A stretch of DNA of 64,000 bases, taken from Xanthomonas sp. DAR 35659. Lineage in GTDB: Bacteria; Pseudomonadota; Gammaproteobacteria; Xanthomonadales; Xanthomonadaceae. The first letter of the stretch is position 1. Every line of letters begins with the position of its first letter. Both the position numbers and the translations under genes were made by a program. The notes beneath the pieces are model-generated. The model worked only from the letters and a program-made list of their open reading frames with translations, had not been told where the DNA came from and did no database searches. Positions 1 through 64,000 of this stretch are shown here, piece after piece. Where the stretch lies: NCBI RefSeq assembly GCF_041242975.1, contig NZ_CP162488.1, positions 537,501 through 601,500 of the forward strand, read 5' to 3'.

Positions 1-1251
1 GCCGAGACCCTGGAAGAACTGGGCGACATCGCCGAGATCGCGCTGCGTTGCGCGGCGCCGGCGGCGGCCGGTACCGCGATCCTGGGCGAGTCCGGCGCGT
101 TCAAGGCGCTATGCCTGGACCTGTGCGAGGACCTGGGCCTGGCCCTGCCGCCGATGGACGACGCCGATGCGCCGGCGCTGCGCGCGGCGCTGCCGCCGTT
201 CGTGGCGGTCAGCAATCCGCTCGATCTCACCGCGCAGGGCCTGGTCGATCCGGATCTGTACTACCGCACGCTGGCGGCGCTGTTCGAGGACCCGCGCTGC
301 GCCTCGATCGTGATCGGCATGATCCAGACCGATCCGGGCACCTGCGCGATCAAGCTGCCGCCGGTGCTGCGCGCGGTGCGCGACCTGCGGCCGCGCAAGG
401 CGGTGATCTTCGCCGGGCTGGACGAAGGCGCGCCGCTGCCGGCCGAGTACCTGGCGCAACTGCGCGACCTGGGCGTGCCGTACTTCCCCAGCACCGAGCG
501 CGCGCTGCGCGCGCTCGCGCGCCTGACCGCGCGCACGGCGGGCGACGCCGATGCCAGCGCGGCGACGCCGGTGCCGCTGGCATTGCCGGACCAGGGCGGG
601 GTGATTCCCGAGTACCGCGCCAAGGCGCTGCTGGCCCCGCTGGGGTTGCCGTTCGCGCGCGGCGAGCTGGCCACCACCCTGGCGCAGGCGCAGGACGCCG
701 CGGATCGGATCGGCTACCCGGTGGCGCTGAAGGTGCAGTCGGCCACGCTGGGCCACAAGAGCGATGTCGGTGGCGTGATCCTCGGCCTGGCCGACGCGCA
801 GGCGCTGGCGCAGGGCTGGGAGCGGCTGCACGCCAATCTCGCCGTGCATGCGCCGGACGCGACGCTGGACGGCGTGCTGGTCGAGGCGATGGCCGAGCGC
901 GGCCTGGAGATGATCGTCGGCGCGCGCCACGACCCGCAGTGGGGGCCGGTGCTGCTGGTCGGCTTCGGCGGCGTGACCGCCGAGGTCCTGCGCGACGTGC
1001 GCCTGCTCGCGCCGGATCTGTCGGCGGCCGCGGTGATCGACGAACTGGAGCGGCTCAAGGGCGCGGCACTGCTGCACGGCCATCGCGGCGCGCCGGCGCT
1101 GGACGTGGCCGCGCTGGCGGATCTGGTGGTGCGGCTGGGCGCGCTGCTGCGCGCGCAACCGCGCATCCGCGAGATCGACCTCAATCCCGTGATCGTCTAT
1201 CCGCGGGGCCAGGGCGTGCGCGCGCTGGACGCGCTGATGCTGATCGACTGA
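1..1251 (+). CDS. NDP-forming acyl-CoA synthetase, C-terminal part (5' truncated by window)
   Basis: The reading frame is open from base 1, so the start lies outside the window. About 416 residues are present. They cover the ligase-CoA part (residue stretch SNPLDLTAQG, typical of the succinyl-CoA-synthetase-like domain) followed by an ATP-grasp domain with PVALKVQSATLGHKSDVGGV and the late motif EIDLNPVIVY. This is the architecture of ADP-forming acetyl-CoA synthetase-type ligases, which make acyl-CoA from an acid, ATP and CoA. The next genes handle vanillate, 4-hydroxybenzoate and protocatechuate. A hydroxycinnamate substrate such as ferulate is therefore plausible, because Sphingobium FerA belongs to this superfamily. 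That substrate is inference only. A GNAT domain seen in some relatives does not follow; the frame stops at 1251. Confidence 0.8.
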   Translation, partial: AETLEELGDIAEIALRCAAPAAAGTAILGESGAFKALCLDLCEDLGLALPPMDDADAPALRAALPPFVAVSNPLDLTAQGLVDPDLYYRTLAALFEDPRCASIVIGMIQTDPGTCAIKLPPVLRAVRDLRPRKAVIFAGLDEGAPLPAEYLAQLRDLGVPYFPSTERALRALARLTARTAGDADASAATPVPLALPDQGGVIPEYRAKALLAPLGLPFARGELATTLAQAQDAADRIGYPVALKVQSATLGHKSDVGGVILGLADAQALAQGWERLHANLAVHAPDATLDGVLVEAMAERGLEMIVGARHDPQWGPVLLVGFGGVTAEVLRDVRLLAPDLSAAAVIDELERLKGAALLHGHRGAPALDVAALADLVVRLGALLRAQPRIREIDLNPVIVYPRGQGVRALDALMLID

Positions 1252-1298
1252 GCCGGCGCGACGCCGGTGTTCCCACCACGCACGCAGACACGGAGCGC

Positions 1299-2270
1299 AT
1301 GATGCAAGCAGACCCCTTCGATCCCACCCGGCTGACGCCCGACGCCCTGCATGCGCTGAGCATCGGCGCCGCCGCGGCCGCCGACGCACCGCCGATGCAC
1401 ACCTTGCCGATGCCGGTGATGCGCCAGGCCTACAAGGAGGCCACCCGCGCGCTCGGCGGCGAGGCATGGCTGATGCGGGACGTGCGCGATTTCCAGGCCG
1501 ACGGCCCGCTGGGGCCGATCCCGTTGCGGCGCTACGTGCCTGATGGGGCGGCGGCGCCGTACCCGACCATCGTGTACCTGCACGGCGGCGGCTGGAGCCT
1601 GGGCGACCTGGACAGCCACGACAAGGTGTGCCGTCGCCTGGCGCAGGCCGCCGGCTGTGCAGTGGTCGCCGTGGACTACCGGCTGGCGCCGGAGCATCCG
1701 GCGCCGGCCGGTCCCGACGATGTGCTGGCGGCGATCCGCTGGCTGGCCGCGCACGGCGACACGTTGGAGCTGGACACGGCGCGCCTGGCGGTGGCCGGCG
1801 ACAGCGCCGGCGGCGGCCTGGCGGCGATGGCCTGCCAGTTGCTGCGCGGCCAGGTGCCGCTGCGCGCGCAGGTGCTGTTCTACCCGGGCACCGACCTGTC
1901 GCCGGATGGCGACGCGCTGCCCTCGCGGCGCCGCAATGGCGCGGTGCCGCCGCTGACGCTGGAGCTGATGCAGGCCATGGCCGGGCCCTTCCTGCATCCG
2001 GGCGTGGACACGCGCGATCCGCGCCTGTCGCCGCTGCAGGCCACCGATTTCGCCGGACTGCCGCCGGCGCTGATCTTCACCGCCGAATGCGATGCCTTGC
2101 TCGACGACGGCCGCCTGTACGCCGAGGCGCTAAGCGGCGCCGGCGTGCCGGTCGACTACGTCGAACTGCCCGGCATGGTGCACGGCTTCATCGAGATGAC
2201 CGGCGTGATCCCGGCCGCGGCGCAGGCGCTCGAGCGCAGCGGTGCGTTCCTGCGCGCGCACCTGGCATAG
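1299..2270 (+). CDS. alpha/beta hydrolase, hormone-sensitive-lipase (HSL) family esterase
   Basis: The 323-aa protein has the HSL oxyanion motif HGGGW (about residue 93), the nucleophile elbow GDSAGGG, the acid region ECDALLDDG and the catalytic His in GMVHGF near the C-terminus. All three catalytic elements are present. The family hydrolyses short-chain carboxylic esters in the cytoplasm. The start is the first ATG of an ATG-ATG pair, 48 bp after the acyl-CoA synthetase stop, so the two are probably co-transcribed. In this setting it could release a phenolic acid from an ester before CoA activation, but nothing in the sequence fixes the substrate. A second, longer upstream extension of the frame overlaps the ligase gene and is not credible. 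Confidence 0.85.
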   Translation: MMQADPFDPTRLTPDALHALSIGAAAAADAPPMHTLPMPVMRQAYKEATRALGGEAWLMRDVRDFQADGPLGPIPLRRYVPDGAAAPYPTIVYLHGGGWSLGDLDSHDKVCRRLAQAAGCAVVAVDYRLAPEHPAPAGPDDVLAAIRWLAAHGDTLELDTARLAVAGDSAGGGLAAMACQLLRGQVPLRAQVLFYPGTDLSPDGDALPSRRRNGAVPPLTLELMQAMAGPFLHPGVDTRDPRLSPLQATDFAGLPPALIFTAECDALLDDGRLYAEALSGAGVPVDYVELPGMVHGFIEMTGVIPAAAQALERSGAFLRAHLA

Positions 2271-2324
2271 CCCGGTGCGCAGCGGTCGCGTCGCCGGCGC
2301 GTGCCGGCGATGGCCTGGACCTGC

Positions 2325-3248
2325 CTAGCCTGGCTGCGGGACACCGCCGCGTCCCTGCTGCGCGCGGCGGAACGCATTCGGCGCGCAGCCGGCGTTGCGG
2401 GTGAAGTAGCGGCTGAAGTACGCCGCATCGGCGAAGCCCAGCCAGGTGGCGATCTGCTGCACGCTCATCGAGGTGTAGATCAGGCTGCGCTGCGCTTCCA
2501 GCATCACCCGCCGCTGCAGCAGCTGCAGCGGCGCGGCGCCGGCATGCTGCCGGCACAGGGCGCCGAGGTGGCTGGCGCTGAGTCCCAACTGGTCGGCATA
2601 GCGCTGCAGTGGCCAGTGATCGCGGTAGTGCCGGTCCACCAGCGCCAGGAACGCGCGGACGTGTTCGCCGCCGCGGTCGTGGCCGCCGTCCGGCGTCGGC
2701 ACGCGGTGCTGCAGCGCCCGCCGCGCGGTCCACACCAGCAACTGGCCGGCCAACGCGTGCAGCATCGGCACGCGGCCTTCGCGCCGCTGCGCGTGTTCGC
2801 TGGCGAGGCTGGCGAAACAGGCATCGAGCATGGCGCGGTCGCGCCCGACGTCCAGGCAAGTCGGCCGTGCCAGCGCCTGCGCCATCTGCGGCCATTGTCC
2901 CTGCCAGGCCTGCAGCAGCGCGGCGGACAGGGTGACGATGTGGCCGCGGATGCGCCGGTGGAAGTCGAAGCCGTGCACGCACGGTGGCGGCATCCACACC
3001 AGCGTGGCGCGGTCCACGCGTTGGCTGCGGCCGTCGATATGGAGCCCGGCCGGGCCGTTCTGCACGTACAGAAGTTGCGACAGGTCGTGGTGCCGGTGCG
3101 GCCGGATCCGCCAGCCGTGCAGGCGGCTGCGCGCGGCGATCGACTCCCAGTGCAGCGCATCGGCGACCGCGCGGTCGCCGGTTTCGCCGTACAGGCGGAA
3201 CGCGGGGACGGGGTGGGCCTGAACGGTCGGTTCGGTGATCGCAGCCAT
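2325..3248 (-). CDS. pobR: AraC-family regulator, probable activator of pobA
   Basis: This 307-aa regulator has an N-terminal cupin-like ligand domain (H-R-H-H near residue 50) and a C-terminal AraC/XylS DNA-binding domain with two helix-turn-helix segments (YADQLGLSASHLGALCRQHAG and IATWLGFADAAYFSRYFTRNAG). It is transcribed away from pobA with 100 bp between the start codons. In Pseudomonas and Xanthomonas, pobA is usually activated by a divergent AraC-type protein in response to 4-hydroxybenzoate, and I assign the role on that basis. Acinetobacter PobR is of the IclR type and is a different protein under the same name. The start ATG at 3248 gives a normal family length. Confidence 0.8.
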   Translation of the reverse strand: MAAITEPTVQAHPVPAFRLYGETGDRAVADALHWESIAARSRLHGWRIRPHRHHDLSQLLYVQNGPAGLHIDGRSQRVDRATLVWMPPPCVHGFDFHRRIRGHIVTLSAALLQAWQGQWPQMAQALARPTCLDVGRDRAMLDACFASLASEHAQRREGRVPMLHALAGQLLVWTARRALQHRVPTPDGGHDRGGEHVRAFLALVDRHYRDHWPLQRYADQLGLSASHLGALCRQHAGAAPLQLLQRRVMLEAQRSLIYTSMSVQQIATWLGFADAAYFSRYFTRNAGCAPNAFRRAQQGRGGVPQPG

Positions 3249-3279
3249 CGTCGAAAAGTGCAGAAAATCCCGTGGTTAG

Positions 3280-4542
<1,263 letters not shown>

Positions 4543-4776
4543 GGTGGGCGAATGACCAAATGACAGGGGGGGCTTTGGCAGTCCTTCGCAATGTGCACGA
4601 TCACCGCAGCCAACCCCCTGTAGGAGCGACTTCAGTCGCGACGAACGAAGTCGCATCAAATCAGGTGCCGTTCCCTGTGAGGACGGGGAATCTCTGTGCT
4701 GGGGCAGGTATGCCTAGCGTGCTCCGGCGCTATTGCGGCTGCCATTGCGGTTGCAATTTTGAGAGCCAAAGACAGA

Positions 4777-4818
4777 GCCAAAAGCCAAAAGCCAAAAGCC
4801 AAAAGCCAAAAGCCAAAG
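4777..4818. repeat. 7-bp tandem repeat (GCCAAAA, about six copies)
   Basis: Six consecutive units of GCCAAAA, the last one ending in G. A 7-bp period keeps shifting the reading frame. It lies between the pobA stop and the convergent vanB stop. It is likely a length-variable tract of low functional significance. Confidence 0.9.
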
Positions 4819-4968
4819 CTTTCGCCTGGCGGCGAGTTTTCTTTTCTTTGCTTGTGCAAAGACAAAGTAACCAAAAGAAGCGCGTCACCACACGCATGTA
4901 GGCGCCAGCCTCTGCGGTTGGTGCTGGGACTACAGTGGCGCTGGAACTATGCCGGAGCACGCGCTTAG

Positions 4969-5003
4969 CCCCTCTCCCATCGGGAGAGGGGTTGGGGTGA
5001 GGG
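4969..5003. repeat. dispersed repeat with CCCCTCTCCC / GGGAGAGGGG inverted repeat
   Basis: Arms CCCCTCTCCC and GGGAGAGGGG flank an ATC loop and are followed by GTTGGGGTGAGGG. A related sequence (CTTCTCCC / GGGAGAAG followed by GATGAGGGTCGGGCG) sits upstream of speE at 44965-45012. Together they point to a genome-wide dispersed family. Confidence 0.7.
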
Positions 5004-5117
5004 TACGGGCGCAGCGTTCTGTTGCCGATCGAACGAGATCGCACGTCCGCGCGTCCGCGCAAGCATGATGCAATGTGCGCAGATTCCCATCTGCGACGCG
5101 ATCGCCCCCAACCCGCG

Positions 5118-6101
5118 TCAGAGCGCGTCAGTGCGATAACCGGTATCGATACTCACGGTGCCGCCCAGGGCGCGCGAGACGCAAGCACAGAGTTTGTGGT
5201 TCTCTCGGCGCTGTTCGTCGCTGAAGAACACATCGCGGTGGTCCAGGTCGGCATCGGCGTCCAGCACGTTCACCTGGCACAGGCCGCATTCGCCGCGGCG
5301 GCAGTCGGCCATCATCTCCACGCCCGCCGCCTGCAGAGCGTCGAGCATCGATTCGTTCTCCGCCACTGGCACCTCCAACCCCAACGCCGGCAGGCGCACC
5401 ACGAACGGCTGCGCCGGGGCGCTGCCGCTGTTGCCGAAGGTCTCGAAGTGCAGTCGCGCGCGCGATCGCCCGGCGGCATGCCAGTGGCGGCGCACCGCGT
5501 CGAGCATGCCCAGCGGGCCACAGACGTAGATCTCCGCCGCCGGGGAGAGTGCGGCGATTTCCGCTTCCAGGTCGGGTGCGCCGGCTTCGTCGTCGCAGTG
5601 CACCTGTAGGCGTGCGCCCAAGGTGTCCTGCAATTGCGGCAGGTAGGCCATCGCGCGGCGCGAGCGGCCCACGTACAGCAGGCGGAACGCCGGGTGACGC
5701 TGCGCCAGCCGTTGCGCCATGCCCAGGATCGGGGTGATGCCGATGCCGCCGGCTACCAGCAGGATCTCCGCGGCGCGCTCGTCCAGCGCGAAGTTGTTAC
5801 TGGGCGCGGATGCCTCCAGCACATCGCCCGGCGCCAGCGTCCACATGTGGCGCGAGCCGCCGCGGCTGTCGGGCATCGCCCGTACCGCGATCAGGTAATG
5901 GCCGTCCGCGCGCGGTTCGCCGACCAGCGAGTAGGAGCGGATGTCCTCGCGTCCGTGCAGGCGCAGGCGGAAGTCGAGGTGGCTGCCGACCGCGAACGGG
6001 CGCGCGTGCGCGCCGGGGTCGAGCAGGAGTTCGCGCACGCCATCGCAGGCATCGGCGACGGCGGCCACGCGGACGGGGTACCACTGGGTGTCCTTGCGCA
6101 T
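5118..6101 (-). CDS. vanB: vanillate O-demethylase reductase subunit
   Basis: This 327-aa FMN/NAD(P)H and plant-type [2Fe-2S] reductase passes electrons to VanA. The N-terminal half is a ferredoxin-reductase fold with RSYSL (flavin binding) and VAGGIGITPILGM (nucleotide binding). The C-terminal ferredoxin domain has cluster ligands Cys267, Cys272, Cys275 and Cys305, with exact C-x4-C-x2-C-x29-C spacing. The ATG at 6101 gives the normal family length; the frame continues upstream into vanR and that extension is not real. It lies 47 bp downstream of vanR on the same strand, so it probably belongs to one vanA-vanR-vanB transcript. Confidence 0.95.
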   Translation of the reverse strand: MRKDTQWYPVRVAAVADACDGVRELLLDPGAHARPFAVGSHLDFRLRLHGREDIRSYSLVGEPRADGHYLIAVRAMPDSRGGSRHMWTLAPGDVLEASAPSNNFALDERAAEILLVAGGIGITPILGMAQRLAQRHPAFRLLYVGRSRRAMAYLPQLQDTLGARLQVHCDDEAGAPDLEAEIAALSPAAEIYVCGPLGMLDAVRRHWHAAGRSRARLHFETFGNSGSAPAQPFVVRLPALGLEVPVAENESMLDALQAAGVEMMADCRRGECGLCQVNVLDADADLDHRDVFFSDEQRRENHKLCACVSRALGGTVSIDTGYRTDAL

Positions 6102-6148
6102 GGCGGGGTCCAGGTGTGGAGAAAGGGAAATCGTCGGCGCGGCGCCGC

Positions 6149-6919
6149 TCAGGCGCTGCCGGTACGTGCCGGTCCTTCGCGCTGGATCAGCGTGCCGCCG
6201 TGGACGCGGTCGATCGCGCGCTGGTCGTCCAGGGCGTAGCGGAAATTGCGCTGCGCCAGGTGCGCGTGTTCGCGCATCAGCGCCTCGGCGCGCGCGCCCT
6301 GGCGGCGTTCGATGGCGTCCACCACCTGCCGGTGCTGGTCCTGCGCCAGGGTCAGGATCAATCGCGCTTGCGGCAGCGCGGCCTGCGCCATCACGAAGCC
6401 GTTGGGCGAGGCGAACGGCAGTTGCACCGTGCGCGCGAACTCGCGCGCGAGCAGGTCGCTGCCGGCCATCGCGATCAACACCGCATGCAGCCGTTCGTTG
6501 CACTGCACGTAGTCGGCGAAGTCGTCCTCGCCCAGCTCCGAGGCGAGTACCGTGTCCAGTCGCGCCAGCAGCGCGTGCGCGTGTTGCAGGTCGGCGGCGC
6601 TGGCGCCGCGTTCGGCGGCCAGCCGCGCGGCCAGGCCTTCCAGGGTGCCGCGCAGTTCGATGGCGTCGTGCACGTCGCGTTCGCTGAAGGCCTTCACCGC
6701 GTAACCGCCGCCGGGCAGGGCGGTGGTCAGGCCTTCCTCGCACAGGCGTTGCAGCGCGGCACGGACCGGCGTGCGCGAGACGCCCAGGCGCTCGACCACG
6801 GCCAGTTCGGACAGGCGCTCGCCCGGCGCCAGCGCGCCGCCGAGAATCAGGTCGCGCAGTTCGAGCAGCGCGCGGGTGGTCTGCGCGGCGCTGGAGCGGA
6901 AAGGGGGCGTGGCGTTCAT
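6149..6919 (-). CDS. vanR: GntR-family (FadR/FCD) repressor of vanillate demethylase genes
   Basis: The 256-aa protein has an N-terminal winged helix (ERLSELAVVERLGVSRTPVR) typical of GntR regulators and a C-terminal all-helical FCD ligand domain. In other bacteria VanR represses vanAB and is released by vanillate. Here the gene sits between vanA and vanB, unlike the common vanA-vanB-vanR order, so its dose would follow that of its targets. It starts 25 bp after the vanA stop. Palindromes containing TGTATAC upstream of vanA are candidate operators. Confidence 0.88.
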   Translation of the reverse strand: MNATPPFRSSAAQTTRALLELRDLILGGALAPGERLSELAVVERLGVSRTPVRAALQRLCEEGLTTALPGGGYAVKAFSERDVHDAIELRGTLEGLAARLAAERGASAADLQHAHALLARLDTVLASELGEDDFADYVQCNERLHAVLIAMAGSDLLAREFARTVQLPFASPNGFVMAQAALPQARLILTLAQDQHRQVVDAIERRQGARAEALMREHAHLAQRNFRYALDDQRAIDRVHGGTLIQREGPARTGSA

Positions 6920-6944
6920 GGCGCTCCGGAGAGGAAAGGCGGTG

Positions 6945-8021
6945 TCAGCCGACCATGCGCAGGTCCAGGTCGCGGCTGCGCTGTTCGCGCGCGATCATGC
7001 GCTCGATCAGTCGCCGCGCCCACATCCCGCCGGCATCGACGTTGAGGTTGTAGAACGCGTGGTCCGGATGCGCGTCGATGGCGCGTTGCTGCGCTTCCAG
7101 GATCGCCTCGTCCTCGCCGAACACGCCGCTCACCGCCTCGCGCAGCCGCGTGGTCATCGATTGCTCGTGCAAGGAATGGTTGCGTGCGAATGCCCAGAAG
7201 TAGTGGCAGGTCGTCTCGGTCTCGGGGGTGATGGTATTGAGCACGTAGCCGTTCACGCCCCGGCTGCGGTCGCCTTCCGGCGCACCGCTGCCGGCGACCG
7301 CCACGCCGACGTCGATGGCGATGGTGCACGGCGCCTCGAAGCGGATGATCTGCCAGCGGTCGACCTTGCCGCGATAGCCCAGCGCGTGCTCGATCTGCAT
7401 CGCCCAGAACGGCGGCGGGTCGATGTCGCGCATCCAGCGCGAGACGGTGACGGTGCGTTCGCCATGCACCACCTCGAACGGCGCCTCGGCCACCGCGTCC
7501 TGGCCGATGCTGGAACCGTGCACGAAGGTCTCGTGGGTCAGGTCCATCAGGTTGTCCAGCACCAGCCGGTAATCGCACTTGACCGGGATGGTGCGGCCGT
7601 CGCCGGCCCAGGCCGGGTCGCTGTTCCAGTGCAGGTCCGGGATCAGCGTCGGGTCGGCCAATGCCGCATCGCCGGGCCAGATCCACACGTAGCGATGCTT
7701 TTCGGCGACCGGGAAACTGCGCACGCAGGCCGATGGGTTGATCGTGTCCTGCGACGGCATGTGCACGCAGCGGCCTTGCGCGTCGTAGACCAGGCCGTGG
7801 TAGCCGCAGACCACGTCGTCGCCGCGCAGCCTGCCCATCGACAGCGGCACCAGCCGATGCCAGCAGGCGTCCTCCAGCGCCACCAGGGCGCCGGCGCTGG
7901 TGCGATACAGGACCAGGGCGAGATTGCAGGCCTTGCGTGGCAGCAGCGCGTGGCGAACCTCGTGGTCCCAGGCGACGGCGTACCAGGCATTGAGCGGGAA
8001 GCGCGGGGCGGAGGCGAACAT
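6945..8021 (-). CDS. vanA: vanillate O-demethylase oxygenase subunit
   Basis: This Rieske non-haem iron oxygenase demethylates vanillate to protocatechuate and formaldehyde. The 358-aa protein contains the Rieske motif C53-W-H55 and C72-G-Y-H75 and the mononuclear-iron motif D160-L-T-H163-E-T-F-V-H168. It is the first gene of vanA-vanR-vanB and is divergent from pcaI, which opens the pathway consuming its product. Its promoter must lie in the 400-bp shared region. Confidence 0.95.
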   Translation of the reverse strand: MFASAPRFPLNAWYAVAWDHEVRHALLPRKACNLALVLYRTSAGALVALEDACWHRLVPLSMGRLRGDDVVCGYHGLVYDAQGRCVHMPSQDTINPSACVRSFPVAEKHRYVWIWPGDAALADPTLIPDLHWNSDPAWAGDGRTIPVKCDYRLVLDNLMDLTHETFVHGSSIGQDAVAEAPFEVVHGERTVTVSRWMRDIDPPPFWAMQIEHALGYRGKVDRWQIIRFEAPCTIAIDVGVAVAGSGAPEGDRSRGVNGYVLNTITPETETTCHYFWAFARNHSLHEQSMTTRLREAVSGVFGEDEAILEAQQRAIDAHPDHAFYNLNVDAGGMWARRLIERMIAREQRSRDLDLRMVG

Positions 8022-8031
8022 GACGGACTCC

Positions 8032-8038
8032 TGTATAC
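8032..8038. promoter_or_regulatory. candidate VanR half/core site TGTATAC in the vanA leader
   Basis: TGTATAC lies about 11 bp upstream of the vanA start codon and repeats the core of the stronger palindrome at 8121-8138. GntR/FadR-type repressors often bind GTATAC-centred palindromes. The assignment to VanR rests on position only. Confidence 0.35.
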
Positions 8039-8120
8039 CGAGGATGGCGTGCTGTGGCGCGTGCGATCGGAAATCTACGGCTTTTTGGCGTTAATGGGGA
8101 GTTGGGGATCCCGCCGAGCC

Positions 8121-8138
8121 TGCTGTTTGTATACAGCA
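8121..8138. promoter_or_regulatory. candidate VanR operator, palindrome around TGTATACA
   Basis: TGTATACA (8128-8135) is a perfect 8-bp palindrome. TGCTGT and ACAGCA (8121-8126 and 8133-8138) form an overlapping inverted repeat. It lies about 100 bp upstream of vanA, where a GntR repressor site is expected. Confidence 0.45.
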
Positions 8139-8174
8139 TTTTCCCGGGAGGCCTCCGGCGATGGAGCGAGTTTC

Positions 8175-8210
8175 GTGCGATTATCGAACTAACTAACCGA
8201 TAATCGAATT
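8175..8210. promoter_or_regulatory. tandem PcaR-type operator boxes upstream of pcaI
   Basis: The complement of 8175-8189 reads GTTCGATAATCGCAC, which as I recall it is the box bound by Pseudomonas putida PcaR. A second copy, CGATAATCGAATT, lies at 8198-8210. The CGATTATCG and CGATAATCG cores start at 8178 and 8198, exactly 20 bp apart, so both lie on the same face of the helix. The IclR gene at 15070-15915 is the obvious regulator. Confidence 0.75.
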
Positions 8211-8422
8211 GACCGACCGGGGCGCCGCCCCTAACGTGTGGCGTCGTTGGGTGGAGAGGCGGCTTGGCGCAGCGTCTCGTCGCACCAGCGTTCCGATCCA
8301 TCAGGCAGCGGCCCCGGCGCCGCTGCGCGTCCCGCGGAGACCGCACCCATGTCGGCACAGCTTCGCCGCCCCGCCACCGAACCGCGTCCGCCATCCGCGA
8401 ACGGCCGCGCAGGAACGGCGCG

Positions 8423-9103
8423 ATGATCGACAAGACCGTCGCCTCGTACGCGGCTGCCGTGGCCGACATCCACGACGGCGCCACGGTGATGATCGGTGGC
8501 TTCGGCAGCGCCGGCATGCCGGACGAATTGATCGATGCGCTGATCGCGCAGGGCGCGCGCGCATTGACCATCGTCAACAACAACGCCGGCAACGGCGAGA
8601 CCGGGCTGGCCGCGCTGATCAAGCACAAGCGCGTGCGCAAGATCGTCTGCTCGTTCCCGCGGCAGAGCGACTCGCAGCACTTCGACGCCGCCTACCGCGC
8701 CGGCGAGATCGAACTGGAGCTGGTGCCGCAGGGCAACCTGGCCGCGCGCATCCACGCCGCCGGCAACGGCCTGGGCGCGATCTTCACCCCCACCGGCTAC
8801 GGCACGCAGCTGGCGCAGGGCAAGGAAACGCGCGAGATCGACGGCAGGCACTACGTGCTCGAGTATCCGATCCATGCCGATGTCGCGCTGATCAAGGCGC
8901 ATCGCGGCGATCGTTGGGGCAACCTGGTGTACCGCAAGACCGCGCGCAATTTCGGCCCGCTGATGGCGATGGCGGCCACGCGCACCATCGCCCAGGTCGA
9001 CGAGGTGGTCGAACTCGGCGCGCTCGATCCCGAAGCGGTCGTCACTCCCGGCATCTTCGTCCAGCGCGTGGTCGCGGCCGGCCACGGGGAGGCGCGCGCA
9101 TGA
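8423..9103 (+). CDS. pcaI: 3-oxoadipate CoA-transferase subunit A
   Basis: With PcaJ this enzyme transfers CoA from succinyl-CoA to 3-oxoadipate. The 226-aa protein shows the family I CoA-transferase alpha signature GGFGSAGMPDELI near residue 25 and the VNNNAGNGETGLAAL stretch. The ATG at 8423 is chosen because it gives the standard length; the frame is open upstream but not conserved-looking. Its stop overlaps the pcaJ start (ATGA), which implies translational coupling. It is the first gene of pcaIJFHGBC and lies downstream of two PcaR-type boxes. Confidence 0.95.
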   Translation: MIDKTVASYAAAVADIHDGATVMIGGFGSAGMPDELIDALIAQGARALTIVNNNAGNGETGLAALIKHKRVRKIVCSFPRQSDSQHFDAAYRAGEIELELVPQGNLAARIHAAGNGLGAIFTPTGYGTQLAQGKETREIDGRHYVLEYPIHADVALIKAHRGDRWGNLVYRKTARNFGPLMAMAATRTIAQVDEVVELGALDPEAVVTPGIFVQRVVAAGHGEARA

Positions 9104-9741
9104 GCGGCCACCAGCGCATGACCCGCGAGCAGATGGCCGCGCGCGTCGCGCGTGACATTCCCGAAGGCGCCTACGTCAACCTGGGCATCGGCCTGCCCAC
9201 GCAGGTCGCCAACTACCTGCCCGGGGACAAGGAGATCTTCCTGCATTCGGAGAACGGCGTGCTCGGCATGGGGCCGGCGCCGGCGCCCGGCGCGGAGGAT
9301 CCGGACCTGATCAACGCCGGCAAGCAGCCGGTGACGCTGCTGCCCGGCGGCTGCTACTTCCACCATGCCGACTCGTTCGCGATGATGCGCAGCGGCCGCC
9401 TGGACGTGTGCGTGCTCGGCGCGTTTCAGGTCTCGGTGCAGGGCGACCTGGCCAACTGGAGCACCGGCGAACCCGACGCGATCCCGGCAGTCGGCGGCGC
9501 GATGGACCTGGCGATCGGCGCCAGGGACGTGTTCGTGATGATGGACCTGCTGACCAAGCGCGGCGACAGCAAGCTGGTCGCAGAGTGCACGTATCCGCTG
9601 ACAGGCCTGCGCTGCGTGTCGCGCGTGTACACCGACCTGGGCGTGTTCGCGGTCGGCAAGGATGGCGCCTCGGTCATCGAACTCGTCGACGGCGTGTCGC
9701 TGGACGAACTGCAACGCCTGACCGGCCTGCCGCTGGCCTGA
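9100..9741 (+). CDS. pcaJ: 3-oxoadipate CoA-transferase subunit B
   Basis: This 213-aa CoA-transferase beta subunit has [12 protein letters not shown] and the catalytic glutamate in SENGVLG (Glu51), followed by [11 protein letters not shown]. It overlaps pcaI by four bases, so the two subunits should be made in equal amounts. The next gene, pcaF, follows after 15 bp with the ribosome-binding sequence CTGGAG. Confidence 0.95.
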
Positions 9742-9756
9742 CCTGGAGATCGCGCA

Positions 9757-10965
<1,209 letters not shown>

Positions 10966-11072
10966 GCGATGATCGCGCAGGCGCGGCGTCTCGTCCCGGC
11001 CATCGAGGCCGGTGCGTCCGCAGGCCACCGAACACCAACCGGCTCCGGTGCGGAGCCAGCGGAAGGAACACG

Positions 11073-11789
11073 ATGAACGAGTCCACCCCCCCGCCCTTGC
11101 TCGGCTATCGCAAGCCCTATCCGGGCACGCAGCCGCCGTACCTGCATCCGGTCTACGCCTCGACCGTGCGCCGCGGCCCCAGCCGCGATCCGATCGCGAT
11201 CCCGGCGACGCTGTCGGAAGTCACCGGTCCGACCCTGGACCGCATCACCCTGGGCGCGCATGCCGCCGACCTCACCGCCGGCTTCCCCGGCGAGCCGCTG
11301 GGCGAGCGCATCGTCGTCTCCGGCCGCGTGCTCGACGAGAACGGCCAGCCGGTGCGCGACAGCGTGGTCGAGGTGTGGCAATGCAATGCCGCCGGCCGCT
11401 ACCTGCACGCCGGCGACCAGCACGACGCGCCGCTGGACCCCAACTTCACCGGCACCGGCCAGGTGTTGACCGACGCGCACGGCCGCTACCGCTTCAAGAC
11501 CATCAAGCCCGGTGCCTACCCGTGGCGCAACCACTACAACGCCTGGCGCCCGGCGCACATCCATTTCTCGCTGCATGGCGACGGCATCGGCCAGCGCCTG
11601 GTCACGCAGATGTACTTTCCGGGCGATCCGTTGCTGGCCCACGACCCGATCTTCAACTGCGTGGACGACGACAAGGCCAAGGCGCGGATGGTGTCGGCGT
11701 TCGACTGGGAGAACGCGATCAGCGAATACGCGCTGGCCTACCGCTTCGACATCGTGTTGCGTGGCCGCAAGCAGACCGTCTGGGAGTGA
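11073..11789 (+). CDS. pcaH: protocatechuate 3,4-dioxygenase beta subunit
   Basis: With PcaG it cleaves protocatechuate to 3-carboxy-cis,cis-muconate using non-haem Fe(III). The 238-aa protein carries the four iron ligands Tyr110, Tyr149, His162 and His164, which match Tyr108/Tyr147/His160/His162 of the P. putida enzyme with an offset of two. The start ATG at 11073 follows GGAAGGAA. The pcaG start lies 4 bp after its stop. Confidence 0.96.
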
Positions 11790-11793
11790 GCGC

Positions 11794-12357
11794 ATGAGTC
11801 TTCAGGCAACCCCTTCGCAAACCGTCGGCCCGTACTACCGCCTGGGCCTGGAACCGCTGTACCGGACCGAGGTCGCGCCAGCCGCGGCGCGCGGCACGCA
11901 CGTGCAGGTGAGCGGCAGCGTGTTCGATGGCGCCGGCGTGCCGGTCGCCGACGCCGTGCTGGAGATCTGGCAGGCCGATGCGGCCGGCATCTACGCCCAT
12001 CGCGAGGATCCCCGCCACGACGCCCACGATCCGGCCTTCCACGGCTGGGGCCGCGTGCCCACCGATGCGCAGGGCCGGTTCGCCTTCGGCACGGTCGTGC
12101 CGGGCCGGGTGCCCGGGCCCTTGGCTACGCCGCAGGCGCCGCACCTGGTGGTGCTGGTGTTCATGCGCGGGCTGTTGCGCGCCGCCTGCACCCGGCTGTA
12201 CTTCGCCGATGCCGTGGGCAACGACGCCGATCCGATCCTGGCGCTGGTGCCGCCGGAGCGCCGCGGCACGCTGCTGGCGCGGCCTGCCGCGCCGGGCCGG
12301 TATGCGTGGGACGTCCATATGCAGGGCGAGCAGGAGACGGTGTTCTTCAGTTATTGA
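11794..12357 (+). CDS. pcaG: protocatechuate 3,4-dioxygenase alpha subunit
   Basis: The 187-aa alpha subunit resembles PcaH in fold but lacks the Tyr/His iron ligands, as expected ([12 protein letters not shown] replaces the HIHFS region). [14 protein letters not shown] at the N-terminus and [14 protein letters not shown] are typical of the subunit. It is directly adjacent to pcaH. A dispersed palindrome follows it inside the operon and separates it from pcaB. Confidence 0.94.
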
Positions 12358-12374
12358 GCGGCCGGCGCTTTTTT

Positions 12375-12440
12375 GTAGGAGCGGCTTCAGCCGCGACAGG
12401 CCTTACCGAGAGATCCTGTCGCGGCTGAAGCCGCTCCTAC
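12375..12440. repeat. REP-like palindrome inside the pca operon
   Basis: Perfect 26-bp arms at 12375-12400 and 12415-12440, built on GTAGGAGCGGCTTCAGCCGC, flank a 14-base loop. The element lies between pcaG and pcaB. A stable RNA hairpin here could lower or stabilise expression of one side of the operon. Confidence 0.9.
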
Positions 12441-12543
12441 GGCCCGGCGTTGGCGACCATCCGGCGCAGCCCGCATCCGTCGTGGCGTAGGCGCTACCCT
12501 TGCCTGGCCCGCCGCGCCGGCGCGGCCTGCACAGAGATCCCGC

Positions 12544-13887
12544 ATGCATTCCAGCTTCTCCCTGCTCAACCCCCTGTTCGGCGACCCGGAGATCGACGCG
12601 CTGTTCGACGACGCCGCGCGCGTGCAGGCCATGCTCGATGTCGAGGCCGCGCTGGCGCTGGCCGAGGTGCGCTGCGGGGTGATTCCGGAAGCGGCGCTGG
12701 CCGCGATCCAGGCGGCCTGCCAGGTGCGCCACTACGACCTGACCGCGCTCGGCCAGGGCGCCGCGCTGGCCGGCAACCCGGCCATCCCGCTGATCAAGGC
12801 GTTGACCGCGCAGGTCGAGGCCGCAGATGCGGACGCGGCGCGCTGGGTGCACTGGGGCGCGACCAGCCAGGACGTGATCGACAGCGGCAGCATGCTGCAA
12901 CTGCGCGCGGCGCTGGACCTGCTGCAGCCGAAGCTGGCGGCGCTGTGCGCTGCGCTGCGCGCGCTCGCCCAGCGCGAGCGCGATACCGGGCTGCCCGGCC
13001 GCACCTTGCTGCAGCAGGCGGTGCCGGTGACCTTCGGGCTGAAGGCGGCCGGCTGGCTGGACGCGCTGCAGCGCGCGCAGCGCCGGTTGCAGGCATTGCG
13101 CGAGGACGCGCTGGTGCTGCAGTTCGGCGGCGCCGCCGGCACCCTGGCCGCGCTGCAGTCGCAGGGCCTGGCGGTGGCGCAGGCGCTGGCGCAGGCGCTG
13201 CGCCTGCCGCTGCCGGCGCTGCCGTGGCATGCCGCGCGCGACCGCATCGTCGAGATCGGCAGCGCGTTCGCGCTGTTGGCCGGTACGCTGGGCAAGATCG
13301 CCACCGACATCGTGCTGCTGATGCAGTCGGAGGTGGCCGAGGCGTTCGAGCCGGCCGCGGCCGGCAAGGGCGGTTCCTCGGCCATGCCGCACAAGCGCAA
13401 TCCGGTGGGCTGCGTGGCCGCCATCGCCGCGGCCACGCGCGTCCCCGGCCTGGTGTCCACGCTGTACGCGGCGCTGCCGCAGGCGCACGAGCGCGCCGCC
13501 GGGCAGTGGCATGCCGAGTGGGACACGCTGCCGCAGATCGTGCGCCTGACCGCCGGCAGCCTGGCGCAACTGCGCGGGGTCATCGACGGCCTGGAACTGG
13601 ATCGCGCGCGCATGCGCGCGCACCTCGATAGCCACGGCGGCCTGCTCTACGCCGAAGCGGCGGCGGTCGCGCTCGCCGCGCACCTGGGCAAGCCCATCGC
13701 GCACGCGCTGGTGGAAGACGCCGCGCGCCAGGCGCTGCAGCAGGGCCGGCATCTGCGCGACGTGCTGGGCGCCGACCCGCGGGTGAGCGCGGTGCTGGAC
13801 GCCACGCAGCTGCAGGCCTTGTTCGCCGCCGACAGCTGGCGCGGCATGGCCGCGACCTGGATCGACCGGGTCCTCGCCGACGCCTGA
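12544..13887 (+). CDS. pcaB: 3-carboxy-cis,cis-muconate cycloisomerase
   Basis: This member of the fumarase/aspartase superfamily lactonises 3-carboxymuconate to 4-carboxymuconolactone. The 447-aa protein (usual about 450) has the superfamily signature GSSAMPHKRNP from residue 277 and the upstream HWGATSQDVIDS. It follows the intra-operon palindrome by about 100 bp and may have its own translation-initiation context rather than being coupled to pcaG. Confidence 0.95.
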   Translation: MHSSFSLLNPLFGDPEIDALFDDAARVQAMLDVEAALALAEVRCGVIPEAALAAIQAACQVRHYDLTALGQGAALAGNPAIPLIKALTAQVEAADADAARWVHWGATSQDVIDSGSMLQLRAALDLLQPKLAALCAALRALAQRERDTGLPGRTLLQQAVPVTFGLKAAGWLDALQRAQRRLQALREDALVLQFGGAAGTLAALQSQGLAVAQALAQALRLPLPALPWHAARDRIVEIGSAFALLAGTLGKIATDIVLLMQSEVAEAFEPAAAGKGGSSAMPHKRNPVGCVAAIAAATRVPGLVSTLYAALPQAHERAAGQWHAEWDTLPQIVRLTAGSLAQLRGVIDGLELDRARMRAHLDSHGGLLYAEAAAVALAAHLGKPIAHALVEDAARQALQQGRHLRDVLGADPRVSAVLDATQLQALFAADSWRGMAATWIDRVLADA

Positions 13888-13965
13888 CCTCGCCTCGCTG
13901 CGCGCCGCCGCCATGCTGTCGCGCGCGGACCTGGCGGCATCCCCCATTCTCAACTCGGAGTCCCC

Positions 13966-14352
13966 ATGGACGAGAAACAACGCTACGAGGCCGGACTGCA
14001 GGTCCGCAAGGCCGTGCTCGGCGAGGACCACGTGCAACGTGCGCTGGACGCACGCACGGACTTCACCGGCGAGTTCCAGGAGTTCATCACCCGCACGGCC
14101 TGGGGCACGGTGTGGACCCGCGACGGGCTGTCGCGGCACACCCGCTCGTTGCTGACCCTGGCGATGATGGTGGCGCTGGGCCACGACGAGGAATTCAAGC
14201 TGCACGTGCGCGCCGCGCGCAACAACGGGGTCAGCGCGGACGAGATCAAGGAAGTGCTGCTGCAGGCGGCGATCTATTGCGGCGTGCCCGCGGCCAACCA
14301 CGCCTTCGCGCTGGCCAAGCCGATCCTGGAAGAGCAGGCGGCCGAGGGCTGA
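13966..14352 (+). CDS. pcaC: 4-carboxymuconolactone decarboxylase
   Basis: This 128-aa protein, standard length, decarboxylates 4-carboxymuconolactone to 3-oxoadipate enol-lactone. It carries the family features RDGLSRHTRSLLTLAMM and HVRAARNNGVSADEIKEVLLQAAIYCGVP. It stands alone and is not fused to an enol-lactone hydrolase (PcaL form). Only 78 bp separate it from pcaB, so there is no room for pcaD, which commonly sits between them. Confidence 0.95.
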   Translation: MDEKQRYEAGLQVRKAVLGEDHVQRALDARTDFTGEFQEFITRTAWGTVWTRDGLSRHTRSLLTLAMMVALGHDEEFKLHVRAARNNGVSADEIKEVLLQAAIYCGVPAANHAFALAKPILEEQAAEG

Positions 14353-14482
14353 GGCGCCACGCCGTTGGCGCGACGCCGCGGGGAAGATCCGGCGCGAATC
14401 GACACGCTGGTGGCGGCTTAGCGGCCAGCGCCGCCCCACGGCTTCGTACGGCGGCCCAGACGCCTGGGGCCGGCCGTCAGGT

Positions 14483-14953
14483 TCATCGCCGCTGGATGCG
14501 GATCACCAGCGTGTCGTCCTGCAGCATCGACACCGCGCGGGTGGGCGTGTCGGCGACGCGCAGGCAGGCGGGGGCGTGTGCCGAGATCCTGGAGGACAGC
14601 TCGGGAACCTGCGCCAGCACCTGCTCGCGCTCCATCATGTGCCCGCCGCGTTGCTCGCAGCTGCGCAGCAGCGTGTCCGCCAGCGACGCCGGCAACCGAT
14701 ACCCCTGGGTCACGACGGTGCGCTCTCCCAACAGTCCCCTGTCGCGGGTCTGCCAGGCCGGGTGCAGGGTGTCGGGCATATCGAAGCCGGCGATGGCCTC
14801 GGCGCGGGCGCGTAGCGCACTGGAGGCGCGGCTACCGCTGACGACCATGGCCAGCAGCAGCGCCGCCAGCGCGCCGAACACGATCCAGCGCGCACGCCGC
14901 GTCCGGGGATTCACCCGAAACCCGAAAAATTCAATGCCGCCTTCTTCCCGCAT
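14483..14953 (-). CDS. hypothetical single-pass membrane protein
   Basis: The 156-aa protein has a short cytoplasmic N-terminus with R-rich RTRRARW, one membrane segment at about residues 23-42 (IVFGALAALLLAMVVSGS) and a soluble outer part ending in LVIRIQRR. The ATG at 14953 is preceded by AGGGAG at good spacing, which supports this start rather than a longer frame. I do not recognise the family. It lies between pcaC and the IclR gene and need not belong to the pathway. Confidence 0.55.
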   Translation of the reverse strand: MREEGGIEFFGFRVNPRTRRARWIVFGALAALLLAMVVSGSRASSALRARAEAIAGFDMPDTLHPAWQTRDRGLLGERTVVTQGYRLPASLADTLLRSCEQRGGHMMEREQVLAQVPELSSRISAHAPACLRVADTPTRAVSMLQDDTLVIRIQRR

Positions 14954-15069
14954 GTACGCTCCCTGCCTGGATGCATGACGCCGCGCACGAACGGCGTGGC
15001 ACGGGCGCCTTGCCCGCAGCGGGGAGGATACGCGACCCGCCCATGCCGTCGCCGGCATACGCGCCTTGC

Positions 15070-15915
15070 TCAGCCGAGCAGGGCGCCCAGGCGTTGCGCC
15101 GCGTCGCGCAGCGGCGGCAGCAGCTGCGTCTGCATCGTCTGCAGGTTGACGCGACCGGCCTGGGTGCCGATGTTGAGCGCGGCGACCACCTCGCCGCGGC
15201 GGTTGCGGACCGGTACCGCGATGGAGCGCAGGCCGATTTCCAGTTCCTGGTCGGTGAGCGAGGCGCCCTCGCGGCGTACCCGCGCCAGCAGTTCCAGGAA
15301 CGCGCGCTGGTCGGTGACGGTGCGCCCGGTACGCGGACGCAGCGGATTGCGCTCCAGGTAGCTCTCCAGCGTGTCGTGCGGCAGCGCCGCCAGCAGCACC
15401 CGGCCCATCGAGGTGCAATAGGCCGGCAGCCGGCTGCCGGCGCGCAGCCCGATCGACATGATGCGCACGGTTTCGGCGCGGGCGATGTAGAGCAGGTCGT
15501 CGCCGTCGAGCACGCCCATCGAGCAGGATTCGTGCACGGCGTCGCGCAGCGCGTCCAGCACCGGCTGCGCCGCGGCGGTCATCGACGAGGCGGCCACGTA
15601 GGCGCCGCCCATGCCCAGCACGCGCGGCAGCAGCACGTAGCCGCGGCCCTGCTCGCCGACGTAGCCGAGCCGGGTCAGGGTGTAGAGCACGCGTCGCACC
15701 GCCGCGCGCGAGATGCCGGTCGCGGCGCTGATCTGCGACATGGTGACCTCGCGCGGATGCTGCGCGAACACGCTGAGCACGGCCAGGCCGCGCGCCAGCG
15801 AGGTCATGAAGTCGGGATCGCCCTGCAGTCCGTCGATCTGCTGCATCAGCTCGTGGGTGAGCCCGCGCTCGGCGCGCGGCGTGCGCGGGCCTGCGGGTGC
15901 GGGGGAGTCGGCCAT
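15070..15915 (-). CDS. pcaR: IclR-family regulator of the beta-ketoadipate pathway
   Basis: The 281-aa protein has an N-terminal winged helix (SARGLAVLSVFAQ-type linker, then MSQISAATGISRAAVRRVLYTL) and a C-terminal IclR ligand domain. The closing NIGTQAGRVNLQTM is close to PcaR/PcaU/PobR proteins. Its position at the end of the pca cluster and the PcaR-type boxes before pcaI support its role as the beta-ketoadipate-responsive regulator. The start at 15915 gives the family length; a longer frame upstream reads through GC-rich noncoding sequence. Confidence 0.88.
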   Translation of the reverse strand: MADSPAPAGPRTPRAERGLTHELMQQIDGLQGDPDFMTSLARGLAVLSVFAQHPREVTMSQISAATGISRAAVRRVLYTLTRLGYVGEQGRGYVLLPRVLGMGGAYVAASSMTAAAQPVLDALRDAVHESCSMGVLDGDDLLYIARAETVRIMSIGLRAGSRLPAYCTSMGRVLLAALPHDTLESYLERNPLRPRTGRTVTDQRAFLELLARVRREGASLTDQELEIGLRSIAVPVRNRRGEVVAALNIGTQAGRVNLQTMQTQLLPPLRDAAQRLGALLG

Positions 15916-16136
15916 CGGCGGATCGGGCGCCCTGCGTGCGCGGCGTTGGAAACCCCGCCATGGTAAGCGCTGCGCGTGGCCTGCGTGGGCCATGGCGGGG
16001 CAGGTGCCGGCCGATGCCGCCATGGCGGACAGCGGCCGGCTGGATGGCGACGGACCGGCGCTCGCGCCGCTTGCCTGAACCCGTCCGTGCCGGGGCAACG
16101 GCAGTCCGGCGCGCCCGCGGCGCGGCACGCCGACGC

Positions 16137-16235
16137 CTACTTCTTCTTCTTTTCCTGCTTGGCCGCGCGCTTTTCCTTCAGCGTCTTGGTCGGCTGCTTC
16201 TTTTCGCTCTTCTTCTGATCCATGCCCTTGCTCAT
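16137..16235 (-). CDS. 32-aa lysine-rich small protein
   Basis: A short ORF begins ATG-AGC at 16235, preceded by AGAGGG 6 bases upstream, and ends TAG at 16137. It encodes a protein of 32 residues, 14 of them Lys, beginning MSKGMDQKKSEKKQ and ending in four Lys. A good ribosome-binding site and strong, non-random composition favour a real gene. The function is unknown; the charge suggests nucleic-acid or ribosome binding. It is divergent from the RIO kinase gene. Confidence 0.6.
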   Translation of the reverse strand: MSKGMDQKKSEKKQPTKTLKEKRAAKQEKKKK

Positions 16236-16403
16236 GACACCCTCTGGACGATTTACACGTGAATGGCCGGCGGCGACCGCCGTGGCGGCGATCGCCGCCG
16301 CCACCTTACTCCGTTGGCGGACGCGCATCCCGCAATTTGTCGCCTGGCATCGATCCAGGCATGGGCCATAATCCGGTTTTCCCCAGAAGGTCACCCGCGT
16401 CCG

Positions 16404-17258
16404 ATGAAAACCCCCCAGGGCCTGCAGCCCTTGCTCGAGGACGGCGTCATCGACAGCGTGCTGCGCCCGCTCAAGAGCGGCAAGGAGGCCGCCGTGTACG
16501 TGGTCCAGGCCGGCGACGAGGTGCTGTGCGCCAAGGTCTACAAGGACATGGCGCAGCGCAGTTTCCAGGCGCGCGTGCAGTACCAGGAAGGGCGCAAGGT
16601 GCGTGGCAGCCGCCAGGCGCGGGCGATGGGCAAGGCGACCAAGTTCGGCCGCCGCGAACAGGAAGCGGCCTGGAAGGACACCGAGGCCAACACCCTGTAT
16701 CAGCTGGTGGACGCCGGCGTGCATGTGCCGCAGCCGCGCGGCTACTTCCACGGCGTGCTGCTGATGGACCTGGTCACCGATGCCGACGGGCAGAGCGCGC
16801 CGCGGCTGGGCGAGGTGGAGCTGGAGCCGGAGCAGGCGCGCGCGTTCCATGCGCAGTTGGTCGGCGATGTGGTGAAGATGCTGTGCCTGGGCCTGGTGCA
16901 CGGCGACCTGTCCGAATACAACGTGCTGGTCGCCGCCGACGGCCCGGTCGTGATCGACTTCCCGCAGGTGGTCAGCGCCGGCGGCAACAACGCCGCGCGC
17001 GCCATGCTGCTGCGCGACGTGCACAACCTGCGCGATTGCCTGGGCCGCTTCGCCCCCGAGCTCAACCAGACCTACTATGGCGAGGAGATGTGGGCGCTGT
17101 ACGAGAAGGGCGAGCTGCGCCCGGACAGCGCGCTCACCGGCCGCTTCGTGTTCGACACCCACCGTGCCGACGTGCGCGCGGTGCGCGAGTCGATCGAGGA
17201 CGCGCGCCAGGAAGCGATCATCCGCCAGCAGGGGCGCGAGGCCGCGGCCGAGGACTGA
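16404..17258 (+). CDS. RIO-type serine/threonine protein kinase
   Basis: The 284-aa protein has GKEAAVYVV as ATP-binding loop, the catalytic loop H166-G-D168-LSEYNVL and the metal-binding Asp185 in VIDFPQ, the RIO1 arrangement. Bacterial RIO proteins are soluble and their substrates are largely unknown; eukaryotic RIO1 acts in small-subunit maturation. The start ATG at 16404 is used because residues upstream of it look like noncoding translation. It is monocistronic and divergent from the lysine-rich mini-gene. Confidence 0.85.
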   Translation: MKTPQGLQPLLEDGVIDSVLRPLKSGKEAAVYVVQAGDEVLCAKVYKDMAQRSFQARVQYQEGRKVRGSRQARAMGKATKFGRREQEAAWKDTEANTLYQLVDAGVHVPQPRGYFHGVLLMDLVTDADGQSAPRLGEVELEPEQARAFHAQLVGDVVKMLCLGLVHGDLSEYNVLVAADGPVVIDFPQVVSAGGNNAARAMLLRDVHNLRDCLGRFAPELNQTYYGEEMWALYEKGELRPDSALTGRFVFDTHRADVRAVRESIEDARQEAIIRQQGREAAAED

Positions 17259-17816
17259 GGTCGCGCGGCGGCGCGCGTCGCTGCGGCGTGGAGGGATGCC
17301 GCGTGGGATGCGCCGAGGCGCAGGCGTGGTGACGCAGGCGGGTGGTTGTCCTGGTTTCGACAGATCGGGTGCGTGCGGGGTTTCTCGCTTCGATCGTCGC
17401 GGCTGAAGCCGCTCCTACAGGGGTGGGGAAGTGGGTGTGCAGGCCTCTGGCTGTTTGCGAGAGGCTTCCTTCCCGAAACATCGAAACGTCGAAACATGCA
17501 TCGGCCGCGCTGCGGAGAGGCATCGTTGCGGCCATTTGCAACGCGATGAAGATACCGCGGCGCTGGCACAGCACAGGACCGGTCGGCGCTCGACGGCCGT
17601 GCGCGAAAGCGCCCGAGGCAGCGAAAAATTCCTCCGGCGATCCCCCTCCGATACCGCCTCGTTGCAGCGCAGCAATGCCTATCTTTCGTCAATCTTTCTG
17701 CGCGCCGACAAAATTTGAAGCGGCAGCTGACTGGCATTTCGCAGCGGATATATCGCGGGAATATGTTTCATGTAGCGTTGCGCGCTTCGATCTTCCACGC
17801 CCTCGATTCGACGCTC
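17259..17816. other. intergenic, repeat half-site and AT-richer stretch before RND operon
   Basis: No gene is seen. A single arm of the dispersed palindrome lies at 17396-17420. The stretch 17620-17790 is clearly more AT-rich than its surroundings and probably contains the promoter of the efflux operon. Several ATG codons occur there, but the lipoprotein start at 17817 is preferred. Confidence 0.5.
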
Positions 17817-19001
17817 ATGTTCGACGCCTTCGCCGCGCCTCGCTGTTTCATTTTCTATGGTTCCCTGCTGGTTCTGGCGATGGCGGCGGGCTGTTCGTCC
17901 ACCGCGCCGGCGCCGGCGCCGGTCAAGGTCGGCGTGCTGACGGTGCGCGCGCGGACCCTGCCGGTGGAACAGACCCTGCCTGGCCGCACCGTCGCCTACG
18001 AAGTGGCCGACGTGCGTCCGCAGGTCAACGGCCTGGTGCGGCAGCGGCTGTTCACCGAGGGCCAGGAGGTGCATGCCGGACAGGTGCTCTACCAGATCGA
18101 TCCGGCGCCGTACCAGGCGGCGTACGACACCGCGCGCGGACAACTGGCGCAGGCGCAGGCCGCGGTGCGCGCGGCGCGTCCCAAGGCCGAGCGCTACCGC
18201 ACCCTGGTCGGCCTGGACGCGGCCAGCAAACAGGACGCCGACGACGCGACGGCCGCGCTGGAGGAGGCGCAGGCCAACCTGGTGGCGGCGCAGGCCGCGC
18301 TGCAGGCGGCGCGGATCAATCTCGACTACACGCGGATCGCCGCGCCGATCTCCGGCACCATCGGCACCTCGGCCTACACCGCCGGCGCGCTGGTGACCGC
18401 GCAGCAGGACGCGGCGCTGACCCGGATCCAGCGGCTGGATCCGATCTACCTGGACGTGAGCCAGTCCAGCACGCAGCTGCTGGCCTTGCGCGAGCAACTC
18501 GACGCCGGCCGGATCCGGGCCGCCGACGGCAAGATCTCGGTGCAGGTGCGCTTGGAGGACGGCCGCCTCTATCCGCAGCCGGGCACGCTCGCCTTCGTCG
18601 GCAGCGCGGTCGATCCCGGCACGGGTGGCGTCACCCTGCGCGTGGTCGTGCCCAATCCGCAGCATCTGCTGCTGCCCGGCATGTACCTGCGCGCGGTGCT
18701 GCCGATGGCCACCGACGCGGGCGCGATCCTGGTGCCGCAACAGGCGGTGACCCGCGACAGCAAGGGCGAGCCGGTGGTCAAGCTGCTCGATGCGCACGAC
18801 CGGGTGGTGGAGCGCCACATCCGCACCGGCGACGCGATCGGCCACGACTGGGTGGTGGAGGACGGGCTCAAGCCGGGCGAGCGGCTGATCGTGGTCAACG
18901 GCAGCCGCGCCGAGATCGGCAAGCCGGCGCTGCCGCATGCGATCGATGCCGCCCAGCTCGCCGCCGCGCCGGCGGTGCCGGGCGACGCCCAGGCCGACTG
19001 A
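17817..19001 (+). CDS. RND efflux periplasmic adaptor (membrane-fusion) lipoprotein
   Basis: From ATG 17817 the 394-aa protein begins with a lipoprotein signal peptide ending in the lipobox LAMAAGC and then shows MexA/AcrA features: PQVNGLVRQRLFTEGQEVHAGQVLYQIDP (lipoyl half), a coiled-coil hairpin rich in AQAQAAVRAA, and ITKS-type beta-barrel segments. A start 34 codons upstream is possible but would bury the signal peptide. It precedes the pump gene by 10 bp in a three-gene operon. It bridges the inner-membrane pump and the outer-membrane channel. Confidence 0.92.
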   Translation: MFDAFAAPRCFIFYGSLLVLAMAAGCSSTAPAPAPVKVGVLTVRARTLPVEQTLPGRTVAYEVADVRPQVNGLVRQRLFTEGQEVHAGQVLYQIDPAPYQAAYDTARGQLAQAQAAVRAARPKAERYRTLVGLDAASKQDADDATAALEEAQANLVAAQAALQAARINLDYTRIAAPISGTIGTSAYTAGALVTAQQDAALTRIQRLDPIYLDVSQSSTQLLALREQLDAGRIRAADGKISVQVRLEDGRLYPQPGTLAFVGSAVDPGTGGVTLRVVVPNPQHLLLPGMYLRAVLPMATDAGAILVPQQAVTRDSKGEPVVKLLDAHDRVVERHIRTGDAIGHDWVVEDGLKPGERLIVVNGSRAEIGKPALPHAIDAAQLAAAPAVPGDAQAD

Positions 19002-19011
19002 GGACGCCCGC

Positions 19012-22000
19012 ATGTCGCGTTTCTTCGTCAACCACCCGGTGGTGGCCTGGGTCCTGGCCATCGTCGTCGTCCTGGTCGGCATGCTCGCCATCCACGCGCT
19101 GCCGATCGAGCGCTATCCGCAGATGGCGCCGCCGACCATCACCGTGCGCGCCACCTACACCGGCGCCTCGGCGCAGACCGTGGAGAACACCGTCACCCAG
19201 CTGATCGAGCAGTCGCAGCAGAGCCTGGACCACCTGCTGTACATGACCTCGACCAGCGCCTCGGACGGCACCGCGCAGGTCAACCTGGTGTTCGAGACCG
19301 GCACCAACGCCGACACCGCGCAGGTGCAGGTGCAGAACCAGTTGCAGTCGGTGATGTCGGTGCTGCCGCAGGCGGTGCAGCAGAACGGGCTGGTCATCAC
19401 CAAGTCCAGCGGCTCGCTGTTCGAGGTGGTCGCGTTCACCTCCGACGACGGCAGCATGGACAACTTCGATGTCGCCAACTACATGGAATCGAACATCGAC
19501 GACCAGATCAGCCGGGTCAGCGGCGTCGGCAACATCCAGCCGATGGGCTCGGAGTACGCCATGCGCATCTGGCTGGATCCGGAGAAGCTGCGCCAGTACG
19601 CGCTGATGCCCTCGGACGTGGAGAACGCGCTCCAGGCGCAGAACACCGACGTGTCGGCCGGCGAGATCGGCGGCCAGCCGGCGCTGCGCGGGCAGCGCCT
19701 GGACGCCACCGTGACCACCCGCAGCCGCCTGCACACGCCGGCGCAGTTCGGCGCGATCGTGCTCAAGAGCGATGCCGGCGGCGCGGTCGTGCGCCTGTCC
19801 GACGTGGCCCGGATCGGCCTGGGCCCGGAGACCTACGACAGCATCACCCGCTTCAACGGCAAGCCCTCCGCCTCGCTCGGCATCGAGCTCAACGCCGACG
19901 CCAACGCGGTGGAAACCTCCAAGGCGATCGATGCGCGCCTGCAGGAACTCAAGCAGTACTGGCCGCACGGCTTCAACTACCACATCGCCTTCAGCACCAC
20001 CCCGTTCGTCACCACCTCGATCAAGGAGGTGGTCATCACCCTGATCGAGGCGGTGCTGCTGGTGGTCGCGGTGATGTACCTGTTCCTGCAGAACTGGCGC
20101 GCCACGCTGATCCCGACCATCGCCGTGCCGGTGGTGCTGATGGGCACCTTCGGCGTGCTCGCCGCGTTCGGCTATTCGATCAACACCCTGAGCATGTTCG
20201 CGATGGTGCTGGCGATCGGTCTGCTGGTCGACGACGCCATCGTGGTGGTGGAGAACGTGGAGCGGGTGATGGGCCAGGAAGGCCTGCCGCCGAAGGAGGC
20301 CACGCTGCGCTCGATGCAGCAGATCGGCGGCGCGCTGGTCGGCATCGTGCTGGTGCTGACCGCGGTGTTCGTGCCGATGGCGTTCTTCAACGGCGTCACC
20401 GGCGTGATCTATCGGCAGTTCTCCATCACCATCGCCGCGTCGATGATCCTGTCGGTGCTGGTGGCGATGACCCTGACCCCGGCGTTGTGCGTGACCATCC
20501 TCAAGCCGCTGCACCAGGGCGAGGCGCCGATCGGCTCGCATGGCCGCCTGGGCTGGTTCTTCATCTGGTTCAACACCCGCTTCCGGCACCTGTCCGAGCG
20601 CTACCGCGCGCTGGTCGAGCGGGTGCTGGGCAGGCGCGCGCCCAGCGTGATCGCCTATGCGCTGCTGATCGCGGTCACCGGCGTGCTGCTGTGGCGCCTG
20701 CCCGGCGCGTTCCTGCCCGACGAGGACGAAGGCATGCTCAACGTGCTGGTCAAGTTGCCGGCCGGCGCCACCCTGGAGCAGACCCTGGCGGTGACCGATC
20801 GGCTGACCAAGGCCGCGCTGCACGAGCCGGGCGTGGGCTCGGTGCTGTCCTCGGCCGGCTTCAGCGTCACCGGCGCCGGCCAGAACGTCGGCATGGCGTT
20901 CGTGCGTTTGAAGGACTGGGACGAGCGCGACGACGATGCCACGACCATCGCCGACCACCTCAACAAGGCGCTGGCCGACGTGCCCGACGCGGAACTGTTC
21001 GTGACCTCGCCGCCGGCGATCACCGGCCTCGGCGACGCCTCCGGCTTCACCTTCGAGCTGATGGACTACGAAGGCGCCGGCCACGCCGCGCTGGTGGCGG
21101 CGCGCGACCGTTTGCTGCAACTGGCCGCGCACGACCCCAAGCTGCGCGACGTGCGCTACGCCAGCCTGGAGGACGCGCCGGTGTACGCGGTCAAGATCGA
21201 CGACGCCAAGGCGCAGGCCCTGGGTGTGGATCCGGGCGACATCAACGCCACGCTCAACAGCGCGCTCGGCGGCGACTTCGTCAACAACTTCATCTACAAG
21301 GGCCGCATCAAGAAGGTCTACGTGCAGGGCGACGCGCAGGCGCGCATGGCGCCGCAGGACCTGCCGCGCTGGACGGTGCGCAACGCCGCCGGCGGCATGG
21401 TGCCGATGTCCGCCTTCACCACCGCGCACTGGACCAGCGCGCCGGCGGCGCTGGAGCGCTACAACGGCGTGTCGGCGATGGAGCTCACCGGCCAGGCGGT
21501 GCCCGGGGTCAGTTCCGGCGCGGCGATGGACGCGATGGCCGAACTGAGCAAGCAACTGCCGCACGGCTTCGGCTTCGCCTGGTCGGACATGGCCTATCAG
21601 GAGAAACTGTCGGCCAACCAGGCACCGGCGCTGTACGCGATCTCGCTGCTGTTCGTGTTCCTGTGCCTGGTGGCGTTGTACGAGAGCTGGTCGATCCCGT
21701 TCGCGGTGATGCTGGCGGTACCGGTGGGCGTGTTCGGCGCGGCGCTGCTGATGACCGCGCGCGGGCTGGAGAACGACGTCTACTTCCAGGTGGGCCTGCT
21801 GACCACGGTCGGCCTGTCGGCCAAGAACGCCATCCTGATCGTGGAGTTCGCGCGCGACCTGGAGCGTCGCGGCGAAGCGCTGCTGGCGGCCACCCTGCAC
21901 GCGGTGCAGATGCGCCTGCGGCCGATCCTGATGACCTCGCTGGCGTTCCTGCTCGGCGTGCTGCCGCTGGTGTTCAGTCACGGCGCCGGCTCGGCCGCGC

Positions 22001-22140
22001 GCCGTTCGCTGGGCACCGGCGTGACCGGCGGCACGCTGGCGTCGATCACCCTGGGGCTGTTCTTCGTGCCGTTGTTCTACGTGCTGGTGCGGCGCCTGTT
22101 TCCGGGGCCTGCGCGCGTGCCGCAGGAGGCCACGCCATGA
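19012..22140 (+). CDS. RND multidrug efflux transporter (HAE1 family)
   Basis: The 1042-aa protein has the full AcrB/MexB plan: a first membrane helix right after MSRFFVNHPVV, two large periplasmic loops and twelve helices. The proton-relay Asp407-Asp408 lies in LLVDDAIVVVENVERVM, with the same numbering as AcrB, and GLSAKNAILIVEFA occurs late in the protein. It should pump amphiphilic drugs, solvents or plant phenolics in exchange for protons. Its stop overlaps the start of the outer-membrane gene (ATGA). No regulator lies next to this operon, which is unusual for the family. Confidence 0.95.
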   Translation: MSRFFVNHPVVAWVLAIVVVLVGMLAIHALPIERYPQMAPPTITVRATYTGASAQTVENTVTQLIEQSQQSLDHLLYMTSTSASDGTAQVNLVFETGTNADTAQVQVQNQLQSVMSVLPQAVQQNGLVITKSSGSLFEVVAFTSDDGSMDNFDVANYMESNIDDQISRVSGVGNIQPMGSEYAMRIWLDPEKLRQYALMPSDVENALQAQNTDVSAGEIGGQPALRGQRLDATVTTRSRLHTPAQFGAIVLKSDAGGAVVRLSDVARIGLGPETYDSITRFNGKPSASLGIELNADANAVETSKAIDARLQELKQYWPHGFNYHIAFSTTPFVTTSIKEVVITLIEAVLLVVAVMYLFLQNWRATLIPTIAVPVVLMGTFGVLAAFGYSINTLSMFAMVLAIGLLVDDAIVVVENVERVMGQEGLPPKEATLRSMQQIGGALVGIVLVLTAVFVPMAFFNGVTGVIYRQFSITIAASMILSVLVAMTLTPALCVTILKPLHQGEAPIGSHGRLGWFFIWFNTRFRHLSERYRALVERVLGRRAPSVIAYALLIAVTGVLLWRLPGAFLPDEDEGMLNVLVKLPAGATLEQTLAVTDRLTKAALHEPGVGSVLSSAGFSVTGAGQNVGMAFVRLKDWDERDDDATTIADHLNKALADVPDAELFVTSPPAITGLGDASGFTFELMDYEGAGHAALVAARDRLLQLAAHDPKLRDVRYASLEDAPVYAVKIDDAKAQALGVDPGDINATLNSALGGDFVNNFIYKGRIKKVYVQGDAQARMAPQDLPRWTVRNAAGGMVPMSAFTTAHWTSAPAALERYNGVSAMELTGQAVPGVSSGAAMDAMAELSKQLPHGFGFAWSDMAYQEKLSANQAPALYAISLLFVFLCLVALYESWSIPFAVMLAVPVGVFGAALLMTARGLENDVYFQVGLLTTVGLSAKNAILIVEFARDLERRGEALLAATLHAVQMRLRPILMTSLAFLLGVLPLVFSHGAGSAARRSLGTGVTGGTLASITLGLFFVPLFYVLVRRLFPGPARVPQEATP

Positions 22141-23561
22141 GTTCTCGCGCGCACCGCCTGCTCGGCCTGGCCTGTGCCGTGGCGATGACCGGCTGCAGCC
22201 TGGCCCCGTCCTACGTGCGCCCGGCCACGCCGGTGCCGGCGCGCTTCGACAATGCGGCCGTCGCCACGCCCGCCGCGGACGACACGCTGCCGGCGTTGCC
22301 GGACTGGCGCGCGGTGTTTCTGGATCCGCGCCTGCGCCAGGTCATCGCCCAGGGCCTGGAGCACAATCGCGACCTGCGTGTGGCCATGCTCAGCATCGAC
22401 AAGGCGCGGGCGCAGTACCGGATCCAGCGCGCCGCGCTGGCGCCGTCGCTGGATGCCACCGCCAGCAGCGGTCGCCAGCGCACCAGCGCCAGCGCCAGCG
22501 ACAGCGGCAGTGCGCAGGTCGACAGCAGCGACACCCTGCAGGTCGGCATCAGCAGTTGGGAGCTGGATTTGTTCGGGCGCCTGCGCAGCCTCAACAACGA
22601 GGCGCTGGAGACCTGGCTGGCCAGCGCCGAGACCCAGCGTGGCGTGCGCCTGAGCCTGATCGGCCAGATCGCCGATGCCTGGCTGACGGTGGGCGCCGAC
22701 CAGCAACTGCTTAACCTCGCGCGGCAGACCCTGGACAGCCAGGAGCAGACGCTGCGGCGCAGCCGCGACCAGCACGCCAACGGCATCGGCTCGGGCCTGG
22801 ACCTGGCGCAGATCGAGAGCAGCGTGGACGCGGCACGGGTCGCCGTGGCGCGCGATGCCGCGCAACTCGCGCAAGACCGCAACGCCTTGCAGTTGCTGGT
22901 CGGCGTGCCGGTAGACGCGGCCTTGGTGCCGTCTGCCGACGTGATCGACGACGGCGTCGCGCTGGCACCGGTCCCGGCGCGCCTGCCGGCCGCCGTGCTG
23001 CTGCAGCGCCCGGACGTGCTCGCCGCCGAGCATGCGCTGAAGGCGGCCAACGCCGACATCGGCGCGGCGCGCGCGGCGTTCTTCCCGAGCCTGACCTTGA
23101 CCGCATCGAGCGGACGCGGCAGCGATGTGCTGTCCACGCTGTTCTCGGCCGGATCGCGGACCTGGTCGTTCGTGCCCAGCATCACCGCGCCGATCTTCCA
23201 TGCCGGCGCGCTGAAGGCCTCGCTGGACGCATCGAAGATCGGCAAGGACATCGCCGTGGCCCAATACGAGAAGGCGATCCAGAGCGCCTTCGCCGACGTC
23301 GCCGATACGCTGGCGCAGCGCGACCAGCTCGACGCGCAACTGGCCGCGCAACAGGCGCTGGTCGAGGCGACGCGGCGCAGCCACGACCTGGCCGAGGCGC
23401 GTTATCGCGTCGGCGCCGACGGCTATTTGCAGGTGCTGGACGCGCAGCGTTCGCTGTTCGCCGCACAGCAGGACCTGATCGCCCTGCGGCTGCAGGACGA
23501 CAGCAACCGAGTCGCGCTGTACACGGCGCTGGGCGGCGGCGCGGACGCGACGGCGCGATGA
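22137..23561 (+). CDS. RND efflux outer-membrane channel lipoprotein (OprM/NodT family)
   Basis: The 474-aa protein starts with a lipoprotein signal (MSSRAHRLLGLACAVAMTGC) followed by APSYVRP, as in OprM. It has two OEP repeats with SWELDLFGRLRSL and late AEARYRVGADGYLQVLDAQRSLF. It completes the tripartite pump. The 4-base overlap with the pump gene indicates coupled translation. A perfect dispersed palindrome follows about 70 bp after its stop. Confidence 0.93.
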   Translation: MSSRAHRLLGLACAVAMTGCSLAPSYVRPATPVPARFDNAAVATPAADDTLPALPDWRAVFLDPRLRQVIAQGLEHNRDLRVAMLSIDKARAQYRIQRAALAPSLDATASSGRQRTSASASDSGSAQVDSSDTLQVGISSWELDLFGRLRSLNNEALETWLASAETQRGVRLSLIGQIADAWLTVGADQQLLNLARQTLDSQEQTLRRSRDQHANGIGSGLDLAQIESSVDAARVAVARDAAQLAQDRNALQLLVGVPVDAALVPSADVIDDGVALAPVPARLPAAVLLQRPDVLAAEHALKAANADIGAARAAFFPSLTLTASSGRGSDVLSTLFSAGSRTWSFVPSITAPIFHAGALKASLDASKIGKDIAVAQYEKAIQSAFADVADTLAQRDQLDAQLAAQQALVEATRRSHDLAEARYRVGADGYLQVLDAQRSLFAAQQDLIALRLQDDSNRVALYTALGGGADATAR

Positions 23562-23629
23562 GCGCCGAGCCAATGCCAATGCCGCGCACCGTTCCGATCT
23601 GGCCGTCCTGGCCGGCGCGGCGCTGCCTG

Positions 23630-23700
23630 CTGTAGGAGCGGCTTCAGCCGCGACAGGCCTTGCCGATACCCCCTGTCGCGGCTGAAGCCGCTCCTACAGG
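23630..23700. repeat. REP-like palindrome between efflux operon and mnmG
   Basis: Inverted arms of about 28 bp based on CTGTAGGAGCGGCTTCAGCC and its complement surround a short loop. It lies between two convergent genes and could act as a bidirectional RNA hairpin. Confidence 0.9.
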
Positions 23701-23747
23701 GAGCGGCGCGGGCACTCGCAAAAACGCACGCGGCATCTGCCCCGCGC

Positions 23748-25637
23748 TCACGCTACCCGGCTGCGCCGCGCCCGCTCCAGGTGCACCAGCAGCAGCGAGA
23801 TCGCCGCCGGGGTCATGCCGGGGATGCGCTGCGCCTGGCCCACGCTCTGCGGGCGCACGCGCTCGAGCTTCTGCTGCACTTCGGCCGACAGCCCGCGCAC
23901 CTGCGCGTAGTCGAACGTCGCGGGAATCGGCGTGTCCTCATGGCGCTGCTGGCGGGCGATCTCCTCGCGCTGACGCTCCAGATAGCCGGCGTACTTGATG
24001 CCGATCTCCACCTGCTCGGCCACCTGCGTATCGGCCACGCCCGGACCCAGCGACGGCACCCGCATCAGCGCGGCGTAGTCCAGCTCCGGGCGCTTGATCA
24101 GGTCCAGCACATTCGTTTCGCGGCTCACCGCCACGCCCAGCGTGGCCGCGACCTCGCGGCCCAGCGCGTTGCCCGGCGTGGCCCACAGCGCGCGCAGGCG
24201 CGCGTTCTCGCGTGCCACCGCGTCCTGCTTGGCCTGGAAGCGCGCCCAGCGGGTGTCGTCGACGATGCCCAGGTCGTGGCCGATGCCGGTCAGGCGCGCG
24301 TCGGCGTTGTCCTCGCGCAGCTGCAGCCGGTACTCGGCGCGGCTGGTGAACATGCGGTACGGCTCGCTGGTGCCGTGGGTGATCAGGTCGTCGATCAGTA
24401 CACCGATGTAGGCCTGGTCGCGGCGCGGCGACCACGGTTCCAGCCCGCGCACCTGGCGCGCGGCGTTGAGGCCGGCGATCAGGCCCTGCGCGGCGGCTTC
24501 CTCGTAGCCGGTGGTGCCGTTGATCTGCCCGGCGAAGAACAGCCCCGGCATCGCCTTGGTCTCCAGCGAGGCCTTGAGCCCGCGCGGGTCGAAGAAGTCG
24601 TATTCGATGGCGTAGCCGGGGCGGGTGATGTGCGCGCGCTCGAAGCCGCGGATCGAGCGCACCAGCTCCAGCTGCACGTCGAACGGCAGCGAGGTGGAGA
24701 TGCCGTTGGGGTAGATCTCGACCACGTCCAGGCCTTCCGGCTCGACGAAGATCTGATGGCTGGCCTTATCGGCGAAGCGCACCACCTTGTCCTCGATCGA
24801 GGGGCAGTAGCGCGGGCCGATGCCCTCGATCTGCCCGGTGTACAGCGGTGAGCGATCGAGCGCGCCGCGGATGATGGCGTGGGTGCGCTCGGTGGTGTGG
24901 GTGATCCAGCACGAGACCTGGCGCGGATGCTGGGCGACCTCGCCCAGGAAGGACATCACCGGTAGCGGATCGTCGCCGGGCTGTTCTTCCATCGCCGCGT
25001 AGTCCAGGCCGCGCCCGTCGATGCGCGGCGGGGTGCCGGTCTTGAGCCGGTCCACGCCGAAGCGGCCGTCGCGCAGCGCCTGCGCCAGCGCGGTGGCTGG
25101 CGGATCGCCGGCGCGGCCGCCGGCGTACTGGGTCTGGCCGATATGGATCTTGCCGGCCAGGAAGGTGCCGGCGGTCAGCACCACCGCCGCCGCCTCGAAG
25201 CGCAGCCCGGTCTGGGTGACCACCCCGCGCACGCGCTCGCCGGCCACGATCAGGTCGTCCACCGCGGCCTGGAACAGGGTCAGGTTCGGCTGTGCCTCGA
25301 CGATGCGCCGGATCGCGCCGCGGTACAGGTTGCGGTCGGCCTGGCAGCGGGTCGCGCGCACCGCCGGACCCTTGGAGGCGTTGAGCGTGCGCCACTGGAT
25401 GCCGGCCAGGTCCGCGGCGTGCGCCATCGCTCCGCCCAGCGCGTCGATCTCCTTGACCAGGTGGCCCTTGCCGATGCCGCCGATGGCCGGGTTGCAGCTC
25501 ATCGCGCCCACCGTCTCCACGTTGTGGGTCAGCAGCAGGGTGCGCGCGCCGGCGCGGGCGGACGCCAGCGCCGCCTCGGTGCCGGCATGGCCGCCGCCGA
25601 TCACGATGACGTCGTAGCGGTAGAAGGAATCGCTCAT
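23748..25637 (-). CDS. mnmG: tRNA uridine 5-carboxymethylaminomethyl modification enzyme
   Basis: The 629-aa flavoprotein works with MnmE to modify U34 of several tRNAs. It has the FAD-binding IGGGHAG (residues 13-19), [23 protein letters not shown], and the C-terminal helical domain. Length and motifs are typical. It is transcribed leftwards from the region that, on the other strand, carries the candidate sigma-54 small RNA. Confidence 0.97.
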
Positions 25638-25752
25638 CTGAGACTCGTCAGCCGGGTCGTGGGGACCGGAATGGGCGCGCCCACGGATGGCGGACGCCGG
25701 AAAGAAGAAATTTTAGCGGTTGCATCACAGTTTGCGGATCCCGCCCTAAAGT

Positions 25753-25768
25753 TGGCACGCCATCTGCA
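25753..25768 (+). promoter_or_regulatory. near-consensus sigma-54 promoter
   Basis: The sequence TGGCACGCCATCTGCA matches the sigma-54 consensus TGGCACG-N4-TTGCW at 11 of the 12 defined positions. GG (25754-25755) and GC (25766-25767) are exactly 10 bases apart. The start would be about base 25778. No ORF follows; a structured, terminator-ended stretch does. Confidence 0.7.
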
Positions 25769-25777
25769 GATATCCAC

Positions 25778-25894
25778 ATTGCACCCGAGGTGGCATTGCG
25801 TCAGGGGCGTACGACTGGAATTGGAACAGGGGCCAGTCACGCGCACCTCGGGGGAGCTGGGGGCCGGTAGTCGGGGGACTGCCGGCCCTTTTTT
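25778..25894 (+). ncRNA. candidate sigma-54-dependent structured small RNA, about 117 nt
   Basis: Starting 10-12 bases after the sigma-54 GC, the sequence folds into an outer stem CCCGAGGTG (25784-25792) with CACCTCGGG (25844-25852). Inside are GCGT/ACGC (25798-25801/25839-25842) and GACTGG/CCAGTC (25813-25818/25833-25838). It ends in a strong terminator with six T. Four GGA triplets lie in or beside unpaired regions (25817, 25823, 25853, 25876), so binding by an RsmA/CsrA protein is possible. I cannot assign it to a known RNA family. It is divergent from mnmG. Confidence 0.6.
25861..25894 (+). terminator. Rho-independent terminator of the candidate small RNA
   Basis: GGGCCGGTAGTC pairs with GACTGCCGGCCC (one G-U pair) and is followed by six T. 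It is well formed and has no upstream ORF on this strand. Confidence 0.85.
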
Positions 25895-25939
25895 ATGCCT
25901 GCGTTGCGGCCACGCGCCAGCAAGCGCAAGGCCCGAACG

Positions 25940-25973
25940 CGAAAAGCCCCGGCGGACCGGGGCTTTTCGTTTT
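25940..25973. terminator. perfect hairpin terminator CGAAAAGCCCCGG / CCGGGGCTTTTCG
   Basis: A 13-bp perfect stem with a four-base loop is followed by TTTT on the + strand; the A-rich 5' arm also suits termination of the leftward transcript from the lipoprotein gene at 26137-26694. It probably works in both directions. Confidence 0.75.
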
Positions 25974-25985
25974 AGGCGCCGACGC

Positions 25986-26027
25986 CCGACAGGGCCGGAA
26001 CAGGGGGGATCCAGATTTCCCTGTCGG
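25986..26027. repeat. inverted repeat CCGACAGGG / CCCTGTCGG
   Basis: Nine-base perfect arms are separated by 24 bases. It lies between the two terminator-like hairpins and the lipoprotein gene. There is no T-run after it. Its role is unknown. Confidence 0.5.
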
Positions 26028-26136
26028 ACATCGACATAGACGGTGGGGCGATCCCTTGCGGGTCATAAAGCGACGCAGTGGGTCACCCCGTACGACGTAG
26101 AGTGCGTCCTGTGCCCGTGTGAAAGCAAGCGATTTC

Positions 26137-26694
26137 TTAGGGCTCTAGTGTGCGGCGCGTCCCATTGCCGCGACCCAGATTGCCGGGACGGGGCGCGGCC
26201 GGGCGTGGCGCCGCCGCCGGCCGCGGCGCGGCGGCGGGGCGCGGCATGGCCGCCGGGCGGGCCGGCTGCATCGCCTGCGGGCGCGGCCCGGCATTGGCCG
26301 CGTCCGGACGCCGCAGCCGGTCCATGTCGCGCCATGGCGACTTGACCCGGTCGCGGTCGCCGATCGCCGGCGGTGGCGGCCGGTCCGGCGGGCGGCCATT
26401 GTCCGGGCGCGGGCGCGGCGGCGGACGATGCCGCGGCGGGCCGTAGTAGTCGCGGTAGTAGTACGGACCGCCGTAACCGTAGTAGCCGTACCCGTAGTAA
26501 CCGGCGCCGTAGCCGTAGGGCACGGCGCCATAGGGGCCGTACGGGTAGTAGCCATCGGAATAGCCCGCCGGATAGCGGTATTCCACCGACGGCGAGCCGC
26601 GGTAGTAGCCGCCGCCGTTGTCGGCGTAGTCGTACGTGGCGCAACCACCCAGCGTGGCCAGCAGTCCGGCGGCCAGTAGCAGGCGCATGTTCAT
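26137..26694 (-). CDS. Tyr/Gly-rich, Pro/Arg-rich putative lipoprotein
   Basis: The 185-aa protein has a lipoprotein signal MNMRLLLAAGLLATLGGC. A Tyr/Gly-rich segment (about residues 20-85, with repeated GYYGYG) follows, then a Pro/Arg/Ala-rich basic tail. The two low-complexity halves suggest a disordered cell-envelope protein. I do not recognise a domain. It would be exported and anchored in the outer membrane if the Cys is lipidated. Read in another frame the Tyr-rich part looks like Ala/Thr repeats, so frame choice rests on the signal peptide. Confidence 0.65.
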   Translation of the reverse strand: MNMRLLLAAGLLATLGGCATYDYADNGGGYYRGSPSVEYRYPAGYSDGYYPYGPYGAVPYGYGAGYYGYGYYGYGGPYYYRDYYGPPRHRPPPRPRPDNGRPPDRPPPPAIGDRDRVKSPWRDMDRLRRPDAANAGPRPQAMQPARPAAMPRPAAAPRPAAAPRPAAPRPGNLGRGNGTRRTLEP

Positions 26695-26859
26695 GGCGAA
26701 TCCTCTCCCTGAGGCTGACCGACAGGTTCGGCGCGTTGCATTGAATGCCCCCTTAACTCGCTTGGTCGTGAATTGAACGCTTAAGTCGCGCGCAACGGCC
26801 GCCTCGCGCCGGTCGCCGGCGGCGCTGCGAATCCATGGCGATACGTTAACCTTTTGCGC

Positions 26860-27819
26860 ATGGTCTCATCTTCACTGCCCACGTTCGCCGATGTCGCCGC
26901 CGCCGCCGCGCGCCTGGCGCCGCATGCCCAGGTCACCCCGGTGCTGCGCTCGCGGACATTGGACGCGCTGACCGGCGCGACCCTCCACTTCAAGGCCGAG
27001 CACCTGCAGCGCGGCGGCGCATTCAAGTTCCGTGGCGCCTGCAATGCGGTCTGGTCCCTGGACGCGGCGCAGGCCGCGCGCGGCGTGGTCACCCATTCCT
27101 CCGGCAACCACGGCGCGGCGCTGGCCCTGGCCGCGCGTACCCGCGGCATCGGCTGCCACGTGGTGGTGCCGGACGGGGCGGTGGCGGCCAAGCTGGCCAA
27201 CATCGTCCGCCAGGGCGCCACCCTGTGGCAGTGCGAGGCCAGCATCGCCGCGCGCGAGGCGATGTGCGCGCAGGTTCAGGAGCGGACCGGGGCGACCCTG
27301 GTGCATCCCTACGCCGACCCGGCGGTGATCGCCGGGCAGGGCACCGCGACGCTGGAACTGCTCGGCGCCAGCGGCCCGCTGGACCTGCTGGTGGTGCCGG
27401 TCGGCGGCGGCGGCCTGGCCGCCGGCAGCCGCCTGGCACTGTCGGCGCTGGCGCCGCAGGCGCAGCTGGTGCTGGCCGAGCCGGCTGGCGCCGCCGACAC
27501 CGCGCGCTCGCTGGCCGCGGGCGAGCGGCGTGTGGACTTCGTTCCCGACACCCTGTGCGACGGCCTGCGCGGCACCCTGGGCGTGCCCAACTTCGCGCTG
27601 CTGCGCGGCCAGGCCGAGACCATCGTGGTCGACGACGCCGCCACCGTGGCGGCGATGCGGCTGCTGTGGCAGGTGCTCAAGCAACTGGTGGAACCCTCGT
27701 CGGCGATCGCCCTGGCGGCGGTGCTGGCGCAGCCGCAGCGTTTCGCCGGACGCCGGGTCGGGCTGATCCTGTCCGGCGGCAACGTCGACCTGGACGCCCT
27801 GCCGTGGGGCGCGGCTTGA
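26860..27819 (+). CDS. PLP-dependent serine/threonine dehydratase-like enzyme (fold type II)
   Basis: The 319-aa protein has the PLP lysine in GGAFKFRGA (Lys56), SSGNHGAALA, and the glycine-rich phosphate loop VPVGGGGLAAG. Domain order and length match catabolic threonine dehydratase, threo-3-hydroxyaspartate ammonia-lyase and serine racemase, which cannot be separated by eye. There is no C-terminal ACT domain, so it is not the biosynthetic IlvA type. An ATG at 26860 is preferred over a TTG two codons earlier. Its stop overlaps the next gene start. Confidence 0.85.
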   Translation: MVSSSLPTFADVAAAAARLAPHAQVTPVLRSRTLDALTGATLHFKAEHLQRGGAFKFRGACNAVWSLDAAQAARGVVTHSSGNHGAALALAARTRGIGCHVVVPDGAVAAKLANIVRQGATLWQCEASIAAREAMCAQVQERTGATLVHPYADPAVIAGQGTATLELLGASGPLDLLVVPVGGGGLAAGSRLALSALAPQAQLVLAEPAGAADTARSLAAGERRVDFVPDTLCDGLRGTLGVPNFALLRGQAETIVVDDAATVAAMRLLWQVLKQLVEPSSAIALAAVLAQPQRFAGRRVGLILSGGNVDLDALPWGAA

Positions 27820-28421
27820 AGCCGCGGCGACGGCGCGGCTGGCTGGGCTGGATCGGCCGGCTGGGCGCCTTGCTGGTGCTGTGGCTGCTGGGCGTGGCGA
27901 TCTACATCGTGTGGGTCGGCGACCGCGACCAGGCGGCGCCGGCGGACGCGATCATCGTGCTCGGCGCGGCCGCCTACGACGCCAAGCCCTCGCCGGTGTT
28001 CGAGGAGCGCATCCGCCACGGCCTGGACCTGTACCAGCGTGGCTACGCGCCGACCCTGATCTTCACCGGCGGCTTCGGCGGCAACGGCGCGCGCTTCGCC
28101 GAATCGCAGGTGGCGCGCCGCTACGCGCTGCGCCACGACGTGCCGGCCGACGCGATCCTGATCGAGACGGTCTCGCGCACCACCCGGCAGAACCTGATCC
28201 AGGCGCGCGCGCTGATGCGCGCGCACGGCCTGCACCGGGCGATCGTGGTCAGCGATCCGCTGCACATGGCGCGCGCGCTGCGCCTGTGCCGCGAACTGCA
28301 GATCGACGCGCTGGCGTCCTCGACGCCCAGCACCCGCTTCCGCAGCTTCCAGACCCGCTGGCGCTTCCTGGTGCAGGAGGTCTACTTCTTCCACCGCGAC
28401 CTGATCGCGCCGGGCGCCTGA
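27816..28421 (+). CDS. YdcF/SanA-like DUF218 membrane protein
   Basis: The 201-aa protein (from TTG at 27816, overlapping the preceding TGA; GTG at 27804 is an alternative) has a basic N-terminus, one membrane helix (LGALLVLWLLGVAIYIVWVG) and a DUF218 domain with ADAIIVLGAAAYD and the SDPLHMARA segment. DUF218 proteins such as ElyC and SanA are linked to envelope integrity. The overlap suggests translational coupling to the dehydratase-like gene, but no functional link is evident. Confidence 0.8.
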   Translation: MKPRRRRGWLGWIGRLGALLVLWLLGVAIYIVWVGDRDQAAPADAIIVLGAAAYDAKPSPVFEERIRHGLDLYQRGYAPTLIFTGGFGGNGARFAESQVARRYALRHDVPADAILIETVSRTTRQNLIQARALMRAHGLHRAIVVSDPLHMARALRLCRELQIDALASSTPSTRFRSFQTRWRFLVQEVYFFHRDLIAPGA

Positions 28422-28475
28422 GCGCGGCCGGGCCGCCGTATCATGGGCCTCCCCGCAGCGCAGGAGGTGGTGGCG

Positions 28476-28904
28476 ATGAAGATCGACGGAACCCGTGAGC
28501 AAGACCGCGCCATCGAACTGGTGCTGTCGTACTACGACGCGTTCAACCGTGGCGACTGGGCGGCCATGCTCGACAAGCTCAGCGACGACGTGGCGCACGA
28601 CCTCAACCAGGGCGCGCGCGAGACCGGCAAGGACGCCTTCGCCGCGTTCCTGCAGCGGATGAACGCCAGCTACCGCGAGCAGCTGCGCGACATCGTCGTG
28701 CTGGGCGGGGAAGACGGCCGCCGCGCCGCCGCCGAATACGTCGTGCACGGCGAGTACCACCACACCGACGAAGGCCTGCCGCCGGCGCGCGGGCAGACGT
28801 ATGTACTGCCGGGCGGCGCGTTCTTCGACATCCGCGATGGCAAGATCGCCCGCGTCAGCAACTACTACAACCTGCAGGACTGGATCGCGCAGGTGTCGGC
28901 CTGA
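28476..28904 (+). CDS. SnoaL-like / ketosteroid-isomerase-fold protein
   Basis: The 142-aa protein has the NTF2-like pattern: an amphipathic helix with VLSYYDAFNRGDWAAML, DDVAHDLNQGARETGKDAF, and a final strand FFDIRDGKIARVSNYYNLQDWIAQV. The ATG at 28476 is preceded by CAGGAGGTGG, a strong ribosome-binding site, and is preferred over an earlier ATG at 28443. Substrate and role are unknown. A perfect dispersed palindrome follows it. Confidence 0.75.
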   Translation: MKIDGTREQDRAIELVLSYYDAFNRGDWAAMLDKLSDDVAHDLNQGARETGKDAFAAFLQRMNASYREQLRDIVVLGGEDGRRAAAEYVVHGEYHHTDEGLPPARGQTYVLPGGAFFDIRDGKIARVSNYYNLQDWIAQVSA

Positions 28905-28918
28905 GCGGTGCCGTGCAT

Positions 28919-28989
28919 CCTGTAGGAGCGGCTTCAGCCGCGACGGGCATCCCCGGGAACGCCTGTCGCGGCTGAAGCCGCTCCTACAG
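28919..28989. repeat. REP-like palindrome between SnoaL-like gene and bioC
   Basis: Inverted copies of CTGTAGGAGCGGCTTCAGCC with long perfect arms around a 14-18 base loop. It separates the convergent SnoaL-like gene and bioC. Confidence 0.9.
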
Positions 28990-29000
28990 AAGGCATTGCA

Positions 29001-29891
29001 TCACGCGCCGCGGCGGCGGATCGGGATCGCCGACACCGGCACCGCGGCGATCTCGCCGCCGCCGTCGCGGATCGGCGCGCCCGGCGGCGGCGCCCAGGCG
29101 TGGGCATAGATCACTTCCCAACTGCTCGGCAGCGCGCCGTCGGCGGTGCGCAGCGGTTCGTAGGCGGCGCTGGCGGTGGCGAAGCGGCCGCGGCCGGTCA
29201 GGGTGTGGCGGCGCGCGTGCAACGCGTTGGTCGCGCCGATCGCGCGCAGCTCGCGCATCAGCGCGGCCAGGTCCGGATAGGTGAGGGTGAACAGGTCGCG
29301 GTCCAGCACCGGGTCGCGGAAGCCGGCGTGCATCAGCGCATCGCCGAACTGCGCGATCGGCGCGAAGCGGCTGACATGCGGCGCCTCGCGGTCGGCCTGC
29401 GCGAACGCTTCGCGCAGTTCGATCAGGGTCTCCGGCCCGAAGCTGGAGCACAGCAGCAGCCCGCCGGGCTTGAGTACGCGGCGGAAACCGGCGAACACCG
29501 CCGGCAGGTCCTCGACCCACTGCAGGCACAGGTTGCTGAAGATCACGTCGACGCTGTGCTCGGCCAGCGGCAGCGCGCGCGCGTCGGCGCAGACGCGGCC
29601 GAACGGCTTCCACCAGCCGGCCTGGCGCTTGGCCTGCTGCAGCATCGGCAGCGCCTGGTCGAGCGCGATCACCTGCGCGCGCGGCCAGCGCTTCTTCATC
29701 GTCGCGGCGGCATGCGCGGGGCCGCTGCCCACGTCCAGCACCACCTGCGGCACGCGGTCGCCGAGGTAGTCCAGCGATTCCAGCAGGCGCTTCTCCACCT
29801 CGTGCTGCAGGGCCGCGGCGGCGTCGTAGCTGGCCGCGGCGCGCGAGAACGCGCGGCGGATGTGGTGGGGGTCGAACGAGGAGGGATCCAT
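29001..29891 (-). CDS. bioC: malonyl-ACP O-methyltransferase
   Basis: The 296-aa SAM-dependent methyltransferase has motif I VVLDVGSGPAH, the acidic VIALDQALPML, and FSNLCLQWVEDLPAVFAGFRRVLKPGG, the BioC pattern. It makes the methyl ester that starts pimeloyl synthesis for biotin. BioH, BioF and BioB lie within 5 kb on the same strand, in the order bioB-bioF-(unknown)-bioH and then bioC, interrupted by an SDR and an exported protein. The start at 29891 excludes an upstream low-complexity extension. Confidence 0.9.
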   Translation of the reverse strand: MDPSSFDPHHIRRAFSRAAASYDAAAALQHEVEKRLLESLDYLGDRVPQVVLDVGSGPAHAAATMKKRWPRAQVIALDQALPMLQQAKRQAGWWKPFGRVCADARALPLAEHSVDVIFSNLCLQWVEDLPAVFAGFRRVLKPGGLLLCSSFGPETLIELREAFAQADREAPHVSRFAPIAQFGDALMHAGFRDPVLDRDLFTLTYPDLAALMRELRAIGATNALHARRHTLTGRGRFATASAAYEPLRTADGALPSSWEVIYAHAWAPPPGAPIRDGGGEIAAVPVSAIPIRRRGA

Positions 29892-29913
29892 CGGCGCATT
29901 ATCGCTGGCGGGA

Positions 29914-30022
29914 GGCCGGGAATGGAGAATGGGGAAACGGGAATCGGAACGGCCGCGTCGGCGAGATGGCCGCCTGCCTTGCCCATTCCCGTTTCCCCAT
30001 TCCCCATTCCCCATTCCCGGCC
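29914..30022. repeat. inverted copies of the CT-rich/GA-rich dispersed repeat
   Basis: A GA-rich copy (29914-29947) and a CT-rich copy (29981-30022; CCATTCCCGTTTCCCC then CCATTCCCCATTCCC) face each other between bioC and the SDR gene. The right copy runs up to 3 bases before the SDR stop codon. Confidence 0.75.
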
Positions 30023-30024
30023 CT

Positions 30025-30807
30025 TCAGAACGTCCCGGGATAGGCGCCGCCATCGAGCAACAGGTTCTGCCCGGTGAGGTAGCCGGCCTGCGCACTGCAC
30101 AGGAAGGCGCAGGCCGCGCCGAATTCGTCGGCGCTGCCGAAGCGGCCGGCGGGGATCTGCTGGCGTTTCTGCGCGGCGAGCGCGTCCACGTCGGTGCCGC
30201 TGCGTTGCGCGGCATGGGCGAAGTTGCTGCGCAGCCGGTCGGTGTCGAACTGCCCCGGCAGCAGGTTGTTGATGGTGACGTTGTACGCGACGGTGCGCCG
30301 CGCCAGGCCGGCGACGAAGCCGGTCAGCCCGGCGCGCGCGCCGTTGGACAGACCCAGGCTGTCGATCGGTGCCTTCACCGCGGCGGAGGTGATGTTGACG
30401 ATGCGGCCGAAGCCGCGCGCCTGCATGGCATCGACTGTGGCTCGGATCAGCGCGATCGGCGCCAGCATGTTGGCGTCGAGCGCGCGTAGCCAGTCCTCGC
30501 GCTCCCAGTCGCGGAAATCGCCGGGCGGCGGGCCGCCGGCGTTGTTGATCAGGATGTCGATCTGCGGGCAGGCGGCCAGCGCGGCGGCGCGCCCGGCGTC
30601 GGTGGCGATGTCGGCGGCCACCGCGATCACCTCGCCGGCGCCGGGCAGCGCGCGCAGCCCGGCCGCCGCCGCATCCAGCGCGGGTTGGCCGCGCGCCACG
30701 ATGACCACGTTGACGCCCTCGTTGGCCAGCGCTCGCGCGCAACCGAGTCCCAGGCCCTTGCTCGCGGCGCAGACCAGCGCCCATTTGCCGGCGATGCCCA
30801 GATCCAT
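30025..30807 (-). CDS. SDR-family protein with altered catalytic Tyr/Lys
   Basis: The 260-aa protein has the NAD(P) motif AASKGLGLG (14-22), DILINNAGG and the catalytic-type Ser141 (NITS). The YxxxK pair is replaced: S154-N-G-A-R158 stands where Tyr-x3-Lys is expected. A subgroup of FabG-like SDRs is known to carry LSNGARAGL here, so this is a family trait, not a random mutation. It may be a reductase using another proton donor. Its position among biotin genes does not prove a role in that pathway. Confidence 0.8.
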   Translation of the reverse strand: MDLGIAGKWALVCAASKGLGLGCARALANEGVNVVIVARGQPALDAAAAGLRALPGAGEVIAVAADIATDAGRAAALAACPQIDILINNAGGPPPGDFRDWEREDWLRALDANMLAPIALIRATVDAMQARGFGRIVNITSAAVKAPIDSLGLSNGARAGLTGFVAGLARRTVAYNVTINNLLPGQFDTDRLRSNFAHAAQRSGTDVDALAAQKRQQIPAGRFGSADEFGAACAFLCSAQAGYLTGQNLLLDGGAYPGTF

Positions 30808-30924
30808 GCGTGCGCTCCGTTCGTCTCGAAACCGCGATGATCGTGCATCACCGTCGGCGCTGCCAGCCGCGTTGCGCTGCGCGCGATGTTCTGCGATGCG
30901 CGCGGGGTGGGCGCCGAGCGCGCG

Positions 30925-31401
30925 CTACTCCGCGCGGCTGTCGTCGATGCGCCGCGCGAGCGCGGTGTAGTAGTCGGCCGACGCCCGATTGCCTTGCTGG
31001 CGCAGGCGTGCGGAGGTCTCCAGCGCCGCAGCGCGTGCCTGCGCGAACACGTGGTCGTCCTCGTCGGGGCGCAGGCCGTCGCTGGCCACGGCGCGCAAGG
31101 TCGCATCGAAGCGCACGGCCGCCATCAATCCTCCTGCGTGCAGCAGGAGTAGGCCCTGCGCCGGGCGGCCATCCTGCATGCGGCCGGCGAAGAAGGCATA
31201 GGGCTCGGCGGTGCCGGCGCGGACGATGCCGAGCCCATCGGCTGCCCCGTTCCGGCACTCGCCGAGCCAGCGCGCGGGAGCGGCGTCCAGGTCCGCGGGC
31301 GCCTCGAACCGACACGGCGCCGCTGGCGGCGCCGCCAGGGCGGGAAGGGCGGCGCATGCCGCGATCAGGCACGCCATCACCCTGGCGGTGTTGCTACGCA
31401 T
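30925..31401 (-). CDS. hypothetical exported protein
   Basis: From ATG 31401 the 158-aa protein begins with a signal peptide (RVMACLIAACAALPALAAPP, probable cleavage after ALAA) and has a mature domain with two Cys (CRFEAP, ECRNG) and GLGIVRAGTAEPYAFFAGRMQDGRPAQG, which resembles a MORN-like strand repeat. The longer frame upstream is Arg-rich shadow sequence. I do not recognise the family. Confidence 0.6.
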   Translation of the reverse strand: MRSNTARVMACLIAACAALPALAAPPAAPCRFEAPADLDAAPARWLGECRNGAADGLGIVRAGTAEPYAFFAGRMQDGRPAQGLLLLHAGGLMAAVRFDATLRAVASDGLRPDEDDHVFAQARAAALETSARLRQQGNRASADYYTALARRIDDSRAE

Positions 31402-31949
31402 CACGGTCACGGATCGGTTCTCCTCGGTGCTGCGCCATAGCGCGGTTAGCGCGCCATCGTAGCGCGACGGACGGCGACGCCTGTGGCGACAGCGTGGCGG
31501 CCGCGACGGCCTGCGCTTCGCGAAGCGCGGCGCGCAGTCGGTCCAGGTCAAGGGAAGAGAGGTGTGGGCTTCGGACGGCGTCGGCGAGCAGCGACGCGCG
31601 TGCTGCAGGAGGCGCCTGTCGGCACACCTTGCCTTGGTGACGCGGCATCGTCGGGTTTGCGTTCAGCGCGATTGCATCGCCGGCGGGTACCTGCGGGCCG
31701 GCAACGTGTGGCAGCGAGTAGCGTCCGCCCTCCGGCATGCGTGGCAAGGGCGCGGCGCCGCCGCGAAGATGCATCGCACTGCGCAGCCTTCCGCGACGAG
31801 CGCAGCTTCCGCGACGAGCGCAGCTTCCGCGACGAGCGCAGCTGGCGCGACGAAGCGCGACGCGGATTGCGCGACACGTTTTGGTGCGGCGGCCGGCTTC
31901 GGGCCTGCCACGCCTGCGAATGCGCAGCGCGCGGCGGCACGCGGACGTG
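31402..31949. other. intergenic region with 18-bp tandem repeat, no convincing gene
   Basis: ORFs on both strands in these 548 bp are Arg-rich or repeat-derived and lack ribosome-binding sites. The region holds the tandem repeat at 31783-31857. Confidence 0.55.
31783..31857. repeat. 18-bp tandem repeat CGCAGCTTCCGCGACGAG
   Basis: Two exact 18-bp units (31801-31836) are flanked by a 19-bp variant on the left and a diverged unit on the right. The period is a multiple of three. It lies upstream of nothing obvious, between the exported protein gene and the bioH 3' end. Confidence 0.85.
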
Positions 31950-32711
31950 TTACGGCAATGCGGCCAGGAATGCCTGCAGCGCGATGGCGACCTCGTCCGC
32001 ATGGCCGAGAAACGGGGCGTGCCCGCCGCCGGCGACGATGTGCAGTTGGGCCTGCGGCGCCAGGGCGGACGCGGCCTGCATCCCGGCGTCCGACACCAGT
32101 CGATCGCGTTGGCCGCCGATCCATAGGCTGGGCACGCGCAGCGTCGGCAACGCGCGGCGCAGGTCGGTGCGTTCGAGCAGCGCCAGGCCGTCCTGCAGCG
32201 CGCGCGCGTCCGGCTCGCCGCGTGCGATCAGCGTCTCGCGCAACATGCGCAGCTCCGCGCGCGCATGCGCCGAGCCGAGCGTGTCCAGCGCCAGGAAGCG
32301 GTCCAGCGTGCCGCGGTAGTCCTCGCCCAGGTCGCGGCCGAACTGGGCGAAGACCTGCGGTTCCACCGCGTGCGGCCAGTCGCCGCCGCGCACGAACCGC
32401 GGCGTCGCCGCGAGCATCGCCAGGCCGCGCACCTGCGGTTGGGTCGCCGCGGCATGCAGCGCGAACAGCCCGCCCAGCGACCAGCCCAGCCATGCCGCCG
32501 GCGGCGTCGCCGCGGCGATCGCGCTGACCACGTGCGGCAGCGCCAGCGGGGTGTCGTCGTCGCGGCTGTGACCATGTCCGGGCAGGTCCACCAGGTGCAT
32601 GCGGTAGTGCGCCGACAGGCGCGCGACGAGCGGCGCGAAGATGCCGCCGTGCAGCGCCCAGCCGTGGATCAGGACCAGATCGGGGCCTTGCCCCACCGTT
32701 TCGATATGCAT
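31950..32711 (-). CDS. bioH: pimeloyl-ACP methyl ester esterase
   Basis: The 253-aa alpha/beta hydrolase has the oxyanion HGWALHGG, nucleophile Ser78 in GWSLGG, an acid in GGQRDRLV and His in GGGHAPF, the BioH pattern. It removes the methyl group added by BioC and so frees pimeloyl-ACP for BioF. It lies 43 bp downstream of the small unknown gene that follows bioF, on the same strand. Confidence 0.9.
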   Translation of the reverse strand: MHIETVGQGPDLVLIHGWALHGGIFAPLVARLSAHYRMHLVDLPGHGHSRDDDTPLALPHVVSAIAAATPPAAWLGWSLGGLFALHAAATQPQVRGLAMLAATPRFVRGGDWPHAVEPQVFAQFGRDLGEDYRGTLDRFLALDTLGSAHARAELRMLRETLIARGEPDARALQDGLALLERTDLRRALPTLRVPSLWIGGQRDRLVSDAGMQAASALAPQAQLHIVAGGGHAPFLGHADEVAIALQAFLAALP

Positions 32712-32754
32712 CGTCGATCGCGTGCCAATGGAAGGGAATCGGGCGAGGCGGCGG

Positions 32755-33108
32755 TCAGCGCGCCGCGCGCAGCGCCAGCAGCCGTGGCAGCAGCACGCGC
32801 CATTGCTGCCGCGGATAGCGCCATGTCAGCCACGCCGACCAGCGCTGCACGCCCTCGCCGCGCTGGATCGCCGCGCTCAACCAGTCGATGTCGAAGCCCT
32901 CCCAGACCCCGGCCACGCTCGACAGGTTCGGTGCCAGGCGCGGATGCACGTCGCGCAGCAGCATCTCCCGCAGCGTGTCCGGCCTGTAGGGCGAGGCGGC
33001 GAGCACCGCGGCGATGTGCGGGTGGCGCAAGGCGACATCGGTGTCCAGGTACAACTCCGACAGCGCTTCCCACACCTCGCGGCGCGCCGCGAGGTCGTCG
33101 CCGCTCAT
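32755..33108 (-). CDS. small uncharacterised protein in the bio cluster
   Basis: The 117-aa soluble protein begins [20 protein letters not shown] and ends [15 protein letters not shown]. Trp-rich motifs ([20 protein letters not shown]) suggest a compact globular fold. Its ATG overlaps the bioF stop (ATGA) and bioH follows after 43 bp, so it is translated within the biotin operon. Whether it contributes to biotin synthesis is unknown. I do not recognise a characterised homologue. Confidence 0.75.
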
Positions 33109-34310
33109 GCGGGCAGGCCGACCGGATGCGCGGCGAGGCGGTCGCGGGCCAGCGCCAGCGCATCGAGCAGCGCCTGCACCTGCGCCGGCGTGTGCAACGC
33201 CGACAGCGTCACCCGCAGGCGCGACTTGCCGTCCGGCACGGTCGGCGGGCGGATCGCCGAGACCAGGAAGCCGGCCTGCTCCAGCGCCGCCGACAGCGCC
33301 AGCGCGCTGGCCTCGTCGCCGCACAGCAGCGGCTGGATCGGGGTGTCGGAGGACATCAGTTCCAGGCCATGGCGGCGCGCGCCGCCGCGGAACGCGGCGA
33401 TCGTCTCGGCCAGGCGCTCGCGCCGCCACTGGTCGCGCCGCGCCAGCTTGACCGCGGCCAGCGAGGCGGCGGCCTGCGCCGGCGGCAGCGCGGTGGTGTA
33501 CAGGTAGGGCCGCGCGGTTTCGGCCAGATGCCGGATCAGCGCCTCGTCGCCGACGACGAGCGCGCCGTAGCCGCCCAGCGCCTTGCCCAGGGTCACCAGT
33601 TGCAACGGCACGTCGGCCACGCCGAGCCCGGCCTCGGCCACGCAGCCGCGGCCCTGCGGTCCGAGCACGCCGACGCCGTGCGCGTCGTCCACGTACATCA
33701 GCGCCTGCTGCGTGCGCGCGACCAGGGTCAGCGAGCGCAGCGGAGCGATGTCGCCGTCCATGCTGAACACGCCATCGGTGGCCAGCATCGCCGCGCCGTC
33801 GGCGGCGTGCTTGAGCTGGCGCATCGCGCCTTCGGCATCCAGGTGCGGATAGCGGCGCAGGCGGCAGCCGGCCAGGCGGGTGGCGTCGAGCAGGCTGGCG
33901 TGGTTGAGCCGATCCTGCACGCACACGTCCTCTTCCTCGCTCAGCAGCGCCTGCTGCACCGCCAGGTTGGCGATGAAGCCGCTGCCGAACAGCAGCGCCT
34001 GCGAGTAGCCGAGCCAGTCGGCGACCTCGCGTTCCAACTGCTCGTGCAGCGCGTGGTGGCCGCACACCAGGTGCGAGGCGGTCGCGCCGGCGCCCTCGCG
34101 CGCGGCGGCGTCCTGCAGCGCGGCCACCACTTCGAACTGTTGCGCCAGGCCGAGGTAGTCGTTGCTGCAGAAGCCGGTCAGCCAGCGGCCGTCGACTTCC
34201 AGGCGCACGCCGTCGCGGCGGCCGACGCTGCGGCGCACGCGGATGCGGCCCTGCGCTTGGCGCAGCGCGCGCTGGGACTGGATGCGGTCGTACAGATCGG
34301 GGCGGGCCAT
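33105..34310 (-). CDS. bioF: 8-amino-7-oxononanoate synthase
   Basis: This PLP enzyme condenses pimeloyl-ACP and L-alanine. The 401-aa protein has [31 protein letters not shown] and the PLP lysine in [11 protein letters not shown]. The start at 34310 (MARPDLYDR) gives the usual length; an ATG five codons earlier is possible. It follows bioB by about 120 bp on the same strand. Confidence 0.95.
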
Positions 34311-34434
34311 GGGCGGCGAGGGCATGGGGTGGCTGGCTAGCGTAGCGCGTCCCCGGCCGCGCCGGGCGCGCGGGCCCGGTGCGGCGGCGGGACGCGCGCT
34401 GGGACGGCGCGCCGGGGCGAGGGCCAGGCCGGGA

Positions 34435-35484
34435 TCAGGCCAGCGCGGCGTCGATGGTGCGCCCGCGCGACGGCGCCGCGGTGATGTCCGCGTGCACGGT
34501 GCCGGGATGGTCGTGCGCGTCGGCGTCCACCGTCACCTGCATCGGCCGCAGCCCCAGCCGCGCGAACAGCGCCTGGTCGCGCTCGGTGTCCGGGTTGCCG
34601 GTGGTCAGCAGCTTCTCGCCGTAGAAGATCGAGTTGGCGCCGGCGCAGAAGCACAGCGCCTGCAGTTCGTCGCTCATGCTCTCGCGCCCGGCCGACAGCC
34701 GCACCATCGCCTGCGGCATCGCGATGCGGGCCACAGCGATCGTGCGCACGAACTCGAACGGGTCCAGCTCGACCGTGCCGTGCAAGGGGGTGCCGGCCAC
34801 CTGCACCAGGCGGTTGATCGGCACCGAATCCGGATGCACCGGCAGGTTGGCCAGCGCCTGCAGCAGGCCGGCGCGCTGGTCGCGCGACTCGCCCATGCCG
34901 ACGATGCCGCCGCAGCAGGTCTTCAGCCCGGCGTCGCGCACGTGGGTCAGGGTATCCAGGCGGTCCTGGTACTGGCGGGTGTGGATGATCGAATCGTAGA
35001 AATCCGGCGCGGTGTCCAGATTGTGGTTGTAGTAGTCCAGCCCGGCGGACTTCAGCGCCTGCGCCTGCGCGCCGTCGAGCATGCCCAGGGTGGCGCAGGT
35101 TTCCAGGCCCAACGCCTTCACCTCGCGGATCATCTCCGCCACCTTCGGGATGTCGCGGTCCTTGGGCGAGCGCCACGCCGCGCCCATGCAGAAGCGCGAG
35201 GCGCCGGCGGCCTTGGCCTGGCGCGCCTTGTCCAGCACCGCCGCGGTGCTCATCAGCTTCTGCGCGTCCACGCCGGTGTCGTAGCGCTGCGCCTGCGGGC
35301 AGTACGCGCAGTCCTCCGGACAGCCGCCGGTCTTGACCGAGAGCAGGGTGGACACCTGCACCTGCGCCGGATCGAAGTGCTCGCGGTGCACGGCGGCGGC
35401 GCGGTGCAGCAGTTCCGGGAACGGCAGGTCGAACAGGGCGAGCAGTTCCTGGCGTTGCCAGTCGTGTCGGACGACAGCGGACAT
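34435..35484 (-). CDS. bioB: biotin synthase
   Basis: This radical-SAM enzyme inserts sulfur into dethiobiotin. The 349-aa protein has the [4Fe-4S] ligands Cys55, Cys59 and Cys62 in GCPEDCAYC. Downstream [10 protein letters not shown] and [10 protein letters not shown] are typical, and Arg in the GRESMSDE region is present. The ATG at 35484 follows AGGAAA. It heads the biotin cluster and is divergent from comF with only 49 bp between start codons, so the two share a promoter region. Confidence 0.96.
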
Positions 35485-35533
35485 GGGGGTTTCCTGACGG
35501 TCAGCGGCTGGGAAAGCGGGCAGTCTGGTGAGC

Positions 35534-36259
35534 ATGGATATCCCTGTCAACTTCGCCAGTGACTTTCAGGTTGACGGAAGCTGGCGGCGCCTGCAGCGCT
35601 GGCTGCTGCCGGAGCGCTGCCTGGTCTGCGGCGAACGCGGTGCCGCCGGGCTGGACCTGTGCCCGGCCTGCCGCGTCGCGCTGCCCTGGAACGTCGGCGC
35701 CTGCATGACCTGCGCGTTGCCGCTGCCGGCGCTGGATGCCGGCCAGGTCTGCGGCGCCTGCCAGCGCAAGCCGCCGCCGCTGACGCTGGTCGCCAGCGCC
35801 TGCGTGTACGCCGCGCCGGTGGACGGGCTGCTGCGCCGCTTCAAGTTCCACCAGGATCTGGCCGCCGGGCGCCTGCTGACGGCGCTGCTGCGCGCGCGCT
35901 GCGGCGATCTGGCGCGCCCGCAAGCCTTGCTGCCGGTGCCGCTGCATGCGGCGCGACTGCGCCAGCGTGGCTACGACCAGGCGCTGGAACTGGCGCGGCC
36001 ATTGGCGCGCGCGCTGGGCCTGCGCTTGTGCGACGGACTGCAGCGCGTGCGCGCGACGGCGCCGCAATCCGAACTCGATGCGCGCGCGCGTCGGCGCAAC
36101 CTGCGCCATGCGTTCGCGGTCCGCGCGCCGTTGCCGCAGCACGTGACCCTGATCGACGACGTGATGACCACCGGCGCGACCCTGCACGCCGCCGCGCAGG
36201 CGCTGCGCCGCGCCGGTGTGGCGCGGGTCGATGCGTGGGTGGTGGCGCGCGTGCCGTGA
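35534..36259 (+). CDS. comF: ComF-family phosphoribosyltransferase-like competence protein
   Basis: The 241-aa protein has N-terminal zinc-ribbon cysteines (CLVCGE, CPAC, CMTC, CGAC) and a C-terminal phosphoribosyltransferase fold with [13 protein letters not shown]. ComF/GntX proteins serve DNA uptake or use of DNA as carbon source. An upstream GTG at 35528 is an alternative start. It is divergent from bioB. A dispersed palindrome interrupted by an IS110 element follows. Confidence 0.9.
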
Positions 36260-36315
36260 GCGTGGGGGTCTATCGTGTGGGGACCCTGGTGGCTGGTAAT
36301 ACCTTCGGAAAGTGT

Positions 36316-36383
36316 CCTGTAGGAGCGGCTTTAGCCGCGACGGGCTTTACAAGGAACGCCTCGTCGCGGCTAAAGCCGCTCCT
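36316..36383. repeat. REP-like palindrome disrupted by the IS110 element
   Basis: The left arm (36316-36342, starting CCTGTAGGAGCGGCTTTAGC) pairs with 36362-36383. The last five bases of the right arm (ACAGG) are found on the far side of the insertion at 37613-37617. Joining 36383 to 37613 restores a perfect 27-bp inverted repeat. Confidence 0.92.
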
Positions 36384-36399
36384 TGTATCTGGACATGAG

Positions 36400-36610
36400 G
36401 CCCACGTGGCCTTATGTCTTCCGACTGATCATCGGAGCAGTGCGGGAAGCCCAGTCGCTCCTAAAGCCACGAGCTTGCATTGTAGATTGGCTCCCGCATT
36501 GCATATGCTGGCCCATCGGTGTCCGTACGGTATCCAGAGTCCGCCGCAGGCGTGAACTCGCATCCACAAGGCAGGACCGGGCGCAGCGGTGATCGTGTTC
36601 ACCCTACGAT
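36400..36610 (+). ncRNA. candidate bridge RNA of the IS110 element
   Basis: Ends are approximate. A 5' hairpin CCGA...TCGG (36421-36435) is followed by a target-binding loop enclosed by GCGGG/CCCGC (36442-36446/36493-36497). The loop holds CGCTCCT (36456-36462), identical to the target left of and through the core, and TGTAG (36481-36485), complementary to CTACA across the core. A second, donor loop holds ACGGTATC (36527-36534), matching the right end of the element, and ACAAG (36566-36570), complementary to CTTGT at the left end. The order target loop then donor loop is that of IS621. Confidence 0.72.
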
Positions 36611-36623
36611 GGAGGAATTCCCC

Positions 36624-37595
36624 ATGTCCCCAGTCGTCGGTATCGACGTCGCCAAACACCGTTTCGACCTGGCCATCGACCTGGCCAACGGCAAGTACCG
36701 CACCAAGGCCAAGCTTTCCAACGATCCGAAGGGGTTCCAGGCCCTACGGACGTGGCTGCAGAGCCATGCGCAGGCGGACAGCTGGATCGTGATGGAAGCC
36801 ACCGGCACCTACCACGAGGCCCTGGCTGAGTTCGTGCACGCCTTGGGCTACCGCGTATGCGTCCTCAACCCGGCGCAGACGGCGCTGTATGCCCGCAGCC
36901 AGCTGACTCGGGTCAAGACCGATCGCAGCGATGCCAAGCTGATCGCCAGCTACGGCCTGCGCCATGCGTCGCAATTGCGGCCGTGGCAGCCCGATCCGCC
37001 GGCGCTCAAGCACCTCAAGGCGCTGGTGCGTCGGCGCGAGGACCTGCTGCAGATGCTGCAGATGGAGCGCAACCGCCTGGACGTCGCCGCGCCGGTGGTG
37101 CGCGCCTCGCTGCTAGAGACTATCGGCCAGCTGCAAGCGAACATCGCCCAGATCGAACGGGCCATCGACGACCAGATCGACCAGGATCCTACCCTGCGCG
37201 GGCAGCGCGAGCTGCTGGTCAGCATCGACGACATCGCCGAGAGGAGCGCGGCGCTGTTGCTGGCCGAGCTCGGCGACGTGGAGCGCTTCTCCCAGGCCTC
37301 GGCGGTGACCGCCTTCGCCGGGTTGAATCCACGGCTGCAGGAGTCCGGCAAGCGCAAGGGGCAGGCCTGCATCTCCCGTACCGGCTCCCCACGCCTGCGC
37401 GCCGGCCTGTTCCTGCCGGCCTTGGTCGCCATGACCCACAACCCGGTCGTGCGTGCGCTGAAACAACGCCTGCGCGAACGCGGCAAGGCCAACAAGCAGA
37501 TCATCTGCGCCGCCATGCGCAAGCTGCTGCATATCGCCTACGGCGTGCTCAAATCGCGCACGCCCTTCGACCCTCAAAAGGCCCTTGCCTGTTAG
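36624..37595 (+). CDS. IS110-family transposase (DEDD recombinase)
   Basis: The 323-aa protein has an N-terminal RuvC-like DEDD domain with Asp8 (GIDVAK), Glu58 (VMEATGTYHE), and Asp100/Asp103 (KTDRSDA). A coiled-coil-like middle follows, then a C-terminal Tnp_20 domain with the probable catalytic Ser255 in TGSPRLR. All key residues are present, so the enzyme may be active. The ATG at 36624 follows GGAGGAATTCCCC. IS110 recombinases are guided by the bridge RNA and join DNA at a dinucleotide core. Confidence 0.95.
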   Translation: MSPVVGIDVAKHRFDLAIDLANGKYRTKAKLSNDPKGFQALRTWLQSHAQADSWIVMEATGTYHEALAEFVHALGYRVCVLNPAQTALYARSQLTRVKTDRSDAKLIASYGLRHASQLRPWQPDPPALKHLKALVRRREDLLQMLQMERNRLDVAAPVVRASLLETIGQLQANIAQIERAIDDQIDQDPTLRGQRELLVSIDDIAERSAALLLAELGDVERFSQASAVTAFAGLNPRLQESGKRKGQACISRTGSPRLRAGLFLPALVAMTHNPVVRALKQRLRERGKANKQIICAAMRKLLHIAYGVLKSRTPFDPQKALAC

Positions 37596-37612
37596 AGGGG
37601 AAGACGGTATCT
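37585..37612 (+). promoter_or_regulatory. half-promoter in the right end, completed only in the circular form
   Basis: TTGCCT (37585-37590), 17 bases, then TATCT whose last T of a -10-like TATCTT comes from the left end (36384) when the element circularises at CT. This would drive transcription into the bridge-RNA region, as described for IS110 circles. Confidence 0.45.
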
Positions 37613-37915
37613 ACAGGGCAAACCGCATCTGACGGGATTGTGGCGAAAGCAGATTGTTGGAGGTGCCCTGGAAGCGCGCGCATGGGCGGTGCGCTTGCCT
37701 GTCGCGAGAAAACGCCGGTGCGTGCTGCGGTGCGCGCGCGTCGGCCGACATGCCGCGGCGGCGCTATGCGCCAGCGGGACGATGGGGGCCGCCATGCAGA
37801 GAAGCGCCTGCGTTCATGGCGACCTCGGCTGGCGCCCGGGTCTGTGCGCATGAACGATGTGCAGACGTGCGCGGCTTTATGATCGTCACTCGGGCAACAA
37901 CGACAGGAGTTTGCG
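37613..37915. other. intergenic region after the IS element, no gene seen
   Basis: It starts with the displaced end of the palindrome (ACAGG). The rest is GC-rich sequence without a convincing ORF; a ribosome-binding site ACAGGAG for the next gene lies at its end. Confidence 0.5.
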
Positions 37916-38416
37916 ATGCGCTGGAAGGCTTTGGGTCTGTCGATGGCGCTGTGTGTCTTCGGTGTCACCGGCTGCGGGTACTACGATGCGCCGGACGCCG
38001 CCGCCGCCAGCCCGGTGAAGGCGAAGATCGAATGGCGCCTGGCCAGCCATGCGCCCACCCCCGACTATGTCCAGGCCGACTACCACGGGAAGCCGGTGTA
38101 CCTGGCACCGCAGGCGTTGCTGGTCGTCGAAGAGGCCGCGACCGTGGCGCCCGCCGACAACGACGATGGCCAGCCAGCGCTGGATCTGCGGTTTCCTGGA
38201 CACGGCCAACGCCTGACCCAGGCCACCGAGCAGAACGTCGGCAAGCCGATCGCGCTGCTGGCCGACGGCCAGGTGGTGACCGTGGCCACGGTCATGGCGC
38301 CGTTGCCGGGCGACAGCCTGCGCATCAGCGGGCTGCAGGACGTGCAGGAACAGCAGCGGGTGTTCGCGCTGTTGACCCACGCGCCGGCCGCGCCAGCACA
38401 GGACGCTAAGCGCTAG
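37916..38416 (+). CDS. putative lipoprotein, SecD-P1-like
   Basis: The 166-aa protein has a lipoprotein signal peptide (MRWKALGLSMALCVFGVTGC) preceded by ACAGGAG. The mature part has a pattern seen in SecD-type P1 head domains (LDLRFPGHGQRLTQATEQNVGKPIALLADGQVVTVATVMAP). It would sit in the outer membrane facing the periplasm. Homology to the SecD first periplasmic domain is suggested by this stretch only and the function is unknown. Confidence 0.65.
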   Translation: MRWKALGLSMALCVFGVTGCGYYDAPDAAAASPVKAKIEWRLASHAPTPDYVQADYHGKPVYLAPQALLVVEEAATVAPADNDDGQPALDLRFPGHGQRLTQATEQNVGKPIALLADGQVVTVATVMAPLPGDSLRISGLQDVQEQQRVFALLTHAPAAPAQDAKR

Positions 38417-38698
38417 AAGGTGTCGGTGCGATGAGGAGCGGCGGCTGCCGCATTCTCTTCAGACCCTGCGTAACCCTGCGTGGGGCGAGCCGGTGGCCCG
38501 GTGGGCGACGGGCGCGCGCCTGGGGTGCGTGCCTTGGCGTCACGATGTCAGCTTGCGCGCCGGCGAGGCAGCCTTTTGCGCGGTCTTGCATGGTGCTGCG
38601 CATCGGCGATGACTACGCGACTGTCTGGCACGAGGGCCGGCCCGCGCAGGATCGAGTTTCCGAACACGGCGCGCGCCGCGGGTGATCGGCAACAGACG
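38417..38698. other. intergenic, no gene seen
   Basis: The 282 bp between the lipoprotein gene and the ubiA 3' end contain only Arg-rich shadow ORFs without start signals. Confidence 0.5.
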
Positions 38699-39601
38699 CT
38701 AGGCCGCGCGCAGCGCCAATGTCGAGGCGATGCCGGCGAAGATCGCCAGGCCCACCCAGTTGTTGTGCAGGAAGGCGCGAAAGCAGGGCCCGCGTTCGCG
38801 GTTGCGGGCGATGCGGAATTCGTAGGCGACCAGCAGCACCGCGATGCCCAGGCCCGCCCAGTACCAGACCCCCAGCGCGGCGCGAAGGCCGACGAAGGTC
38901 AGGGCGACGAACATCAACGCGTACAGGATGCCCTGCGCGACCAGGTCCAGGTCGCCGAACAGGATCGCGGTGGACTTGGAGCCGGCGCGCAGGTCGTCCT
39001 CGCGATCGACCATCGCGTACCAGGTGTCGTAGGCGGTGGCCCACAGGATGTTGGCCGCGTACAGCAGCCAGCCCAGCGCCGGCACCTCGCCGCGGATCGC
39101 CGCGAACGCCATCGGGATGCCCCAGCCGAAGGCCATGCCCAGATAGACCTGCGGCAGGTAGGTGTAGCGCTTCAGGTAGGGGTAGCTGGCGGCCAGGAAC
39201 AAGCCGACCACGCTGAGGCCGATGGTCAGCGCGTTCATCGTCAGCACCAGCGCGAAGGCGGCCAGCATCAGCAGCGCGAACACCACCAGCGCCTCGCGCC
39301 CGTTGACCGCGCCGGTGGCCAGCGGCCGCGTGCGGGTACGTTCGACCTGCGGATCCAGCCAGCGGTCGGCGTAGTCGTTGATCACGCAGCCGGCCGAGCG
39401 GGTCAGCCACACGCCGGCGGTGAACACGCACAGCGTCCACAGCGGCGGCAGGCCGTCGGCGGCCAGCCACAGCGCCCACCAGGTCGGCCACAGCAGCAGC
39501 AGCACGCCGATCGGGCGGTCGCCGCGCAGCAGCTTCCAGTACTGGCCCAGGCGCGCGCGTGGCGGCAGCGCGGCGGGCGTGTCGTAGCGTTCGTAACCCA
39601 T
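38699..39601 (-). CDS. ubiA: 4-hydroxybenzoate polyprenyltransferase
   Basis: The 300-aa integral membrane enzyme prenylates 4-hydroxybenzoate in ubiquinone synthesis. It has the first Asp-rich motif [20 protein letters not shown] and the second, [15 protein letters not shown]. About eight membrane helices are visible. The ATG at 39601 (MGYERYDTP) removes a polar, Arg-rich upstream extension. UbiA competes with PobA, encoded elsewhere in this window, for the same substrate. Confidence 0.94.
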
Positions 39602-40123
39602 CGCGCAAGGGTAGCAGTCGCGTCGGTCCGGCGGCAGCGCGATGCGGTCGGCCGAGCCCGGTGCAAGGGCGATTGCGCGCGGCAGTGCGGCGTCGCGCCG
39701 CCGCCGAGGCGTCCCGATACCGTGCCAGGACACGTCGCCGCACCGGTGTCGATGCGGCGCGGTCGGGGTTGGCGACCCATCCGCGTCGCCACGACAATCG
39801 GGCGCTGACGTGCGAAATGTGACGGACCAAGGCCAAGACCATCGCCAGGTGGGAGACCGACGTCCCCAAGGCCGGGCAACCAGTGGTGCGCAGCGAGGTC
39901 AAGCAGATCCACTGGAATGCAATGGTCGAATGGCGGCGCGCCTGCTCTTGCCGAAGCCGAAGCCAGGAACGACCAGCAGGCGGCGGACGCCGCGCGTCCG
40001 GCCGGATCTCAGTCCATGGCCGCCGCAGACCAGGGTGAGCGGCGGCTGGGGCCGGCCATCGCGGCCTGCGATCGCCATGGGGGAGACGCGGCGCGCGGTT
40101 TGCCGTTAGAATGCGCGTCCGTT
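39602..40123. other. intergenic between ubiA and tRNA-Arg, no gene seen
   Basis: No ORF in these 522 bp has both a start signal and protein-like composition. The tRNA promoter should lie within the last 60 bases. Confidence 0.5.
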
Positions 40124-40200
40124 GCGCCCGTAGCTCAGCCGGATAGAGTAGTGGCTTCCGAAGCCATTGGTCGGGGGTTCGAATCCCTCCGGGCGCGCCA
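40124..40200 (+). tRNA. tRNA-Arg (anticodon CCG)
   Basis: The 77-base gene folds as a full cloverleaf: acceptor GCGCCCG with CGGGCGC, anticodon loop TTCCGAA giving anticodon CCG, T-loop GGTTCGAATCC and an encoded 3' CCA. It decodes CGG, a common Arg codon in this GC-rich genome. tRNA 3' ends are frequent integration sites, but no integrase or direct repeat is seen here. Confidence 0.97.
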
Positions 40201-40512
40201 CCCAGTACTACGCTTTTTTTCCGCATCGTCTTTCCGACGATCGCGTGCTCGGCAATCAGCCCGCTGAAGCCGGGCCGCCGGAACGCGCGGCGGCGCTGGT
40301 CAAAGCCTCGCTGCAGGGATGCTGGAGCAGCACCCGGAACTGAAGCCGCACCGCGCACGGCAGCGACGCGGCTATCGTATGCGGATGCCTGCGCTCATCT
40401 TCCCCGTTTTCGCTCTTGTGCTTGCCCGCCCCGCCGCCTGCTGCGCCGCAGATGCCGGCACAACCGGCCCGCGCCTGCGCATCGGGTGCGCTGCGCAGAT
40501 CCGCACACGGGT
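40201..40512. other. intergenic after tRNA-Arg
   Basis: A run of seven T (40213-40219) follows the tRNA without a clear stem. A 65-codon frame at 40319-40516 contains a hydrophobic stretch but lacks supporting signals. No gene is called. Confidence 0.45.
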
Positions 40513-41355
40513 ATGACCATTCAACGTATCGCCAGTCCACGCACGGCCTTGCCCAAGCCCGCGGTGCGCCGGCTCGGCGCGGACGATGCGCTGGCCTATC
40601 TGCGAGTGGGCGAGGGCGCACCGGTGCTGCTGGTGCACGGCGCCCTGTGCGACTACCGCTACTGGGCGCCGCAGTTGCGCGGCCTGGCCGATCGCTTCCA
40701 GCTCAGCGCGCTGAGCCTGGGCCAGTACTACCCACGGCTGCCCTCGGCGTCGCGGCATGCGTTCGGCTGGCGCTGGCATGCGCGGCAGCTTGCCGCCTTC
40801 ATCGCCGAGGAAGCGCGACCCGTGCATCTGGTCGGGCATTCACGCGGCGCCGCCGTGGCCTGGCAGGCGGCGCTGCTGCGGCCGGACGCCATCGCCAGCC
40901 TGACCTTGTTCGATCCCGGCGGTCCGCAGCCGCATGGCCTGGCGCCAGAGGTGCAGGCGATCCGCGCGCAGACGCTGGCGTTGCTGCACGGCGGCCAGGT
41001 CGAGGCGGGCCTGGAGTGCTTCGTCGATTCGGTCAGCCAGCCCGGCGCCTGGACGCGCAGCAGCGCCAGTTTCCGGCAGATGGTGCGCGACAACGCGCAG
41101 ACCCTGGCGCCGCAGATCGCCGATGCGCTGCCGGCGTACCAAGCCGAGCAGGCCGCCACCCTGGCGATGCCGGTGTTGCTCGTCGCCGGCGAGCACAGCC
41201 CGGCCCAGTACCGCGACAACGCCGCCGCGCTGGCGGCATGGCTGCCGCGTGCTTCCCACCAGTTGCTTGCCGGTGCCTTGCACGGCATGACCTTCACGCA
41301 TGCGCGGCGCTGCAACGCCCTGCTGGCCGATTGGGTGGCCGCGGCGAGCGATTGA
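40513..41355 (+). CDS. alpha/beta hydrolase
   Basis: The 280-aa protein has the oxyanion region LLVHGALCD, nucleophile GHSRGAA, acid in VAGEHSPAQY and a C-terminal His in ALHGMTFTHA. It lies after the tRNA with its own start at ATG 40513 (a GTG nine codons earlier is possible). It is a general hydrolase of unknown substrate. The GHSRGAA elbow and spacing resemble haloperoxidase or lipase-like enzymes more than enol-lactone hydrolase PcaD. Confidence 0.8.
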   Translation: MTIQRIASPRTALPKPAVRRLGADDALAYLRVGEGAPVLLVHGALCDYRYWAPQLRGLADRFQLSALSLGQYYPRLPSASRHAFGWRWHARQLAAFIAEEARPVHLVGHSRGAAVAWQAALLRPDAIASLTLFDPGGPQPHGLAPEVQAIRAQTLALLHGGQVEAGLECFVDSVSQPGAWTRSSASFRQMVRDNAQTLAPQIADALPAYQAEQAATLAMPVLLVAGEHSPAQYRDNAAALAAWLPRASHQLLAGALHGMTFTHARRCNALLADWVAAASD

Positions 41356-41437
41356 GCGCGGACGACAGTGTCTGAGTCCATGCGCGTTTGATCGCGCCGA
41401 GTGCCGAAGCGCCGGCAAGCATTGCCTCGCGTCGGCA

Positions 41438-42991
41438 TCACCCCGCTAGGCGGGGTGCTCCCGGGGCGGGCGGTCCAACGGCGGTCGCCGTCGCCTGGCC
41501 ACGGTCCAGTTGCCGGTAGGCGATGGCCTCGGTCAGATGTGCGGTGCCGATGCGCTCGCTGCCGTCCAGGTCGGCGATGGTGCGCGCCACGCGCAGGATG
41601 CGGTGCAGCGAGCGCGCCGACAGCCGCAGGCGGTCGATGGCCTGTTCCAGCAGCGCCTCGTCGCGCGCTTGCAGGCGGCAGTCGCGCAGCGTCTCGCTGT
41701 GGCCGAGCTGGCCGTTAGGCCGGCCTGCGCGTGCCTGCTGGCGTTGCCGCGCCTGTTCCACGCGCTCGCGCACGGCCGCACTGGTTTCGCCGGGCGGCGC
41801 GTCGGCGCGCAACGCTTGCGGCGGCAGCCGCGCCACCTCCACGTGCAGGTCGATGCGGTCCAGCAGCGGCCCGGAAATGCGCGCGCGGTAGCGGCGGATG
41901 CTCTCGTCGCTGCAGCGGCAACGGCCGCTGGGATCGCCCGCCCAGCCGCAGGGACAGGGATTCATCGCCGCCACCAACTGGAAGCGCGCGGGAAACTCGG
42001 CGCTACGCGCCGCGCGCGACACGGTGACCTGTCCCGATTCCAGCGGTTCGCGCAGCACTTCCAGCGCGTGCCGGTTCCACTCCGGCAGTTCGTCCAGGAA
42101 CAGCACGCCGTGGTGCGCCAGCGAGATCTCGCCGGGGCGCGGGTGCGTCCCGCCGCCAACCAGCGAGACCGCGCTGGCGGTGTGATGCGGGGCGCGATAA
42201 GGGCGTTGCCGCCAACGCGATGGGTCCAGGCCGCGGCCGCTGACCGAGGCGATCGCCGCCGTTTCCAGCGCCTCGGCCTCGCTGGCCTCGGGCAGGATGC
42301 CGGGCAGGCGCGAGGCCAGCAGGGTCTTGCCGCAGCCGGGGCTGCCGATCAACAGCAGGTGGTGATGGCCGGCGGCGGCGATCTCCAGCGCGCGCCGTGC
42401 CTGTGCTTGCCCGCGCACGTCGCTCAAGTCGGGAAACGGCATGGCCGCGGCGGGCGGGGCTTCGGCGGCCGGCAGCGTCTTGGTGCCGTTCAACAGCGCG
42501 CACACCTCGAGCAGGGTGCGCGCGGTGAAAGCCTGCACATGGCCCGCCAGCGCGGCCTCGGCACCGTTGCCGGCCGGCACGATCAGCGTGCGCCCGGCCT
42601 GGGCCGCTGCCAGTGCCGCCGGCAGCACGCCGTCGACCGGGCGCAACTCGCCCGTCAGCGCCAGTTCGCCGAGGAACTCGTACTGCCCCAGTGCCTGCGG
42701 GTCGAGCTGCCCGGCGGCGGCGAGGATGCCCAGGGCGATCGGCAGGTCGAAGCGCCCGCCCTCCTTGGGCAGGTCGGCGGGAGCCAGGTTCACGGTGATG
42801 CGGCGCGCGGGGAATTCGTATTGCGCGCACAGCAGGGCGGCGCGGACGCGGTCGCGGGATTCGCGTACCGCCGCCTCGGGCAGGCCCACGATCTGCGTGG
42901 CCGGCAATCCGCCGGACAGATGGACCTCGACCCGAACCGGAGGCGCAAGCACCCCCGCGCGGGCACGGCTGTGCACCAGCGCCAGGCTCAT
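41438..42991 (-). CDS. comM: ComM/YifB family Mg-chelatase-like AAA+ ATPase
   Basis: The 517-aa protein has an N-terminal ChlI/Lon-like domain (ATQIVGLPEAAVRESRDRVRAAL), a central AAA+ module with Walker A GSPGCGKT and Walker B GVLFLDELPE, and a C-terminal helical domain. CPCGWAGDPSGRCRC is a Cys-rich insert typical of the family. ComM is a branch-migration helicase that helps integrate incoming DNA in natural transformation. comF in this window is another transformation gene, though unlinked. Confidence 0.94.
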   Translation of the reverse strand: MSLALVHSRARAGVLAPPVRVEVHLSGGLPATQIVGLPEAAVRESRDRVRAALLCAQYEFPARRITVNLAPADLPKEGGRFDLPIALGILAAAGQLDPQALGQYEFLGELALTGELRPVDGVLPAALAAAQAGRTLIVPAGNGAEAALAGHVQAFTARTLLEVCALLNGTKTLPAAEAPPAAAMPFPDLSDVRGQAQARRALEIAAAGHHHLLLIGSPGCGKTLLASRLPGILPEASEAEALETAAIASVSGRGLDPSRWRQRPYRAPHHTASAVSLVGGGTHPRPGEISLAHHGVLFLDELPEWNRHALEVLREPLESGQVTVSRAARSAEFPARFQLVAAMNPCPCGWAGDPSGRCRCSDESIRRYRARISGPLLDRIDLHVEVARLPPQALRADAPPGETSAAVRERVEQARQRQQARAGRPNGQLGHSETLRDCRLQARDEALLEQAIDRLRLSARSLHRILRVARTIADLDGSERIGTAHLTEAIAYRQLDRGQATATAVGPPAPGAPRLAG

Positions 42992-43004
42992 GATGGCGGG
43001 TGGA

Positions 43005-43274
43005 TCAGGCGTGCGCGGAGGGCGCGTCGCCGCTGCGCGCGGCTTCCAGCGCGGCCACGCTGCGTTCCAGCGCGTCCAGCTTCTCGCGCGTGCGCAGCAG
43101 TACCGCGCGCTGCACTTCGAATTCCTCGCGGGTGACCAAGTCGAGCTTGCCCAGCCCGGCCTGCAGCGCGCTCTTGAAGGTGCTCTGCAGTTCGTCGCGG
43201 GATTCGCGCAGGCCCGGCGGTACCAGGTCGCTGAGGCGGCGGGCGAGGTCGTCGAGGTGGTTGAGGTCGATCAT
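43005..43274 (-). CDS. ubiK: ubiquinone biosynthesis accessory factor (YqiC/BMFP family)
   Basis: The 89-aa protein is helical, with LNHLDDLARRLSDLVPPGL at the N-terminus and a C-terminal coiled coil (EFEVQRAVLLRTREKLDALERSVAALEA). This is the YqiC/UbiK plan; the family supports assembly of the Ubi complex. The ATG at 43274 is chosen by homology of the N-terminus. It lies 13 bp upstream of comM and is probably co-transcribed with it. Confidence 0.88.
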   Translation of the reverse strand: MIDLNHLDDLARRLSDLVPPGLRESRDELQSTFKSALQAGLGKLDLVTREEFEVQRAVLLRTREKLDALERSVAALEAARSGDAPSAHA

Positions 43275-43387
43275 GGCTGTACTCCGGCAGGTGACGCCAG
43301 ACTGCGGCACCCGGCGGGTCGGGACCATCGGTGTCCGGCGTGGCGCGCTGTCGGAAAATTCCGGCGGTGGGGCGCGCGGCCATTTGA

Positions 43388-43789
<402 letters not shown>

Positions 43790-43849
43790 CCGGCGCTGAT
43801 CCCGCGTTTGCAGGGATTGGGTGAGCCGCTACAGGCTTTGCCGGGAACG

Positions 43850-43877
43850 TCCGTCGCGGCTGAAGCCGCTCCTACAG
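43850..43877. repeat. single arm of the REP-like palindrome, partner degenerate
   Basis: GTCGCGGCTGAAGCCGCTCC and the following TACAG are intact; the opposite arm around 43820-43835 is diverged (GAGCCGCTACAGGC). It lies between glnB and the convergent speE. Confidence 0.8.
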
Positions 43878-44072
43878 CGGGTTGGCCGCTGCGCCTTCGC
43901 ATCCCTGCCACGGTGTGGCTGGCTGGTCGAACGGAGCCGATGATGCCAGTGGCGACTGCGCGTGCGATTGGCGCCAGAGCACGATCCCGGCCGCCGAGAT
44001 GGCGCCAGCAGGCCGCCATCTCGACGCTGCACCGGCGCATGCCCGAAAGCGCGCGCCGATGCCGACCAAGCG

Positions 44073-44924
44073 TCAGCCGCCCAGCGCCTCGGCCACGAAC
44101 GGCGGCAGCACCTGGGTGCCGGTGTGCAGGTGCGCGCTGTAGTAACGGGTGGCGAAGGGCTTGGCCGCGGCGTCGGCCTGGCGGAAGTCGAAGCCGCCGG
44201 ACTTGCGCGCCAGGGTCACGCTCCACCAGCCGGTCGGATAGCACGGCTGCGGGAACGGCACGGTGTGGAAGCTGGCGAAGCCGGCCTTGCCCATCTCCGC
44301 GCGCATTTCCTTGATCAGGTCCAGCAGCGCCAGCGGCGATTCGGACTGCTGCACCAGGATGCCGTCGTCCTTCAGCGCCTTGAAGCAGCTCTCGTAGAAG
44401 GCCTTGTTGAACAGCCCTTTGGCCGGGCCGACCGGGTCGGTGGAGTCGACGATGACGATGTCCACGCTGCCGGCCGGGCAGTTGGCCATGTAGGCGATGC
44501 CGTCGTCGAACAGCAGTTCGGCGCGCGGATCGCCATTGGATTCGCACAGTTCCGGGAAGTACTTCTCGGCCATGCGCGTGACCTGCTCGTCGATGTCGCA
44601 CTGGGTGGCACTCTCCACGCCCGGGTGCTTGAGCACTTCGCGCAGGGTGCCGCAGTCGCCGCCGCCGATGATCACCACGCGCTTGGGCGCGGCGTGGGTG
44701 AACAGCGCCGGGTGGCTGATCATCTCGTGGTAGAAGAAGTTGTCGCGCGTGGTCAGCATCACCGCGCCGTCGATCACCATCAACTTGCCCCAGTCGGTGG
44801 TGTCGTAGATCTCGATCTTCTGGAACGGCGACTGCACTTCGTCCAGCTTGCCGGTGATGCGGTAGCCGATGGCCGAGCCGGTGGGCTGGAAGTGTTCGAT
44901 GTACCAGTTGTCGTTGGCGGTCAT
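44073..44924 (-). CDS. speE: spermidine synthase
   Basis: The 283-aa aminopropyltransferase uses decarboxylated SAM and putrescine. It has the SAM-fold VVIIGGGDCGTLREVLKHP, the catalytic Asp in VDSTDPVGPA, and HEMISHPALF. Length is typical. It is divergent from speA with 238 bp between the start codons; the products work in the same pathway. Confidence 0.95.
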   Translation of the reverse strand: MTANDNWYIEHFQPTGSAIGYRITGKLDEVQSPFQKIEIYDTTDWGKLMVIDGAVMLTTRDNFFYHEMISHPALFTHAAPKRVVIIGGGDCGTLREVLKHPGVESATQCDIDEQVTRMAEKYFPELCESNGDPRAELLFDDGIAYMANCPAGSVDIVIVDSTDPVGPAKGLFNKAFYESCFKALKDDGILVQQSESPLALLDLIKEMRAEMGKAGFASFHTVPFPQPCYPTGWWSVTLARKSGGFDFRQADAAAKPFATRYYSAHLHTGTQVLPPFVAEALGG

Positions 44925-44964
44925 GCGGATGTCCTAGGAAAGCAAAAAGAATGCAGCGTTTCCT

Positions 44965-45012
44965 TCTCCCACCGGGAGAAGGTGGCGCGAAGCGCCGGAT
45001 GAGGGTCGGGCG
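44965..45012. repeat. dispersed repeat CTTCTCCC / GGGAGAAG between speE and speA
   Basis: Arms CTTCTCCC and GGGAGAAG flank ACC, followed by GGTGGCGCGAAGCGCCGGAT. It belongs to the same family as the copy at 4969-5003 and lies inside the divergent promoter region. Confidence 0.7.
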
Positions 45013-45162
45013 CAGCCTCGTGCAGCCAGACTGCGCCAGGCGCCCCCGAACCCGGCCCGGCTCCGGCAGGAGCGAGGCGTCGGAACGGCGCGGATTGTAA
45101 CGGACCCCACGCGTAGCAGGGGTTACAATCCACGCCCTTTTTCCGTCAGCCGAGCCGCCACG

Positions 45163-47052
45163 ATGAGCGATTGGTCCCTCGACCAGGCCCGCAAGACCTA
45201 CTCGATCCCGCACTGGGCCGACGGGTATTTCGACGTGGACGCGGCGGGCAGGGTGGTGGTTCGCCCGCAAGGCGCCGACGGCGTGGCGATCGCGCTGCCG
45301 GAGGTGGTGGACGCCGCGCGCGCGGCCGGGGCCAAGCTGCCGATGCTGGTGCGCTTCCCGGACATCCTCGGCGAGCGCCTGGGCAAGCTGCAGGCCGCCT
45401 TCGCCCAGGCCCAGGCCGACTGGGACTACGCCGGCGGCTACACCGCGGTGTACCCGATCAAGGTCAACCAGCACCGTGGCGTGGCCGGCACCCTGGCCAG
45501 CCACCAGGGCGAGGGCTTCGGCCTGGAGGCGGGCAGCAAGCCGGAGCTGATGGCGGTGCTGGCGCTGTCGCGGCCGGGCGGGCTGATCGTGTGCAACGGC
45601 TACAAGGACCGCGAGTACATCCGCCTGGCGCTGATCGGGCGCAAGCTCGGCCTGCAGACCTTCATCGTCATCGAGAAGCCGTCGGAGCTGAAACTGGTGC
45701 TGGAGGAGGCGCGCGCGCTGGACGTGAAGCCGGGCCTGGGCGTGCGCATGCGCCTGGCCTCGCTGGGCGCCGGCAAGTGGCAGAACAGCGGTGGCGACAA
45801 GGCCAAGTTCGGGCTGTCGCCGCGGCAGGTGCTGGACCTGTGGAAGACCCTGCGCGACACAGAATACGCCGACGCGTTGAATCTGTTGCACTTCCATATG
45901 GGCTCGCAGATCTCCAACGTGCGCGACATCGCCAACGGCATGCGCGAGGCCACCCGCTATTTCGTCGAGCTGTCCAAGCTGGGCGCCAGGATCAGCCACG
46001 TCGACGTCGGCGGCGGCCTGGGCATCGACTACGAAGGCACCCGTTCGCGCAGCTACTGCTCGATCAACTACGGCCTGCATTCCTATGCCAGCAACATCGT
46101 GCAGCCGCTGGCCAACGCCTGCGAGGAACACGGCCTGCCGCCGCCGCGCATCGTCACCGAGTGCGGGCGCGCCATGACCGCGCACCACGCGGTGCTGATC
46201 GCCAACGTGTCGGAAGTGGAGCAGGCGCCGGAAGGCCGCGTGCCCGACGCGCACGCCGACGAGCCGGCGGCGATCCGCCACCTGCGCGAGATCCACGACG
46301 AACTGGACGTGCGCCCGGCGGTGGAATTGTTCCAGGAAGCGCAGCATTTCCATGCCGAGGGCCTGTCCAGCTACGCGCTGGGCCAGATCGACCTGCCGCA
46401 GCGCGCGCGCATCGACGACTTGTTCTATGCGATCGCCCACGGCGTGCGCGCACGCCTGAGCCACGAGGAAAAGAGCCACCGCCCGGTGCTGGACGAACTC
46501 AACGAGCGGCTGGTGGACAAGTACTTCGTCAACTTCAGCGTGTTCGAGTCGATCCCCGACGTGTGGGCGATCGACCAGGTGTTCCCGATCGTGCCGATCG
46601 AGCGGCTGAACGAGGCGCCGGCGCGGCGCGGCGTGATCTGCGACATGACCTGCGACTCCGACGGCATGGTCAAGACCTACGTCGAGAACGAGAGCCTGGA
46701 CAGCTCGCTGCCGCTGCACGCGCTGCGCGCGGGCGAGAGCTACCGGATCGGCTTCTTCCTGGTCGGTGCCTACCAGGAAATCCTCGGCGACATCCACAAC
46801 CTGTTCGGCGACACCGATGCGATCGAGGTCAGCGCCGACGGCGACGGCTACCGCATCGCGCAGCAGCGCCGCGGCGACACCACAGACGTGATGCTGGACT
46901 ACGTGGGCTATGCACTGTCCGACCTGCGCGCGGCCTACGCCGAGCGCGTGGCCGCCGCGCAGCTGCCGGCGGCGCAGGCGCAGGCGCTGTCCGCGGCGCT
47001 GGAGGCGGGGCTGACCGGCTATACCTACCTGTCCGACGAGCCGCTGGGCTGA
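45163..47052 (+). CDS. speA: biosynthetic arginine decarboxylase
   Basis: The 629-aa PLP enzyme converts arginine to agmatine, the first step of putrescine synthesis. It has the PLP lysine Lys100 in YPIKVNQ, VNQHRGVAGTL, HFHMGSQISNVRDI, HVDVGGGLGIDYEG and TECGRAMTAHHA. Length and motifs match the SpeA family (alanine-racemase fold). It is divergent from speE. Confidence 0.96.
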   Translation: MSDWSLDQARKTYSIPHWADGYFDVDAAGRVVVRPQGADGVAIALPEVVDAARAAGAKLPMLVRFPDILGERLGKLQAAFAQAQADWDYAGGYTAVYPIKVNQHRGVAGTLASHQGEGFGLEAGSKPELMAVLALSRPGGLIVCNGYKDREYIRLALIGRKLGLQTFIVIEKPSELKLVLEEARALDVKPGLGVRMRLASLGAGKWQNSGGDKAKFGLSPRQVLDLWKTLRDTEYADALNLLHFHMGSQISNVRDIANGMREATRYFVELSKLGARISHVDVGGGLGIDYEGTRSRSYCSINYGLHSYASNIVQPLANACEEHGLPPPRIVTECGRAMTAHHAVLIANVSEVEQAPEGRVPDAHADEPAAIRHLREIHDELDVRPAVELFQEAQHFHAEGLSSYALGQIDLPQRARIDDLFYAIAHGVRARLSHEEKSHRPVLDELNERLVDKYFVNFSVFESIPDVWAIDQVFPIVPIERLNEAPARRGVICDMTCDSDGMVKTYVENESLDSSLPLHALRAGESYRIGFFLVGAYQEILGDIHNLFGDTDAIEVSADGDGYRIAQQRRGDTTDVMLDYVGYALSDLRAAYAERVAAAQLPAAQAQALSAALEAGLTGYTYLSDEPLG

Positions 47053-47183
47053 GCGCCGGCGCGGCGGCCGCGATGGCGGTCCGTCGCGGCGATGGCACGG
47101 CCTGCCGCGGACCCGCCCCGGCGCACTGGCGCGGCGCGGCGGGCTGGGGCATGAAGGGCGAACGTTTTCTTCGGATCGATGCC

Positions 47184-47711
47184 ATGCGCCGTCGCTTGCT
47201 ACCGCTGTTCGTCCTGCTCGGGGCGTGCCCGTGCGCCATGGCCGCCGCCGCGGCGGACGCTTCCCCCGACACCCAGGCCATTGCGCAGGTCGTGCAGGCC
47301 TTCGGCCAGGCGATCCGCGCGCGCGACGCGGCCGGTTTCCGCGCGCTGTTCCTGCCCGACGCGGTCACCTGGCGCCAGGTGTACGCGGACGACAGCCTGC
47401 GCCGCCTGCGCCAGCGGCGAACGCTGGAGAAGGTGCCGCCGCTGGACGGCGATTCGCCCGGGGCGATGATCGACGGCATCGTGCGGGCGGGGGCGGCGGT
47501 CGACGAACCGGTCGCCGGCCTGCGGATCCTCAGCGATGGCGACGTGGCCACGGTGTTCTTCCGCTACAGCTACTGCGTCGACGGTGCGCCGACCAACTAC
47601 GGCAGCGAATCCTGGCAACTGCTGCGCACCGAGGCCGGCTGGCGGATCGCCTCGGTGGTCTGGTCGGTGCGGTTGCCGCCCGTGCCGGGGACGGCGCCAG
47701 CATGTCGATGA
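47184..47711 (+). CDS. exported NTF2/SnoaL-like protein
   Basis: The 175-aa protein starts with a signal peptide (MRRRLLPLFVLLGACPCAMA, then AAAADA) and has an NTF2-like domain (IAQVVQAFGQAIRARDAAGFRALFLPDAVTWRQV, then WQLLRTEAGWRIASVVWSV). Cys-Pro-Cys near the signal end is notable. An ATG at 47151 is an alternative start. Its end overlaps the sensor kinase start by 10 bases, so it may be a periplasmic partner of that two-component system. Confidence 0.65.
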   Translation: MRRRLLPLFVLLGACPCAMAAAAADASPDTQAIAQVVQAFGQAIRARDAAGFRALFLPDAVTWRQVYADDSLRRLRQRRTLEKVPPLDGDSPGAMIDGIVRAGAAVDEPVAGLRILSDGDVATVFFRYSYCVDGAPTNYGSESWQLLRTEAGWRIASVVWSVRLPPVPGTAPACR

Positions 47712-48787
47712 GGCTGTCGCCGCCGCGTGCCGAGCCCGTGCAGGCGCCGGAATGGCGGCTGGCGCTGGTGGCCGGCGTCCCGGTGGCGATCTGTCTGCTG
47801 GTGATGGGCGTGCCGGCGCTGGCATCGCCCAGCCATGCGCTGGCGCTGCGCAGCCTGTATTTCCTGGCCTGTGCGCTATGGGTGCCGTGCCTGGTGCTGC
47901 TGCAGCGCTGGCTGTGGCGCCGCCGCGTCGGGCCGCTGGCGACGGCCGCGGCGCTGCTGCTGGCCACCTATGCGATGGCCGTGGTCAACAACGGGCTCGG
48001 CGCGTTGCTGGTCGCGCGGATGGGATGGTCGGCCGGCGACCGGTTCCATTGGGCGAACCTGGTGTCCGGACTGGACGGATGCTGGCTCGCCTTGATCGCC
48101 TACTGCACCGCGCATGCCGCGCTGGCGCACGCGCTGTCGCTGCGCGACGAACGGCAGCGGCGCCGCGCGGCGGTGCTGCTCGCGCGCCAGGCCGAACTGC
48201 GCGCGCTGCGCTACCAAATGCAGCCGCATTTTCTGTTCAATACGCTCAACGGCATTTCCACCCTGGTCGGCGAAGGGCGCGGCGAGCAGGCGCGCAGCAT
48301 GATCGCGCAACTGGGCGACTTGCTGCGCGCCATCCTGGAAAACCCATCGCACGAGGTCGCGCTGGCCGAGGAACTGGCGCTGACCGAAACCTATCTGGCG
48401 ATCGAGCAACTGCGCCTGGACGCGCGGCTGCGCGTGCAGTGGCAGGTGGGACCGGGCACGCTGGAGGCGCAGGTGCCGTTCCTGCTGCTGCAGCCGCTGG
48501 CCGAGAACGCGATCCGTCACGGCATCGCCTTGCGCAGCGATCCCGGGCTGCTGCGCATCTCGGCGCAGCGGCGCGGCGAGCGCCTGTGCCTGCAGGTGGT
48601 TAACGACGTGCCGGCACCGGGCACGCGCGAACCCGCCGGCCAGCGGATGGGGCAGCACAACGTCGCCGAGCGCCTGGCGACGCTGTATCCGGGCGAGGCC
48701 ACATTCGCCGCGGGCATCGCCGGCGACGGCACCTACGCGGTGGCGATGGAACTGCCGTTCCGTCGCGCGGCCGGCGCCGACGCGTGA
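47702..48787 (+). CDS. LytS/YehU-type sensor histidine kinase
   Basis: The 361-aa kinase has four predicted membrane helices in residues 20-140 and no large periplasmic domain. A His_kinase domain follows with the phosphoacceptor His176 in QMQPHFLFNTLNGIS and an ATPase domain with LLLQPLAENAIRHG. It overlaps the exported protein gene (10 bp) and the response regulator (GTGA). The signal is unknown; the short loops suggest sensing in the membrane or through a partner. Confidence 0.9.
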   Translation: MSMRLSPPRAEPVQAPEWRLALVAGVPVAICLLVMGVPALASPSHALALRSLYFLACALWVPCLVLLQRWLWRRRVGPLATAAALLLATYAMAVVNNGLGALLVARMGWSAGDRFHWANLVSGLDGCWLALIAYCTAHAALAHALSLRDERQRRRAAVLLARQAELRALRYQMQPHFLFNTLNGISTLVGEGRGEQARSMIAQLGDLLRAILENPSHEVALAEELALTETYLAIEQLRLDARLRVQWQVGPGTLEAQVPFLLLQPLAENAIRHGIALRSDPGLLRISAQRRGERLCLQVVNDVPAPGTREPAGQRMGQHNVAERLATLYPGEATFAAGIAGDGTYAVAMELPFRRAAGADA

Positions 48788-49521
48788 TCCGCGTGGCGAT
48801 CATCGACGACGAGCCGCTCGCGCGGCGCGGCCTGGCGGCCCGGTTGGCCGCGCATCCCGATCTGCAACTGGTGGGCGATTACGCCGACGCCGCGGCTGCG
48901 GCGGAAGGACTGTCCCGGTACCCGGCCGATCTGGTGCTGCTGGACGTGCAGATGCCGGGCATGTCCGGCCTGGACCTGTTGCGCAGCCTGGCCGGCGCGC
49001 GGCCGCCGCTGGCGATCCTGTTCACCGCGCACGCGCACTACGCGGTGGATGCCTTCGCGCTGGATGTCGTCGATTACCTGCTCAAGCCGCTGGACGACGC
49101 GCGCCTGGACGCGGCGTTGCGGCGCGCCCGGCAGCGGCTGCGCGCGCTGGCGGCGCCGCCCGCCGCCGAGGCCGCTCCCGCCGCCTGGGTGCGCAGCTTC
49201 GAGGTCCGGGTCGGGCGTTGCACGCGCCTGGTGCGGGTCGAGGAGCTGGAATGGCTGCAGGCCGAGGGGGACTACGTCGCGCTGCATACCCGCAGCGGCA
49301 GCCACCTGCTGCGGCAGACGTTGGCGCGCATGCAGGAGCAACTGGATCCGGCGCTGTTCCTGCGCGTGCACCGCTCCTCGATCGTGCGCCTGGACGCGGT
49401 GGCCGAACTGCGCGCGCTGTCCAACCGCGACGCGCTGCTGCGCCTGCACAGCGGCACGCTGGTCCGCGCCAGCCGCGGCTACGTGGACGCGCTCCGCGCG
49501 CGCCTGCGCGGCACCGGCTAG
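48784..49521 (+). CDS. LytTR-family response regulator
   Basis: The 245-aa regulator has a receiver domain with acidic pocket D8-D9, phosphoacceptor Asp54 in LVLLDVQMPG and Lys in LLKPLDDAR. The C-terminal LytTR DNA-binding domain has VEELEWLQAEGDYVALHT and FLRVHRSSIV. It starts with GTG overlapping the kinase stop (GTGA). It is the cognate partner of the LytS-like kinase. Confidence 0.93.
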   Translation: MIRVAIIDDEPLARRGLAARLAAHPDLQLVGDYADAAAAAEGLSRYPADLVLLDVQMPGMSGLDLLRSLAGARPPLAILFTAHAHYAVDAFALDVVDYLLKPLDDARLDAALRRARQRLRALAAPPAAEAAPAAWVRSFEVRVGRCTRLVRVEELEWLQAEGDYVALHTRSGSHLLRQTLARMQEQLDPALFLRVHRSSIVRLDAVAELRALSNRDALLRLHSGTLVRASRGYVDALRARLRGTG

Positions 49522-49632
49522 CGGCGCGCGGCCAGCGACCGCAGCGCGCGCACGGATGGCCGCAGCGCGCTGGCGTGGGGCGACGCCACGGCGCATCATC
49601 CATTCCCGACGTCCTGCCCGATCCTCCTGCGC

Positions 49633-50751
49633 ATGCGCTACCCCGGTCTCGATCTGCTGCGTGCCCTCGCCATCGTCTGGGTGATGCTGTTCCATTCGTT
49701 CGTGGTCGGTGGCCTGGGGCCGGACTGGGCCTGGCTGTCGCGCTACGGCTGGATGGGCGTGGACCTGTTCTTCGTCCTCAGCGGCTTCCTGATCGGCGGC
49801 CAGGTGCTGGCGCCGCTGGCGCGCGGCGCGCCGCTGCGCTACGGCGATTTCTACCTGCGCCGTGCCTTCCGCATCCTGCCCGCGTTCGCCGTGGTGCTGG
49901 CGCTGTACCTGGCGTGGCCGGGGTTCCGCGAGGCGCCGGGGATCGCGCCGTGGTGGATGTTCGCCACCTTCACGGTGAACCTGGGCATCGACTACGCCAC
50001 CCAGCAGGCGTTCTCGCACGCCTGGTCGCTGTGCGTGGAGGAGCACTTCTACCTGGTGTTCCCGCTGCTGGCGGCGCTGTCGATGCGGCGGCCGTCGGCG
50101 CGGCGTTTCGTCGTGCTGTGCATCGCCGTGGTGCTGGCCGGGATCGCGTTGCGCACCGCGACCTGGTTGCACGACAGCGCGCTCGACCGCATCGGCGACG
50201 GACTGCAGCGCAACTGGTTCATCGAGGACATCTACTACCCGACCTGGAACCGGCTCGACGGCTTGCTGGCCGGGGTGGTGCTGGCCGCGATCAAGGTGTT
50301 CCGGCCGCAGCGCTGGCAGTGGCTGCAGGCACGTGCCAATGCACTGCTGCTGGCCGGGGTGGCGGTGTGTGCGCTGGCGATGTGGCTGTTCCGCGACCGC
50401 ACCGGCCTGCTCGGCAACGCGATCGGCTGGCCGGTGTTGTCGCTGGGGCTGGCGCTGCTGGCGATCGCCGGCGCCTCCACGCGCAGCTGGATCGGTCGGC
50501 GCGCATTGCCTGGGGCGGGGTGGCTGGCGGCGGTTTCGTACAGCCTGTATCTGTCGCACAAGGCCGTGTTCCATCTCACCGAGGATTGGTTCGGCGCCGC
50601 GATCGACGGACGCGGGGCGCTCGCATTCGCGGTCTACGCGGTCATGGCGTTGCTGGCCGCCGCGCTGTTGCACTACGCGGTGGAACGGCCGTTCCTGCGG
50701 CTGCGCGAGCGCCTGCAGCGCCCGCCCGCCGAAGCGCCCGTGGCTGCCTAG
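49633..50751 (+). CDS. acyltransferase 3 family membrane protein (OafA/YrhL-like)
   Basis: The 372-aa protein has about ten membrane helices. The N-terminal signature is GLDLLRALAIVWVMLFHSF with the conserved His21, then RYGWMGVDLFFVLSGFLIGG, FYLRRAFRILPAF and SHAWSLCVEEHFYLVFPLL. The family O-acylates surface sugars. It follows the LytTR regulator by 111 bp on the same strand; whether it is regulated by it is unknown. The SGNH domain of some relatives is absent. Confidence 0.9.
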   Translation: MRYPGLDLLRALAIVWVMLFHSFVVGGLGPDWAWLSRYGWMGVDLFFVLSGFLIGGQVLAPLARGAPLRYGDFYLRRAFRILPAFAVVLALYLAWPGFREAPGIAPWWMFATFTVNLGIDYATQQAFSHAWSLCVEEHFYLVFPLLAALSMRRPSARRFVVLCIAVVLAGIALRTATWLHDSALDRIGDGLQRNWFIEDIYYPTWNRLDGLLAGVVLAAIKVFRPQRWQWLQARANALLLAGVAVCALAMWLFRDRTGLLGNAIGWPVLSLGLALLAIAGASTRSWIGRRALPGAGWLAAVSYSLYLSHKAVFHLTEDWFGAAIDGRGALAFAVYAVMALLAAALLHYAVERPFLRLRERLQRPPAEAPVAA

Positions 50752-50814
50752 GCCGCCCCTGCCGAAACGCATCGGCGCGGCGCGCCGCGCGCGGTTTTCT
50801 TCACTCTGGTCGCC

Positions 50815-51723
50815 TCATTCCGAATCGACGCATGCCATGCGCGCCTCGTGCAGGCGCTGCTGCAGGATCTCCGCCAGGCGCGCCACCGCCGGCGCCGGTT
50901 CCGCCTCGGCACGATGCAGGTTCAAGCCCAGCGCCGGCATCGGCGGCAGGCCGCCGGCTGCTGGCGGCAGCAGGGCCAGCGTGTCGGGCAGGCCGGCCGG
51001 CGTGCGCAAGGTCAGGCCCAGGCCGGCGCGCACCGCGGCCCAGACGCCGCCCAGGCTGGCGCTGGTGAAGGCGATGCGCCACGGAATGCCGGCGCGGTCC
51101 AGCGCCGTGGTCGCCGCCGTGCGCAGCAGGCAAGGCGCCTCCAGCACCACCAGCGGCAAGGGCGCATCGCCGTGCCAGCCGCTCGGGTCGGGAAGCGGCG
51201 CCTGGGCCGCGGCGATCCACCGCATCGGCCAGGCCGCCTGCGGCGCGCGATGCGCCGTCGCGGTTCCTGCATCCCAGACCAGCGCCAGATCCAACTGGCC
51301 CGCGTCGACCCGGGCCAGCAGTTCCTGATGGCGCGCGATGCGCGCTTCGATGCGCACCTTGGGATGGGCGCGGGCGAAGCGCCCCAGCACGTCGGGCAAC
51401 ATGTGCTCGCCGAAATCCTCCTGCAGTCCGAGCCGGACCCAACCCTGCAGGGCGGATCCGTGCAACGCGCCGGCGGCTTCGTCGTTGAGTTCCAGCAGGC
51501 GCCTTGCGTAAGCCAGCAACACCTCGCCGGCATCGGTCAGCGCCAGTCCGCGGCCGCTGCGGCGGAGCAGCGCGTGGCCGGCCTGCGCTTCCAGTTTCTT
51601 CAGCTGCGCGCTGATCGCCGAGGTGGAGCGCCCGTGGCGGTCCGCCGCCTTGGCGAAGCTGCCCAGTTCGACGCCGGCGACGAAGCTGCGCAGCGCATCG
51701 AGATCGAAGGTGACGCGCCGCAT
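50815..51723 (-). CDS. LysR-family transcriptional regulator
   Basis: The 302-aa protein has an N-terminal winged HTH (LDALRSFVAGVELGSFAKAADRHGRSTSAISAQLKKLE) and a substrate-binding domain. The ATG at 51723 gives the family length. It is divergent from the CMD-like / tautomerase / DUF4865 operon, 104 bp away, and probably controls it. Confidence 0.9.
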   Translation of the reverse strand: MRRVTFDLDALRSFVAGVELGSFAKAADRHGRSTSAISAQLKKLEAQAGHALLRRSGRGLALTDAGEVLLAYARRLLELNDEAAGALHGSALQGWVRLGLQEDFGEHMLPDVLGRFARAHPKVRIEARIARHQELLARVDAGQLDLALVWDAGTATAHRAPQAAWPMRWIAAAQAPLPDPSGWHGDAPLPLVVLEAPCLLRTAATTALDRAGIPWRIAFTSASLGGVWAAVRAGLGLTLRTPAGLPDTLALLPPAAGGLPPMPALGLNLHRAEAEPAPAVARLAEILQQRLHEARMACVDSE

Positions 51724-51827
51724 GGCCGTGGATCCTGTTTTATCGAATGATTGATGTTGAATTTCCCGATTTTCAGGAACATCTTCGGTGGCTAGGCTGT
51801 GCGCAGTCAATCCAGTGCGAGCTGCCC

Positions 51828-52151
51828 ATGTCCCACCTGCCTCCATCTGCTGCTTCCGCGTTCGGCGACATCGCGCCGAAATTCGCGCAACTGACCGATG
51901 ACGTGCTGTTCGCCGACCTGTGGCAGCGCCCGCTGCTGTCGCCGCGCGAGCGCAGCCTGGTCACGGTGTCGGCGCTTGTCGCGCTGTACCGGCCGCAGCA
52001 GCTGCCGTTCCACCTGAGCCGCGCGCTGGACAACGGCCTGGGCCGCGACGAGCTGGCCGAAGCGATCACCCATCTGGCGTTCTACGCCGGCTGGCCATGC
52101 GCCGCCTCGGCGCTGCCGCTGCTGCGCGCCGCCACCGCGCCGGCCGCCTGA
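51828..52151 (+). CDS. carboxymuconolactone decarboxylase-family (AhpD-like) protein
   Basis: The 107-aa protein has the CMD core LLSPRERSLVTVSALVALYRPQQLPFHLSRALDNGL and ELAEAITHLAFYAGWPCA. It lacks the CxxC of AhpD. It is a second CMD-family protein in this window, separate from PcaC, and is first in an operon with a tautomerase. Substrate is unknown. The ATG at 51828 is chosen because the upstream extension is poorly protein-like. Confidence 0.8.
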   Translation: MSHLPPSAASAFGDIAPKFAQLTDDVLFADLWQRPLLSPRERSLVTVSALVALYRPQQLPFHLSRALDNGLGRDELAEAITHLAFYAGWPCAASALPLLRAATAPAA

Positions 52152-52172
52152 TTCCCAAGCAGGAGACGTCCC

Positions 52173-52571
52173 ATGCCCTACGCCCGTATCTCGCTGCATC
52201 GCGGCGCCACCCCCGACTATCTGCGCGCCTTGTCCGCCAGCGTCTACCAGGCCATGCACGACGCATTCGAGGTGCCGGCCGGCGATTGCTTCCAGGTCAT
52301 CCACCAGCACGATCCGGGCGAACTGGTGTTCGATCGCCACTATCTCGGCGGACCGCGCTCGGATGCCTTCGTGCTGATCGCGATCACCGCCGGGCGGCCG
52401 CGCAGCGATGAATGCAAGCGCGCGTTCTACCGGCGCCTGGTGGAGCTGCTGGCGATCGCGCCGGGCATCGCGCCGGAAGACGTGATGGTGAACATCGTCA
52501 CCACGCAGGCGCAGGACTGGTCCTTCGGCGGCGGCCGCGCCGGGATCGTGGCCGCGGAGGCCGACGCATGA
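52173..52571 (+). CDS. tautomerase-family protein
   Basis: The 132-aa protein begins Met-Pro-Tyr-Ala, so processing exposes Pro1, the catalytic base of the tautomerase superfamily. YARISLHRGATPDYLRALSASVYQAMHDAF and EDVMVNIVTTQAQDWSFGGG fit the double-length tautomerase-like pattern. It overlaps the next start (ATGA). It is probably co-transcribed with the CMD-like gene. Confidence 0.82.
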   Translation: MPYARISLHRGATPDYLRALSASVYQAMHDAFEVPAGDCFQVIHQHDPGELVFDRHYLGGPRSDAFVLIAITAGRPRSDECKRAFYRRLVELLAIAPGIAPEDVMVNIVTTQAQDWSFGGGRAGIVAAEADA

Positions 52572-53137
52572 TCGCCATGCAGTACAGCATCGCGTTGCCG
52601 GCCGATTACGACATGGCCATCATCCAGCGCCGCATCGCCGACAAGGGACCGTTGCTGGACGAGTTGCCGGGGCTGGTGTTCAAGGCCTATCTCAGCGCCG
52701 ATCGCGGCGATCGCACGCTGTCCAGCCGCACCAATCTGTATGCGCCGTTCTATCTGTGGCGCGACGCCGAGGCGATGCGCGATTTCCTCGCCGGCGCCGC
52801 GTTCCGCGCGCTGACCGCGTCGTTCGGGCGGCCTGCGGTGCAACTGTGGACGGTGTGCGCGGCGCATCTGCGCGCGGACCTGCGCGACGCCCGCTACGCT
52901 TGGCGCGAGATCGTCGCGATCGCGGATGCCGACCCGCTCGAAACGCTGGGCGAACGCGAGACCGCGCGGGCGAGGGACGACCTTGCCGCGGGCGCGCTGG
53001 GCACGGTGAGCGCCTACGAGCCGAACGGCTGGAACCTGCTGCGCCTGCGACTCTGGCGCGATCTGCCGCCGCCCTCGCCGGACGCCGGTCAAGCCTATGC
53101 CTTGGGCCACGTGTCGATGCCGGCAAGCGATCGCTGA
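52568..53137 (+). CDS. DUF4865 family protein
   Basis: The 189-aa protein has YSIALPADYDMAIIQRRIADKGPLLDELPGLVFKAYL and YAPFYLWRDAEAMRDFLAG, the DUF4865 pattern. It overlaps the tautomerase by four bases. This gene set with a divergent LysR regulator suggests detoxification or breakdown of a small aromatic or unsaturated compound; no member has a firmly known role. Confidence 0.78.
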   Translation: MIAMQYSIALPADYDMAIIQRRIADKGPLLDELPGLVFKAYLSADRGDRTLSSRTNLYAPFYLWRDAEAMRDFLAGAAFRALTASFGRPAVQLWTVCAAHLRADLRDARYAWREIVAIADADPLETLGERETARARDDLAAGALGTVSAYEPNGWNLLRLRLWRDLPPPSPDAGQAYALGHVSMPASDR

Positions 53138-53171
53138 GCCAACGGGTCCCGGCGTTGCCCGTTTGCTTTTA

Positions 53172-53210
53172 CCATTCCCGATTCCCCCACTCCCCATTCC
53201 CGGCCTCCCA
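53172..53210. repeat. CT-rich dispersed repeat abutting the SDR start codon
   Basis: ATTCCCGATTCCCCC and ACTCCCCATTCCCGGC run directly up to ATG 53211. No Shine-Dalgarno sequence separates repeat and start codon. An inverted copy lies at the 3' end of the gene (53953-53992). Confidence 0.8.
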
Positions 53211-53966
53211 ATGACCAAGACCGCCCTGATCACCGGTGCCACCTCCGGTTTCGGCGCCGCCGCCGTGCGCCGCTTCGTCGACGCCGGCTGGCGCGTGATC
53301 GCCACCGGCCGCCGCGCCGAGCGGCTGCAGCCGCTGCTGGCCGAGTTCGGCGCCGAGCGCGTGCACGTGGCGGCGTTCGACATCCGCGACGAAGCCGCGC
53401 TGGATGCGATGCTGGCGGAACTGCCGGATGCGTTCCGCGGCATCGACCTGCTGGTCAACAACGCCGGCCTGGCGCAGGGCACCGCACCGGCGCAGGCCGC
53501 GTCGCTGGACGACTGGCGCACGATGATCGACACCAACATCACCGCGCTGGTGACCCTGACCCATCGCCTGCTGCCCACGCTGATCCAGCGCCGTGGCGCG
53601 ATCGTCAACATCAGTTCGGTGGCCGCGCTGTACCCGTATCCGGGCGGCAATGCCTACGGCGGCACCAAGGCCTTCGTCAGCCAGTTCTCGCTGGGCCTGC
53701 GCTCGGACCTGCACGGCACCGGCGTGCGCGTGACCGCGATCGAACCGGGCATGGCCGAAACCGAGTTCACCCTGGTGCGCACCCACGGCGACCAGGGCGC
53801 GTCGGACACGCTCTACCACGGCGCGCAGCCGATGACCGCCGAGGATATCGCCGAGCAGATCTTCTGGGTCGCCACGCTGCCGCCGCATCTGAACATCAAT
53901 CGGCTGGAAATCATGCCGGTGACGCAGTCCTTCGCCGGCTTCCAGGTGGCTCGGAGCCGGGAATAG
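53211..53966 (+). CDS. SDR-family NADP-dependent dehydrogenase, YdfG-like
   Basis: The 251-aa protein has the nucleotide motif TGATSGFGAA (9-18), LLVNNAGLA, catalytic Ser (NISS) and Tyr149-x3-Lys153 (YGGTK). EPGMAETEFTLVR and LEIMPVTQSFAG at the end resemble YdfG, which oxidises L-allo-threonine and 3-hydroxy acids. The last codons (SRE-stop) are supplied by a copy of the dispersed repeat. Confidence 0.9.
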   Translation: MTKTALITGATSGFGAAAVRRFVDAGWRVIATGRRAERLQPLLAEFGAERVHVAAFDIRDEAALDAMLAELPDAFRGIDLLVNNAGLAQGTAPAQAASLDDWRTMIDTNITALVTLTHRLLPTLIQRRGAIVNISSVAALYPYPGGNAYGGTKAFVSQFSLGLRSDLHGTGVRVTAIEPGMAETEFTLVRTHGDQGASDTLYHGAQPMTAEDIAEQIFWVATLPPHLNINRLEIMPVTQSFAGFQVARSRE

Positions 53967-53992
53967 GGAGTGGGGAATCGGGAATAGGAAAA
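53953..53992. repeat. GA-rich copy of the dispersed repeat overlapping the SDR stop codon
   Basis: GGAGCCGGGAATAG, whose last three bases are the stop codon, is followed by GGAGTGGGGAATCGGGAATA. It is the inverted counterpart of the copy before the start of the same gene. Confidence 0.8.
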
Positions 53993-54144
53993 GCGACAGC
54001 GAAAGCGGGCGCCGATGCGCTCCGCTTGCTGCAGGGCACAGTAGCCAGCCAGGCTGCCATGAGTCGCGCTCGCGCGACTGACGAGGCGATGAAGCGACTG
54101 GCCTACGCAGGCCGGTCGCAAGCAATGCAGGAGACGCCGCTTCT

Positions 54145-54182
54145 CCCCATTCCCGATTCTCGACTCCCGATTCCCAGCCTCA
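54145..54182. repeat. CT-rich copy of the dispersed repeat abutting the SPOR gene stop
   Basis: CCCCATTCCCGATTCTCG and ACTCCCGATTCCCAGCC end at the stop codon of the SPOR-domain gene. Confidence 0.7.
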
Positions 54183-55013
54183 CTGCGCCTTTATCGCGAT
54201 CGCCGGCAGGCCGCTGCCGGTGAGCTTCTGCTTGGCCTCGGCCAGTTCGCTGGCGGTGCCGTAGGGCCCCATGCGCACGCGGTAGACGGTCTTGCCGCTG
54301 ATCTGCGCCGATTCCACGCGTGCCGTCAGGCCCAGCATCGCCAGCTTGGCCTTGGTCGATTCGGCATCGCCGGAAGCGCCGAACGAGCCGGCCTGCAGGA
54401 TGTAGCGGACGTTGTCGGGTGCGGCGGCGGCCGCCGCGGTGGTGGCCGGCGCCGGCTTGGCCGGGGTGGCGGTCGGCGCGCTCGCTGCCGCGGTTTCCGG
54501 CAACGGGGTCGGATTGGCGGCCGCTGCCGTCGCTGCCGTCGCTGCCGGCGCCGTGGCGGCGGCGGTCGTCGCGGGGCTGGCCGTGGCCGTAGCCGCGGTC
54601 GCCTGTTGCGCGCGCGCCTGGCGGTTGGCCTCGGCGCGCGCGCTGGCGGCCAGTTCGGCGTCGGACATCTGCACTTCCTTGCCCGGCAGCAGGGTGTAGA
54701 AGTCGTACTGGGTCTGCGCGTCCTTCTTGGCGTCCTTGGCATCGGGCTTGGTGCTGCCGGCCGCCGTGGCCGCCGGCTTGGGCAGTTCCGGCGCCGCGTC
54801 CACGTCGGCATCGGCCACCGGCGCCGGCTGCGCGTCCGGGTTGGCGCGTGGGCCGCCCACGCGCAGGAAGCCGTCGCCGTCCTTCTTGAACAGGCCGGGT
54901 GCCGCCAGGAACACCACGGCCGCAATCGCCACGCCGGCGATCAGCCACACCCATCCGGGCGTGCCGTTGCCGGTGTTGCGCCGGGCCTGCGTCTTACCGC
55001 GTCGTGCTGCCAT
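54180..55013 (-). CDS. SPOR-domain membrane protein (FtsN/DedD-like)
   Basis: The 277-aa protein has a basic N-terminus, one membrane helix (about 20-39, GWVWLIAGVAIAAVVFLAAP), a long Ala/Thr/Pro-rich linker (about 80-195) and a C-terminal SPOR domain (VRYILQAGSFGASGDAESTKAKLAMLG to AIAIKAQ). SPOR domains bind denuded septal peptidoglycan. It lies 15 bp downstream of argS on the same strand, an order common in Xanthomonadaceae. Confidence 0.9.
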   Translation of the reverse strand: MAARRGKTQARRNTGNGTPGWVWLIAGVAIAAVVFLAAPGLFKKDGDGFLRVGGPRANPDAQPAPVADADVDAAPELPKPAATAAGSTKPDAKDAKKDAQTQYDFYTLLPGKEVQMSDAELAASARAEANRQARAQQATAATATASPATTAAATAPAATAATAAAANPTPLPETAAASAPTATPAKPAPATTAAAAAAPDNVRYILQAGSFGASGDAESTKAKLAMLGLTARVESAQISGKTVYRVRMGPYGTASELAEAKQKLTGSGLPAIAIKAQ

Positions 55014-55028
55014 CTACCGCTTCTCCAC

Positions 55029-56717
55029 TCACATTTTTTCCGGGGCGGAAACGCCCAGGAGATTCAGGCCATTGGCCAAGACCTGCTGCGCCGCCACCGC
55101 CAGGGTCAACTTGGCGTTGCGCTCGCCCGCATCGTCCACCAGCACCGGGGTGCCGTGGTACCAGGTGTGGAACGCCGTGGCCAGTTCGCGCAGGTACTGC
55201 GCGATCAGGTGCGGCTCCAGTGCATGCCCCGCATTCTCCACCACTTCCGGGTAGCGCGAGAGTTCCTGCATCAATTCCAGCGAGGTCGCGTCGTTCAGCC
55301 GGTTCAGTTGCGCCTGGCCGTCGGCCTGGTCGTAGTCCAGCTTCTTCTCCTGCGCCTGGCGCAGCAGGCTGCACACGCGGGCGTGCGCGTACTGCACGTA
55401 GAACACCGGGTTGTCGTTGCTCTGCTGGCGCGCCAGGTCGATGTCGAAGGTGAGCTGCGAATCGGGCTTGCGCGCGATCAGGAACCAGCGCGTGGCGTCG
55501 CGACCGGCTTCCTCGATCAGGTCCCGCAGGGTCAGGTAGCTGCCGGCGCGCTTGGACAGCTTCACTTCCTCGCCGCCGCGCATCACCGTGACCATCTGGT
55601 GCAGCACGTATTCGGGCCAGCCCTTGGGGATGCCCAGGTCCATCGCCTGCAGGCCGGCGCGCACCCGCGCCAGCGAGCCGTGGTGGTCGGCGCCCAGCTC
55701 GGTGATGGCGCGCACGTAGCCGCGTTGCCACTTGCTCAGGTGGTAGGCCACGTCCGGCACGAAGTAGGTGTAGCTGCCGTCGGACTTGCGCATCACGCGG
55801 TCCTTGTCGTCGCCGAAATCGGTGGATTTCAGCCACAGCGCGCCGCCGTCCTCGTAGGTGTGGCCGGAGGCGACCAGCTTCTGCACCGCCTCCTCGACCT
55901 TGCCGTCGCGGTACAGCGAGCTTTCCAGGAAGTAGATGTCGAAATCCACGCCGAACGCGGCCAGGTCGTGGTTCTGCTCGTTGCGCAGGTAGGCCACGGC
56001 GAAGCGGCGGATCGCGTCCAGATCCTGCGGATCCTTGGCGCCGGTGACCACGTGGCCCTCCAGGTCGACCGCGGCGCCGGCCATGTAGGCGTCGGCCACG
56101 TCCTGGATGTAGTCGCCGCGGTAGCCTTCTTCCGGCCAGTCGGGGCTGTCCGGGGTCTTGCCCTGGGCGCGCGCTTGAACCGAGCGGGCCAGGTTCTCGA
56201 TCTGGTTGCCGCCGTCGTTGTAGTAGAACTCGCGCTTGGCGTTCCAGCCGTTGGCCTCGAGCAGGCGTGCGAGGCAGTCGCCGATCGCCGCGGCGCGGCC
56301 ATGGCCGACGTGCAGCGGCCCGGTCGGATTGGCCGAGACGTACTCCACGCCCACGGTACGGCCGTTGCCGACCAGGCTGCGGCCGTAGTCCTCGCCCTGC
56401 TTGAGCACCGCCAGCACCTCGCGCTGGTAGGCGCCGGGGCCGAGGTGGAAATTGATGAAGCCGGGGCCGGCGATCTCGACCTTGCTGACATCGTCGTTGG
56501 CCGGCAGCGCGTCCACCAGCTGCTGGGCGAGGGCACGCGGATTGGTGCGCGCGGCCTTGGCCAGCAGCATCGCCGCGTTGGTGGCGAAGTCGCCGTGCTC
56601 GCGGGTCTTGGGCCGCTCGACCACGAAGTCCGGCGGTAGGGTGTCGGCCGGCAGGGTGCCATTGGCGCGCAAGGCTTCGATGCCTTGACCGATCAGGGCG
56701 CGGAGTTGGGATTTCAC
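55029..56717 (-). CDS. argS: arginyl-tRNA synthetase
   Basis: The 562-aa class I synthetase has the HIGH-type motif [14 protein letters not shown], a KMSKS-like KLSKRAG and the C-terminal DALR anticodon domain, with the N-terminal Add-1 domain ([16 protein letters not shown]). Length is normal. It is followed by the SPOR gene. It charges, among others, the tRNA-Arg(CCG) in this window. Confidence 0.97.
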
Positions 56718-56881
56718 GAGATCTCTGCTTGAAGCGCGGAACCGGCGATTTTACCCGACCCGCCGCCTCCCGGCCCGTCCCGGGTTCAGCCCGACCTCAG
56801 CCCTGTGCCCGCACCGGCGGGGACGGGACGCCTCCGCGCCCCGCGCCCACCGCGCCTGCCGCGACCGCCCCGGCCTCCCGA

Positions 56882-57556
56882 TCAGGCCCAGCCGCGCGCC
56901 GCCATCGACACCGGGGCGCCGTCGCCGATGACGAAATGGTCCAGCAGGCGGATGTCCACCAATCCCAGCGCCTGCTTCAGCCGTTGGGTGACGGCGCGGT
57001 CGGCGGGCGAGGGTTCCGGGTTCCCGGACGGATGGTTGTGGCCGATGATCACCGCCGCCGCGTTGTGCGCCAGCGCGCGCCGCACCACCTCGCGCGGATG
57101 CACCTCGGCACCATCGAGGGTGCCATGGAACAGTTCCTCGAACGCCAGCGAACGGTGCTTGGTGTCCAGGAACAGCACCGCGAACACCTCGTGCGGCCAC
57201 GCCCGCAGGCGCCGCGCGAAATAGCGGCCGGCCGTGCTCGGGTCGGTCAGGGTGGTGCCGCGTTCCAGTTCCGCGGCCAGGTGGCGCTGGCCCAGCTCCA
57301 GCGCGGCCGCCAGCTTGCAGGCGCGCGCCGGGCCGAGCCCCGGCAGGTGGACCAGGTCGCCCGGCGGGCGGTCGAGCAGCGTGCGCAGCGGGCCGTAACG
57401 GTGCAGCAGGTCGCGCGAGGTGCGCACCGCGTCGCTGCCGGGCAGGCCGGAACCGAGGAAGATCGCCAGCAGTTCGGCATCGGAAAGGGCGCCGGGGCCG
57501 CGTGCCAGCAGCTTTTCGCGGGGGCGTTCGTCGTCGGGCCAGTCGGAGATGTGCAT
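56882..57556 (-). CDS. radC: RadC-family JAB/MPN domain protein
   Basis: The 224-aa protein has a helix-hairpin-helix part ([21 protein letters not shown]) and a JAMM/MPN domain with [17 protein letters not shown] and [17 protein letters not shown] (HxH plus Asp zinc ligands). A DNA-repair role was once proposed and is not established. The ATG at 57556 ([12 protein letters not shown]) is preferred. It is divergent from coaBC, the usual arrangement. Confidence 0.93.
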
Positions 57557-57653
57557 ATCGCCAGATTGGCGGGCGATATGGCGCAACGATATCAGGGCGG
57601 CCGAGGGCCATCGGGTAAGCTAATCGTTCTTGCATGGGTAGGACATTCCCGAC

Positions 57654-58928
57654 GTGACCGGTACTTTCGAGGGGCCCCTGCAGGGGAGACGTGTGCTGTT
57701 GTGCGTGGGCGGCGGCATCGCCGCCTACAAGGCGCTGGAACTGGTGCGGCGGCTGCGCGAGGCGGGTGCCGAGGTGCAGGTGGCGATGACCGCCGGCGCG
57801 CAGCAGTTCGTGACCCCGCTGAGCTTCCAGGCGCTGTCCGCGCACCCGGCCCGCACCAGCCTGTGGGACAGTGCCGCCGAGCAGGCCATGGGCCACCTGG
57901 AACTGGCGCGCTGGGCCGACCACGTGGTGGTGGCGCCGGCCACCGCCGACCTGCTGGCGCGGCTGGCGCATGGCCTGGCCGACGATCTGGTCAGCACCCT
58001 GTGCCTGGCGAGCACCGCGCCGCTCACCGTGTGTCCGGCGATGAACCATCGCATGTGGCTGCATCCGGCCACCCAGGCCAATGCCGCCACGCTGCGCCAG
58101 CGCGGCGCCAGCGTGGTCGGGCCGAACGACGGCCCGCTGGCCGAGGGCGAGTCCGGTCCCGGGCGCCTGGCCGAGCCGGAAGAGATCGTGGCCGCGCTGG
58201 TCGCCGCGGGCGGCGCGGTCCAGTCCGCCGGCGTCGTGGCGGCACCGGCGCCCGCCGCCGCCGTCGCCGTCGCCACCAGCGGCGCGCTGCGCGGCCTGCG
58301 CCTGCTGATCAGCGCCGGCCCGACCTACGAAGACCTGGATCCGGTGCGCTACCTCGGCAACCGCAGCAGCGGCAAGATGGGCTACGCCCTGGCCGCGGCC
58401 GCCGCGCGCCAGGGCGCCGACGTGGTGCTGGTCAGCGGTCCGGTGCATTTGTCTACGCCCGACGGCGTGCGGCGCATCGACGTGCGCTCGGCGGCGCAGA
58501 TGCGCGAGGCGGTCCTGGGCGCGCTGCCGGCCGACATCTACATCGGCACCGCCGCGGTCGCCGACTACACGCCCAGGCAGGTGGCGGCGCAGAAGATCAA
58601 GAAGAGCGGCGAGAGCCTGACCCTGGAACTGGTGCGCACCCCGGACATCCTGGCCGAGGTCGCCGCGCAGACCCAGGCGCTGAAACTGGTGGTCGGCTTC
58701 GCCGCCGAGACCCACGACATCGAGCGCTATGCCCGTGGCAAACTCACCGACAAGCACCTGGACCTGATCATCGCCAACCAGGTGGGGGTGGCCGGCAACG
58801 GCTTCGAGAGCGACCACAACGCCGCCACCGCCTACTGGCAGGACGGCGCCCGCAGTTTCCCGGCGGTGTCCAAGGCGCAACTGGCCGAGCAATTGCTGGC
58901 CCTGATCGCGGAGCGACTGCACGCATGA
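57654..58928 (+). CDS. coaBC: bifunctional phosphopantothenoylcysteine decarboxylase / phosphopantothenate-cysteine ligase
   Basis: The 424-aa protein of CoA synthesis has an N-terminal flavin-dependent CoaC domain ([17 protein letters not shown], catalytic His region [20 protein letters not shown]) and a C-terminal CoaB domain ([34 protein letters not shown]). The GTG start at 57654 gives the family length. Its stop overlaps dut (ATGA). Confidence 0.95.
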
Positions 58929-59395
58929 CCACCCCGACGCCGTACCCGCTGCAGGTCAAGCTGCTCGATCCGCGCTTCGGCGACGACTGGCCGTTGCCGG
59001 ACTATGCCACCGAGGCCAGCGCCGGCCTGGACCTGCGCGCGGCGACCGAGGCGCCGCTGACCCTGGAACCGGGCGATACCGCGCTGATCCCCAGCGGGCT
59101 GTCCATCTACATCGCCGATCCGCAGCTGTGCGCGGTGGTGCTGCCGCGCTCCGGGCTGGGCCATCGCCACGGCATCGTGCTCGGCAACGGCACCGGCCTG
59201 ATCGATGCCGATTACCAGGGGCCGCTGCTGATCAGCGTCTGGAACCGCGGCCGCGCGCCCTTCACCATCGCTCCCGGCGATCGCATCGCGCAGCTGGTCG
59301 TGATGCCGGTCGTGCGCGTGGCCCTGCAGGTAGTGGATACTTTCGCCGACAGCGCCAGGGGAACGGGTGGATTCGGCCATACCGGGGTGCGCTGA
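58925..59395 (+). CDS. dut: dUTP pyrophosphatase
   Basis: The 156-aa trimeric dUTPase has all five motifs: [39 protein letters not shown] and [10 protein letters not shown]. It overlaps coaBC by four bases and is followed after 15 bp by the phosphomannomutase-like gene, the same order as coaBC-dut-algC in Pseudomonas. Confidence 0.97.
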
Positions 59396-59410
59396 CGGGG
59401 GATCGTCTGC

Positions 59411-61747
59411 ATGAGCGAGGCAACACACCGGCGCCCGGCGCCGGACGGTTTGCGCAAGGCGGCGCCGCTGCTGGCGCTGCTGCTGGCCATCGTGGCCGCG
59501 TGGTTCGGCTGGAGCGGCGTGCAGCAATGGCAGCATGAGCGCAGCGCGGCGGCACTGGAGCAGGCGCGCGATGCGGCCGTGGCGGAGATCTCGCGGCTGC
59601 TGGCGGCCACCAGCAAGCGCCTGGCCACGCAACTGCAACAGCCCGCGGTGCAGGCCGCGCTGGCCCGCGGCGACGCCGCGGCCGCCGCGCAGACGCTGCG
59701 CGCCGGCTGGAAGGAGGCCGAGGACGCGCAGGTGCTGCCCGCCGACCTGAGCGCCGGCTATGCCGACGCCGCCGGTTTCGGTTACGGCCGCCTGGCGTTG
59801 CTGGAGAAGGCCTTGCTGACCGACGCGGTCGCCAGCGCGGTGGTGCGCGACGGCGGCGCGGCGCGGCTGGGGCTGGCCGCGCCGGTGACCCTGGACACCG
59901 GCATGGGCGTGGCCTACCTGCGCCTGCCCTTGCGCCTGCTGACCGCGCCGGTGGCGCAGGCCGCGGTACCGGCCAGCGGCTACCTCGCCCTGCGCCAAGG
60001 TGGCTACGACGTCGTCGGCGCCGGTGATGCCGCGCTGGCCGACCATGGCGACGCGCTATCGCGCCCGATCGGCAGCAGCGGCTTGCGCATGGTCGCGGCG
60101 CTGCCCGACGCCGAGGCCGGCCCGCTCGGCCTGGATGCGCTGCCGTGCCTGATCGTCGCCGGCCTATTCGGCTTCCTGACCGTGGCGGTGTTGCTGGCCG
60201 CGCGCGGGCGCCTGCCGCGGCCGCGCCGCGCCAAGGCCGCCGCCGTGGCGACCGAGCAGGAACCCACGTTGCGGCAGAGCCTGCAGCAGCAGGGACCGCC
60301 GCCGACGCCCGAGGGCGAGACGCCGCCGCCGCCACCGCGGCCGGCGGCGACGCCGACGGTGCCGGCCGGCATCTTCCGCGCCTACGACATCCGCGGCGTG
60401 GTCGGCCGCGATCTCAGTCCGCAGGTCGCCGCGCTGATCGGCCAGGCGATCGGCGCGGTCATGCAGGAGCAGGGACTGAACGAAGTGGTGGTCGGCCGCG
60501 ACGGCCGCCTGTCGGGGCCGGAGCTGTCGGCGGCGCTGATCGAGGGCCTGCGCCGCGCCGGCTGCCACGTCACCGACATCGGCCTGGCGCCGACCCCGGT
60601 GGTGTATTTCGCCAGCTTCCACCTGCGCGCCGGCAGCTGCGTGGCGGTGACCGGCAGCCACAACCCGCCGGACTACAACGGCTTCAAGATCGTGGTCGGC
60701 GGCGAGACGCTGTCCGGCGCGTCGATCACCGACCTGTACACGCGCATCAGCGAAGGCCGCCTGCCGAGCGCGGCCGAGCCGGGGCGGCTGGAGCAGCGCG
60801 ACGTCGGCGACGACTACATCCAGCGCATCGCCGACGACGTGCAGCTGGACCGGCCGCTCAAGGTGGTCGCCGATGCCGGCAACGGCGTCGGTGGCGAACT
60901 GGCGCCGCGGCTGCTGGAGGCGATCGGCGCCGAGGTGGTGCCGCTGTACTGCGACGTCGACGGCACCTTCCCCAACCACCACCCCGATCCCAGCGAGCCG
61001 CACAACCTCGAGGACCTGATCCAGACGGTGAAGCGGTTCGACGCCGACCTGGGCATCGCCTTCGACGGCGACGCCGACCGGCTGGGCGTGGTCACCAAGG
61101 AAGGCAAGGTGATCTACGCCGACCGGTTGCTGATGCTGTTCGCGGCCGACGTGCTGCAGCGCAATCCCGGCGCGTTGGTCATCTACGACGTCAAGTGCAC
61201 CGGCAAGCTGTCGGACTACGTGCTGCGCAACGGCGGCAGCCCACTGGTGTGGAAGACCGGGCACTCGCTGATCAAGGCGAAGATGCGCGAGACCGACGCC
61301 GAACTGGCCGGCGAGATGAGCGGGCACTTCTTCTTCAAGGAGCGCTGGTACGGCTTCGACGACGGCCTGTACGCGGCGGCGCGGCTGCTGGAGATCCTGG
61401 CGCAGCGCGAGGAAAGCCCCTCGGAGGTGCTGGCGGAGCTGCCGGACAGCGTGTCCACGCCGGAGATCAAGCTACCGTTGGACGGGCAGGACGCGCCGGC
61501 GCTGATCGCGCAACTGGTGGCCGCGGCGCAGGAGGAGAATTCGCCGTTCGCCGGCGCGCGGCTGCTCACCATCGACGGCCTGCGCGCCGACTTCCCCGAC
61601 GGCTGGGGGCTGGTGCGCGCATCGAATACCACGCCGGTGCTGGTGCTGCGGTTCGAAGCCGACAGCAGCGCCGCGCTGGAGCGGATCAAGGATCTGTTCC
61701 GCAGCCAGTTGCAGGCGGTGTTGCCGTCGCTGCCGCCGGGTTTCTGA
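59411..61747 (+). CDS. membrane-anchored phosphomannomutase/phosphoglucomutase (AlgC-like, long form)
   Basis: The 778-aa protein has an N-terminal membrane region (helices about 18-37 and 243-263) enclosing a periplasmic domain of about 200 residues. A Pro-rich linker (about 288-318) and a cytoplasmic alpha-D-phosphohexomutase follow. The mutase has phosphoserine Ser416 in TGSHNPPDYNG and metal ligands Asp552, Asp554 and Asp556 in FDGDADR, with GEMSGHFFF for sugar binding. The long form is open from the ATG at 59411, 15 bp after dut, so the extension is real. It supplies mannose-1-P or glucose-1-P for exopolysaccharide and LPS. Confidence 0.9.
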   Translation: MSEATHRRPAPDGLRKAAPLLALLLAIVAAWFGWSGVQQWQHERSAAALEQARDAAVAEISRLLAATSKRLATQLQQPAVQAALARGDAAAAAQTLRAGWKEAEDAQVLPADLSAGYADAAGFGYGRLALLEKALLTDAVASAVVRDGGAARLGLAAPVTLDTGMGVAYLRLPLRLLTAPVAQAAVPASGYLALRQGGYDVVGAGDAALADHGDALSRPIGSSGLRMVAALPDAEAGPLGLDALPCLIVAGLFGFLTVAVLLAARGRLPRPRRAKAAAVATEQEPTLRQSLQQQGPPPTPEGETPPPPPRPAATPTVPAGIFRAYDIRGVVGRDLSPQVAALIGQAIGAVMQEQGLNEVVVGRDGRLSGPELSAALIEGLRRAGCHVTDIGLAPTPVVYFASFHLRAGSCVAVTGSHNPPDYNGFKIVVGGETLSGASITDLYTRISEGRLPSAAEPGRLEQRDVGDDYIQRIADDVQLDRPLKVVADAGNGVGGELAPRLLEAIGAEVVPLYCDVDGTFPNHHPDPSEPHNLEDLIQTVKRFDADLGIAFDGDADRLGVVTKEGKVIYADRLLMLFAADVLQRNPGALVIYDVKCTGKLSDYVLRNGGSPLVWKTGHSLIKAKMRETDAELAGEMSGHFFFKERWYGFDDGLYAAARLLEILAQREESPSEVLAELPDSVSTPEIKLPLDGQDAPALIAQLVAAAQEENSPFAGARLLTIDGLRADFPDGWGLVRASNTTPVLVLRFEADSSAALERIKDLFRSQLQAVLPSLPPGF

Positions 61748-62152
61748 GGTCGCGGTGCGAGTCCGGAGCCGTCTGGCTTCCGGCCTTCGCGCGTCGCGAC
61801 CGAAGTCGCTCCCACAAGGCGCTCGCGCGCAGCCGGCCGGGTGCACTGTAGGAGGGGCTTCAGCCCCGACTGCTTCCGGAGCCGTGTGATTTCCGGCCTT
61901 CGCGCGTCGCGACTGAAGTTACTCCCATAAGACGCTCCCATGTAGCCGGATGGGTGCACTGTGGGCGGGACTTCAGCCCCGACTGCCTCCGGAGCCGCAT
62001 GCCTTCCAGCCTTCGCTCGTCGCGACTGAAGTCGCTCCCCCAAGACGCTTGCGCGCAGCCGGCCGGGTGCATTGCGGGAGAGGCTTCGGCCCCATCTTTC
62101 CCGCCGTTTTATGCCCCGACCACCGCCACACCGGCCCAGCCCCTTGCGGCGC
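61748..62152. other. convergent intergenic region filled by a tandem repeat
   Basis: These 405 bp hold three 113-bp repeat units and no gene. Short ORFs across the units lack ribosome-binding sites. Confidence 0.65.
61762..62100. repeat. 113-bp tandem repeat, three diverged copies
   Basis: TCCGGAGCCG recurs at 61762, 61875 and 61988, exactly 113 bp apart. Each unit also contains TTCGCGCGTCGCGAC-type sequence, a CGAAGTCGCTCCC-type half palindrome, GTGCACTGTAGGAGGGGCTT-type sequence and CAGCCCCGACTG. The units carry diverged arms of the dispersed GTAGGAGCG palindrome. Confidence 0.9.
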
Positions 62153-62812
62153 TCAGCCGCCGGCCGTCGCTGCCGCCGCCGGTCGCTTCGCCGCGCGATA
62201 GCGCTGCAAGGTGTCTTCGATTTCCTGGTTCAGGCCGAGCCGCTGCTGCTCGAAGTTCTGCTGCATGCGCAGTTGCCACAGCAAGGCGCGATGCCGCTGC
62301 TGCACATCCTCCACGATCTTGCCCGTCACCTTCTGCCCGGCCAGCTCGCGCGCGCCGGCAGTGCCGAGCAGCGCGACCAGGCCCTCGCGCAGGCTGTTGA
62401 CGTTGTAGCGCGCGGTGTTGATGTTGTTGTCGACGATGCCGATGCGTTCGGAAAACACCCGGCGCAGCTCTTCCTCGGTCTGGAACGATAGCAGCAGCGC
62501 CTGGTCAGTGCGCTTGCGCGTCTCCAGCGCGGCTTGATCGGCGCGCTGTTGCGCGGCGTCGGCCGCGGCCGCGGCGCGCTCCTCCGGGCTCAGTGCGCGG
62601 CCGACCGCGCCACTGCGCAGCCCGCTCTTGGCATTGAATTCGTCGCGCGCCTGGTTCACCGCTTCCGGCGGCAGCGCATCGCTGCACACACGCTGCCCGC
62701 CCTGGTTCCAGCAGTACAGCTTTTTCGACGCCGCCGGCTGCGCGGCCGCCGGCAGCGCCAGCAAGGCGAGCAGGGCCGGCAAGGCGCAGGCCCGGAGTCG
62801 TTGGATCGGCAT
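62153..62812 (-). CDS. exported DUF4124-domain protein with coiled-coil tail
   Basis: The 219-aa protein has a signal peptide (LRACALPALLALLALPAAAQ) and a short DUF4124-type domain with KKLYCWNQGGQRVCSD (two Cys likely bridged). A long helical, coiled-coil-prone region (about 70-210, AAAAADAAQQRADQAALETRK onward) follows. It is probably periplasmic. It follows pyrE by 17 bp on the same strand. Function unknown. Confidence 0.8.
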   Translation of the reverse strand: MPIQRLRACALPALLALLALPAAAQPAASKKLYCWNQGGQRVCSDALPPEAVNQARDEFNAKSGLRSGAVGRALSPEERAAAAADAAQQRADQAALETRKRTDQALLLSFQTEEELRRVFSERIGIVDNNINTARYNVNSLREGLVALLGTAGARELAGQKVTGKIVEDVQQRHRALLWQLRMQQNFEQQRLGLNQEIEDTLQRYRAAKRPAAAATAGG

Positions 62813-62829
62813 GTGGCAGCCCCCTGCTG

Positions 62830-63489
62830 TCAGCCTGTCGGATCGTTGCCGTAGCGTGCCCGGTAGGCCAGCAGCGGTTCGCGGAAGCCGACAAGGTCTG
62901 CGTTTCCGTCGATGAATGCAAGCAGGTCGCCCAGATGCGCGACCGACACCACAGGAACGCCGGCCTCGGCCGCCACCGCCTGCGCCGCCGAGCGCCGGTC
63001 GTGCTCGCCGGCGATCTCCTGTCGGTCCAGCGCGACCAGGATGCCCGCGGGGAGGCCGCCGGCCTCGCGGATGATCGCCAGCGCCTCGCGGATCGCGGTG
63101 CCGGCGGTGATCACGTCGTCCACGATCAGCACCCGGCGCCCGGCCAGCGGCGCGCCGATCAGGCTGCCGCCCTCGCCATGCGCCTTGGCCTCCTTGCGGT
63201 TGAACGCCAGCGGCAGGTTGCGGTCGCGCTGCGCGTACTCGCAGGCCAGCGCGGTCGCCAGCGGGATGCCCTTGTAGGCCGGGCCGAACAGCAGGTCGAA
63301 GTCGAGCCCGGCCGCGTCGGCCGCATCGGCGTAGCACGCCGCCAGGCGCACCATCGCCGCGCCGGCATCGAAGCGCCCGGCATTGAAGAAGTACGGGCTC
63401 AGGCGCCCGGACTTGAGCGTGAATTCGCCGAAGCGCAGCGCCTGCGCGTCCAGGGCCAGTTGCAGGAAGCGTTGCCGGTAGTCGGTCAT
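62830..63489 (-). CDS. pyrE: orotate phosphoribosyltransferase
   Basis: The 219-aa enzyme of UMP synthesis has FTLKSGRLSPYFFNAG, GPAYKGIPLA, RKEAKAHGEGG (flexible catalytic loop with Lys) and the PRPP motif VLIVDDVITAGTA. The ATG at 63489 abuts a GA-rich copy of the dispersed repeat (CT-rich on the mRNA). There is no normal Shine-Dalgarno sequence before the start. It is divergent from the exonuclease gene. Confidence 0.96.
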   Translation of the reverse strand: MTDYRQRFLQLALDAQALRFGEFTLKSGRLSPYFFNAGRFDAGAAMVRLAACYADAADAAGLDFDLLFGPAYKGIPLATALACEYAQRDRNLPLAFNRKEAKAHGEGGSLIGAPLAGRRVLIVDDVITAGTAIREALAIIREAGGLPAGILVALDRQEIAGEHDRRSAAQAVAAEAGVPVVSVAHLGDLLAFIDGNADLVGFREPLLAYRARYGNDPTG

Positions 63490-63534
63490 TGGGGAGCCGG
63501 GAATGGGGAAAGGGGAATCGGGAATGGTGAAAAG
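63490..63534. repeat. dispersed repeat copy at the pyrE start
   Basis: GGGGAGCCGGGAATGGGG followed by AAAGGGGAATCGGGAATGG on the + strand is nearly the reverse complement of 63581-63616. It directly abuts the pyrE start codon. Confidence 0.85.
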
Positions 63535-63580
63535 CATAGCGGTTGTTCCGTCTTACCGGTCCCACTGGAGTACGCTTTGC

Positions 63581-63616
63581 CGATTCCCTATTCCCCTTTC
63601 CCCATTCCCGGCTCCC
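63581..63616. repeat. dispersed repeat copy at the exonuclease III start
   Basis: CGATTCCCTATTCCCC followed by TTTCCCCATTCCCGGCTCCC ends at ATG 63617. It is the inverted partner of the copy at pyrE with 46 bases between, so the two divergent genes share one leader sequence. Confidence 0.85.
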
Positions 63617-64000
63617 ATGCGCATCATCAGCTTCAACGCCAACGGCCTGCGTTCGGCCGCGACCAAGGGCTTCTTCGAGTGGTTTTCCGGCCAGCACGCC
63701 GACGTGCTGTGCGTGCAGGAGACCAAGGCGCAGGAGCATCAGCTCGCCGGGCCGGCGTTCCTGCCGGACGGCTATCGCGCCTGGTTCCGCGACGCCAGCA
63801 CCAAGAAGGGCTACAGCGGCGTGGCCATCTACAGCAAGCGCGAGCCCGACGAGGTGCGCACCGCGCTGGGCTGGCCCGAGTTCGACGAGGAGGGCCGCTA
63901 CCTGGAGGCGCGCTTCGGCAACCTCAGCGTGGTCTCGTTCTACATTCCCTCCGGCTCCTCGGGCGAGCTGCGCCAGGGCTACAAGTTCCAGGTCATGGAC
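63617..64000 (+). CDS. xthA: exodeoxyribonuclease III (3' truncated by window)
   Basis: The first 128 codons are present. MRIISFNANGLRSAATKGFF, catalytic-type Asn8, Glu35 in VQETK and GYSGVAIYSK are typical of the ExoIII/AP-endonuclease family, which repairs abasic sites in DNA. It is divergent from pyrE, an arrangement seen in many proteobacteria. The start is the ATG at 63617 directly after the CT-rich repeat; the rest of the gene lies beyond the window. Confidence 0.93.
   Translation, partial: MRIISFNANGLRSAATKGFFEWFSGQHADVLCVQETKAQEHQLAGPAFLPDGYRAWFRDASTKKGYSGVAIYSKREPDEVRTALGWPEFDEEGRYLEARFGNLSVVSFYIPSGSSGELRQGYKFQVMD

Follow-up and report, generated by a model that had tools for sequence, protein, structure and literature searches.

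The window analysed here, a stretch of 64,000 nucleotides from Xanthomonas sp. DAR 35659, very probably carries an apparently intact IS621-type element of the IS110 family, whose insertion into the GTAG head of a REP would be guided by a bridge RNA; this reading combines the sequence with what has been established for IS621. The element very probably uses its own guide RNA for insertion at one exact spot of the REP. What the sequence provides is the site specificity, the match between guide and target and the way this match changes across relatives, the conserved donor guides, the protein family and the aligned catalytic residues.

The element, its recombinase and its REP target

The element has a length of 1,229 bp (36384-37612 or, equivalently, 36382-37610) and is composed of a 240-nt non-coding left end, a gene encoding a 323-aa recombinase, and a 17-nt right end following the stop codon (Table 1). 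It interrupts the right-hand arm of a REP pair, and the core dinucleotide CT is present at both junctions. Removing it in silico, in either register, leaves two 27-bp arms that form a perfect inverted repeat around a 19-nt loop (36316-36342 versus 36362-36383 plus 37613-37617), exactly as the first-pass annotation had described it, in letters as well as in coordinates.

Table 1. Features of the element, its insertion site and its predicted bridge RNA (positions are those of the window).
Feature	Position	Strand	Basis
REP pair left arm, CCTGTAGGAGCGGCTTTAGCCGCGACG	36316..36342	+	27-bp inverted repeat, perfect once the element is removed
Right REP arm to the insertion point (left target and core CT)	36362..36383	+	flank comparison of copies, inverted repeat
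Core dinucleotide CT, left junction	36382..36383	+	sequence, copies
IS110-family element	36384..37612	+	same ends in five full copies of the genome and in other full-length genus copies
Predicted bridge RNA, approximate span	36405..36582	+	guide positions and IS621 numbering (available text of PMC11208158), offset 21-22
Predicted bridge RNA, 5' stem-loop TCCGA..TCGGA	36420..36436	+	consensus structure from 27 left ends; both bases differ in two pairs
Target-loop closing stem, 5' side	36437..36447	+	present in the window copy
Putative left target guide (LTG), GTCGCTCCT	36454..36462	+	eight identities and one U.G wobble to GCCGCTCCT
Hairpin within the target-binding loop, AAGC..GCTT	36464..36476	+	consensus structure; both bases differ in two pairs
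Putative right target guide (RTG), GTAG; extended TGTAG at 36481-36485	36482..36485	+	sequence, comparison of loci
Would-be handshake guide AT, complementary to the base pair of letters preceding the donor core	36486..36487	+	sequence; handshake guides as in the available text of PMC11208158
Target-loop closing stem, 3' side	36492..36502	+	present in the window copy
Putative left donor guide (LDG), ACGGTATC	36527..36534	+	equals the element's right end; invariant in 27 aligned left ends
Putative right donor guide (RDG), AT, 3 nt, CAAG	36562..36570	+	no variation in A, T or CAAG across 27 left ends; IS621 spacing
Recombinase, 323 aa; D8, E58, D100, D103, S241	36624..37595	+	Pfam domains, ISCro4 and IS621 chain matches, aligned residues
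Core dinucleotide CT, right junction	37611..37612	+	sequence, copies
Right target ACAGG, completing the right REP arm	37613..37617	+	flank comparison of copies, inverted repeat

The genome, comprised of one contig of 5.4 Mb, contains five full copies that are 99-100% identical, together with one 3' (right-end) remnant of about 280 bp. All five full copies are inserted at GCTC-CT-ACAGG in one orientation relative to the REP, preceded by GCCGCTCCT and followed by ACAGG. The remnant (L006, G000:C1:1442899-1443178) is followed by ACAAGGAGC and not by ACAGG, and on the left it is truncated close to a repeat of another kind; in copy L002, both flanks appear by eye to be reversed relative to the window copy. 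When the survey was extended to 20 genomes of the genus, including the strain's own, some match to the element was found in 15, several of these being short fragments only. The copies analysed were the full-length ones of genomes G008, G009, G010, G011, G017 and G018, as well as some partial ones. In the 54 full-length genus copies, a set that includes the strain's own five and excludes the partial copies L006, L086 and L119-L123 and the composite copy L108, the left target reads GCCGCTCCT 51 times, GTCGCTCCT twice and GCTGCTCCT once. The first-pass annotation had suggested looking for other copies at the same CT, and this is where they are: 5/5 of the full copies in the genome, and 53/54 of the genus copies with GCCGCTCCT or GTCGCTCCT as their left target. 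A search of phage records with the element gave no match, while plasmid records yielded one near-full match (a Xanthomonas sacchari plasmid, 82%) and one match of 53 bp. An empty orthologous site was sought through the downstream flank, for which the best matches in relatives start some 200-300 bases in, past the repeat. The neighbouring ComF protein displays 86% identity to proteins named X. translucens, X. tesorieronis and X. graminis, and 96% to a further protein.

The recombinase possesses two Pfam domains above cut-off, DEDD_Tnp_IS110 (PF01548, 1.5e-32) and Transposase_20 (PF02371, 1e-18), and the only solved structures matched at E <= 0.001 are those of ISCro4 (1.3e-63) and IS621 (1.8e-62). 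The catalytic residues of IS621 are numbered D11, E60, D102, D105 and S241 (PMC11208158, available text), and the HMMER alignment places them on D8, E58, D100, D103 and S241, respectively. Ser241 sits in an ESG motif, and the S241 of IS621 aligned with it is residue 243 of the deposited chain. The intact DEDD set reported by the first-pass annotation is therefore retained; its catalytic Ser255 was rejected, as was Ser251, because the alignment puts the IS621 serine on Ser241. The closest named relative of the protein is an X. graminis transposase (91% identity).

The target belongs to the GTAG-type (RAYT) REPs, in which a GTAG head is followed by a GC-rich palindrome present in high copy (GTAGGAGCGGCTTTAGCCGCGAC), in agreement with the description of GT(A/G)G REPs in the available text of PMC2817692. 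The expectation that a multicopy repeat would give the element many landing sites agrees with the number of exact AG[C/T]CGCTCCTAC units in the genome, 444 plus 8, and GCTCCTACAGG occurs 202 times versus 8 times for the reversed control. The smaller of the two unit counts (8 vs 444) belongs to the minor GTCGCTCCT variant of the REP. The idea that the wobble U of the left guide widens targeting to this variant was rejected: it is used by 2/54 insertions, the REP itself is rare, and no preference is apparent from the counts.

The REP is part of a larger mosaic repeat (36252-36315 and 37613-37678), whose right flank is matched from its first base, over 38-66 bp, at 15 other genomic places. Elsewhere in the window the same REP recurs, alone or in inverted pairs, at 4620, 12375-12441, 17396, 23632-23698, 28922-28988 and 43853, the copy at 4620 being the GTCGCTCCT variant. 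Three Y1 transposase matches were found in the genome; one of them, a possible REP transposase (L133, G000:C1:5251544-5251837), has a REP pair about 150 bp downstream, and around the other two, exact matches to CGCTCCTAC or GTAGGAGCG are lacking over 1.5 kb in either direction. Genome G016 contains 110 AGTCGCTCCTAC REPs (0-27 in the other 19 genomes) but no match to the element.

Guides and fold of the predicted bridge RNA

According to the available text of PMC11208158, the bridge RNA of IS621 carries its LTG at positions 50-58, its RTG at 77-80, its LDG at 123-130, and its RDG at 157-158 and 162-165. Equivalents are found at element positions 71-79, 99-102, 144-151, and 179-180 plus 184-187, with an offset to IS621 of 21-22 throughout, and the spacing of the donor guides is that of A123-C130 and A157-U158/C162-G165 in IS621. 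The left end thus fits the published layout of the IS621 bridge RNA, with predicted guides for the target and for the element's own ends. The four segments highlighted in the first-pass annotation, CGCTCCT, TGTAG, ACGGTATC and ACAAG, are all positioned as it stated; the first of them is correct in sequence and too short, the left guide being better described as the 9-nt GTCGCTCCT with one wobble.

To put numbers on these matches, the 240-nt left end was compared with 20,000 dinucleotide shuffles, in which an exact match of the observed length or longer was found 302 times for the LTG (7 nt), 3599 times for the RTG (5 nt), 98 times for the LDG (8 nt) and 2016 times for the RDG (5 nt), and never (0/20,000) for all four jointly. 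The RTG and RDG are therefore weak when taken alone, but the set of four matches is not due to chance. This comparison with shuffled left ends had been proposed as a check, and its outcome, together with the common site of the five copies and the match of the guide to its own target, supports the bridge-RNA reading at the level of the letters.

An alignment and a consensus fold were obtained for 27 of 49 distinct left ends. The left end of the window copy folds better than its shuffles (z -2.96; 1/200 shuffles equally good), and the consensus fold comprises 35 pairs, 15 of which have both bases altered in one sequence or more. These both-sided changes are located in the 5' hairpin, in the inner hairpin of the target loop and in the donor-side stems, and these parts of the predicted two-loop structure are supported. 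The stem closing the target loop, described there as GCGGG/CCCGC, is present in the window copy with a length of 11 bp (36437-36447 / 36492-36502). Its arms could not be told from swapped ones, since own arms pair over 7.4 bp and arms exchanged between sequences over 7.0 bp, and in the per-sequence folds 11/25 correctly placed sequences beat at least 49/50 arm shuffles in energy; covariation of the closing stem is therefore unsupported, and it was dropped as a covarying helix. In the per-sequence folds of the 27 left ends, the loop was misplaced in L088 and L023 and one base off in L027 and L037; in L020 and L040 the expected target loop did not form.

At the very start of the left end (36391-36419) there is a second strong hairpin, formed by GGACATGAGGCC pairing with GGCCTTATGTCT, which by eye is also possible in relatives. 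The RE-LE junction carries a promoter-like TTGCCT-17 nt-TATCTT, with two other equal-scoring matches in the same 130 bp; for IS621, the available text of PMC11208160 describes a promoter that is reconstituted at the RE-LE junction. The two Rfam matches listed around the element (E 0.95 and 0.54) lie below the gathering score, with no family near threshold.

Guides and targets across relatives

A scan of named genomes provided 80 pattern matches for examination, 32 of which encode relatives of the element. These 32 loci are found in Pseudomonas, Stutzerimonas and a Rhodoferax MAG, with recombinases that are 52-65% identical in protein; nine of them, from Pseudomonas sp. BN417, are contig ends cut at the element and hence not independent. 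Together with the 54 genus loci this makes 86 loci, 10 of which had escaped an earlier pattern and were recovered by direct search. Twelve distinct left target guides are present in the 86 loci, and a guide agrees with its own commonest target at 6.83 of 7 non-core bases on average, compared with 3.61 for the targets of the others (0/100,000 permutations). Agreement is far closer for a guide's own target than after swapping, and this comparative evidence is the strongest for guiding by an RNA. Exceptions include L025, whose target has 6/9 identities (plus one wobble) to the guide, and L034, whose guide has G for the core T (ending in CCG).

An inverted repeat of at least six bases lies near the site in 76/82 target flanks versus 1053/3280 random windows, a comparison from which 4/86 loci with short flanks were left out and in which 54/82 flanks represent one Xanthomonas target. 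Outside Xanthomonas the count is 23/28. It is by this nearby inverted repeat that the targets of the Pseudomonas relatives may be regarded as REPs, and for loci with the GCCGCTCCT guide or the GACCGCCCT guide the repeat was seen in 1/5 and 0/1 cases, respectively.

The right guide behaves differently from the left one, as it is GUAG in 85/86 loci (AUAG in L024) and the targets read CTAC, the counterpart of the GTAG head of GT(A/G)G REPs, in 85/86 loci (CTGC in L085); being nearly constant, the right guide offers little variation on which a match to the target could be tested. The base 5' of GUAG is U in G000, G017 and G018, where the targets read ACA at 20/20 sites, and C in G008-G011, where 34 sites are divided into 24 ACG, 9 ACA and 1 GCG. 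The REPs of these hosts differ in a similar manner: those of the U-group genomes G000, G017 and G018 end in ACG 21, 13 and 18 times versus 451, 392 and 579 times in ACA, and those of the C-group genomes G008-G011 end in ACG 161, 253, 169 and 33 times versus 165, 139, 111 and 25 times in ACA. With the GCG site excluded, ACG was observed at 24/33 sites of the CGUAG genomes, where 19.1 are expected from the REP background (p = 0.054), so that an independent selection of ACG by the guide is unsupported. Covariation of the right guide was consequently rejected as proof of guiding, since the REP background of the host explains most of the association between U/C and ACA/ACG. The agreement of the U or C with the host REPs is mostly explained by the REPs available, and we keep it as possible co-adaptation only.

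One locus of G009 (L108, L129) has a composite structure, in which a REP is followed by a segment equivalent to bases 1-79 of the left end, which stops precisely at the core CT of the guide, then by a full element, and then by ACGG, the expected rest of the REP. The junction is located near G009:C1:3588620 (in L129, G009:C1:3584000-3592000). This exact guide-DNA junction was found once in the 20 genomes, and the four one-mismatch matches read AAGTCGCTCCT, the REP variant. The arrangement suggests an insertion into the left guide DNA of another copy, followed by recombination between two copies; a rearrangement made by the recombinase at the same core is the alternative. The bases to the right of the guide's core in the element DNA (AA or GA) mismatch the right guide, which would make this DNA a poor target.

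Proposed mechanism, rival explanations and known systems

The proposed course of events takes circle excision, promoter, transcription, the RNA and its ends, handshake pairing and strand exchange from IS621. Excision of the element as a circle would join its right end to its left end and is expected to create a promoter at the junction, from which a bridge RNA of about 180 nt would be transcribed from the left end. The donor loop would pair with the element's own joined ends, ACGGTATCT-TGTAT, and the recombinase would exchange strands at CT, so that the element enters the GTAG head of the REP in one orientation. Across the lineage of the element, the right guide remains on GTAG and it is the left guide that varies with the target arm. 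Whether this amounts to a bridge-RNA lineage specialised on GTAG REPs we rate as an even chance: the right guide would be a fixed copy of the REP head, the left guide would re-evolve to the palindrome arm of each new host, and the U/C extension would fit the commonest REP ending of each Xanthomonas group. If guide DNA can itself be hit, as the junction in G009 suggests, guide sequences would in such a lineage be under self-targeting pressure in addition to that of the host repeats.

Site specificity of this kind could also reside in the protein, the recombinase itself recognising the sequence or the hairpin of the REP, as has been proposed for other REP-targeting transposases, with the guide-like segments being incidental. 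The mostly palindromic nature of the targets, apparent from the counts of inverted repeats given above with their large share of one Xanthomonas target, is what such recognition would lead one to expect. The target, however, follows the left guide through 12 guides, with recombinases in the named relatives that share 52-65% identity with the present one, and the published IS621 system requires the RNA in vitro (PMC11208160, available text); we therefore consider recognition by the protein very unlikely. A common site might otherwise have arisen without repeated targeted insertion, through duplicated REP segments or homologous recombination between REPs, for which the multicopy state of the REPs and of their flanking mosaic (38-66 bp of the right flank at the 15 other places) would provide the material. 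Against this, the flanks past the REP differ between copies in the stretches compared, copies occupy either arm of the REP pair, and the mosaic located to the right of the window copy stands to the left of L002, on the other strand, which leaves duplication or homologous recombination as a scarcely credible explanation. Insertion guided by the element's own bridge RNA is accordingly the reading we prefer.

Compared with IS621 of E. coli, the recombinase is homologous nearly from end to end with aligned catalytic residues, and the CT core, the donor guides, the guide spacing, the 9-nt left target guide and the GUAG right guide are alike; the published IS621 target ATCAGGCCTAC also ends in CTAC and is located in REPs (PMC11208160, available text). 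The guides are in the left end upstream of the gene, i.e. the element is not of the IS1111 type. Unlike IS621, the Xanthomonas element has a different left target guide and REP arm, and a U.G wobble at position 2 of the LTG, whereas IS621 is described with a non-canonical pair at G53 (position 4). At 36452, the place of the conserved G48 in the target-loop linker of IS621, the alignment reads C in the 11 Xanthomonas rows and G in most others. ISCro4 of Citrobacter rodentium, the best solved-structure match by sequence (1.3e-63), was compared by protein only.

Bridge RNAs with two loops (PMC11208160, PMC11208158), the natural concordance between guide and target in IS110 elements, longer right guides in some orthologues (PMC11208160, PMC11208158), and REP targeting by IS621 (Choi 2003, through papers that cite it) and by other IS110 elements (PMC1525189) have been described in the available texts, so that the present element adds a member to the IS621-type elements. 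The first-pass annotation had presumed target and guide set to be undescribed; REP targeting with a bridge RNA is already on record for IS621, and only the Xanthomonas target and guide set may be new, a partial literature search having found no paper on it. What this contributes is an element whose own genome offers hundreds of matching landing sites, and a series of natural variants in which the guide changes along with the target repeat, both inside one genus and between genera. With such a series, guide evolution, wobble tolerance and right-guide extension become testable on natural rather than designed pairs.

IS110 elements in REPs were previously counted by Tobes and Pareja 2006 (Table 2, PMC1525189, available text) for ISPpu9 (7/7), ISPpu10 (7/7), ISPa11 (6/6) and ISRm19 (4/4), which differ from the present element in their hosts and REPs; the available text of PMC11187229 assigns ISPa11 to the IS1111 type, with its guide RNA region downstream of the gene. 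Closer to the Xanthomonas element are the Pseudomonas loci L030-L035, which share its layout and its target 9-mer GCCGCTCCT but have C in the guide where Xanthomonas has U, and whose site is by eye a REP of the P. putida W619 type (PMC2817692, available text).
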